A DNA stretch of 36,712 nt from Bryobacterales bacterium. Lineage in GTDB: Bacteria; Acidobacteriota; Terriglobia; Bryobacterales; Bryobacteraceae. This document shows, piece after piece, positions 1 to 36,712 of the stretch; within the stretch, counting starts at the first letter, position 1, and each line of letters starts with the position of its first letter. The stretch covers positions 1 through 36,712 of the forward strand of contig PMTR01000188.1 of assembly GCA_003167255.1 (NCBI GenBank), in the 5' to 3' direction. Below the pieces are notes generated by a model, which was not told the origin of the DNA, did not search any database, and worked only from the letters and a program-made list of their open reading frames with translations. The translations under genes and the position numbers were made by a program.

Positions 1-1338
1 GGCGCCAAAGAGATTTCGGGAACGGTATTCAACCTCGAGATCGCGCCGGTGACGGTGGAACTTGCGCCCAACCGGATCGTGAGCACGATCGGGTACAACG
101 GCATGTCGCCGGGACCGCTGCTGCGGATGAAGGAAGGCGCGCCGGTCACGGTCAACGTAGTCAACAAAACCGATACGCCCGAGTATGTCCATTTTCACGG
201 GCTGCTGATTCCGGCCGACGTGGACGGTTCCGAAGAGGAAGGTACGCCACCGGCGCCGCCGCATGGCAGCCGCAGCTACAACTTCACGCCGACGCCCGCG
301 GGCACGCGCTGGTATCACACGCACGCGATGTCGATGGACGATCTGCACCGGGGGACATACACCGGACAGTTCGGATTTCTGATCGTGGAAGGCGGGGCCA
401 ACCCGGGCAACTACGATCAGGAGCATTACCTGGCGCTGCGCGACTGGGAGCCGTACTTCACGTCGCAGTACATGGATACCGACGATCTCGACCCCTCGGG
501 GCCGAAGCCGGAGAAGCCTGCGGTGCTGGATACGCGGCCGCCGGGGCTCGAGGTGGCGGCCGATCTGTATTCGATCAACGACAAAGCGCTGGGGGCGGGC
601 GAACCGATCCGGGTGCGGGCGGGCGAGCGCGTGATGTTCCATTTTCTGAACGCGAGCGCAATCGAGAACCGGCATCTGGCGCTGCCCGGGCATAAGTTCA
701 ATATCGTGGCGCTCGATGGCAACCCGGCGCCGCGAAGCGCGGCGGTGGACGTGTTGATGCTGGGGCCAGGCGAGCGCATCGACGCCTGGGTGGCGATGAA
801 TCAGCCGGGCGTGTGGGTGATGGGAGCGCCGGAGGATATGGTGCGCGACGGCGGGCTCGGCGTGGTGATCGAGTACGCCAACCAGCGGCGGAGCCCGCAA
901 TGGATGCCGCCGCCGCAATCCGGATGGGATTACACGATGTTCGGCAAGGCGGCATCGGGACCGGCGCCGACGGAGCGGCTGGAGATGATCTTCGAGAAGG
1001 TGCCGCGCGGGGCCGGGAAGTTCAACCTGTTCACGGTGAACGGCACGCCTTATCCGCACGACCGGGAGTTCGTGTTGAAGCAGGGCGCGCGCTACCGGCT
1101 GACATTCCGCAACCGGACGGACGATTCACATCCGCTGCACCTGCATCGGCATCAGTTCGAGATCGCGGAGATCTACGGAAGGGCAACGGCGGGCATCATC
1201 AAGGATACGGTGGTGGCTCCCTCGTATGGCCGGGTGAGCGTGGACTTCACCGCCGACCAACCAGGGCCGACGCTGTTTCATTGCCATATCCAGCACCATA
1301 TGGACTACGGGTTCAAGGCGCTGCTGAAGTACGCCTGA
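1..1338 (+). CDS. Multicopper oxidase (laccase-like), 5'-truncated
   Basis: The frame is open from base 1, so the N-terminus, including any signal peptide, lies outside the window. All four copper-binding blocks of the multicopper oxidase family are visible. Counting from the in-frame GTG at 49, they are HFHG (His48/His50), WYHTH (His90/His92), HPLHLH (361-366) and HCHIxxH (411-417). These build the type 1 copper site and the trinuclear cluster that reduces O2 to water while oxidising phenols or metal ions. The residue at the type 1 axial position after the HCH block (position 422) is Phe rather than Met, typical of higher-potential laccases. The protein is probably exported, as most relatives are. 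The substrate cannot be told. Downstream lies an unrelated secreted protein gene. Confidence 0.9.
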   Translation, partial: GAKEISGTVFNLEIAPVTVELAPNRIVSTIGYNGMSPGPLLRMKEGAPVTVNVVNKTDTPEYVHFHGLLIPADVDGSEEEGTPPAPPHGSRSYNFTPTPAGTRWYHTHAMSMDDLHRGTYTGQFGFLIVEGGANPGNYDQEHYLALRDWEPYFTSQYMDTDDLDPSGPKPEKPAVLDTRPPGLEVAADLYSINDKALGAGEPIRVRAGERVMFHFLNASAIENRHLALPGHKFNIVALDGNPAPRSAAVDVLMLGPGERIDAWVAMNQPGVWVMGAPEDMVRDGGLGVVIEYANQRRSPQWMPPPQSGWDYTMFGKAASGPAPTERLEMIFEKVPRGAGKFNLFTVNGTPYPHDREFVLKQGARYRLTFRNRTDDSHPLHLHRHQFEIAEIYGRATAGIIKDTVVAPSYGRVSVDFTADQPGPTLFHCHIQHHMDYGFKALLKYA

Positions 1339-1496
1339 GGCGGAACGCGCGGGTATTCGAGGAGCGGTCGGCCCTAGCGAATTCTTCAGTCTGTCCGACA
1401 GCGCGGTCCAACCCCGGTCCGGCCAAGACGCGCCCGCGCGTTAATTCGTATTATCGGTAGCAGTTTCGACGCGCGCTGCAGGGTGCCCATCCGCAG

Positions 1497-1502
1497 TACA
1501 AT
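1497..1502 (+). promoter_or_regulatory. -10-like TACAAT just upstream of the VWA gene
   Basis: TACAAT matches the sigma-70 -10 consensus at five of six bases. It ends 11 nt before a GTG (1514) and 14 nt before an ATG (1517). No good -35 and no strong Shine-Dalgarno are seen, so transcription would start almost at the start codon. Confidence 0.45.
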
Positions 1503-1513
1503 GAGCACGAGCC

Positions 1514-2557
1514 GTGATGACCTTCCTTTGCGCTATCGGCCCGGTTCTGCTGGCTGGTCTGCTGTGCCACCCCGCCAACCCACGACAGGCGCCGCAGCAG
1601 GCGCCACCCGCCACCATCTCGGTTTCGGTGAAAGAAGTCGTGCTGGCAGTGACCGTTACCGATGACAAGGGCAAGTTTGTCAGCGACCTGGAACAGAAGG
1701 ACTTTCGCATCCTAGACGAAGGCAAGCCGCAGAAGATCGTCTCCTTCAGCCACGACCCGCGGCAGCCCACGGTGATCGGGTTCCTGGTCGACACCAGCAG
1801 TCAGAACGCCATCCATTGGGTTACGTTCAAGGAAATCATCAAGCAGATGATCTGGAGCCTGCTGCAGGATGACAAGAATTACACCGGCTACGTCATCTCC
1901 TATGGCAACACCGCCGCCGAACTGGTGGCCAATACCACCTGGGACGCGGACAAGCTTACCAGTGAACTCGACCGCATCAAGCCCAGCGGCGGCTCGGCGC
2001 TCTTCGACGCCGTTCGCCTCGCGTGTGTCGACCGCGAACTCATCCCCGGTGAGCCGGTCCGGCCGCGCCGTGTGTTGGTGGTGTTCGGTGACGGGCACGA
2101 TACCGCCAGCCGTCAGACGTTGGAGCAGGCCATCGAACTCGCGCAACGGTATTTCGTAACTGTGTACGCCGTCAGCACGTCGGCTTACGGATTCGACAAC
2201 CCCGACCGAGGACAGTTGGAGCGCCTGGCAACGGATACCGGCGGCCACGTTGAGTACCCGCTGGCGAACCCTTATTCGGCGGTTCCCGGACACCTCTCGC
2301 AGCCGTCGGATGCCGGCAATTACGCTCTGCCCGTCGGGTCAGGCGCCTATACCCAGAAGATGGATGAGGCCATCAGCAAGGCGGCAAGCGCCGTCCAGGG
2401 GGAGGTTACGATGCAGTACGTGTTGAGCTACGTGCCGGATATCGACCCCGAAACTCGCCAACGCGATAAGCGCCGCATCAAGGTGGAAATACCATCGCTA
2501 CCGACGGTGAAACCGCAGACCAGACCGTATTACTACTTGTCTGGACAGCAACGATAG
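1514..2557 (+). CDS. Secreted VWFA-related domain protein
   Basis: The protein has 347 residues. A hydrophobic Sec-type signal covers about residues 2-20 and is followed by a Pro/Gln-rich linker. Residues about 36-72 form the beta-rich 'VTVTDDKGKFVSDL..DFRILDEGKPQKI' segment characteristic of acidobacterial VWFA-related proteins (the TIGR03436 type). A von Willebrand A fold follows, with a partial MIDAS at VDTSSQ near residue 92, where the second Ser of DxSxS is not conserved. GTG 1514 and ATG 1517 are adjacent possible starts. The family is abundant in soil acidobacteria and has no defined function, although the fold suggests protein or metal binding outside the cell. It appears monocistronic. 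Confidence 0.8.
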   Translation: MMTFLCAIGPVLLAGLLCHPANPRQAPQQAPPATISVSVKEVVLAVTVTDDKGKFVSDLEQKDFRILDEGKPQKIVSFSHDPRQPTVIGFLVDTSSQNAIHWVTFKEIIKQMIWSLLQDDKNYTGYVISYGNTAAELVANTTWDADKLTSELDRIKPSGGSALFDAVRLACVDRELIPGEPVRPRRVLVVFGDGHDTASRQTLEQAIELAQRYFVTVYAVSTSAYGFDNPDRGQLERLATDTGGHVEYPLANPYSAVPGHLSQPSDAGNYALPVGSGAYTQKMDEAISKAASAVQGEVTMQYVLSYVPDIDPETRQRDKRRIKVEIPSLPTVKPQTRPYYYLSGQQR

Positions 2558-2751
2558 TACAGTTTGGGGCTTCCCTGGAGCCGCCTCCCTTCGGCGACTC
2601 GTAGCCTGATATCCGCCCTTATCGGTAGCCCTGCGCTGACAGCGCGAGCGCGAATGCTCAGCGAGGATTCCTGCTGGCGGCGCATCCGGGAAGCAACGGA
2701 CCTCTTGCGCAGCATCCACGCGCCGAGGACGACTGCGGTAAGCGGATGGAG

Positions 2752-2757
2752 TAGCAT
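2752..2757 (+). promoter_or_regulatory. -10-like TAGCAT 6 nt before the patatin start
   Basis: TAGCAT (TAnnAT) ends 6 nt before the ATG at 2764. No Shine-Dalgarno sits at the right distance. The GH106 gene has the same hexamer at the same 6-nt spacing, which supports a leaderless start. Confidence 0.45.
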
Positions 2758-2763
2758 AACTTT

Positions 2764-3678
2764 ATGACGAACACCTTATCGATCTCAGGTGGTGGAATTC
2801 GCGGGATCATCCCATGCTGTATGTTGATCGCGCTCGAACAGCAAACCGGCAAGACAGTCCGCGATTGCTTCTCTTACGTCGCCGGCACATCCACAGGCTC
2901 CGACCTCTGCGCCCTGATCCAGGCCGGCGTCCCAATGACAACCGCGCTCACGTTCTACACTGGTGAGGACGCGAAGAAGGTGTTTAGTCCTCAGGACCTT
3001 GTGCTCGCGTGGGCGGACCGGTTATTGCACGGGTACATATACGATCCGCATAAGCTGGCGGCGTGCCTAGAAGCCGCGCTTGGCACTAATGCCAGTTGGA
3101 CCATCAACGACTGTCCGACTGGGGTGCTGATCATCGCGTGCGATGCTGGTGGCCACCCGTGGTTCTTCTGCAAGGACAACGGCAAGAATAGCGGTGTGAC
3201 TGGTGCATGCTCACTCGTCGATGCCGTGGTGGCTTCCTCGGCGGCGCCCACCTACTTCAACTTCTGGCCGGTAGTCGTTGGTAAACAGACCCTGCAAATG
3301 GCCGACGGTGGCACGGCAGGTTTCGCCAACCCGGTGTATCGGATGGCCATTGAGATGTTCGAGTACGATTCATTCGATCCGTCCACTACTCAAATCATTT
3401 CGCTTGGGACCGGGTATTACGCGCCTCCATCCGTGATGCCTGCACCCAAGGGACTTGTCGCTACCATTGGGTTTGCCACGTCAACACTGGTGGACTCGGC
3501 GGAAGATTTGGCCGACCAGGATGCTGCACGCGTATATCCCGCTTGTAGCTTCCAGAAATTCAACCCTTCGCTCCCGTCGAGCATCGACGAAGCGGATCTC
3601 GCATCGGTGCCGGTGTTGCTCAAAATCGGGCAAGCCGCGGCCGCGCAGATGGACTGGAAAGGAATTCTCGGATTATGA
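2764..3678 (+). CDS. Patatin-like phospholipase
   Basis: The 304-residue protein has the complete patatin signature: oxyanion loop GGGIRG (9-14), nucleophile elbow GTSTG with Ser43, and the catalytic Asp in DGG (Asp181), giving a Ser-Asp dyad. Patatin enzymes hydrolyse acyl ester bonds of phospholipids. The 'SxSGGGIRGIIP' opening and the length resemble stand-alone bacterial patatins, including CapV-type effectors of CBASS defence. No nucleotidyltransferase, HORMA/TRIP13 or ubiquitin-like partner is next to it, so a defence role is not supported here. No signal peptide is seen, so it is probably cytosolic. Its base composition looks somewhat less GC-rich than its neighbours, which may hint at acquisition. 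Confidence 0.85.
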   Translation: MTNTLSISGGGIRGIIPCCMLIALEQQTGKTVRDCFSYVAGTSTGSDLCALIQAGVPMTTALTFYTGEDAKKVFSPQDLVLAWADRLLHGYIYDPHKLAACLEAALGTNASWTINDCPTGVLIIACDAGGHPWFFCKDNGKNSGVTGACSLVDAVVASSAAPTYFNFWPVVVGKQTLQMADGGTAGFANPVYRMAIEMFEYDSFDPSTTQIISLGTGYYAPPSVMPAPKGLVATIGFATSTLVDSAEDLADQDAARVYPACSFQKFNPSLPSSIDEADLASVPVLLKIGQAAAAQMDWKGILGL

Positions 3679-3965
3679 AACTAAAACTGGTGCTCATCGT
3701 CCGTTAACGGCATTATCGGCAGCCATTCCACGGGCAGGCCGGCCGCCCGGAATCACGGTATCGCCCCCATGTGGCATTTCTAGATTGCACCAAGGCTGAA
3801 CCATTGCCACGCAAGCCAAAGAGATCTGGTCCGGCGTCTCGCAAACGGAGCTGCCGCAGGAGTTGCTGGATGCCGGGGAGGCCGCCGCGCCGCTCGGGAG
3901 CGCCAGGGATGACGCAGAAAACCGGAAAATGTCCGCGGCTCCCCCCTCCAGTCATTCTGAACCCA
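3679..3965. other. Convergent intergenic region, no feature seen
   Basis: This spacer separates the 3' ends of the patatin and enolase-superfamily genes. The open frames here overlap in all directions and show no family resemblance. No clear hairpin-plus-T-run terminator was found. Confidence 0.5.
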
Positions 3966-5129
3966 TCACCCGACCTTGTATCTCTTGATTTCGGCTTCGG
4001 ACACTTCGCTGCCCATGCCCGGTTGTTCGGGAGCGGCAACCTCGCCATCAGTCAGTTCTTGCGCGCCGCTGGTTTCCATGTAGATTGCGTTGGGCATGGC
4101 CATCACCAGGTTTAGAACGGGCGCGCCACCGCCGTGGCTGGCGAGTTCCAGGCCAGCGGCATCTGCGATGGCAGCGATCTCCATCCACTCGCTCACGCCG
4201 CCGGCGCGGCGGTTGTCAGGCTGCACCACGTCCGCTCCGTGGCGCGCGATCAGATCGTGAAACGCGTATTTCGTGTTGAGGTTCTCGCCGGTGGCAATCC
4301 GCATGTCCAACTGCTCGGTGAGGAGCGCGAACCCTTCCATATCCTGCGGCGGCAGAGGCTCCTCGTACCAGAAGCAGCCCATTTCCTGATAGATGCGTCC
4401 CCGCCGCAACGCTTCGTTGCGATTGAACGCCTGGTTGGCGTCCACCATCACGCGCTTGCCCTTGCCCGTTATGTCCATGGCCAACCGGATGCGGCGCACA
4501 TCGTCTTCCAGCGATTGGCGGCCCACCTTGATCTTGACCGCGTGATAACCCTGCTCCATCGCGGTCACGATCTGGCGCTTAAACTTCGAGAGGTCATCGT
4601 CGGCATCGTAATACCAGCCGCACATTGAGTAGACGGGGATGCGCTCGCGGTACGCACCCAACATCTTGTAGATCGGCAGTCCCGCGGCCTTGCCCAAGAT
4701 GTCCCAGATGGCGATATCGGCGGCGGCAATGGCAAATTGCGCGAGGCCGCCCACGCCTTCGTACTCCAGCGCCTTCCACAGGTCCGCTCGGATGCGGCGC
4801 GGAAAGCTCGGGTCTTTGCCGATCAGCAGCGGCTTGACCTGCTCTTCAAGGATGGTCTGCACGGCGCGCGAACCGCTGCCGGCGGTGCCGAAGGTGCTGT
4901 GCGCCCACCCAGTGATCCCGGCATCGGTACGGATGCGCAACACCACCGAGCCGCCGTCGGTGCCGAACGTGTGAATCGCGTCGTAGTACGGTGTGCCCGG
5001 AGGCTGCCGCAGGAGATCTGTCTCGATCCCCGTGATTCTCATCTGCTTCTGCAGCGCCGCCGCAGCCGAAGACGCCGCCGCCAGGGCGGGCAATGCCGCC
5101 GCCGAGTAAAGAAGTTGCCGCCGGTTCAT
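3966..5129 (-). CDS. Enolase-superfamily enzyme (mandelate racemase/muconate lactonizing type), exported
   Basis: The protein has 387 residues. It starts with a twin-Arg MNRRQLL segment and an Ala-rich hydrophobic stretch (7-25), as in Tat substrates. The capping domain is at about 30-150 and the TIM barrel follows. Visible catalytic residues are the KxK pair Lys199/Lys201, metal ligands Asp230, Glu256 or Glu257 and Glu282, and an Asp305-His332 dyad. That arrangement belongs to the mandelate racemase subgroup, whose members abstract the proton alpha to a carboxylate, usually as sugar-acid dehydratases or racemases. Export of such an enzyme is unusual outside Acidobacteriota and Planctomycetes-like bacteria. 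The substrate is not predictable. A GGCGGA element about 7 nt before the ATG may serve as ribosome binding site. Confidence 0.85.
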   Translation of the reverse strand: MNRRQLLYSAAALPALAAASSAAAALQKQMRITGIETDLLRQPPGTPYYDAIHTFGTDGGSVVLRIRTDAGITGWAHSTFGTAGSGSRAVQTILEEQVKPLLIGKDPSFPRRIRADLWKALEYEGVGGLAQFAIAAADIAIWDILGKAAGLPIYKMLGAYRERIPVYSMCGWYYDADDDLSKFKRQIVTAMEQGYHAVKIKVGRQSLEDDVRRIRLAMDITGKGKRVMVDANQAFNRNEALRRGRIYQEMGCFWYEEPLPPQDMEGFALLTEQLDMRIATGENLNTKYAFHDLIARHGADVVQPDNRRAGGVSEWMEIAAIADAAGLELASHGGGAPVLNLVMAMPNAIYMETSGAQELTDGEVAAPEQPGMGSEVSEAEIKRYKVG

Positions 5130-5179
5130 AGGGTAGTCCGCCGAAATTGATGGTAACGCCGATTGGCGAGGGTGCGGAG

Positions 5180-5209
5180 TGACGATAAGGGTGGTGACGA
5201 TAAGGGTGG
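5180..5209. repeat. Perfect 15-bp tandem duplication
   Basis: TGACGATAAGGGTGG occurs twice head to tail (5180-5194 and 5195-5209). It lies in the spacer between the enolase-superfamily start and the TIGR03435 stop. The rest of the spacer (5130-5413) shows no gene. Confidence 0.8.
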
Positions 5210-5413
5210 GTCAGCGGATGTGGTACGCCCGAGTGCATTCGAACTACCGCCCTTTTTGCCCCGGGATTCTGGGCTGGCAGTCCCCAAACTCGCCAAATCT
5301 CTTCTCGGCGGTTGTGGCCAGTTAACGGCAAATATCGTTAGCTCGCCGGGCAGAGCGGCAGCGCTGCGATTCGAGCAACTCCCGAGCGGTCGGTCGGATT
5401 CACCACTCGCCGC

Positions 5414-6325
5414 TCAGTTCTCGATGGGCGTCTTCTCCGCGTGGTCGATGACCAGGACATCGACAGGGCCTTTGCGCTGTTCCAGCTTGAGACCAAGCTG
5501 GCTCTGAAGGGCCGCGAACAGCGTGGGCGCGACATCGATGTCCAGCGGGGAGACCCCCGGTGCGTCGGAACTGGCCGCTGTCCAGTTACGGTTCGGCGCC
5601 GATCCGGCTGCGGCGTAGTGAAGCAGAAAGGCCCAGTCGCCCTTGAGTTCGGTCCTATCGATGACGGGCTGGTTCAAATTGCGGGACAACTGGTCGACAA
5701 GCTGTTCCATGGAGTACTTGTTCGTCACCAGGACGGACTGCCCGTTCGCTCCCGTCCCAAGCGTCATGGGGCCAGAGCCGGCGGGAATTGCCGGAAACCC
5801 GTCTGCGTCGCGTTCCAGATGGAGCGACCCACCCGGACCGGGACCCGCCAGAGCAGCCTTCGGATCGACTGTGGATGGTTTCATCTTCGGCCCGCCCTTC
5901 ACCACCACAAGATCGTACATGGTGACCTCTCTTTGTTCATGATGGGAGGTGATTTTGAATCGGTCGATCAGAAGATTCTGCAGCATCACGCGGAACTGGT
6001 CCCGCGTGATCCCAGGCGGCACCTTAGCCACCACATCGTATCGCTCCTTATCCATCCATGCCGGGGCGGCATACTGGTAATCCTTGAAATTGTAGGCGAT
6101 CTGGAAAAGCAGGCGTCTCAAGGACATGCCGGTGGATGTGAACTGTCCGGGGCTGTTGCTGCCCGGACCGCCGATGGCGCGCCCGAAACCCGGGATCGGC
6201 CCCTCTGGAGCTTCCGAGGGTTTGACCGAGGCCACCTCGAAGGTCAAACGCGCGTCCACGCTTTGCGCATTCACCCAAAAAGAGACTACCGACAGGCAGG
6301 CGGCCAATCGCATCGTTCGTAGCAT
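5414..6325 (-). CDS. TIGR03435-family secreted protein
   Basis: The protein has 303 residues. A Sec signal (about 1-20, 'LAACLSVVSFWVNA') is followed by the family hallmark FEVASVKP at 29-36, a central segment containing DRFKITSHHEQREV, and a C-terminal half ending in 'PVDVLVIDHAEKTPIEN'. These match the TIGR03435 family, which is expanded to many copies in Solibacter-like soil Acidobacteriota and has no known function. The start ATG at 6325 is supported by a GGAGG (6336-6340 on the complement) 10 nt upstream. The promoter region carries a perfect palindrome over the predicted -10 (separate entry). Family members are often found beside BlaR/BlaI-type regulators, but none lies in this window. 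Confidence 0.85.
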   Translation of the reverse strand: MLRTMRLAACLSVVSFWVNAQSVDARLTFEVASVKPSEAPEGPIPGFGRAIGGPGSNSPGQFTSTGMSLRRLLFQIAYNFKDYQYAAPAWMDKERYDVVAKVPPGITRDQFRVMLQNLLIDRFKITSHHEQREVTMYDLVVVKGGPKMKPSTVDPKAALAGPGPGGSLHLERDADGFPAIPAGSGPMTLGTGANGQSVLVTNKYSMEQLVDQLSRNLNQPVIDRTELKGDWAFLLHYAAAGSAPNRNWTAASSDAPGVSPLDIDVAPTLFAALQSQLGLKLEQRKGPVDVLVIDHAEKTPIEN

Positions 6326-6364
6326 GGGGAAATATCCTCCAGCGACGTGACGTTCTCAGTCACT

Positions 6365-6399
6365 ACTAATTCATTAGTGGAAAAAGAGGCCGATGTCAA
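6365..6399 (-). promoter_or_regulatory. Promoter with palindromic operator for the TIGR03435 gene
   Basis: On the minus strand a perfect -35 TTGACA (6399-6394) is followed after 17 nt by TAATGA (6376-6371) as the -10. A perfect inverted repeat ACTAAT-TC-ATTAGT (6365-6378) covers the -10. A repressor bound there would block RNA polymerase. The short AT-rich dyad resembles operators of BlaI/MecI-type repressors, but that assignment is inference. Confidence 0.6.
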
Positions 6400-6560
6400 G
6401 TGAGGTGCAACAGACACCTGTCAAGAAAAAGCCTCGGCAGGAGGCTCGCGAATCGAAAGTAATTGAAAGGGTAGACGGGACAGACGCATTTTCTGAGAAT
6501 CTCCCCCGCCACGCGGCACATTGTTTTCATGCCCCGCCGTCTCAGCGGCGCGTTCCCGCA

Positions 6561-6974
6561 CTAATCGACCACGGAAGGCGGCATTAGCCCACGGATTGCG
6601 GCTCGAACCTTCGATGCCAGCGCAAGAGCCCGTTTCGCATCGTTCAATTGCGGTTCGCGCCAATCGTCGGCGTAGCGAACATCGACGGCATACGGACTCA
6701 GTCCGGCCAAGTCTTCGACCCGCACTGGAAGACGCTGTTCCAAAGGAATGAGTGCCGCGGGCGCTTTCAGATCGTGGGTTCGGGGCGCCTGAATGCCCAG
6801 GTAAGTGGGCAGGCATTTCAGATACTTTTCGGCGGCTTGCTGGCAATGAAAACAGACCGTATCGAACGGTCAACCTTCCTCGATTGCCATGATCCGGTTT
6901 GCCGCTTCGAGATCATGCTCCGCTTTACGAACCCATTGCCGGAGCACTTCAACAACCTCAGGCGGCACGTTCAT
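6561..6974 (-). pseudogene. HEPN-domain toxin-like gene interrupted by in-frame TGA
   Basis: Reading from ATG 6974, the frame encodes 34 residues (MNVPPEVV...RKAEHDLEAANR...AIEEG), then a TGA (6872-6870), then continues in the same frame for about 102 residues to TAG at 6563-6561. The downstream part contains the HEPN hallmarks PFDTVCFHCQQAAEKYLK and RTHDL, so both halves form one domain of about 137 residues. Relatives commonly have Cys, Asn or another residue before 'PxDTVCFH', so a Cys-to-stop change (TGC/TGT to TGA) is likely. HEPN proteins paired with MNT nucleotidyltransferases are usually the toxin (RNase) partner. The ATG overlaps the end of the MNT gene, which implies translational coupling. 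A reinitiated C-terminal fragment is possible but probably inactive. Confidence 0.75.
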
Positions 6975-7290
6975 AGAGGACTTTGCCTTCACGCGAAGCT
7001 GGCCAGTACACGGTATTCACCACGTTCCGGTAACGTTCAAAACGGAAACTGGTCGAAACAACGATATCCATGGGGCGGGGAAAGTCCACGAGCGACGCGT
7101 AGAGTTCCGCCGCACGCTTGTTTGGATCGGCGACCTCTGAAAACAACACCAACAGGTCGATGTCGCTATCCGGACCGGCATCGCCCCGGGCGCGAGAGCC
7201 GAAAAGGATGATCTTGTCCGGAGAGAACCGCTCTGCGATTCGCCGGACCAGATCGTCCAAAACTGCCTGGCTTTCCGCAGCTTCGCTCAT
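6958..7290 (-). CDS. MNT-type minimal nucleotidyltransferase (antitoxin of HEPN/MNT pair)
   Basis: The protein has 110 residues and carries the nucleotidyltransferase fingerprint GSRARGDxGxDSDIDLL: Gly31-Ser32, metal-binding Asp43 and Asp45, and a third Asp (Asp75) in PMDIVV. Stand-alone MNT proteins act as antitoxins of HEPN toxins, some by adding AMP to the toxin. The ATG at 7290 is chosen because TATCAT (7303-7298) lies exactly 7 nt upstream, the spacing seen at other leaderless starts here. An ATG at 7299 in the same frame is the alternative. The stop overlaps the HEPN start by 17 nt. The domain itself looks intact although its partner is broken. Confidence 0.85.
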   Translation of the reverse strand: MSEAAESQAVLDDLVRRIAERFSPDKIILFGSRARGDAGPDSDIDLLVLFSEVADPNKRAAELYASLVDFPRPMDIVVSTSFRFERYRNVVNTVYWPASREGKVLYERAA

Positions 7291-7297
7291 GGTATTC

Positions 7298-7303
7298 ATG
7301 ATA
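7298..7303 (-). promoter_or_regulatory. -10-like TATCAT 7 nt before the MNT start
   Basis: TATCAT on the minus strand ends 7 nt before ATG 7290. There is no Shine-Dalgarno, consistent with a leaderless transcript. Confidence 0.4.
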
Positions 7304-7385
7304 ACGCGCACCGCAGCCATAAACGGCGAGCCCAGTAAACCAGCAAATCGATGTCGTTTGGCAAGCCTGTGCTTCGGCCGGGAAT

Positions 7386-7413
7386 GACAGGCCACAAAAG
7401 GCGATGGCCTGTC
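7386..7413 (-). terminator. Hairpin directly after the GH106 stop codon
   Basis: GACAGGCC (7386-7393) pairs perfectly with GGCCTGTC (7406-7413) over a 12-nt loop. The hairpin abuts the GH106 TAG (7416-7414). There is no strong T-run, so it may be a 3'-end stabiliser or an intergenic repeat rather than a classical terminator. A hairpin with the same GACAGGC/GCCTGTC stem follows the GH20 gene. Confidence 0.45.
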
Positions 7414-10038
7414 CTACTTTGCGATGAGGCGGACGGGGGACAGGATGCCGGAGGGGAGCGACCGCAGGTTGTTCATGTCCTGTGCCTGGAAGCGTTCGCC
7501 GTACTTGGCGTTCAGGGCTTTGTAATCGGGCAGCGGGCCCCTGGCCAATTCGTTGATGGCGAGGTTGGCGACGGTGATGCGGATGGTGTTCGCACCGGCG
7601 TTGAGCAGGGCGCCAACCTCCAGTTCATAGGGCGGTCGCCAGACGGAGCCGGCGCGCTTGCCATTGACGAAGACCACGGCGGCTTCGCGAACGGGACTCT
7701 CCAGCATGGCGCGCATGCCGGAGCCGGAACGGCGCTCCTCGGTGGTGACGGGTGTGCCTTCACCGAAATTCAAATACAGAGGGTGATGCGAAGCCAGCAT
7801 GGACTGCGGAACCGTGAGGGTGGTGTCGTAGGTTTTTTGCCCGGAGAAATTGACCCAGGAAGCGGCGTCATTCCAGGGGCCGGTGACCTCGATGGGTGCG
7901 GGGATGGGAGCGGTAGGCACGGCGGCGGGCGGAGTGCGGTCCTTGGAAAAGACGAGGACGCGGGATTCGTAGGGCGCAAGGTCGAGATCGAGTTTGGGGC
8001 CGGCGGCTTTTGAGACCTTGCCGGTGAAGGGATCCCACCAGGCGGCGTCGGGCGCGGTCGAGCGGAAAGCGGCGGGGGCGTGCACGGGGTGATTGGAAGT
8101 GTTGGCGAGGAAGTAGACGTCGGCGAAATCGAGCTTGCGGTGGATGAACCCGATTGCGGGGGCGGTCGAAAGGTCGGGGGCGAGCCACTGGTGGAGAGAG
8201 TCGCCGAGGTGGGATTCGATCTCTACGAAATGGCCGCGGGCATCGGCGCTCGCAAAGAGCGAGCGGGACAATTCCACGATTTGGGGAGTGTCGGATTGTT
8301 CCGCGAGACCGGGGGCGAGCGAAGGGGTGCGGCGCACGGCGACGAGGACTCCACCGTTACGGACGTAGTCTTCGAGTTTCTTGTATGTAGCGAGCGGAAT
8401 GCGCTGGACGGCGGGCAGGACCAGGACGGGATAAGGCACGCCGGCGTGAGCGATGGCGCCGTCGTCAATGAAATCGAAGTTGTAGCCGGCGTCGAGGATC
8501 TGAGGCATGACGGTGGGACCGATGAGCGAGTCCATCATCTTATTGATGGAGGTGTTGCCGGGAGTGAAGGCGGCGTAGGCATCGTCGGTGGGCAGGTAGA
8601 CGGCGACGTCATTGGCGGGGCGGCCCTGGCGGAGGAGAAAACTGATGCGCTGGAGGTAGAGCGTGATGTCGGGCATGACGAGCCACCAGGGATTGTGATT
8701 GTTGAGGACGCCGGCGGCATAGAAGCGCCAGCCGGGCTCACCGGCGGAAGGCGGCGAATAGGGCCAGCCGTGGCCGATTAACTGGTTGATGCCCTGGATG
8801 AAGTGGAGATCGGCTTCGGCCTTGAGGTCGAGCGGGGTGGCGCGAAAGACGGGGGAATGGAGCCAGGTCCAGGTTTCGGAAGAAGTGACGGGCCGGCCGT
8901 AGAGGTGGCTCGAGGAAGCGGCCCAGCGGGTGGCGGAAAAGCGGCGCCATGAGGAGCCTTCGCCTTCGGGGAGATCGACGAGCGCGTTGCTCGAAAGCGA
9001 CACGGGCGGGGTGCCGTAGGTTTGGGAGCGGAAGAGGGTGCTGTGCTGGTGCGCCCACTCGCGGATGGGAGTGAGGTAATTGTCGTCGGCGAGCTCGGTG
9101 AGGGTGCGGCCCCAATCGTGGCGGATGGCGGCGGAGTCTTTGACGGTGTCGGAGGCAAGGGCGGGCAGGTCAGGCAAGAGATCGTAGCCGCGGCGCTTGC
9201 GGAATTCGTCGAGGAAGTTGGTGGTCCAATCGGAGCGTTCGTCTTCGAGCGAGTCGCTGAAGACGGCGTAGGGAGGATTCTTGCCGAAGGCCTGTGCGAG
9301 GCGGTCGCCGACGGCGTGGAGGTGGTTCGAAATCGCGGCGCGGTCGTAGTGGTCGAGGACGAAACCCTCGGCGCCGACGGCGGCGCGTTTGACCATCATG
9401 CGGGTGTGGCCGGAAATGAAGACGAGGGCGGTGCGGGCGTGGTCGGGATCGGGCGGGACGCGGAGGGTGGCGTTATCGATATCGGCGATGCGGCGATCGG
9501 CGAGGAAGGCGGCGATGAAGGTCTCGCCCGTGGCGAGCGTGGGAAGCGGAACGGAGATTGCGCCAGGGGGAACGGAGAGGTGCTCGATGCGGAGGCGTCC
9601 GGCGGCCTGGGCGATAGGGATGTGAGGGCCGCCGTAGGGCCAGCCGCTGCAGAGTGTGAGATCGAAGCGGAGGCCGAGCTCGCGGGTTTTTTCGCCGGTG
9701 AAGCGGAGGGCATCGAGGAAGCCGTCGGAGAGATAGGGCAGGTTGCGGATGCCTTGTTCGGGATTGTCGAGTTCGAGGGGATAGACGGGTTGGACCTCGA
9801 CGCCGCCGATGCCGCCCTCCTTCATGGTGCGCAGTTCGCGTTCGAGTTCGGCGGTGTTGACGGCGGGGCCGAACCACCACCAGCGGACCATGATGCGCGC
9901 GTCGGCGGGGGGCTGTTCGAAAGCACGGCGGAGATCGGCGATGGTAGCGGGAGATGCCGCGGGAGGCGCAGCGGGCATGAGGAAACAGCCGGCCGCGAAG
10001 AGAGCGACGACACCACACAACGACAGGTTTGCGCGCAT
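7414..10038 (-). CDS. Alpha-L-rhamnosidase, GH106 family
   Basis: The protein has 874 residues. An N-terminal hydrophobic signal carries a borderline lipobox (AAGC, Cys18), so it is exported and perhaps lipid-anchored. The N-terminal region contains the family signature 'VRWWWFGPAVN', '..MKEGGIGGVEVQPVYPL' and 'DLTLCSGWPYGGP' (about 50-135). A TIM-barrel core follows, and the C-terminus has a beta-sandwich of the galactose-binding type ('VFVNGKRAGSVWRPPYELEV', 'NTIRITVANLAINELARGPLPDY'). GH106 enzymes release terminal L-rhamnose from pectic rhamnogalacturonan and other glycans. The gene is divergent from L-rhamnose isomerase and mutarotase genes, which fits supply of their substrate. The start ATG 10038 has TAGCAT 6 nt upstream. 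Confidence 0.88.
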   Translation of the reverse strand: MRANLSLCGVVALFAAGCFLMPAAPPAASPATIADLRRAFEQPPADARIMVRWWWFGPAVNTAELERELRTMKEGGIGGVEVQPVYPLELDNPEQGIRNLPYLSDGFLDALRFTGEKTRELGLRFDLTLCSGWPYGGPHIPIAQAAGRLRIEHLSVPPGAISVPLPTLATGETFIAAFLADRRIADIDNATLRVPPDPDHARTALVFISGHTRMMVKRAAVGAEGFVLDHYDRAAISNHLHAVGDRLAQAFGKNPPYAVFSDSLEDERSDWTTNFLDEFRKRRGYDLLPDLPALASDTVKDSAAIRHDWGRTLTELADDNYLTPIREWAHQHSTLFRSQTYGTPPVSLSSNALVDLPEGEGSSWRRFSATRWAASSSHLYGRPVTSSETWTWLHSPVFRATPLDLKAEADLHFIQGINQLIGHGWPYSPPSAGEPGWRFYAAGVLNNHNPWWLVMPDITLYLQRISFLLRQGRPANDVAVYLPTDDAYAAFTPGNTSINKMMDSLIGPTVMPQILDAGYNFDFIDDGAIAHAGVPYPVLVLPAVQRIPLATYKKLEDYVRNGGVLVAVRRTPSLAPGLAEQSDTPQIVELSRSLFASADARGHFVEIESHLGDSLHQWLAPDLSTAPAIGFIHRKLDFADVYFLANTSNHPVHAPAAFRSTAPDAAWWDPFTGKVSKAAGPKLDLDLAPYESRVLVFSKDRTPPAAVPTAPIPAPIEVTGPWNDAASWVNFSGQKTYDTTLTVPQSMLASHHPLYLNFGEGTPVTTEERRSGSGMRAMLESPVREAAVVFVNGKRAGSVWRPPYELEVGALLNAGANTIRITVANLAINELARGPLPDYKALNAKYGERFQAQDMNNLRSLPSGILSPVRLIAK

Positions 10039-10044
10039 AGGATC

Positions 10045-10050
10045 ATGCTA
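10045..10050 (-). promoter_or_regulatory. -10-like TAGCAT 6 nt before the GH106 start
   Basis: TAGCAT on the minus strand (10050-10045) ends 6 nt before ATG 10038, without a Shine-Dalgarno. Hexamer and spacing are the same as at the patatin gene. Confidence 0.45.
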
Positions 10051-10158
10051 CTGGGGCGGCGGGGTCACTACAAGGAGATTCCGGCCAAGGGCGGGCGTTT
10101 CGGATCAATAAACGCAAGGGGGATGGGGGCGCGATGGGAAGGGCGCGTGGATTCATGG

Positions 10159-10183
10159 CGTTCCACCGCGGGCAGGTGGAACG
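10159..10183. promoter_or_regulatory. 9-bp inverted repeat in the divergent rhamnose spacer
   Basis: CGTTCCACC (10159-10167) and GGTGGAACG (10175-10183) form a perfect inverted repeat with a 7-nt spacer. A further half copy GTGGAACG is at 10229-10236. The site lies in the 393-bp spacer between GH106 and the isomerase, where a shared regulator could bind. It could equally be a hairpin. Nothing else gene-like is visible in 10039-10431. Confidence 0.4.
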
Positions 10184-10378
10184 AGGGGCGAGCAGAGAGC
10201 GGCGCAGCGGCGAAACTTGTTTATCCATGTGGAACGGTTGGGGCAGATGGCGAGCGGGCGACGGGACCAGCGCGGGGGGCGATGGGAAATAAGGGCTGTA
10301 GCATGTTTGAGTTCCGGCGGACGGGGACGGGCGGCAAGGTTCCGCAACATGAAACGGGCGGTTTGGTTGATAATTGTT

Positions 10379-10408
10379 TTGACGGTTTTGCGGGATAGCC
10401 TTCATAGT
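10379..10408 (+). promoter_or_regulatory. Predicted promoter of the rhamnose isomerase gene
   Basis: TTGACG (10379-10384) is followed after 18 nt by CATAGT (10403-10408). Transcription would start near 10415, leaving a short leader with AGGAA (10421-10425) as ribosome binding site 6 nt before GTG 10432. Confidence 0.45.
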
Positions 10409-10431
10409 GAAACATTGAGCAGGAAACTAAC

Positions 10432-11625
10432 GTGATTGCGAATAAACAGGCCGACACCATCATCCATGCGCTGAATGCGTTCCAGATCGAACTGCCCTCG
10501 TGGGGATTTGCCAACACGGGCACCCGGTTCGGGAAGTTTCTGCAGCCCGCAGCGGCTGCGACGATCGAAGAAAAATATAGCGACGCGGGACAAGTACACC
10601 GTTGGACGGGGGTGTGCCCGACGATCGCGCTGCATGTGTTGTGGGACCTGCCGAACGGGGTCGAGGACGTGGCGGAGGTGCAGGCGCTGGGGGTGAAGTG
10701 CGGACTGCGGGCGGGCTCGATCAATCCGAACACGTTTCAGGACCAGGTGTACAAATACGGATCGCTGGCGAATCCGGATGCGGATGTGCGGCAGGAAGCG
10801 CTGGATCACATTCTGGACTGCGTCGAGATTGCGAAGCGCTTGGGAAGCCGCGATCTTTCGATGTGGTTCGCGGACGGATCGAATTATCCGGGCACGCAGA
10901 ATATCCGGCGGCGGCGGCAATGGATGGCGGAAGGATTGAAGGCGGCGCACCGGCGGATGACGGCGGAGCAACGGATGCTGGTGGAGTACAAACCGTTCGA
11001 GCCGGCGTTCTACCACACGGATATCGCGGACTGGGGCATGGCGCTACAGTACGCGAAGGACGCCGGGCCAAACGCGCGGGTGCTGGTGGACACCGGGCAC
11101 CACTACCAGGCACAGAACATCGAGCAGATTGTGGCGTGGCTGCTGGACCTGGGGATGCTGGGCGGATTCCACTTCAACGACCGGCGGTACGCGGACGACG
11201 ACCTGACGATGGGGTCGATTGATCCTTATCAGGTGTTCCGCATTTTCCACGAGATTCGATATTTCGAATGGGAAGACGGGAAGACGGCGGACATCGCGTA
11301 CATGATCGACCAGAGCCACAATTTGAAGGGCAAGATGGAAGCGATGATCCAGACGGTGTCGACGGCGATGGAACTGTACGCCAAGGCGGCGCTGGTGGAT
11401 CACGAAAAACTGGCGGGATTGCAGACGAAGTGCGCGCTGGTGGACGCGGAGGAGTGCCTGAAGAGCGCGTTTGCGACCGACGTGCGGCCGGTGATTCGGG
11501 AATGGGCGGAATCCAAGGGACTGCCGGCGGATCCGATGGATGCCTTCCGGCAGAGCGGATACCTGGAACGAATCACGGCGGAGCGGGCGAAGCGAAACGC
11601 GGCGGCAGTTTCGAGCTACGCGTAG
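10432..11625 (+). CDS. rhaI: L-rhamnose isomerase (xylose-isomerase-like TIM barrel)
   Basis: The 397-residue protein interconverts L-rhamnose and L-rhamnulose in the cytosol. Metal-site motifs of the Pseudomonas/rhizobial-type isomerase are visible: VEYKP (Glu185), VDTGHH (Asp220, His223), GGFHFNDR (His247, Asp250) and DIAYMIDQSHN (Asp287, Asp293). The active-site segments 'SWGFANTGTRF' (23-33) and 'DLSMWFADGSNYPGTQN' (141-157) are also clear. There is no signal peptide. The GTG start is supported by AGGAA 6 nt upstream. A mutarotase gene follows after 44 nt in the same direction. No rhamnulokinase, aldolase or permease lies in the window, so the pathway must be completed elsewhere. Length is slightly below the approximately 430 residues of the Pseudomonas enzyme. 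Confidence 0.88.
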   Translation: MIANKQADTIIHALNAFQIELPSWGFANTGTRFGKFLQPAAAATIEEKYSDAGQVHRWTGVCPTIALHVLWDLPNGVEDVAEVQALGVKCGLRAGSINPNTFQDQVYKYGSLANPDADVRQEALDHILDCVEIAKRLGSRDLSMWFADGSNYPGTQNIRRRRQWMAEGLKAAHRRMTAEQRMLVEYKPFEPAFYHTDIADWGMALQYAKDAGPNARVLVDTGHHYQAQNIEQIVAWLLDLGMLGGFHFNDRRYADDDLTMGSIDPYQVFRIFHEIRYFEWEDGKTADIAYMIDQSHNLKGKMEAMIQTVSTAMELYAKAALVDHEKLAGLQTKCALVDAEECLKSAFATDVRPVIREWAESKGLPADPMDAFRQSGYLERITAERAKRNAAAVSSYA

Positions 11626-11669
11626 CGCCGGGAGGACCAAAGAACCGCGGAGACAGCCAAAGGAGCTCG

Positions 11670-11987
11670 ATGCCTCGCTACGCATTCAAACTACGCATCA
11701 AGGCCGACGCCATCGAAGAATACGAACGGGAACACCAGCGGGTGTGGCCGGAGTTGCTGGCCAAGCTTAAGGCGGTGGGGATTTCGGAGTACTCGATTTT
11801 CCGGCGCGGGCAGGAGCTGGTGTTGAGTTTGCGGGTGGAGGATTTCGAGCGGGCCTGGGACGAGTTGGACCGGGATCCGGTGAACCTGCGCTGGCAGGAG
11901 TTCATGAGCCGGCTGTTCGAGCCGGTGCCGGAAAAGCGGGAAGGCGAGCGGTTCGCGATGATGAAGGAAGTGTTCTACCTGAAGTAG
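11670..11987 (+). CDS. rhaM: L-rhamnose mutarotase
   Basis: The 105-residue protein has the full length and pattern of RhaM. It begins 'MPRYAFKLRIK', has the catalytic-region motif Tyr18-x3-His22 ('EYEREHQRVWPEL'), and 'LRWQEFMSRLFEP' with Trp75. RhaM interconverts the alpha and beta anomers of L-rhamnose, feeding the isomerase. The ATG at 11670 is preceded by an excellent AAAGGAG (11659-11665), typical of operon-internal genes in this window. It is probably co-transcribed with the isomerase. Confidence 0.92.
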   Translation: MPRYAFKLRIKADAIEEYEREHQRVWPELLAKLKAVGISEYSIFRRGQELVLSLRVEDFERAWDELDRDPVNLRWQEFMSRLFEPVPEKREGERFAMMKEVFYLK

Positions 11988-12083
11988 CTTGTGGATTCCG
12001 GAGAACGGAATTTCACCGCTGAGACGCCGAGGCGCTGAGAAAACGGGGGCTGCTCATTTGCAAACCTAGAGCGGAAGCTGCGC

Positions 12084-12089
12084 TAGAAT
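12084..12089 (+). promoter_or_regulatory. -10-like TAGAAT 8 nt before the M20 peptidase start
   Basis: TAGAAT ends 8 nt before ATG 12098, with no convincing Shine-Dalgarno. This matches the leaderless pattern seen elsewhere in the window. Confidence 0.5.
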
Positions 12090-12097
12090 TGTGAGAC

Positions 12098-13516
12098 ATG
12101 TCACGTCTCTCAGCGGGGTGGGTTGCGTTGGCGGTTGTCAGTATTGCAATCGGTGCGCAGGCCCAAACAGCCGCGCCGCGGCCACCGCAGAAATTTGAGG
12201 CACTGGCGCGAGACATCCTGAGCGAGCTCATCGCCATCAACTCGACGCACGCACGGGGCACGACGGTTGCGGCGAAGGCCGTGGCCGCGCGGGCGCTCGC
12301 AGCGGGGTTTCCACCGGCGGATGTCGCGGTGCTCGCTCCCAATGACCATCCGGAGGCGGGCAATGTCGTCGTGCGGCTCCGCGGCCGCACGAGCGACCGG
12401 CCCGTGCTATACATCTGTCACCTGGACGTCGTGGAGGCCCGGCGCGAGGACTGGACCTTCGATCCTTTCCGGCTGACCGAGCAGGAGGGCTGGCTGTACG
12501 GACGCGGCACCATCGACATGAAGGGCCAGGACGCGGCCGTGCTGGCCAGTCTGATTCGCTTGAAGCAGGAAGGCGTGGCGCCGGCGCACGACATCATCGC
12601 GGCTTTCACCGCGGACGAGGAGGCAGGGGGCGACGCGAACGGCGTGGCGTGGCTTGTCAAAGAGCATCGCGACCTGGTCAATGCGGCGCTGGTGGTGAAC
12701 CCGGACGGTGGCGAAGCCGCGCTCAAGCAGGGGCGCAAGCTCTATATCGCGGTGCAAACCAGCGAAAAAATGTTTCTCACGTTTTCGCTCGAGACGACCG
12801 ACAAGGGCGGTCATAGCTCGCGCCCGACGGCCGACAACCCGATTTACCGGCTGGCGTCAGGTCTCGATCGGCTGGCGAAGCTGCGTTTTCCTGTCCACCT
12901 GACCGAGACGACCAGACTGTATTTCGAGCGGCGCGCGGGCATTGAGCGTGGTCAGTCACAGTCGGACATGCGGGCGATTCTGCGCGTTCCCCCGGAGCCC
13001 GGCGCCGTGGAGCGCCTCTCGTCAGTGGTCGAGACCAATATCCAACTGCGTACCACTTGCACTACCACGATGATCGACGGCGGACACGCGGAAAACGCTC
13101 TCCCGCAGCGCGCGCGGGCCACCGTGCAGTGCCGCGTGATCCCAGGCGAGTCTGTGGATTCAGTGGCGGCGGCAATCCGCGCGGCGGTGGCTGATCCGAA
13201 GATCGTGGTCAGCGTCCTGACGCCAGCGAGACCGGCGCCGGACTCGCCGCCGGCGCCGGCCATCCTGACTATGGTGGAGGGCGTGACGCACTCGATGTGG
13301 CCCGGAGTGGCCGTGCTGCCGGAAATGAGCCCCGGCGCCAGCGATAGCATTTACACGCGGGCGGCCGGCCTGCCGAGCTACGGGATCGACGGAATGTTCG
13401 ATGATCTCGACGACGCTCGCGCGCACGGCCGCGACGAGCGCATCGGCGCAACGGCGTTCGCCGAGGAGCTTGAGTTCACGTACCGGCTCATGAGGGCGAT
13501 GAGCGAGGCACGGTAG
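12098..13516 (+). CDS. Secreted M20-family metallopeptidase
   Basis: The 472-residue protein begins with a Sec signal ending near 'AIGAQAQ' (about 1-23). The M20 zinc sites are present: ICHLDVV (first His and catalytic Asp), GRGTIDMKG (bridging Asp), TADEEAGG (catalytic Glu and ligand Glu), NPDGG (ligand Asp), and a C-terminal ARAHGRDERI supplying the last His. A dimerisation-type lid domain (about 215-345, with KGGHSSRP) interrupts the catalytic domain. M20 enzymes cleave di- and tripeptides or acylated amino acids using two zinc ions, here probably in the periplasm. The gene stands alone between the rhamnose genes and the convergent TonB receptor. The exact substrate is unknown. Confidence 0.88.
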   Translation: MSRLSAGWVALAVVSIAIGAQAQTAAPRPPQKFEALARDILSELIAINSTHARGTTVAAKAVAARALAAGFPPADVAVLAPNDHPEAGNVVVRLRGRTSDRPVLYICHLDVVEARREDWTFDPFRLTEQEGWLYGRGTIDMKGQDAAVLASLIRLKQEGVAPAHDIIAAFTADEEAGGDANGVAWLVKEHRDLVNAALVVNPDGGEAALKQGRKLYIAVQTSEKMFLTFSLETTDKGGHSSRPTADNPIYRLASGLDRLAKLRFPVHLTETTRLYFERRAGIERGQSQSDMRAILRVPPEPGAVERLSSVVETNIQLRTTCTTTMIDGGHAENALPQRARATVQCRVIPGESVDSVAAAIRAAVADPKIVVSVLTPARPAPDSPPAPAILTMVEGVTHSMWPGVAVLPEMSPGASDSIYTRAAGLPSYGIDGMFDDLDDARAHGRDERIGATAFAEELEFTYRLMRAMSEAR

Positions 13517-13589
13517 TCGGGGAGGGTCACCACTTCGGTTGGCAGGCGAAAGCGCCAGGATACCATCCTGCCTCACCAAGGCCGCCAGG

Positions 13590-16500
13590 TTAGAAGTTGA
13601 AGCGGAGCGCTAACTGAAACTGCCGGTTGGTCCCCAGTCCGACCTGATTAGACACCGTGGAGGTCAGGGCGCCGAAGGTGCCGCCGGCCGCGCTTTGAGT
13701 ATAGGCTTGGCCGGGCTGCAGGATTCCAGTCGCATCGTTCAGGCGCGGCGTTCCGCCGCCCGGCGCCGCGAATACCGCGCTGTTGAGGATGTTATAGCAC
13801 TCCGCCCGGAATTCGAAGTTCATTGTTTCCTTGATTGGGAACTTCTTGGACAACGTAAGGTCCAACTGACTGATTCCCGGACCCCGTAAAGCATGCGGGC
13901 CAGGTTGCCGTCTGTGCCCGGTTGTGGAACGGCGAACGCCGCGGGGTTGATATAGAACGTCCCGTTATTCGAGTAATAGAGAGGGACTCCGGGCACCAGG
14001 TCGGGGCGCCGTACATTGCGGCTGGCCCCGCCGCCGGGAACGTTGACGATCGGAGTCGTCATTACCACACCGCCGGTAACCACTGGAGCCGCGCTGATTG
14101 CGCCCGTCACGGTATTGCGGTAGACGATGTCCGGCCGCACGATCTCTACGTCAACCGGCAGACCTGTGCGCGCATTGAACAGGGAGCCAATCTGCCATCC
14201 GCCGAGGATCGCTTTTGCCAGCGGGCTGGCGTTGGCGTGGTGCGTGCTTACCGTCCCGTATGGCAATTCGTACAGCGCGCTGAAATTGAAACTCTGGCGC
14301 ACATCCGAGATATTGTCGCCATATTCGGACGACTGGCTGTAATTGTTGGCAGAGGTTCGGGCGTCCTTGGAACCGTCGCTGTTCCCCAGGCTGTGCGACC
14401 ACATGTATTGCGAGCCCATTGTGAGCCCGCGAGAGAAACGCCGGTTGAGCAGGACTTGCAAACCATCGAAATGATCGTTCCCTCCGCTGGTTTTGGTGTC
14501 GATTTCCGCGAACCGGTTCGTGACCGTGGTTCCGTTCACTACGCTGAACTCGCGCACCGCCGATCCGGCTCCCGTGGCCGGATTCATGACCACGCCAGTG
14601 ATCCTGTTGGTGATGCCGCGCAGAAACAGATTTCGTCCCTGGCTGCCCACATACCCCACCGTCAGTATTGTGTTCAGCGGCAGTCGCTGTTCGATCGAAG
14701 CGGAGTACTGCAAGATCTTTTCCGGAACCGCGTAGTCCGGAAGATAGGCCCGGGGCTGGAATTGCAGGTTGGGGTCGTTGATATTGTAATTGGAAAGAAA
14801 CGTATCCGGCGTCACCGGATAGGTGAGCAGCGCTCCGCTGGTGATGGTCCGGTTGATGCGATCGTTGAGCCCTGGCTGAGTTTGGCCTTCCGTTAGGCCC
14901 GGTCCATAGTAGTAACCGCTTCCGATGCGCAACACCGTCTCGTTATGAAACGCCTCCGGCGACCAGCTAAGCCCGAGCCGCGGCCCGAAGTTCGTCGTCT
15001 TCATCGTGTACCAGTCTTTGGCGTAGTTGGGAATGAGAGTGCCGGTCGGCACGTCGAACCAAAGCACTTTGTCATTGGATTCATGTAGCGGGCTGTAGTA
15101 TTCATACCTCAATCCATAGTTCATGGTAAGGTTGGGCCGGATCTTCAACTCGTCCTGCACATAACCGATATAGAACGTTTGGTGCATGAGCGAAAACCCG
15201 GACTTGCCGGTAAATGGACTTAGTGCGGTGGTGTCTCCATTAAACGCCACCTGCGACGGGGCATCGGCGAGAAAGGCCTGAATATTGGCAAAGCTATAAG
15301 TGGTGCCCCCATAGAAGGCAGTCTTCAGATGCTGGGGCCGGATTTCGACACCGAACTTCACGTTGTGATTCCGGTGAATCCACGTAACACTGTCGATAAA
15401 CGAGAGCGAGTAATTGGTGAACGGCGCCGCACGGCCGTTGAGGGCGCTCGACAGCTTCAACTGGCCGGTCGGAGACGCGATGCCGACTGAGCCCTGCTGT
15501 CCCCCGGTGCCGCCCAGAGAGACCACGCCGGACAAACTGATGGTTACACCGCTCAGGTCCAGCCCCGGCACGGTTGGAGCGGAGGCGTATACACGGGTTT
15601 TGGGCGCGTTGAGACCGACCTTGATCTCGTTGACAAGGGTTGGCTTCAACACCTGATTCAGGCCCACCATCGCGTTTTGCGGTACTGCGCCGTAGATAAT
15701 CGTGCTGCCCGTGGAATTCGCCGTCACCAGGCCATAACCCTGATCGCGCTGGTAGCGGACGTACATCCTGTTCTTGTCGCTAATGACGTAGTCGAAACGA
15801 ATGTTGCCGGAATACTCGTCGACCGAACCGGGCTCCTGGACGTTGACAATGTCAAACAACGGGTTTACAGAAGTGGTCTGCCCCACCGGAAACGCCTGCA
15901 GCAGGGGTCGTATGGCGGCATTCATGCAAGTCGGTGTGGTTTGCTGTGGCGTTCCCGGGGGGCAGTCGGGAAGCGCACGCACCGCCGCACTCGGCGTCGA
16001 TTCAATGTACGGCGAGGTGGTCCTCTGTTTCAGCGTTTCGATACCGGCAAAGAAGAACAACTTATCCTTCACGATCGGGCCGCCTGCCGACCCGCCGAAT
16101 TGATTCAGTCGCAGAATCGAGGGGTTGGCGCCATCGAAGAAATTGCGGGCATCCAGCTTGTCGTTACGGAAATACTCAAACAGGCCGCCGTGTAAGGCGT
16201 TGCCGCCACTCTTGGTGATCACGCTGATTTGTCCGCCGGTTCCGGTCCCGAATTCCGCGGGGTAGTTGTTCGAGTCCACCCGGAACTCCTGCACGTTTTC
16301 CATGCTGGCTTGCAACCGGAATGGGCCGGGAATCTCGCCGTTAAAGTCGCTCGGGTTGTTGCTGATGATGCCCCCAGCCTCGATTCCGTCGTACCGCAGC
16401 GCGTTCTCCTCGTACGAGCGGCCGTTGAAGCGCATGTCGTCGAACGTCCCCGCTCCGAAGTTGACCGCGCCCGGCGTCATCAGGTAAAGCTGCGAAATCT

Positions 16501-16951
16501 GGCGGCCGTTGATGGGGAGTTGTGCGACTTCGCGCTCACCGACATTAATGCCGATAGCCGCGGAGCTGGTATCGATCACTACAAGGTCGCCGCTGGAAAC
16601 CTTGACCTCCGTGGCGACGGAGGCAGGCTGCACGGTGATATTCAGAGTCCGCTCCTGGCCTACCTGGAGTGTGACGCCGCTGTTCTCGGCCGGCGCCATT
16701 CCGGTCGCTTCGGCCGTTACCGTGTACGTCGAGGGCCCCAACTGCGTGACCAGATAGACGCCTTGCCCATTGGCCGTGACCTTGCGGGCCTGGCCGGTCC
16801 TCTCATTCTTTACCGTGACCAGCGCGTTGGGCACCACGGCGCTACTCGCGTCTGTGATGGTGCCGCTGATACGGCCGCTGTCGCTCTGTGCAAGAATCAG
16901 CGGGGCGGTTAGCGCCCCCAAAAGCAGAAATCGCCTGATTTGCCTGTTCAT
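13590..16951 (-). pseudogene. Oar-like TonB-dependent receptor with a frameshift
   Basis: An outer-membrane receptor of about 1,120 residues is encoded in two frames. Residues 1-22 are a signal peptide. About 25-105 is a carboxypeptidase-regulatory beta-sandwich ('GRISGTITDASSAVVPNALVTVKN'), followed by the plug and a large beta-barrel. Just past '..GTDGNLARMLYG' the frame slips at a C4 run (13882-13885 on the plus strand). The expected 'GPGISQLDLTLSKKFP' then continues in another frame (13590 to about 13880) to 'FQLALRFNF', with the C-terminal Phe needed for barrel assembly. Such receptors import large substrates or bind matrix glycans. The lesion is either a real mutation or a homopolymer sequencing error. 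Everything else looks well conserved. Confidence 0.85.
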
Positions 16952-16957
16952 AGTGAG

Positions 16958-16963
16958 TATCTA
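16958..16963 (-). promoter_or_regulatory. -10-like TAGATA 6 nt before the TonB receptor start
   Basis: TAGATA on the minus strand (16963-16958) ends 6 nt before ATG 16951. The marR gene has the same hexamer with the same spacing. Confidence 0.4.
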
Positions 16964-17106
16964 AAGTAGCAAGCCAGTGTTGCAGATCAATAACAATTGG
17001 ATGAAGGTTGAGCGGCAGCGAACTGTTTCGCAACGCGCGGCTCCGATCAGAGCCGCGACCGTGAGGGAGCGGAGGGCCGGAATATCCATGCTAGGATCAA
17101 GCCAGA

Positions 17107-17493
17107 ATGGCCCTCATGGATCTGACCAAGCAACTGGCCCAGCAGGCACTGCTCTCGGCTACGCAGGAGCCGGCAGCGGCGGCCACGCAGGAGAATCCGG
17201 GCGCGGTCATGCTCGGGCAGATCGGCGCCATGCAGAAGGCCTTGAAGGATGACGAAGAGCTGGTGGTCTTCGTCCATTGCGGCGCGGAAAGGATCCGTGT
17301 GATGGAGATCTTCCTGCCGTCGCCGCAAGTAGCGGTGCTGAGCGGTGTGGATGCCAATCATACCCAGGCGCGCGTGATTTCGGCGGTGGAAGCGCTGCAA
17401 CTCGTCACCCGAACCGGCAAAGTGCAGCCCGGAGCCAAGGCCGTGCGGGTCAACCTGGTGATGCCGAAGGCAAAAGATTCCAGCAGGAAATGA
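17107..17493 (+). CDS. Hypothetical protein, 128 aa
   Basis: I do not recognise a named family. The N-terminal 35 residues are Ala/Gln/Glu-rich and probably flexible. Residues about 45-122 look like a compact alpha/beta domain ('EELVVFVHCGAERIRVMEIFLPS', 'VAVLSGVDANHTQARVISAVEALQLVTR', 'KAVRVNLVMPK'). No signal peptide or membrane segment is seen. TAGGAT (17092-17097) lies 9 nt before the ATG and could be either a -10 or a weak Shine-Dalgarno. ATG 17116 is an alternative start. Coding status is supported by the regular amino-acid pattern, but the last 44 bp overlap the 3' end of the convergent histidine phosphatase gene. Confidence 0.6.
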   Translation: MALMDLTKQLAQQALLSATQEPAAAATQENPGAVMLGQIGAMQKALKDDEELVVFVHCGAERIRVMEIFLPSPQVAVLSGVDANHTQARVISAVEALQLVTRTGKVQPGAKAVRVNLVMPKAKDSSRK

Positions 17494-18034
17494 CGCGCGT
17501 TTCCCTTTCGTAACCGAGCGTGCTCACCGAAGCCGTGCTCAACGCGAAGAGGCTTCCGCACCGCGGGTCAAGCTGCAGCCAGCACGCGGTCAGGATCCGC
17601 AGAATGTGGCCGTGGGCGAACAGCGCCGTATCGCCATCGGCAGCCACGGCCCGCGCCAGCACGGCTTCGGCGCGCACCGCCACCTCCTCGATGCTTTCGC
17701 CGTTCGGCACGCCATCGCGCCACAGCGACCAGCCCGGCCGTTCCTTCTGAATGTCGGGAGTAACGCGGCCTTCGTAGTCGCCGTAGTCCCATTCGCAGAG
17801 GTTGGAGTCGACGTGCGCGGCATCGCCGTAGCCGGCCAGGCGGCAAGTATCGCGCGCGCGTTCCATGGGACTGGTGAGCACCAGCGCGAAGGCGCGGCCC
17901 TGCAACCAGCGGCCAATGGCGGCGGCGTTGTCGCGTCCGGCGGCGGTGAGCGGAAGGTCGGTCCGCCCGGTGTGCGCGCCCGAGCGGCTCCATTCGGTTT
18001 CACCGTGGCGGATGAGCCAGATTCCTTGCGGCAT
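17450..18034 (-). CDS. Histidine phosphatase family protein (phosphoglycerate mutase-like)
   Basis: The 194-residue protein shows the branch-1 histidine phosphatase layout. It has the phospho-accepting RHGET (Arg9, His10), a second Arg in 'TSPMERARDTC', an acidic 'CEWDYGDYEG', and the late FAHGHILR with the second catalytic His. Enzymes of this group remove phosphate from sugars, nucleotides or cofactor precursors, and specificity cannot be read here. It is cytosolic, with no signal. ATG 18034 is preceded by TATAGT (18047-18042, minus strand) exactly 7 nt away, overlapping the -10 of the divergent hexosaminidase gene. The 3' end runs 44 bp into the convergent hypothetical gene. Confidence 0.85.
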   Translation of the reverse strand: MPQGIWLIRHGETEWSRSGAHTGRTDLPLTAAGRDNAAAIGRWLQGRAFALVLTSPMERARDTCRLAGYGDAAHVDSNLCEWDYGDYEGRVTPDIQKERPGWSLWRDGVPNGESIEEVAVRAEAVLARAVAADGDTALFAHGHILRILTACWLQLDPRCGSLFALSTASVSTLGYERETRVISCWNLLPSASPG

Positions 18035-18051
18035 CTTCTACACTATAGAGG
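18035..18051. promoter_or_regulatory. Overlapping divergent -10 boxes in a 17-bp intergenic spacer
   Basis: The spacer holds TACACT (18039-18044) for the plus strand and TATAGT (18047-18042) for the minus strand, overlapping by 3 bp. Each ends exactly 7 nt from its start codon (ATG 18052 and ATG 18034). There is no room for normal leaders. An AGAGG lies against the plus-strand ATG but is too close to be a usual ribosome binding site. Confidence 0.5.
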
Positions 18052-20094
18052 ATGATCCGCGCCCTGCTCCTGACGGCCCTTGCCGCTGTGGCCTCGGTGG
18101 CCCATGCGGCGACTCCCGCGCTGATGCCCATGCCGGCTAAGGTGGAGCTCTCCACCGGCAAGCTGGCCATTGACGGCACATTCGGCGTGACCGTCCTCGC
18201 CGGCAATCAGATCGAGATCACTGGACCCGGGATCTCGGTCCCCCGCCTCAACCGCGTGGTGGAGCAGTCCCTGGCCCGCGTGGCTCGCCAGACCGGAATT
18301 TTCCTGGCGCCGGGGACCAAAGCGGCGACCCTGCGGATCGAATGCTCACCCTGCTCCGTAACGACTCCCTCGCTGGAAGAGGACGAGTCCTATTATCTCG
18401 ACGTCTATCCCAGCGGCGCGCGTATTCAGGCCTCGACCGCCGATGGTGTGATCCACGGCCTGGAAACCTTTCTGCAGTTGATTCAGCCCGGCCCCGATGG
18501 TTTCCAGGTCCCCGCCGTACACATCGAGGACTGGCCGCGCTTTGCCTGGCGCGGCCTGATGATCGACGCTTCGCGCCACTTCATCCCGCTCGAAGTCATC
18601 AAGCGCAACCTGGACGCCATGGCCGCGGTTAAGTTGAACGTGTTCCACTGGCACCTCTCCGACGACCAGGGCTTCCGCGCGGAGAGCAGGCTTTTCCCCA
18701 AGCTGCAGCAACTCGGCTCGGACGGCCTTTTCTACACGCAGGCGCAGATGCGCGAAGTGGTGAGCTACGCGAGCGACCGCGGCATCCGCGTGGTTCCCGA
18801 GTTCGACATCCCCGGCCACACCCTGAGCTGGTTTCCCGGCTACCCGGAACTGGCGGCGGCCGCCGGGCCCTTCGAGATCGGCAGGCGGTTCGGCGTGTTC
18901 GACCCGGTGCTCGATCCCAGCCGCGAAGAGGTCTACACATTTCTCGATTCGTTCATCGGAGAAATGGCCGCGCTATTTCCGGACCCCTACTTCCACATCG
19001 GCGGCGACGAGGTGAATGGGAAAGCGTGGAAGCAATCGGAGGCGGTGCAGGCTTTCGCGAAGCAGCACGGGTTCAAAGACACGCTGGCCATCCAGACTTA
19101 CTTCAACCAGCGCATCCAGAAGATTCTCCAGAAATACGGGAAGACCATGATCGGGTGGGACGAGATCCTCGGCCCCGATCTTCCGCCCGACACGGTGGTG
19201 CAATCCTGGCGCGGCCAGGAATCGCTGGCGGAAGCCGCCACCAAGGGCTACCGGGGAATTCTTTCGGCGGGCTACTACCTGGATCACGGAAGGCCGGCCG
19301 CTTACCACTACGGCATCGATCCGCTGGGTGGACCGGCCGCGCAACTCACACCGGAGCAGGCGAAGCGCGTTCTGGGCGGCGAGGCCTGCATGTGGGCCGA
19401 GCTGGTGGATGCCGAGACCGTGGATTCGCGCGTCTGGCCGCGCGCCGCGGCCATCGCGGAACGCCTCTGGTCGCCGAGGGAAATCGCCGATTTGGATTCG
19501 ATGTACGCGCGCCTCGAAGCCGTGAGCCGCCTGCTGGAATTCGCCGGCGTGACGCACCGCGCCAGCTACCAGCCGATGCTCGACCGCCTGGCGGGTGACC
19601 GCAAGGCGGAGCCATTGCGCATCCTGGCGGACGCTTCCGAAGCTCGCGGTCTGGGCACCGGGCGCCGCGCGCACCAGACCGACACGCCACTCAACCGTTT
19701 CGTGGACGCAGCGCGCCTGGAGAGCGAAAGCGTGCGTGGCTTGGAACTGACCGCGCGCCGCGTCGCTGCCGCCAAGCCCCCCGACGCCGCTGACATGGCG
19801 TCGCTGCGCGCTCAATTCTCGCAGTGGGCCGCCAACGATGCGCGATTCCAGCCGCTGGCCGAGGACAACGCGCTGCTGGCGGAGGTGAAGCCGCTGTCGA
19901 AAGACCTTTCCGCTTTAGGCGTAGCCGGTTTGCGCATTCTGGACTCTCTCGAAACCAGCCAGCCGCTTCCCGACGACTGGATGGCCAACGAGACGCGCGA
20001 GATCGCCCGCCTGCAGCGCCCCAGCGCCGAAGTCTTGCTGGCGGCCGTGCGCCCGGTGAAGATTCTCTTCGACGAGCTGTCGCGGCGGAAATGA
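18052..20094 (+). CDS. Beta-N-acetylhexosaminidase, GH20 family
   Basis: The 680-residue protein is exported by a Sec signal (about 1-20, 'LTALAAVASVAHA'). An N-terminal GH20b domain (about 23-160) precedes the GH20 TIM barrel (about 163-490). Key elements are 'WRGLMIDASRHF', 'LNVFHWHLSDDQG', 'PEFDIPGH', and the catalytic pair in HIGGDE (Asp319 polariser, Glu320 acid), then 'GGEACMWAE'. The C-terminal 190 residues are helical. GH20 enzymes release terminal GlcNAc or GalNAc from chitin fragments, peptidoglycan or glycans using substrate-assisted catalysis. Together with the other exported hydrolases here it suggests scavenging of cell-wall sugars. A hairpin follows directly. Confidence 0.93.
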   Translation: MIRALLLTALAAVASVAHAATPALMPMPAKVELSTGKLAIDGTFGVTVLAGNQIEITGPGISVPRLNRVVEQSLARVARQTGIFLAPGTKAATLRIECSPCSVTTPSLEEDESYYLDVYPSGARIQASTADGVIHGLETFLQLIQPGPDGFQVPAVHIEDWPRFAWRGLMIDASRHFIPLEVIKRNLDAMAAVKLNVFHWHLSDDQGFRAESRLFPKLQQLGSDGLFYTQAQMREVVSYASDRGIRVVPEFDIPGHTLSWFPGYPELAAAAGPFEIGRRFGVFDPVLDPSREEVYTFLDSFIGEMAALFPDPYFHIGGDEVNGKAWKQSEAVQAFAKQHGFKDTLAIQTYFNQRIQKILQKYGKTMIGWDEILGPDLPPDTVVQSWRGQESLAEAATKGYRGILSAGYYLDHGRPAAYHYGIDPLGGPAAQLTPEQAKRVLGGEACMWAELVDAETVDSRVWPRAAAIAERLWSPREIADLDSMYARLEAVSRLLEFAGVTHRASYQPMLDRLAGDRKAEPLRILADASEARGLGTGRRAHQTDTPLNRFVDAARLESESVRGLELTARRVAAAKPPDAADMASLRAQFSQWAANDARFQPLAEDNALLAEVKPLSKDLSALGVAGLRILDSLETSQPLPDDWMANETREIARLQRPSAEVLLAAVRPVKILFDELSRRK

Positions 20095-20098
20095 GTGG

Positions 20099-20118
20099 GA
20101 CAGGCTTCCTGGCCTGTC
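20099..20118 (+). terminator. Hairpin just after the GH20 stop
   Basis: GACAGGC (20099-20105) pairs with GCCTGTC (20112-20118) over a 6-nt loop, 4 nt after the TGA. There is no long T-run. It shares its stem with the hairpin after GH106 and may be an intergenic repeat used as a 3' end. In the rest of the gap to 20473 I see only an 11-bp tandem repeat and a possible -10. Confidence 0.45.
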
Positions 20119-20315
20119 TTGCCACCCGCGCCAACCGAGACCATCCCACCGCCGGACAGCGATTTCCCAAAAACGGCCGCCGCCCCTGCCTTACACCCCG
20201 AGCCGCCGCAAAACGGGGACTTCTACCAATTCCCGCCTTTGGAATTGGATAGCTGGACCCGCTTTGCCCCTGCGCGCAACTCCTGCACAGGCCGGCGCAC
20301 TGCTACAAATCACGG

Positions 20316-20337
20316 CGTGTGAGCGCCGTGTGAGCGC
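20316..20337. repeat. Perfect 11-bp tandem duplication upstream of sbcD
   Basis: CGTGTGAGCGC occurs at 20316-20326 and again at 20327-20337. It lies between the GH20 hairpin and the sbcD start. Confidence 0.75.
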
Positions 20338-20409
20338 AGTATCCTCGCCAGCCTGCGATCCCGGAATCGGCCAAGATTCCTGAGAAGTTCTGAGCCCGCA
20401 GCCCACTTC

Positions 20410-20415
20410 TATACT
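20410..20415 (+). promoter_or_regulatory. Possible sbcD -10 box TATACT
   Basis: TATACT matches the -10 consensus at five of six bases, 58 nt before the sbcD ATG. No good -35 is visible. Confidence 0.3.
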
Positions 20416-20473
20416 GTTACTGTCGAAGGCGAGTGCCGCTCCACACCTGGACCCGCTCGCAAGGCTCAACGCG

Positions 20474-21625
20474 ATGAGGTTCCTTCATACCGCCGATTGG
20501 CATGTCGGCAAGACCCTGGTTGGACGCTCCCGGCTCGATGAGCAGGAGCAGGTGTCCGCCGAGATCGTGGACATCGCCAAACACGAGCGCATCGACTGCG
20601 TGTTGATGGCAGGAGACATTTTCGATTCACCCGCTCCGACCGTCGACGCGCAGCGTGTGGTTTGTGACGCGCTGGCCGAAATTGCTGGTGCCGGTATGGC
20701 GACGGTGATAGTGGGCGGCAATCATGATCACCGGCGGCTGGCGGCTCTGCGCAAGCTCGCTGGCCGATTGAAGATCTTCATCCGGCCCGGCCCCGGCGAA
20801 GGCGACGAGGGCGGTATGATTTCGTACCCGAAAAACGGGGAGCAGGCAAAAATCGCCATGCTGCCCTGGATCCCGGAGTTCCAAATCGTGGATGGCCGCC
20901 AGATTCTGCGCCCGAGAAACCAGTGGAATCAGGTTTATTCGGAGCATGTCGCGGCACGTTGCAGCCGTTTGGCAAGCGGCTTTGCGGCGAACACTATCAA
21001 TATTCTACTTGCTCATTTATATGTCGATGGCGCCGAGGCCACCGGGAGCGAGCGTCCGGCGCATGTCGCCCAGCCATTCGCGGTCAGGCCCGATCAACTG
21101 CCTCAGGCGCACTACATCGCTCTCGGGCACCTCCATAGGCCGCAGGAGGTTCCCGCATCATCGCCGTGTGTCTATGCGGGATCTCCGCTGCAATTGGATT
21201 TCGGGGAACGCGGGCAGCAGAAGCGTGTCGTAATTGTTGACGCCAGGGCGGAATCTCCAGCCAGTGTGGAGAGCATTCCTCTCGTCTCGGGCCGTAAGCT
21301 GCGCGACGTGGTTACGACCATCGACCAGTTGCCATCCGTCGTGGGCGATGCAGGCGCGGACTTCTTGCGGGTGGTCGTCAGGGCCCGGACTAGAATATCC
21401 GGGCTCGCGCAGCAGGTTTCGGCGGCGTTGCCCAACGCAGTCACTGTCCAGCAGGAGCTAGCGACGGTATCGGCAGTTCTCCGGCCCCCCCTGGACCTCC
21501 GGAACCCGCGGGAACGCTTCCGGCAGTTTGTACGGGAACAGAAGAACCTGGTCGTTTCGCCGGAGATGCTTGAGGCGTTTGACCGGCTGTATCACGAGGC
21601 AAAGCATGCGGCCGATGAAGCTTGA
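20474..21625 (+). CDS. sbcD: Exonuclease subunit SbcD (Mre11-type)
   Basis: The 383-residue protein carries the calcineurin-like phosphoesterase motifs of SbcD/Mre11: 'HTADWHVG' (Asp8, His10), 'LMAGDIFD' (Asp48), GGNHDH (Asn85, His86), 'LLAHLYVDG' and 'ALGHLHRPQ'. These bind two Mn ions. The C-terminal 100 residues form the cap and the helices that contact SbcC. SbcCD removes hairpins and protein-blocked ends from double-strand DNA. A weak AAGG lies 9 nt before the ATG. Its 3' end overlaps sbcC by 20 bp, so the two are translationally coupled. Confidence 0.93.
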   Translation: MRFLHTADWHVGKTLVGRSRLDEQEQVSAEIVDIAKHERIDCVLMAGDIFDSPAPTVDAQRVVCDALAEIAGAGMATVIVGGNHDHRRLAALRKLAGRLKIFIRPGPGEGDEGGMISYPKNGEQAKIAMLPWIPEFQIVDGRQILRPRNQWNQVYSEHVAARCSRLASGFAANTINILLAHLYVDGAEATGSERPAHVAQPFAVRPDQLPQAHYIALGHLHRPQEVPASSPCVYAGSPLQLDFGERGQQKRVVIVDARAESPASVESIPLVSGRKLRDVVTTIDQLPSVVGDAGADFLRVVVRARTRISGLAQQVSAALPNAVTVQQELATVSAVLRPPLDLRNPRERFRQFVREQKNLVVSPEMLEAFDRLYHEAKHAADEA

Positions 21626-24407
21626 GCTCGAGGGATTCACGTCATTCCGCGAACGGAGCGAAGTCGATTTCTGCAGCTTCGATCTCTTCGCGATTACGGG
21701 GCAAACCGGCGCCGGAAAGACTTCGCTGCTCGATGCCATGACCTATGCGCTCTATGGCAAGACCTCGCGTTTGAACAAAGGCGGCAAGGACCTGATCAGC
21801 CAGGGCGCGACCCGCATGTCCGTGTCGCTGCGTTTCCGGGCCGGGAGAGACGAATACCGGGTCAGCCGCGCGATCCATGGATCCACCGCTACGGCGCGTC
21901 TCGACAAGCTGGAGCAAGGAAAGTGGCACAGTGTCTCCGGCAACGTCGGAGAGATCGGTCAGAGAGTGGAGCGCATCATCGGGCTGGATTTTGACGCCTT
22001 CACAAAGTCTGTCATCCTTCCGCAGGGGAAGTTTGATCAATTTCTGCGGGGGAGCCGGAAGGAGCAGCGCGAGACGCTGAACGATTTGCTGGAGATGGAT
22101 GTCTACCAGCGGATGGTGCAGTCCGCGAATACAAAGAAGGATGTTGCCGGCAAGTTGATGATCGCGAAACAGGCAGAGCTGGACCCGGCGGCGACGGGCG
22201 AGGCCAAATCCAATTACGAAAGAGAACTCGCAGGCCTGTCAGCGGAGGAGGAGCGTGCGGCGGACGCGGTCGACCGCTTGCAGCAGGCTTTACCGCACGC
22301 CTTGACCCTGCGTGAGAAGCGCAGAGCGCGGCAGGCGAGCGAACTAGAACTCGAGGCATCGCGAGCCGGGATGGCGGATGCCGAAGCCGCCGCCGCGCAT
22401 GCACGGCAGGAACTCGATCGTCGGAAAGGCGTTGTCGAAGCGCTGGACTGTGAGATCGCCACCCTGGAATATGACGGTGAATGGCACGTGCGGCTGGCGC
22501 AGATCGAGCAGAAAGCTCTACAGCGTCAAAAGCTGGTGGAGGACCTCGCCTATCAGCAGGGCAAGAGGAGTGCCGAAGAATCGAAACTCGCGGCTTCAGA
22601 GACCGCCGTTGGATCCGCTGACGAATTGCTTGCCGGCGCCACTGCCCGCCTCGGTGAGATCGAGGAGTTGCGGAGATCGGCGAAAGCGGAGTTCAGCGAG
22701 CTGAGGTCCCATCACGGATCGGCGGACGCGCTCCAACACGCCGCCGACGAACTGGATCACTCGCAGTCCGCGGACGGCGAAATTCCAAAGCTGCGGGAAG
22801 CTCTGGCATGTCTCGAAGCCCGTGCGACGGCATCTCGCGCCGAGCACGAGGCCGCCCAGAGCGTCGTCACCGAAGCTGAAACGGAGCTGGAATTGGCCCG
22901 AGTGAACTATGAGCATTGGTTTGCCCGAGACCGGGTTGCGGCCCTTCGACACGACCTCAAACCAGGCGAGCCTTGCCCGGTGTGCGAACAGACGGTTCAT
23001 GCCGCGCCAACACCGCTCGACGCACGAGAGCTAACGAGGGCTCGCGGCCGATGCGACGCGGCGGAGACCGTGCTGCAAAAGCGGCGCGACGGTCTGGCGG
23101 CGTCGCGGGCTGAAGCCGAAGTACTTCCGGGCAGGATCGACCTGGCGCGCCGGAAATGCGAACTATTGGAGTCCGCTATTGAGTCCGCGGCCGCCCGCGC
23201 CTCCCGGATCCTCGGCATGCCCGCGGACGGAGGCGCGGCCGGATTGTTGCGTGCGCTGTCGGAGAGAATTCGGACTGCGGAGTCAGCCGCCCTAGAAACT
23301 CAGTCCAGCTACGAACGGGCGCTGGGGGGCGAGCGGAGCGCTTCGCAGGCGCTTCACGAAGCCCAGAACAATCGCAAGCTGATATTTAGCCAGATCGAGA
23401 ACATCGACGACCTGGCCGTCTCTCTTCGGGATGAAATCGCCACGCTCGAAGAGGATCTCATGGGCGCGCCACCGCTCGAAGAGATCGCAGCCCGGCTGAC
23501 AGTTCTGAACCGCGCCAGGCAAGGATGCGCCGACCTCGAAGCCTCCCGGTCCCTGCGTCAGAATGAGCTGAAACAGGCGGAGGAGTCAGCGGTTCGATGC
23601 GCCAAGGACGCCGAGGCGCTTCAGAACATACAAATCAAATGCGCCACGGCTATCGAAGAGTTGAACCTGGAGATTGGGAGGCTGGCAGAGCAGGTGCACG
23701 GTCGTCTCGGCGGTCTCGAAGCGCCGGATTCACAGGATGAGGCGGCGCACATCGATAGTGTGCGTGTTGCCGGGCAGAAGGATCTCGAAACCGTGCAGGC
23801 ACGGGTCCAGCGGTGCCTATTCACGATTCAGTCGATTGATGAGAAGATCACGCGCAACCAGCGGCTTAGCGAAGATATCGCGCGGTGCAAGGCCGAGGAA
23901 GCCTTATATCGGGATCTTGCAACCTGGCTTAACGCCAGCAATTTTCAGCAGTACCTGATGAGTTCCGCGTTCGAGCTTCTTGCGCATGAGGGTTCCAGCC
24001 ATCTGAAGGAGCTTTCGAATGGACGATACACCTTCGTGTATAACGACCAAGAGTTCCAAGCGGTCGACAAATGGAATGGTGACGATTCCCGCTCGGTCCA
24101 TACGCTAAGCGGGGGCGAATCTTTTCTGGCCTCGCTGTCACTGGCGCTCGCCCTGGCGGAGAGCATTACGGAGCTCAACCCCGCGGGCGGCGCCGTGGCG
24201 CTGGAATCGCTCTTCCTGGACGAGGGCTTTTCCACTCTGGACGCCGAGAGCCAGAGCCGTGTGGCGGATGCATTGCAAGTGTTACAGGGCGGCAAGCGGC
24301 TGATCGGAGTCATTACCCACGTACAAGCGCTGGCCGATCAAATGCCCGCCAGAATCGAAATCGAAAGGACTCTGAGCGGCAGCCGTGTCCGGCAGGCCAA
24401 CGGCTGA
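21606..24407 (+). CDS. sbcC: Exonuclease subunit SbcC (Rad50-type ATPase)
   Basis: The 933-residue protein has split ABC ATPase halves separated by long coiled coils. Walker A GQTGAGKTS is at 32-40. The zinc hook CPVC (Cys457/Cys460) lies at the coiled-coil tip. The ABC signature LSGGES is at 834-839 and Walker B 'LFLDEGFSTLD' near 870. SbcC clamps DNA and drives the SbcD nuclease. The ATG at 21606 is chosen because GAGG lies 6 nt upstream. ATG 21615 has no such site. The start lies inside the end of sbcD. Some SbcC proteins exceed 1,000 residues, and this shorter length is within the family range. The gene faces a toxin-antitoxin island on the other strand. Confidence 0.93.
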   Translation: MRPMKLELEGFTSFRERSEVDFCSFDLFAITGQTGAGKTSLLDAMTYALYGKTSRLNKGGKDLISQGATRMSVSLRFRAGRDEYRVSRAIHGSTATARLDKLEQGKWHSVSGNVGEIGQRVERIIGLDFDAFTKSVILPQGKFDQFLRGSRKEQRETLNDLLEMDVYQRMVQSANTKKDVAGKLMIAKQAELDPAATGEAKSNYERELAGLSAEEERAADAVDRLQQALPHALTLREKRRARQASELELEASRAGMADAEAAAAHARQELDRRKGVVEALDCEIATLEYDGEWHVRLAQIEQKALQRQKLVEDLAYQQGKRSAEESKLAASETAVGSADELLAGATARLGEIEELRRSAKAEFSELRSHHGSADALQHAADELDHSQSADGEIPKLREALACLEARATASRAEHEAAQSVVTEAETELELARVNYEHWFARDRVAALRHDLKPGEPCPVCEQTVHAAPTPLDARELTRARGRCDAAETVLQKRRDGLAASRAEAEVLPGRIDLARRKCELLESAIESAAARASRILGMPADGGAAGLLRALSERIRTAESAALETQSSYERALGGERSASQALHEAQNNRKLIFSQIENIDDLAVSLRDEIATLEEDLMGAPPLEEIAARLTVLNRARQGCADLEASRSLRQNELKQAEESAVRCAKDAEALQNIQIKCATAIEELNLEIGRLAEQVHGRLGGLEAPDSQDEAAHIDSVRVAGQKDLETVQARVQRCLFTIQSIDEKITRNQRLSEDIARCKAEEALYRDLATWLNASNFQQYLMSSAFELLAHEGSSHLKELSNGRYTFVYNDQEFQAVDKWNGDDSRSVHTLSGGESFLASLSLALALAESITELNPAGGAVALESLFLDEGFSTLDAESQSRVADALQVLQGGKRLIGVITHVQALADQMPARIEIERTLSGSRVRQANG

Positions 24408-24446
24408 ATGCAGCAGGCGGACGCCGCGCGCTCCTCAAAGACGCAG

Positions 24447-24794
24447 TCACGGTATCCACCGAACCTGGTTGCGCAGATCTTCGGGCGTCCAGGTCAGCCA
24501 CACCATCAAGAGTCCTTCGATGGCCGCACCAGTGGACCGCGATGACGGAATGAGAAGCACCCCGGGGGACTCGCGTTCTGCAATGAACTCCTGGAAGTGG
24601 ACCCGAATAGTCCGGACATCGCGCGTAACAAGAACCCGGCCAGCCTCGGCGGCGACACGCAGAACTTTCGCATCGGGAGTGCCATCGGGAATGACATCGG
24701 CAGAGGGCCGGAAATCGAGTGAGGGCTCTCTGCGTCGCAAGCCCCTCCCGACGTCTGGATCAAGATTGGCATCAGCCTGAAAGATGATCCCCAA
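24447..24794 (-). CDS. DUF5615 PIN-like toxin
   Basis: The 115-residue protein matches the DUF5615 family of compact PIN-like proteins: an N-terminal acidic 'FQADANLDPDVGRGLRRREP', then 'DAKVLRVAAEAGRVLVTRDVRTI' carrying further acidic residues, and 'SPGVLLIPSS'. Members pair with DUF433 proteins as VapBC-like toxin-antitoxin modules, and RNase activity is inferred from the PIN-like fold. The start is a TTG 9 nt after the DUF433 stop. The usual first acidic motif is 'xADENLx' and here reads ADANL, so one acidic position is altered and activity may be reduced. Confidence 0.8.
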   Translation of the reverse strand: MGIIFQADANLDPDVGRGLRRREPSLDFRPSADVIPDGTPDAKVLRVAAEAGRVLVTRDVRTIRVHFQEFIAERESPGVLLIPSSRSTGAAIEGLLMVWLTWTPEDLRNQVRWIP

Positions 24795-24803
24795 GATGGC
24801 CTA

Positions 24804-25127
24804 CTAGCGAGCCTTTCGTTCCCGAGCTCGCTCGAAGCGCTCTACCAGTTCCGCAGGCATAGGATGCTGAGTCTTGATCTCCTCGAGAATACGCTCCTGA
24901 TCCCTCAGGTAGGCATCCACTTCCACCGCGTGTTCCAGAATGAAGGCGATGGCCCCGTAAACCTCGGCCAGCGAACCGATGGATGGATAAGCTTCGAAAA
25001 TGGCTTCCGCCGAGCGCCCGCGCCGAAAGTCGTAGGTCACAACGTCGAGACCGATACGCGTCCCGGCGACGTAGTAACCGCCGTTATAGAGTTCGACGTA
25101 TTCGTTTGTAGGCATCATGGCAGCCAC
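24804..25127 (-). CDS. DUF433 antitoxin
   Basis: The 107-residue protein is a DUF433 family member: 'GGYYVAGTRIGLDVVTYDFRRGRSAEAIFEAYPSIGSLAEVYGAIAFILEH', a helix-turn-helix-like core, followed by a charged C-terminal tail that probably wraps the toxin. In such pairs the DUF433 protein is the DNA-binding antitoxin and represses its own operon. The GTG start at 25127 is supported by TAGAAT (25141-25136) 8 nt upstream. ATG 25118 is an alternative. It is followed by the DUF5615 gene after 9 nt. Confidence 0.83.
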   Translation of the reverse strand: MAAMMPTNEYVELYNGGYYVAGTRIGLDVVTYDFRRGRSAEAIFEAYPSIGSLAEVYGAIAFILEHAVEVDAYLRDQERILEEIKTQHPMPAELVERFERARERKAR

Positions 25128-25135
25128 TCTATTTC

Positions 25136-25141
25136 ATTCTA
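25136..25141 (-). promoter_or_regulatory. -10-like TAGAAT 8 nt before the DUF433 start
   Basis: TAGAAT (25141-25136, minus strand) ends 8 nt before GTG 25127. The M20 gene has the same hexamer and spacing. Confidence 0.45.
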
Positions 25142-25464
25142 CTCCGCTGGGGGCTCTCGGCCGGCTTCGGCGCTTGGGGGCTGAGGACCGTCCGCAGACG
25201 GTGGACTCGTCTGCTCTTGACGTTGCCAACCCTGCGGCTTCCGCAACCACAGGTAGCAGTGGTTGCCGATGCGGTGAGCCCCAGGCGACCGAAGCAGGAA
25301 CAGGTCTGCGTACCGTAGCGGAAAGAGCACCCATCCGCAAACCACGTGCGATACAGCCCGCCAGCCCTAAAAGCAAACAAAAGTTTCGCGTATTCAATCG
25401 CGATCACCAATAGCGTCGCTGTCAAAAACCGGTGACAGACGGGACGATCCCAGTGGCTTTTAGC

Positions 25465-25680
25465 GATCACTCCCGTGAAACGCCAGCCGCGGCGACGGTT
25501 CACCTTGTGACGTGAGTCGCTACAGCCGATAGCAGGGCAGGCCCGTCGCGGCGAAGTCATTGCCAGTTGCCAGCACGGGCTCACCGCGAGATCCAGCGCG
25601 TATACGGCACAATCTCCGAAGTTGAGCTGCGCCCGGCGCCCCATCCCTTTTCCAAAGCGTCCAAACGCCGCGACGGCCAG
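25465..25680. repeat. Copy A of a diverged ~220-bp direct repeat
   Basis: This stretch matches 26015-26237 (copy B) at most positions, in the same orientation, offset by 553-557 bp because of a small indel. It covers the 3' end of vapC plus about 55 bp beyond its stop. The 25142-25464 stretch between it and DUF433 shows no convincing gene. Confidence 0.8.
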
Positions 25681-25683
25681 CGA
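25520..25683 (-). pseudogene. vapC 3' remnant
   Basis: It encodes the last third of a PIN toxin (FGRFGKGMGRRAQLNFGDCAVYAL, then after a small indel 'PVLATGNDFAATGLPCYRL' in another frame), parallel to residues about 80-131 of the intact VapC at 26073-26468. The N-terminal half with the first catalytic Asp and Glu is missing, so it cannot be a working toxin. It arose by partial duplication or deletion next to the intact copy. Confidence 0.75.
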
Positions 25684-25818
25684 TGAACTCCCGCCGACTT
25701 GTTCAACCTGCTACCCCGCATGATCGAAGTGGGTCCGCGCCTGTTTGTCAGCGAGGAGTGGGACGATCGCCGGCGCCGGTTGCCGCGCGTAGTCTAGTTC
25801 TAGTTGATGCCCGTGGGG

Positions 25819-25852
25819 CGGGCAATTTTGCCCGCAGCCGGCTTCAGCCGGC
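25819..25852. repeat. Double-hairpin intergenic repeat, copy 1
   Basis: CGGGC-aatttt-GCCCG (25819-25834) is followed 2 nt later by GCCGGC-ttca-GCCGGC (25837-25852), with GTGGGG just before. A second copy is at 36649-36682. In that copy the first stem reads CGGCC/GGCCG, a paired (compensatory) change that keeps the hairpin. Confidence 0.7.
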
Positions 25853-26014
25853 CCCCCCGGCCCCCCGGCCCAGGCGCGAGCCCTCACACCCGGCACCACC
25901 CGTCTTGCAGTTAGCGGTTAAAGCCATGGCGACGATCCCGTGGCGGCGACTTAACCGGGAGTGATGCGCACAGAGGGTTTCGGGGGGAAACCGGACGTTC
26001 CCGCGCGCTTCGAC

Positions 26015-26237
26015 CATCGCTCCCGTGGCACGCCGGTCACAGCGGCGACGGTTCACCTTGTGACGCAAGTCGCTACAGCCGATAGCAGGGCAGGTCCGTC
26101 GCGGCGAAATCGTCGCCAGTTGCCAGCACGGGCTCACCACGGGACACCGCCAGTGCGTATACGGCACAATCTCCGAAGTTGAGCTGCGCCCGGTGCCCCA
26201 TTCCTTTTCCGAAGCGCCCAAACGCCGTGATGGCCAG
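26015..26237. repeat. Copy B of the ~220-bp direct repeat
   Basis: Counterpart of 25465-25680. It includes the 3' part of intact vapC and the sequence after its stop. Confidence 0.8.
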
Positions 26238-26468
26238 TCGCGCCTGGATTTCATCAAATGGGACCACCTCGCTCACCAGTTCGTCCACGAGTTGGTTCAA
26301 CAAGCTGACCGCGCTCTCACCCAGCCGCGCCCGAAGTACCATGCCGGCTTCCAAAAGCGACACGGACGAAAGGACTCGGTCTGCCGCCGTTACCAGTGCA
26401 TCCAGCAGCGGTTCACGGGATGGCTCGCCGAGCGCAATCGCAATCAGCGACGACGTGTCGATTACCAT
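26073..26468 (-). CDS. vapC: VapC-type PIN-domain toxin
   Basis: The 131-residue protein has the PIN-domain acidic residues in order: Asp4 (VIDTSSLIA), Glu40 (SLLEAGMVL), Asp100 (LNFGDCAVYALA) and Asp119/Asp120 (LATGDDF). They bind Mg for RNA cleavage, and VapC toxins cut tRNA or rRNA. The ATG shares its A with the TGA of the upstream antitoxin gene (TGATG), a classic coupled arrangement. A preceding TTG (26471) would be the alternative start. Its 3' third is duplicated at 25520-25683. Confidence 0.88.
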   Translation of the reverse strand: MVIDTSSLIAIALGEPSREPLLDALVTAADRVLSSVSLLEAGMVLRARLGESAVSLLNQLVDELVSEVVPFDEIQARLAITAFGRFGKGMGHRAQLNFGDCAVYALAVSRGEPVLATGDDFAATDLPCYRL

Positions 26469-26743
26469 CAACCCGGAATCCCGAAAGCATCGTATCCGAG
26501 AATCTCTTCCGGGGTACGGGCGTCGACCACTGGAAGAGCGCCGATCCTGGCGCAGAGAGCATCCACTTTCGTTCGATTGAGGGGCCGGTCTGTCTTCTGG
26601 AGAGTTTCTTCCAGAGCGGCAATTACGGCATCGCTGAGGGTCACACCCATGCGCTTGCTGACCTGCTCAGCCAAACGATGGGCGACGGGATTCTTGATAT
26701 ACAGCGTGCGCCGTTTCTTCCTCACCGCTTTTCGGGTCCTCAT
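26468..26743 (-). CDS. vapB: VapB-type antitoxin
   Basis: The 91-residue protein matches the Rv0623/VapB-like transcription-factor antitoxin pattern: basic N-terminus, then 'LYIKNPVAHRLAEQVSKRMGVTLSDAVIAALEETLQK', a ribbon-helix-helix-like DNA-binding unit, and a C-terminal toxin-binding tail ending 'EEILGYDAFGIPG'. ATG 26743 is preferred because TACAAT (26756-26751) ends exactly 7 nt before it. ATG 26752 overlaps that hexamer and has no ribosome binding site. It probably neutralises VapC and represses the operon. Confidence 0.85.
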   Translation of the reverse strand: MRTRKAVRKKRRTLYIKNPVAHRLAEQVSKRMGVTLSDAVIAALEETLQKTDRPLNRTKVDALCARIGALPVVDARTPEEILGYDAFGIPG

Positions 26744-26750
26744 GCTCTTC

Positions 26751-26756
26751 ATTGTA
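26751..26756 (-). promoter_or_regulatory. -10-like TACAAT 7 nt before the vapB start
   Basis: TACAAT (26756-26751, minus strand) matches five of six -10 bases and ends 7 nt before ATG 26743. No Shine-Dalgarno is seen. Confidence 0.45.
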
Positions 26757-26905
26757 AGGCAATCCCGAGGTATATACCAGAGCCCGGCTGGGTGATCATC
26801 CGGCGTCTCGTCAAACTGACCCACGAGCAAGATTGGCGGGCCGGCCTGCGTTCGCAAAACCTTAGAACGTCACTTCAAAAGTTTCACTAACGTATTCCAT
26901 TCTCG

Positions 26906-26946
26906 GTGGGGCAGGCGGCACCGCCAGGCGGCACCGCCTGCCCCAC
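26906..26946. repeat. Large perfect palindrome with 13-bp arms
   Basis: GTGGGGCAGGCGG (26906-26918) and CCGCCTGCCCCAC (26934-26946) are perfect inverted arms around a 15-nt centre that contains a further CCGCC/GGCGG hairpin and a repeated GGCGGCACCGCC unit. It lies between vapB and the membrane-protein gene. It could be a REP-like element or a bidirectional terminator. The rest of 26757-27090 shows nothing gene-like. Confidence 0.7.
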
Positions 26947-27090
26947 CACACGCCGCAAAAGACGTGAGAGTAGTGTGCGCCTTCTTCATGGAAGTGCTTT
27001 GTTTTCAGCACAGCCCCGTTTCCGGCAAATGGAGGCCACTTCTACCCTCATTAATGGTATTGTGGGCCATTTCGGGGACATGCTACGCAA

Positions 27091-28081
27091 TCACAGAGAC
27101 GATGTTTGGCTTTGGTCGTGAACGCGATATGCCAGCGCGCCGAGCAACAACAAAATCACGACGCTCGAAACGGCTTGCCCACCGCGGTCGAATGGACTTC
27201 CTGTCTTCAGAGCAGCAACTCCGTAAACCATGGTTGCCACCAGCGCGCCTGCAACGAGTGCCAGGCGATGAAGATCTGTCCAGCCCCGGCGCGGCGCCGA
27301 CCATGATCGCACCATCGCAGCGAATGCGCAGACCAGGCAACCAGCAAGTAGCATAGGTGCGAGCACACGGAGGCCGCCCCGAATAGGCTGGGGGAGTTTG
27401 AATAGCTGAACCCATAAGCCGGCCATGGAGAGAGCTGCGAGCCCCGCGAGAGGGGCCGGCACGGGGCGAGCCGGTGCCTTCGAGAGCGGTTTCGCGAGCA
27501 TCTTTGCAGGCTTTCTTAGCGCCCATGCAACGAAGATAACGGTGATGATCCCAGTGGCAATGACGTGTGGGGCAGACGCCTGAAAGTGAGGCGTGACAAA
27601 ACGTCGAAACGTGATTGCAATAGCCAAAGCGCCTAACGCGTAACAGGCCAAAGCAGCGGTTGTACCGGCGGGCCCAAGCCACGGTTCTGTCCGGCGTTCC
27701 GGAAAGCAGATCTCCACCAGGACGATAGGAATCACAATGCTCCATACGATGTGATACCCGATCAACGCCTCGACCCACAACCAATTCACGCCGAAAGCCC
27801 GGCCTCCGTAGGTTGAGGCATCGAAGAGATCCGGGCTGAAAAACGTCTGCATCACGAGGCCTTCCTCGACCAACGCGTAGGCTGCTGCGAGCCAGGCAAC
27901 GCGGTCCCAGCCGGAGCTGATTCGTCGTGCGAGCTCCCTGATCAGGACTGCTCCGCCGCCATAGAGCAAGATGAGGCGGCGGCAGACTTGCAACACGGCT
28001 GAGTGGCGTTGCCCCAAACAGGATTTCGGCCACGAAGGGAGACAGGAGAGCGAGCGTCAGTACAGGCACATTACGTTTCAT
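27091..28081 (-). pseudogene. Polytopic membrane protein with a frameshift near its N-terminus
   Basis: ATG 28081 opens a frame encoding 'MKRNVPVLTLALLSPFVAEILFGATPLSRVASLPP', a first membrane segment. The sequence then makes sense only in another frame, continuing 'LILLYGGGAVLIRELARR' to 27091. The slip falls in the GGC repeat at 27975-27983. The joined protein has about 330 residues with about eight hydrophobic segments and no recognised enzymatic motif. The start lies immediately after the glycosyltransferase stop, with GGGAGG 6 nt upstream, so the two are one operon. A role in export or protection linked to the glycosyltransferase is inference. The lesion may be real or a sequencing error. 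Confidence 0.65.
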
Positions 28082-29299
28082 CTACAACCTCCCATCTCCA
28101 CGCGTCAGGAGCGCCTCGATTTCATCGACTGCTCGTTGTGAGCCACCCGCGGAGCGCAACGATTCACCTATCTCAGAAGCCGCATGCACAAACGAGGAGT
28201 GCGACGCGATATGCTCGACGCTTTGGCGAAGAATTGCAGCGTTGGGTTCAATCCCTGAGATACTCAGGCCCGCCCCGAGCTCTGCAACTCGCTTCGCAAT
28301 CCAATACTGATCTCCGCCTTGTGGAACAACAAGCAAGGGGACATTATGAAACAGGCCCTCGGTGACACTGTTCATTCCTCCGTGCGTGATGAAGAGCGCT
28401 GCGCGTTTCAGGACTTCAATTTGCGGAACAGTCTCCAGAACCACGAAGTTTTCCGCTATGCTTTCCAGGTCTCGAGGACCAATATTTTGGCCCACCGCCA
28501 TCACTACCTGCCAAGGCGCATTCGCGAATGCCTCGATGCAAGCGTGGAAGAATGGGCCACGGTCCTGGTAAACGGTTCCGAGAGAGATATAGAGGAGCGG
28601 CCGCCCATCGAGCGCTTCAAACGGGAATGGCGGGGTGTCAGGACGGGGCGATAGTGACGGACCGACAAACTGGAAGCGTTTGTCATCGAAGGCATGGGCG
28701 TGTGGTTGAAACGCCCTCGATGTGTAGATCAGGTTCAGATCGCCGTAGGCGTGCATCAACTCAAAGGGGTTGTGCAGGCCTGGGACGCCGAAGCGCTCAC
28801 GGAGGCCCGCCAGGGCAGACATCCAGCGCGGCATACTCTCACCAATTGCTCGGCCTGTTGCCTCCATGCCGCTTCCCGCCGCACCGTCCCCCATGGCGAT
28901 CTGCTCGTTTACGGCGATGCTGGGGACGGAGACGACGGCGGGGAGATGCAGAGCCTGAGCGATGAATTTGCCCCAAGGGCTGAAGGCGTCGTGCATAATG
29001 CAAACGGGATCGATGGACCTCACGGAACTCAGATGGTCCTGCAACACCGTGGCCGTCAGTTCGATCAGCGTCTCAATGGTAGTGTCGAGGCGTGCAAACG
29101 GCCCAGGGCCGCTCGCAGACACCGCAAAGCGGCTGCCGTAGTCGCGAAAGGTGGCCCCGGTCCACTCCACGCTGCGCCGGAACGGTGCCAGCGAATAATA
29201 GTCGACATGCGCACCTCGCCGAATGAGTTCCGAGATGATTGGAAGGCTCGGATTCACATGGCCATGGGCGGGCAAACTGAAATACACGATTTTCTGCAT
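28082..29299 (-). CDS. MGT-family glycosyltransferase (GT1, macrolide-type)
   Basis: The 405-residue protein shows the GT-B fold of family GT1. The N-terminal acceptor half starts 'MQKIVYFSLPAHGHVNPSLP' (catalytic-type His12), and the C-terminal donor half has 'LLYISLGTVYQDR', 'FITHGGMNSVTEGL' and 'VPQGGDQYWIAKRV', the UDP-sugar-binding motif region. Relatives glycosylate macrolides, flavonoids or other small molecules, often inactivating an antibiotic. ATG 29299 is chosen because GGGAG lies 9 nt upstream. The TTG at 29305 is too close to that site. The gene is divergent from marR, so regulation by MarR sensing a small molecule is likely but inferred. Confidence 0.88.
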   Translation of the reverse strand: MQKIVYFSLPAHGHVNPSLPIISELIRRGAHVDYYSLAPFRRSVEWTGATFRDYGSRFAVSASGPGPFARLDTTIETLIELTATVLQDHLSSVRSIDPVCIMHDAFSPWGKFIAQALHLPAVVSVPSIAVNEQIAMGDGAAGSGMEATGRAIGESMPRWMSALAGLRERFGVPGLHNPFELMHAYGDLNLIYTSRAFQPHAHAFDDKRFQFVGPSLSPRPDTPPFPFEALDGRPLLYISLGTVYQDRGPFFHACIEAFANAPWQVVMAVGQNIGPRDLESIAENFVVLETVPQIEVLKRAALFITHGGMNSVTEGLFHNVPLLVVPQGGDQYWIAKRVAELGAGLSISGIEPNAAILRQSVEHIASHSSFVHAASEIGESLRSAGGSQRAVDEIEALLTRGDGRL

Positions 29300-29319
29300 G
29301 CGCAAACTCTCCCGGCAGC

Positions 29320-29390
29320 GCTATACTGCGAGTAGGATTACTAGATATTCTATTATCTAGATTGTTTAGTATTACGACTATCTAGATAAA
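29320..29390. promoter_or_regulatory. Divergent marR/glycosyltransferase promoter with two palindromes
   Basis: A strongly AT-rich spacer holds CTAGATA-6 nt-TATCTAG (29341-29360, perfect 7-bp arms) and a second palindrome TATCTAGATA (29379-29388). On the plus strand TAGATA (29383-29388) ends 6 nt before ATG 29395, so the second palindrome covers that -10. On the minus strand TATAGC (29325-29320) is a plausible -10, and the first palindrome lies at its -35. Size and symmetry fit MarR-family operators. Confidence 0.6.
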
Positions 29391-29394
29391 TATC

Positions 29395-29916
29395 ATGGAG
29401 CGTACTCCCATGTCAAGGAAAGCCTCGGCCCGATCCGGCCTGGAGCAGCGAATCACGGAGCAACTCGGGCGCCGGCTCAGCGCACGCACGCTGCTGTTTC
29501 ATCAAGCCATAGCCGACCGGCTTGGCTTGAACCCTACAGACTTGAAATGTCTGGACCTGGCCCGTGCCGAAAGAGACATCACGGCCGGGAGGATAGCTGA
29601 ATTGACGGGACTCACCACCGCAGCGGTAACCAGCGTAATCGACCGGCTGGAGCGGAGCGGGCTGATCCGTCGTGCAAAGGATCCTGGAGATCGACGCAAG
29701 GTGATTGTGCGAACCGTCCCAGACCGGGCAGCGGAGATCGGAAAGCTGTTTGAGTCCCTCGACAGGGCGATGCGGCAACTCTTCGCTCGGTACACGAACG
29801 CCGAGCTAGAGTTGATCCAAGCGTTTGCGTCTCAGCTGGACCAGCTGATGCAAGCGGAAACCTTGAAACTGCGGGAGACCGAAGATCCTAACAATCCCCA
29901 AAACAGTCTCAAATAG
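29395..29916 (+). CDS. MarR-family transcriptional regulator
   Basis: The 173-residue protein has the MarR winged helix-turn-helix: 'RDITAGRIAELTGLTTAAVTSVIDRLERSGLIRRAKDPGDRRKVIVRTVP', with dimerising helices at both ends. MarR proteins usually repress a divergent gene and release DNA on binding a phenolic or other small ligand. ATG 29395 has TAGATA 6 nt upstream and would be leaderless. ATG 29410, five codons later, has GGAG 9 nt upstream and is the alternative. Its probable targets are itself and the divergent glycosyltransferase/membrane operon, through the palindromes between them. Confidence 0.88.
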   Translation: MERTPMSRKASARSGLEQRITEQLGRRLSARTLLFHQAIADRLGLNPTDLKCLDLARAERDITAGRIAELTGLTTAAVTSVIDRLERSGLIRRAKDPGDRRKVIVRTVPDRAAEIGKLFESLDRAMRQLFARYTNAELELIQAFASQLDQLMQAETLKLRETEDPNNPQNSLK

Positions 29917-30217
29917 GTCCCTCCTTGGCGACCCCCTGCCACGGCCCGAGCAGATCGAGAACGCTGACCGCGACGGCATGCGGCTCCGCCGCCGCATCAC
30001 CCTCTTCGAAGAATCCTACGAGACATCCCTTACCAGGCTCCGCAACTGGACGCCCGCCTCGGCTCCCCCGAACCGCCCGTGCGAGCCGAAGGCGCCTTTG
30101 CCCTATGACGGTGCCGGGGTCAGATTGACTTTATCTTGTCGAATGCAGCAAAGTCCTTTATTCTCAGCGTCGGACTCGTGTTCTCTTGCTAGGGCGCTGA
30201 TAATCGTATTAATGGTA
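29917..30217. other. Spacer with a possible decayed coding fragment
   Basis: From about 29928 to 30060 the plus strand reads a charged, protein-like stretch ('PLPRPEQIENADRDGMRLRRRITLFEESYETSLTRLRN') without a start or a recognised family, perhaps the tail of a lost gene. A phrase GGTGCCGGGGTCAGA follows at about 30110. Nothing else is supported. Confidence 0.3.
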
Positions 30218-30246
30218 TTGTGGGTCTCTTAGTCTGGAACTATAAT
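30218..30246 (+). promoter_or_regulatory. Predicted promoter of the 2-oxoacid oxidoreductase operon
   Basis: A perfect -10 TATAAT (30241-30246) follows TTGTGG (30218-30223) by 17 nt. A leader of about 60 nt precedes the ferredoxin gene. The -35 is weak (TTG only). Confidence 0.55.
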
Positions 30247-30314
30247 GAGTACGGGTGGCAAATTGAGCACCAACTGAACGTGGGGCTATCCCCACTCCGT
30301 GGGAGGAATCGGCA

Positions 30315-30566
30315 ATGACGGCAAACGGCAAGCCTGATCGAGGCAGCGTCGAGATGAATTCCGAAGAGTGCAAGGGCTGTGGTCTCTGCGTGGAGGCCTG
30401 CCCGCCCAAGGTGCTGAGCCTGGCCGAAGAGTTGAATCACTATGGCTACCACCCGGCCATCTACCTGGGCAACGGCTGCACCGGCTGCGGGATCTGCTTC
30501 TTCGTTTGCCCGGAGCCCGGTGGAATTCGGGTGCTGCGCCGCGAACTGGAACCGGTTGCGGCCTGA
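30315..30566 (+). CDS. 2[4Fe-4S] ferredoxin subunit of 2-oxoacid:ferredoxin oxidoreductase
   Basis: The 83-residue protein has two complete CxxCxxCxxxC sets (Cys19/22/25/29 and Cys55/58/61/65), binding two 4Fe-4S clusters. It resembles the delta (KorD-like) subunit that carries electrons from the catalytic TPP subunit to ferredoxin. GGAGG (30302-30306) lies 8 nt before the ATG. The alpha-subunit gene follows after 18 nt. The assignment as a complex subunit rather than a free ferredoxin rests on this position. Confidence 0.88.
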
Positions 30567-30584
30567 GACGCGGGGGAGAAAACC

Positions 30585-31667
30585 ATGAAGCCACAACTCA
30601 CTAAGGGAAATGAAGCCATCGTCAAGGCCGCGGTGCTGGCCGGATGCCGCGCTTATTATGGATACCCCATCACGCCCGCCAGCGAAATCGCGGAAGCGGC
30701 CGCGCTCTACCTGCCGCAGGTGGGCGGCGTTTTCATCCAGGCGGAGAGCGAGACCGCATCGGTGAACATGCTGTACGGCGGCGCAGCGGCGGGTGTGCGG
30801 GTGTTGAGCGGGTCGAGCGGCCCGGGCATCAGCCTCATGCAGGAAGGCATCAGCTACCTGGCGGGCGCCGAGCTGCCCTGCGTGATTGCCGACATCATGC
30901 GCGGCGGTCCCGGCCTGGGCAATATTGCGCCGGAGCAGAGCGACTACAACCAAATCGTCAAAGGCGGCGGGCACGGCAATTACCGCACGCTGGTGCTGGC
31001 GCCGGCGTCGGTGCAGGAAATGGCCGACCTGACCACTCTGGCTTTCGATCTCGCCGACCGCTACCGCAACCCCGTGGTGGTACTGGCGGACGGCAATATC
31101 GGCCAGATGATGGAGCCGGTACGCTTTGCCGATCCCATCGCGGTTCCCCCGCCGCCCGAATGGGCCGTGCTGGGAACAGCCCGGTCGCGCCGCAACCTGG
31201 TGAGTTCCATCTACCTCGAGCCCGACGTCCTGGAGCGCCACGTGCGCAAGCTGGAAGCCAAGTATCAGGCGGCCGAGCGGGCCGAAGTGCGGGCGGAATG
31301 CTGGCGCACCGAAGACGCCGATATCGTGCTGATTGGCTACGGCATCATGGGACGCACGCTGAAAGCCGTGGTGGAACAGGCCCGCAAACGGGGCCTGAAG
31401 GTCGGGCTGCTCCGCCCCATCACGCTCTATCCGTTCCCCGCGCCGCAGATTCGGGAGCTCGCCAAGCGCGTCAAGGGCTTCCTGGTGGCGGAGCTTTCCA
31501 CCGGCCAAATGGTAGACGATGTGCGGCTGGCGCTCGAAGGCCGCTCGCCCGTGGAATTCTTCAGCCGCGTCGGCGGCAACATCCCGTCCGCCGAGGAAGT
31601 GCTGGAGGTGGTGGAGCGCAAATTCGAATCGTGCTTGAGGCTCGAGGAGGTCTTGGTCCATGGCTAG
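30585..31667 (+). CDS. korA: 2-oxoacid:ferredoxin oxidoreductase, alpha subunit
   Basis: The 360-residue protein matches the alpha subunit of 2-oxoglutarate-type ferredoxin oxidoreductases. It has '[28 protein letters not shown]' at the N-terminus (pyrimidine-binding domain of TPP), '[34 protein letters not shown]', 'MRGGPGLGN', and a C-terminal transketolase-C-like domain ('[40 protein letters not shown]'). The enzyme converts a 2-oxoacid and CoA to acyl-CoA, CO2 and reduced ferredoxin, or the reverse. Substrate preference (2-oxoglutarate or a branched-chain oxoacid) is uncertain. It has no fused gamma domain. Its 3' end overlaps the beta-gamma gene by 8 nt. Confidence 0.9.
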
Positions 31668-33123
31668 TTTTACGGTGACGCACGAGAAGTCCCCGTCGCT
31701 CTTCAATCGCTTCGAACGCAAGAGCGAGTTGCAGCACCAGACGCACTACTGCCCCGGTTGCGGGCACGGCATCGTGCACAAGCTGCTGGCCCAGGCGCTC
31801 GACGATTTGGGGGTGCAGGACCGCACCGTGCTGATCAGCCCGGTGGGCTGCTCGGTATTTGCCTACTACTATTTCGACGTCGGCAACGTCCAGGTGGCGC
31901 ACGGACGCGCGCCCGCCGTGGCCACGGCGGTCAAGCGCAGCCGTCCGGATTCCATCGTGATCAGCTACCAGGGCGACGGCGATCTGGCGGCCATCGGCAC
32001 CGCGGAGATCGTCCACGCCGCCAACCGCGGCGAACCCATCACCGTGATCTTCGTCAACAACGGCATCTACGGCATGACCGGCGGCCAGATGGCCCCCACC
32101 ACGCCGCTCGGCAAGAAGACCACCACCTCCCCATTCGGCCGCAACGCGCACACCGAGGGTTACCCCGTGCACGTCTGCGAATTGCTGAATTCGCTGGAGG
32201 CCCCGGTCTTCATCGAACGCGTTGCGCTGGGCAACAACAAGCAGATCATGGGCGCCGCCAAAGTGCTGCGCCGCGCCGTGGAGAACCAGGTCAAGGGCCT
32301 GGGCTTCTCCTTCGTGGAAGTGCTGTCACCCTGTCCCACCATCTGGAAATTCCAGCCGGTGGAGGCCCAGCGGTTTGTGCGCGACGAAATGGCCAAGGTA
32401 TTTCCCGTGGTCAACCTGCGCGACCGCACCAAAGAGGCGCAACCCTGGGCCGGGCCGCCGCCGGCGCCTCCCGTGGAGGACATTCCGCGCATCCTCGGCC
32501 TCGAGGACGAAGCCGGCCAGGAATCCGTCGAGGCGCCGGCCGGGCGCGCGCTCGATCTGCGCATCAAGGTGGCCGGGTTTGGCGGGCAAGGCGTCCTGAT
32601 GCTCGGTGAAGTGCTGGCGGAGGCCGGCCTCGAATCCGGTTACGAAGTTTCCTGGCTGCCTTCCTACGGGCCGGAGATGCGTTCGGGTACCTCCAACTGC
32701 AGCGTCCGGCTGTCGGCCTCTCCCATCGCTTCCCCGTTGATCTCGCGGCCCAACGTACTTCTGGCCTTCAACGAACCATCGCTGCGCAAGTTTCTGCCGG
32801 TGGTGGAATCCGGCGGCATGGTGCTTTACAACGGAGCCGCCCTGCCGGAAGATTGCGTCCGCAAAGACCTGCGCATGATCGCCATGCACTTCTCCTCGCT
32901 CGCCGACAAACTGGGCGATCAAAAGGTCGCCAATATGGTGATGCTCGGCGCTCTGCTCGAAGCCACCGGAATGCTGGAGCCCGAACAGGTGACCGGCGCG
33001 CTCCACAGCCTGGTGAAGAACAAGAAGTATTTCGACCTCGATCTGAAGGCGCTGGAACTGGGCGGCGAAGAGGTCCGCAGAGAGCCGCTGCCGGTGGGCG
33101 AAGACTACCTGTGGGGCGTGTGA
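31660..33123 (+). CDS. 2-oxoacid:ferredoxin oxidoreductase, fused beta-gamma subunit
   Basis: The 487-residue protein joins two normally separate subunits. Residues 1-260 are the TPP-binding beta subunit, with the cluster-binding YCPGCGHG (Cys31, Cys34), the TPP motif GDGDLAAIG (105-113) followed by [11 protein letters not shown], and 'SPCPT' (Cys225). A Pro-rich linker spans about 261-297. Residues 299-487 are the gamma subunit ('[24 protein letters not shown]', '[18 protein letters not shown]'). In many bacteria gamma is separate or fused to the N-terminus of alpha, so fusion to the C-terminus of beta is less common. GAGGAGG lies upstream of the ATG inside the alpha gene. A full complex would be alpha, beta-gamma and delta. 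Confidence 0.9.
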
Positions 33124-33136
33124 TCTCAAATTAGGA

Positions 33137-33142
33137 TAAAAT
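33137..33142 (+). promoter_or_regulatory. Possible -10 TAAAAT before the YCF48 gene
   Basis: An AT-rich island after the oxidoreductase stop contains TAAAAT, 31 nt before ATG 33174. No clear -35 is seen. Confidence 0.3.
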
Positions 33143-33173
33143 AATCTGTACATCTTCCCCTAGGAGACCTTTC

Positions 33174-34172
33174 ATGAATCCGTTCTCCATTCGCCGTTAT
33201 TTGCCCGTGCTGTTCCTGTTGCCGCTGGCGCTCGCCGCGCAGCAGCCCAAGCAGCCTGCCGCCCCTGCCCAGAAGAATTGCTGGCTGCGGGACGCCAATT
33301 CCCCCGCCGCCGCCACCGCGTATCTGCTCTGCGAACAGGGGCAGATGTGGGTCACCACCGATGCGGGCGCTACGTGGGCGCAGCGGAATACCGGCGCGAA
33401 CAGCCGCCTGCGGGCCTTTTCATGGGTGGATGCCAGCCGCGGGCTGGTGGTGGGTAACGGCGGGCTATTGTTGGCTACCAACGATGGCGGAAAGACCTGG
33501 CAACCGCGCGATTCCGGCGTCAAACAGCACCTGATGGACATCACGTTTATCGGCGAATCGGGCTGGATCGCCGGCTACCAGGGCGTGATTCTGCACACCA
33601 CGGATGGAGGGAAGAGCTGGGTCCGCCAACCCACCGACACCACCATGACGCTCGAAGGCATCTTTTTCCTCGACGCGGATCACGGCTGGGCCGTGGGCTG
33701 GTCGGGCACCATCCTCCGCACGGTGGATGGCGGCAAAACCTGGAACCATGTGAAGACCGACGCCAGTCAATGGAGCCTGTTCGCGGCGTGCTTCATTGAC
33801 GCCAATCACGGCTGGGTTACGGGCTTCGCCGGGCAGCTTCTGCGCACCACCGACGGCGGCGTCACCTGGAAGCGGCAAGACAGCCCGGTGAAGGGCTCGC
33901 TCACCTCCATCAGCTTCGACAGCTCCAAGCGCGGCTGGATCACATACGACGACGGGTTCCTGTTGAGCGAAGACAATGGCGAGACCTGGAAGCCGGTTTC
34001 CTCCGGCGGCTTTTATTTTCTAGGCAAGCTCCTGCCGGTCGGCAAGGCCATGTGGGCGGTCGGTCAGTCGGTGGTCCTGAAGCAGGGCGGCAACGGCAAA
34101 GAGTGGAAGAAAATCAACAGCCTGGTCGCCAACGGCGCCGCGACCGAAGTGCAGAGCTCCGACCGCAAATAG
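33174..34172 (+). CDS. Secreted YCF48/BNR-type beta-propeller protein
   Basis: The 332-residue protein has a Sec signal (about 1-22, 'YLPVLFLLPLALAA') followed by a propeller of the photosystem II stability factor (YCF48/HCF136) type. Six 'xxDxGxTW'-like repeats are visible (TTDAGATW, TNDGGKTW, TTDGGKSW, TVDGGKTW, TTDGGVTW, SEDNGETW), separated by 'GWxVG' turns. In cyanobacteria and plants the family assists photosystem assembly. In non-photosynthetic soil bacteria its role is unknown, and an extracellular binding or chaperone function is inference. AGGAG lies just before the ATG at 33174. Confidence 0.85.
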   Translation: MNPFSIRRYLPVLFLLPLALAAQQPKQPAAPAQKNCWLRDANSPAAATAYLLCEQGQMWVTTDAGATWAQRNTGANSRLRAFSWVDASRGLVVGNGGLLLATNDGGKTWQPRDSGVKQHLMDITFIGESGWIAGYQGVILHTTDGGKSWVRQPTDTTMTLEGIFFLDADHGWAVGWSGTILRTVDGGKTWNHVKTDASQWSLFAACFIDANHGWVTGFAGQLLRTTDGGVTWKRQDSPVKGSLTSISFDSSKRGWITYDDGFLLSEDNGETWKPVSSGGFYFLGKLLPVGKAMWAVGQSVVLKQGGNGKEWKKINSLVANGAATEVQSSDRK

Positions 34173-34225
34173 CAGCGGGCCCGGCGGGCCCGGCCTTCCA
34201 TCGCGCGTGCGCCCCAGCCGGGTGC

Positions 34226-34231
34226 TATACT
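34226..34231 (+). promoter_or_regulatory. Possible -10 TATACT upstream of the PIN/TRAM gene
   Basis: TATACT matches five of six -10 bases, 86 nt before the GTG start at 34318. The -35 is unclear. Confidence 0.35.
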
Positions 34232-34317
34232 CTTGACGCGGTTTGAGTTGTGCAGTTACGAGTCGGTTCCCGGCTGTTTTCGGATCTCGGATTTATAACC
34301 CTGAAGGGGGTGCACGC

Positions 34318-35397
34318 GTGCTCGACCTCGTTATTGTTCGCGCAATTTTTATTCTAGTTCTTGCCGCTTCTGCCTACGTCCTGCATCCGGAGGGTGTTTC
34401 TCCCTGGATCTCGGCAGCCGGTGGCACGGTTCTTGGTGGCTGCATCATCTTTTTCGAAATCCGCCTGGGGCAGATTAGCCTCAAACGGTTGATTGGCGCC
34501 GCGGCGGGATCCGTTCTGGGGATCTTCGGCGCCTTTCTGATGTCCCTGGTGCTTGCCAACGCCGGGGTGCGGCCCTGGCTGCAAGTCGGCCTGCTGCTGT
34601 GGATGACCTACGTCGGCATGATCGTGGGCGCCAATAAAGGCGACATGCTCAACCTGGCGGCGCTCGGCGGCATTTTTGGCGGCGAGAAGTCGTCGAAGAA
34701 ATCGTTCAAGATTCTCGACACCAGTGTCATCATCGACGGCCGCATCGCCGACATCTCCGAAACCGGCTTCCTGGACGGCGTGATAGTGATTCCCCAATTT
34801 GTGCTGCGTGAGCTGCAACTGGTGGCCGATTCGGCCGACTCCATGAAGCGCAACCGCGGCCGCCGCGGCCTCGACATCCTGCAGCGTATCCAGAAAATGG
34901 CGCACCTCACGGTGCAGATCGCCGAAGAAGACTTCCCGCACGTCCGCGACGTGGACATGAAGCTTATCGAACTGGCCAAGGTCTACGACTGCAAAGTCAT
35001 CACCAACGATTTCAACCTCAACAAAGTGGCCCAACTGCACGGCGTCGAGGTGCTGAACATCAACGAATTGGCCAATTCGCTTAAGCCCATCGTCCTGCCC
35101 GGCGAGACCATGCGGGTCTTCATCCTCAAAGAGGGCAAGGAGTACAACCAGGGCGTGGCTTACCTGGATGACGGCACCATGGTGGTGGTGGATAACGCCA
35201 AGAAGATGATTTCCAAGACCATCGATATTTCGGTCACCAGCGTGCTGCAAACCACCGCGGGGAAAATGATCTTCGGCAAGTTCGACGACCGGATGCACGT
35301 GGCGCTGCCGCTCGAAAAACACGATCGTCCGGTGCGCAAGAGCGATCCGCAGCCCATGACCAACGCGCCGCCCGAGAAAACCACGATAGAATCGTAG
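34318..35397 (+). CDS. PIN/TRAM-domain membrane protein (YacL-like)
   Basis: With the GTG at 34318 (AAGGGGG a few nt upstream) the protein has 359 residues, close to the 366 of Bacillus YacL. Four hydrophobic segments fill residues about 1-105. A PIN domain follows at about 130-250 ('KILDTSVIIDGRIADI' with Asp134, and 'DCKVITNDFNLNKVA'), then a TRAM domain ('GETMRVFILKEGKEYNQGVAYLDDGTMVVVDNA'). PIN domains are Mg-dependent RNases and TRAM binds RNA, so a membrane-tethered RNA-processing role is likely but unproved. An in-frame start at 34243 would add 25 residues with no signal and is rejected. It sits directly before ispD, as in several other genomes. Confidence 0.87.
   Translation: MLDLVIVRAIFILVLAASAYVLHPEGVSPWISAAGGTVLGGCIIFFEIRLGQISLKRLIGAAAGSVLGIFGAFLMSLVLANAGVRPWLQVGLLLWMTYVGMIVGANKGDMLNLAALGGIFGGEKSSKKSFKILDTSVIIDGRIADISETGFLDGVIVIPQFVLRELQLVADSADSMKRNRGRRGLDILQRIQKMAHLTVQIAEEDFPHVRDVDMKLIELAKVYDCKVITNDFNLNKVAQLHGVEVLNINELANSLKPIVLPGETMRVFILKEGKEYNQGVAYLDDGTMVVVDNAKKMISKTIDISVTSVLQTTAGKMIFGKFDDRMHVALPLEKHDRPVRKSDPQPMTNAPPEKTTIES
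35387..35392 (+). promoter_or_regulatory. -10-like TAGAAT 10 nt before the ispD start
   Basis: TAGAAT ends 10 nt before ATG 35403 and overlaps the end of the PIN/TRAM gene. No Shine-Dalgarno is visible before ispD, which is unusual for a gene this close behind another. Confidence 0.4.
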
Positions 35398-35402
35398 AAC
35401 AC

Positions 35403-36125
35403 ATGAAAGTCGCCGTCATATTGCCCGCGGCAGGACTGGGCACGCGCATGGGCAAGGGCTCCGCCGAAAAAACAGGCACCAGCCGGAAGCAGTTCATGCT
35501 GCTCGAAGGCTCACCCATCCTATTGCATACGGTGCGCAAGTTCGTGGCCACCGAGGGCGTCGGCGAGATCGTGGTGGCGGTGCGCGCGGAAGACCTCGAC
35601 TGGGTGGGCAGCATGCTGGCCGGCGAATTCGCGGGACGCAAAGTGCGCGCCGTGGAAGGCGGCAACAGCCGGCAGCAGTCCGTCGAGAACGCGCTCCGCT
35701 CGCTCGATCCCGATACGGAGCTGGTGGCCGTGCACGACGCCGTGCGGCCGTTCATCGATCTCGTCACCCTGCGGAAGGTCATCGATGAAGCCGCGGAAAC
35801 CGGCGCCGCCATCGTGGGTCTGCCGGCCGTCGATACCGTGAAACAGGTGAGCCGCGGCACCGGCCGCGTGCACATTCGCGCCACCCTCCCGCGCGACAAA
35901 CTGGTGATGGCGCAGACACCCCAGGTTTTCCGCTACGACCTGCTCAAGCGCGCCTTCGAATCGGCCCGCGAAGACGGCTTTGTGGGCACCGACGAAGCCA
36001 GCCTGGTGGAGCGCCTCGACGTGGATGTGAGCGTCGTGATGGGTAGCGACCGCAACATCAAGATCACCAAGCCAGGCGACATGGAACTGGCGCACTTGTT
36101 CTTCCGGGAGGAAAACCGCCCTTGA
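35403..36125 (+). CDS. ispD: 2-C-methyl-D-erythritol 4-phosphate cytidylyltransferase
   Basis: The 240-residue protein performs the third MEP-pathway step, joining CTP and MEP to CDP-ME. The nucleotide-binding loop 'LPAAGLGTRM' (Arg15), then KQF (Lys29), 'AVEGGNSRQQSVENAL', 'VHDAVRPFI', 'ATLPRDKLVMAQTPQVFRYDLL', and 'DEASLVE' are all present. The loop between RM and KQF is several residues longer than in E. coli. Its TGA overlaps the TTG start of ispF, so the two are coupled. Confidence 0.94.
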   Translation: MKVAVILPAAGLGTRMGKGSAEKTGTSRKQFMLLEGSPILLHTVRKFVATEGVGEIVVAVRAEDLDWVGSMLAGEFAGRKVRAVEGGNSRQQSVENALRSLDPDTELVAVHDAVRPFIDLVTLRKVIDEAAETGAAIVGLPAVDTVKQVSRGTGRVHIRATLPRDKLVMAQTPQVFRYDLLKRAFESAREDGFVGTDEASLVERLDVDVSVVMGSDRNIKITKPGDMELAHLFFREENRP

Positions 36126-36628
36126 GCGAATACCGCACCGGCCAGGGCTGGGACGTGCACCGGCTGGTGGCCGGCCGGCCGCTGATTCTGGGCGGCGTCA
36201 CTATCCCCAGCGAATTCGGACTCGAAGGCCACTCCGATGCCGACGTTCTGGCGCACGCCATCACCGACGCCATCCTGGGAGCCGCCGCCATGGGCGACAT
36301 CGGCATGCACTTCCCCGACACCGATCCGCGCTGGAAAGACTGCGACAGCCTGGTCATTTTGAGGCAGGCCCAGGCCATGGCGGTAGCGCGCGGTTACCAC
36401 ATCGTCAACCTGGATTCCACTGTCGTCCTCGAACGTCCCAAGCTGAAAGACTACCGCGAAGCCATCCGCCAGCGGCTGGCGGAAACCCTGGGCCTGGAGT
36501 TGGACCGTGTCTCGGTGAAATTCAAAACCGCCGAGAAAGTCGGACCGGTGGGCGAAGGCCGATCGGCGGAAGCGCAAGCCGTAGTGAGCCTGCAGCGCAT
36601 GGGCTCGGGCCCGTTCCGCGAATCGTAG
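36122..36628 (+). CDS. ispF: 2-C-methyl-D-erythritol 2,4-cyclodiphosphate synthase
   Basis: The 168-residue protein cyclises CDP-ME 2-phosphate to MEcPP, releasing CMP. The zinc ligands Asp11, His13 (GWDVH) and His45 (DADVLAH) are present, with 'AAAMGDIGMHFPDTDPRWK' and the C-terminal 'KFKTAEKVGPVGEGRSAEAQAV'. The start is a TTG overlapping the ispD stop by 4 nt, with GGAGG 10 nt upstream. Length is typical of the family. Confidence 0.94.
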   Translation: MSEYRTGQGWDVHRLVAGRPLILGGVTIPSEFGLEGHSDADVLAHAITDAILGAAAMGDIGMHFPDTDPRWKDCDSLVILRQAQAMAVARGYHIVNLDSTVVLERPKLKDYREAIRQRLAETLGLELDRVSVKFKTAEKVGPVGEGRSAEAQAVVSLQRMGSGPFRES

Positions 36629-36648
36629 GTGAGTGAGGCCGAGTGGGG

Positions 36649-36682
36649 CGGCCAATTCTGGCCGCAGCCGGCTTTAGCCGGC
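36649..36682. repeat. Double-hairpin intergenic repeat, copy 2
   Basis: CGGCC-aattct-GGCCG (36649-36664) is followed by GCCGGC-ttta-GCCGGC (36667-36682), with GTGGGG just before. It matches the element at 25819-25852 in layout and spacing and follows ispF by about 20 nt. The window ends 30 nt later. Confidence 0.7.
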
Positions 36683-36712
36683 TTCCGGGGCTGCCCAGCC
36701 CGCCCGGCGACA

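Follow-up and report, generated by a model that had tools for sequence, protein, structure and literature searches.

A 17-bp spacer with overlapping -10-like hexamers as a candidate two-way leaderless promoter between divergent histidine phosphatase and GH20 genes

Symmetric bidirectional promoters are established (PMC12825309). According to the available text of that report, their start sites are most often 18 bp apart, with 10 and 23 bp also common and with small shifts. Five bidirectional promoters tested in E. coli had low basal activity, and strong activation in one direction could repress the other (PMC12825309). In all three of the Acidobacteria genomes covered by the available part of PMC3160421, TANNNT was found about 12 bp upstream of starts, with 9.7-19.4% leaderless genes. 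In addition, one divergent pair in M. tuberculosis is described in which both mRNAs are leaderless, and closely juxtaposed divergent promoters are said there to be common (Cortes 2013, PMC3898074). Both ingredients of the locus described here are already known, the bidirectional -10 promoter as well as the TA-led leaderless gene. The principle is known, and the tightness of the present spacer is unusual. The first-pass annotation had called two coding genes sharing one -10 region without leaders very compact; as a claim of novelty this is softened by the established symmetric promoters (PMC12825309) and the doubly leaderless pair (PMC3898074). Searches of the open-licence literature returned no pair whose entire intergenic region is one shared, doubly leaderless -10, and no paper on start-site mapping in Acidobacteria.

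The window, that is, the whole stretch of 36,712 nucleotides that was analysed, belongs to contig C64 in the 7.35-Mb genome G000, from a soil bacterium. Read from the sequence, CAT (18032-18034) is followed by CTTCTACACTATAGAGG (18035-18051) and ATG (18052-18054), and the start codons of a histidine phosphatase (HP) gene on the minus strand and a GH20 gene on the plus strand are 17 bp apart. The features of the locus are as follows.

17450-18034, minus strand: histidine phosphatase (HP, branch 1) gene; open reading frame with ATG at 18034-18032, Pfam PF00300
18052-20094, plus strand: GH20 beta-N-acetylhexosaminidase-type gene; open reading frame with ATG at 18052, Pfam PF00728/PF02838, N-terminus signal-peptide-like by eye
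18035-18051, no strand: shared 17-bp spacer, proposed bidirectional core promoter; 1 of 17 bases changed in genome G020
18039-18044, plus strand: -10-like TACACT for GH20, at -13 to -8; second-best of 582 site-strand positions in 17900-18190
18042-18047, minus strand: -10-like TATAGT for HP, at -13 to -8; best of the same 582 positions
18041-18046, plus strand: alternative register CACTAT (A at 18042, T at 18046), reciprocal to minus-strand TATAGT; 5.25 bits, fourth best
18040-18045, minus strand: alternative register TAGTGT, reciprocal to plus-strand TACACT; 6.32 bits, third best
18042-18048, plus strand: ACTATAG core at -10 of GH20; A[CG]TATAG at -10 to -12 also in 7 GH20 loci among the 28 best-scoring from other genera
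18051-18052, plus strand: predicted GH20 transcription start (G at -1 or A at +1 of the ATG), placed 7-8 nt past the last T of TACACT
18034-18035, minus strand: predicted HP transcription start (A at +1 of the ATG or G at -1), placed 7-8 nt past the last T of TATAGT

Plus-strand TACACT is followed by 7 nt (18045-18051) before the GH20 ATG, and minus-strand TATAGT, read from 18047 to 18042, by 7 nt (18041-18035) before the HP ATG; the two share 18042-18044, an overlap of 3 bp. The first-pass annotation had given the 17-bp spacer, both hexamers, the overlap and the 7-nt distances, all of which were exact on checking. The gene products matched GH20 (PF00728, E 2e-97) and His_Phos_1 (PF00300, E 6e-47), and residues 9-12 of HP are RHGE. 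An in-frame TAG stands at -6 to -4 before both ATGs, so that neither gene can start further upstream in frame. Mis-assignment of the start codons was ruled out by these stops, by the GH20 N-terminus MIRALLLTALAAVASVAHA, which is signal-peptide-like as judged by eye rather than by a signal-peptide program, and by the absence of alternatives for HP, which has no other ATG, GTG or TTG start within 60 nt. No Rfam match at the gathering score was obtained for window positions 17000-19000. At its 3' end, HP overlaps a convergent plus-strand open reading frame (17107-17493) by 44 bp (17450-17493), and the 128-residue product of that frame has no Pfam match at E 0.001.

The reading favoured here, with a probability of roughly 0.6, is that the 17 bp act as a bidirectional promoter of the -10-only kind, pseudo-symmetric in sequence, from which two mRNAs arise with no leader or almost none. 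Housekeeping-type RNA polymerase would load in either direction on one melted segment (TACACTATA / TATAGTGTA). Each RNA would begin at the A of its own ATG or one base before it, producing a leaderless transcript or a 1-nt leader, and both mRNAs would be translated without a Shine-Dalgarno (SD) sequence. Polymerase would occupy one orientation at a time; since the two orientations could not be occupied simultaneously, HP and GH20 would draw on one promoter. The start sites and the two-way firing are predictions from the spacer itself, and mutual exclusion is presumed by analogy with the E. coli work. The promoter tool, at its threshold, reported no -35/-10 pair anywhere in 17800-18300, spacer included, and in the absence of a -35 match activity would probably be modest.

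The A residues of the two start codons are 18 bp apart, and each is the -18T of the opposite promoter; the spacing by itself entails this, so it carries no evidential weight of its own. With a fixed distance of 7 nt between -10 and start, the starts would lie 16, not 18, bp apart; initiation at the A of both ATGs would give a start distance of 18. The A and T positions of TACACT and TATAGT are shifted by 2 bp from the reciprocal register seen in the layout that is commonest among published promoters. The reciprocal -11A/-7T pairing of the 18-bp layout holds for TACACT with TAGTGT and for CACTAT with TATAGT, but not for the best-scoring pair TACACT/TATAGT, and the reciprocal registers score lower.

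The genome's own start-proximal signal was derived from 2,254,383 bases, in which a simple codon-usage caller, blind to upstream signals and the source of all start codons used, gave 1,695 genes and 272 divergent pairs. A set of 703 well-scoring ATG starts was taken, each of which was divergent, had any co-directional neighbour 60 bp or more away, or had no neighbour on its piece. Among these, TANNNT starts at -15, -14, -13 and -12 in 23, 22, 21 and 28 cases (94 in all), over a background of about 6.75 per position at -40 to -29, and falls to 8 at -11. The corresponding counts at 310 operon-internal starts are 0, 1, 3 and 2 (6 in all). The rise is broad, setting in at about -28 and including 21 cases at -24, which suggests many near-start promoters with short leaders rather than none. 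A 12-column -10 matrix was obtained by expectation-maximisation upstream of the 703 starts, with HP and GH20 in the training set; seeding with TANNNT and, separately, with ACTATAG led to the same TANAAT-like matrix. Its two highest scores among the 582 site-strand positions of 17900-18190 are those of TATAGT on the minus strand (7.26 bits) and TACACT on the plus strand (7.01 bits), and scores as high as these occur at 0.05% and 0.07%, respectively, of 37,480 random genome sites.

Starts with TANNNT at -14 to -11 mostly have no SD (74 without, 2 with, against 444 and 183 for the remainder; Fisher 1e-8), a link that is partly mechanical because both signals occupy the same bases. Control TANNNT at -44 to -41 showed no link to SD (25/6 versus 493/179, P 0.53). 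The association of TANNNT with missing SD in this genome matches the leaderless signature reported for Acidobacteria in the available part of PMC3160421. At the locus, TANNNT near -12 stands at -13 before both HP and GH20, and neither gene has a normally spaced SD. GGAG, GAGG and AGGA are absent from the HP side of the spacer. The sole SD-like word before GH20 is GAGG at -4 to -1, abutting the ATG, with none in -16 to -4; it is too near the ATG for a usual SD, but it is not nothing. Overlapping -10 elements on the two strands are likewise present in the spacer as far as its letters go.

Within the genus, two genomes were compared, this one and G020. The same divergent HP/GH20 pair is found in G020, with a 17-bp spacer, both hexamers and a single change, at 18038. 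An HP locus with 93% identity lies on PLZX01000137.1. The two genomes differ at 80 of 333 fourfold sites in GH20 and at 20 of 107 in HP, and one change in 17 spacer bases is not significant alone (P 0.09). Among the matches listed for 150 genomes of the family, divergent HP-GH20 arrangements beyond this genome are those of G020 (17 bp), G030 (205 bp) and G095 (about 1.1 kb between matches). Conservation of the spacing and both hexamers in orthologous loci, which had been proposed as a check, is seen in G020, and the spacing is longer in G030 and G095. The longer spacers that the first-pass annotation had named as contrary evidence do occur, in these two other genera; yet in G030 GH20 has an ASTATAG core at -10 and HP has TANNNT at -16, so that near-start elements persist there despite the 205-bp spacer. 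An imperfect inverted stretch, cgcagagacgctgag ... ctcagcgcctc, can also be made out by eye in this spacer (L008:1290-1494) and is possibly a repeat element that lengthened it.

Each gene was also followed singly, in sets of 28 best-scoring loci, one per genome, with this genome and G020 excluded; these were the best 28 of 131 matching genomes for HP and of 103 for GH20, from 150 searched. Before HP, TANNNT begins at -13 in 8 loci and at -12 in 2 (10 of 28 together), and nowhere else in the upstream 40 bp does it occur more than twice at any position. These ten orthologues are spread over seven genera and are therefore not ten independent events. In one of the eight (L038), a TTG start is directly followed by ATG, and counting from the ATG would put TANNNT at -16. 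A GH20 match lies in the examined flanks of only two of the 28 HP loci (G030 and G095), neither of them among the motif-bearing ten. None of the HP homologues L146-L153, which come from another collection outside the 28, has TANNNT at -13 or -12. Two HP contigs labelled as different genera, L036 (G092) and L037 (G001), have identical 40-bp upstream sequences and near-equal lengths (14,517 and 14,500), and may represent a cross-binned contig.

For GH20, A[CG]TATAG lies at -10 to -12 in 7 of 28 loci and TANNNT at -13 or -12 in 4, with one locus having both. Either motif is present in 10 of 20 loci that are not operon-internal, a class that was set after the loci were viewed and takes in loci without any called upstream gene, versus none of 8 operon-internal loci (Fisher 0.025). 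The misses include L028, whose start is lost at a contig end, and L019, L022 and L027, whose starts are not ATG; L012, with GTG, is a hit. Six of the seven A[CG]TATAG cores elsewhere are not TANNNT at -13, and the motif-bearing loci L007 and L011 carry an SD word too. In G076, the GH20 orthologue faces a GDSL-hydrolase gene across 35 bp with the palindrome CCACTATACTGG (L030:3487-3521). Judged from these upstream sequences, both genes tend to have a -10-like element immediately next to the ATG; the two elements appear to coincide in this genus. A plausible history is that both genes first had promoters tight against their own ATGs, and that in this genus the two promoters were merged in a single spacer, with HP using the opposite strand of the symmetric ACTATAG core of GH20. 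Overall, the shared two-way leaderless promoter put forward in the first-pass annotation is favoured by hexamers lying where the near-start -10 elements of the genome sit, by the lack of a normally spaced SD, by retention in G020 and by start-proximal elements at orthologues apart from the partner gene, and is weakened by the longer spacers of G030 and G095.

These data bear on other explanations. The spacer could serve one gene only, the other depending on a promoter within the adjacent gene or on weak spill-over of the -10 symmetry; the gene served could be HP, given that TATAGT is the better hexamer, or GH20, given that its core is conserved elsewhere. A symmetric -10 can yield a reverse, often non-coding RNA (PMC10268837, available part), and relatives of GH20 retain the symmetric ACTATAG core where no HP gene lies just behind it. 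Such a one-way promoter is nonetheless unlikely, though it keeps some weight, because both hexamers outrank all other sites in 17900-18190, neither ATG has a normally spaced SD, and start-proximal elements are kept in relatives for both genes.

It is decidedly unlikely that the promoters lie inside the opposite coding sequences, with leaders overlapping in antisense and the TA hexamers incidental. The best -10 matches of 17900-18190 are in the spacer and not in the genes, a normally spaced SD is missing before either ATG, as noted, and the spacer is kept in G020. What speaks for such crossed leaders is that no -35/-10 pair was detected at the spacer or elsewhere in 17800-18300, and that matrix scoring reached only about 140 bp into each gene, leaving room for promoters further in.

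A very improbable alternative is that CTATAG, a perfect palindrome, is the site of a regulator of GH20 and lies at the ATG by happenstance. The fixed place of A[CG]TATAG in 7 of 28 GH20 loci of other genera would suit an operator; a short core against the ATG probably suits a -10 better than the usual operator, and the HP orthologues have other TANNNT words at the same offset. In addition, A[CG]TATAG failed as a common pre-start word in this genome: NA[CG]TATAG occurs near just 7 gene starts in 2.25 Mb, and at two of these (GH20 and the minus-strand gene of the C5 pair described below) it begins at -11, the base preceding the core being taken as its first.

Compact divergent pairs were also considered as a class, with offset windows and a 12-30 bp class that were both picked after the data of this genome were seen. 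Scored with the genome's matrix over 2.25 Mb, the best plus and best minus sites both fall at -18 to -11 in 4 of the 10 pairs with spacers of 12-30 bp (HP/GH20 included) versus 3 of the 218 whose spacers reach 100 bp or more (Fisher 6e-5), and in 3 of 9 compact pairs when HP/GH20 is omitted (P 8e-4). Similarly, plain TANNNT at -17 to -11 on both sides is found in 5 of 10 compact pairs, where the shuffle mean is 0.38 and none of 5,000 shuffles reaches 5, and in 2 of the 232 pairs separated by 80 bp or more; without HP/GH20 the count is 4 of 9 (P 1e-5). The further compact spacers with TANNNT on both sides measure 21-27 bp:

C5:103869-103889 (L090:3869-3889)
C18:11369-11391 (L080)
C21:15996-16021 (L104)
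C49:238488-238514 (L176:18488-18514)

Their neighbours include TonB-dependent receptor-like, PfkB kinase / methyltransferase and metallo-beta-lactamase-fold genes. All four were located in G020, one of them with only 237 of 423 bases matched, and the differences there are 1 of 21 (C5), 0 of 23 (C18), 0 of 26 (C21) and 0 of 27 (C49). Pooled over the five compact spacers, all of them motif-bearing and short, 2 of 114 bases differ versus 40 of 463 other intergenic bases at the same loci (Fisher 0.008); without HP/GH20 the figure is 1 of 97 (P 0.005). The C5 spacer is kept in G020, but the ATG of its plus-strand gene is TTG and the sequence beyond cannot be aligned, so that C5 is not conserved as a pair. 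Placing starts 7 nt past the last T predicts distances between them of 16 for HP/GH20, 16 for C5, 16 for C18 (using the best plus site within the spacer, not the best of the region), 23 for C21 and 23 for C49.

Outside this genome, 31 divergent pairs in the loci of other genomes (297,255 bases, with L040 and L145 representing the same genome's locus) include a single 12-30 bp spacer (L146), which is motif-free. Recurrence of the exact layout CATNNNNTANANTNTANNNNATG across the family was tried and rejected: it occurs in 14 of 237 genomes, this one and G020 counted, and is not enriched over controls, namely the pattern backwards (7 of 237), GTA...TAC ends with the same core (7 of 237) and CAT...ATG ends with the backward core (18 of 237), the two backward counts (7 and 18) being a hand tally from tables. 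Pattern matches at G158:C34:8125-8147, G022:C29:62398-62420 and G091:C439:1830-1852, beside putative gene starts, have cores (TATAGTATA and TATAGTGTA) resembling that of the HP/GH20 spacer. That the genus has a recurrent class of minimal (17-27 bp) intergenic regions, in which a single symmetric -10 yields two leaderless or near-leaderless mRNAs and promoter, start sites and both start codons are inseparable, is offered only tentatively. Besides HP/GH20, the C5, C21 and C49 spacers are candidates for it, and C18 is a candidate by TANNNT only.

TANNNT at -14 to -11 appears on both sides in 2.4% of 200,000 shuffles of the 17-bp spacer, so that the spacer alone is only mildly unusual. That two functionless AT-rich hexamers fell together by chance, as this figure and the unenriched exact pattern across the family would allow, is barely credible beside the matrix ranking, the conservation in G020 and the recurring near-start elements at orthologues of both genes.

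If correct, the two-way leaderless promoter illustrates how far the size of a divergent promoter between coding genes can be reduced: leaderless starts would let a symmetric -10 promoter shrink the intergenic region to the melted segment. Two unrelated enzymes would be tied to one polymerase site. The locus would also offer an uncomplicated system for studying polymerase competition, with no leaders and no space between the genes for flanking regulator sites.

Compared with the symmetric -10 promoters described in the available texts of PMC12825309 and, for Salmonella, PMC10268837, the locus is similar in having a short -10 segment that can be read from either strand, divergent starts that are predicted to lie about 16-18 bp apart (7-25 bp for that class), no need of a -35, and a T at -18 opposite the A of the other start. 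It differs in that both the HP and GH20 RNAs are predicted to be leaderless mRNAs, so that the whole intergenic region would consist of the -10 segment and its discriminators; in addition, its best-scoring hexamers are 2 bp off the reciprocal register, and its starts are predicted from sequence. With the leaderless TANNNT genes of PMC3160421, in which Acidobacteria are among the groups covered, of M. smegmatis (PMC6448022) and of M. tuberculosis (PMC10937400), it shares TANNNT at -13 and the lack of a normally spaced SD; those genes are described singly in the available parts of these sources, whereas two such elements overlap here. In M. tuberculosis, lysG and lysE are divergent with promoters that overlap by RNA-seq, and a second lysE promoter gives a leaderless mRNA (PMC5648196); as far as the available text goes, that pair differs in its 108-bp intergenic region, its site for a LysR-type regulator and its single leaderless transcript. 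The M. tuberculosis pair prpD / Rv1129c (Cortes 2013, PMC3898074), from a different phylum and described in the available part of that report with neither a spacer length nor a shared -10, is alike in arrangement: the two genes are divergent neighbours, and both of their mRNAs were mapped as leaderless, as is predicted for HP and GH20.
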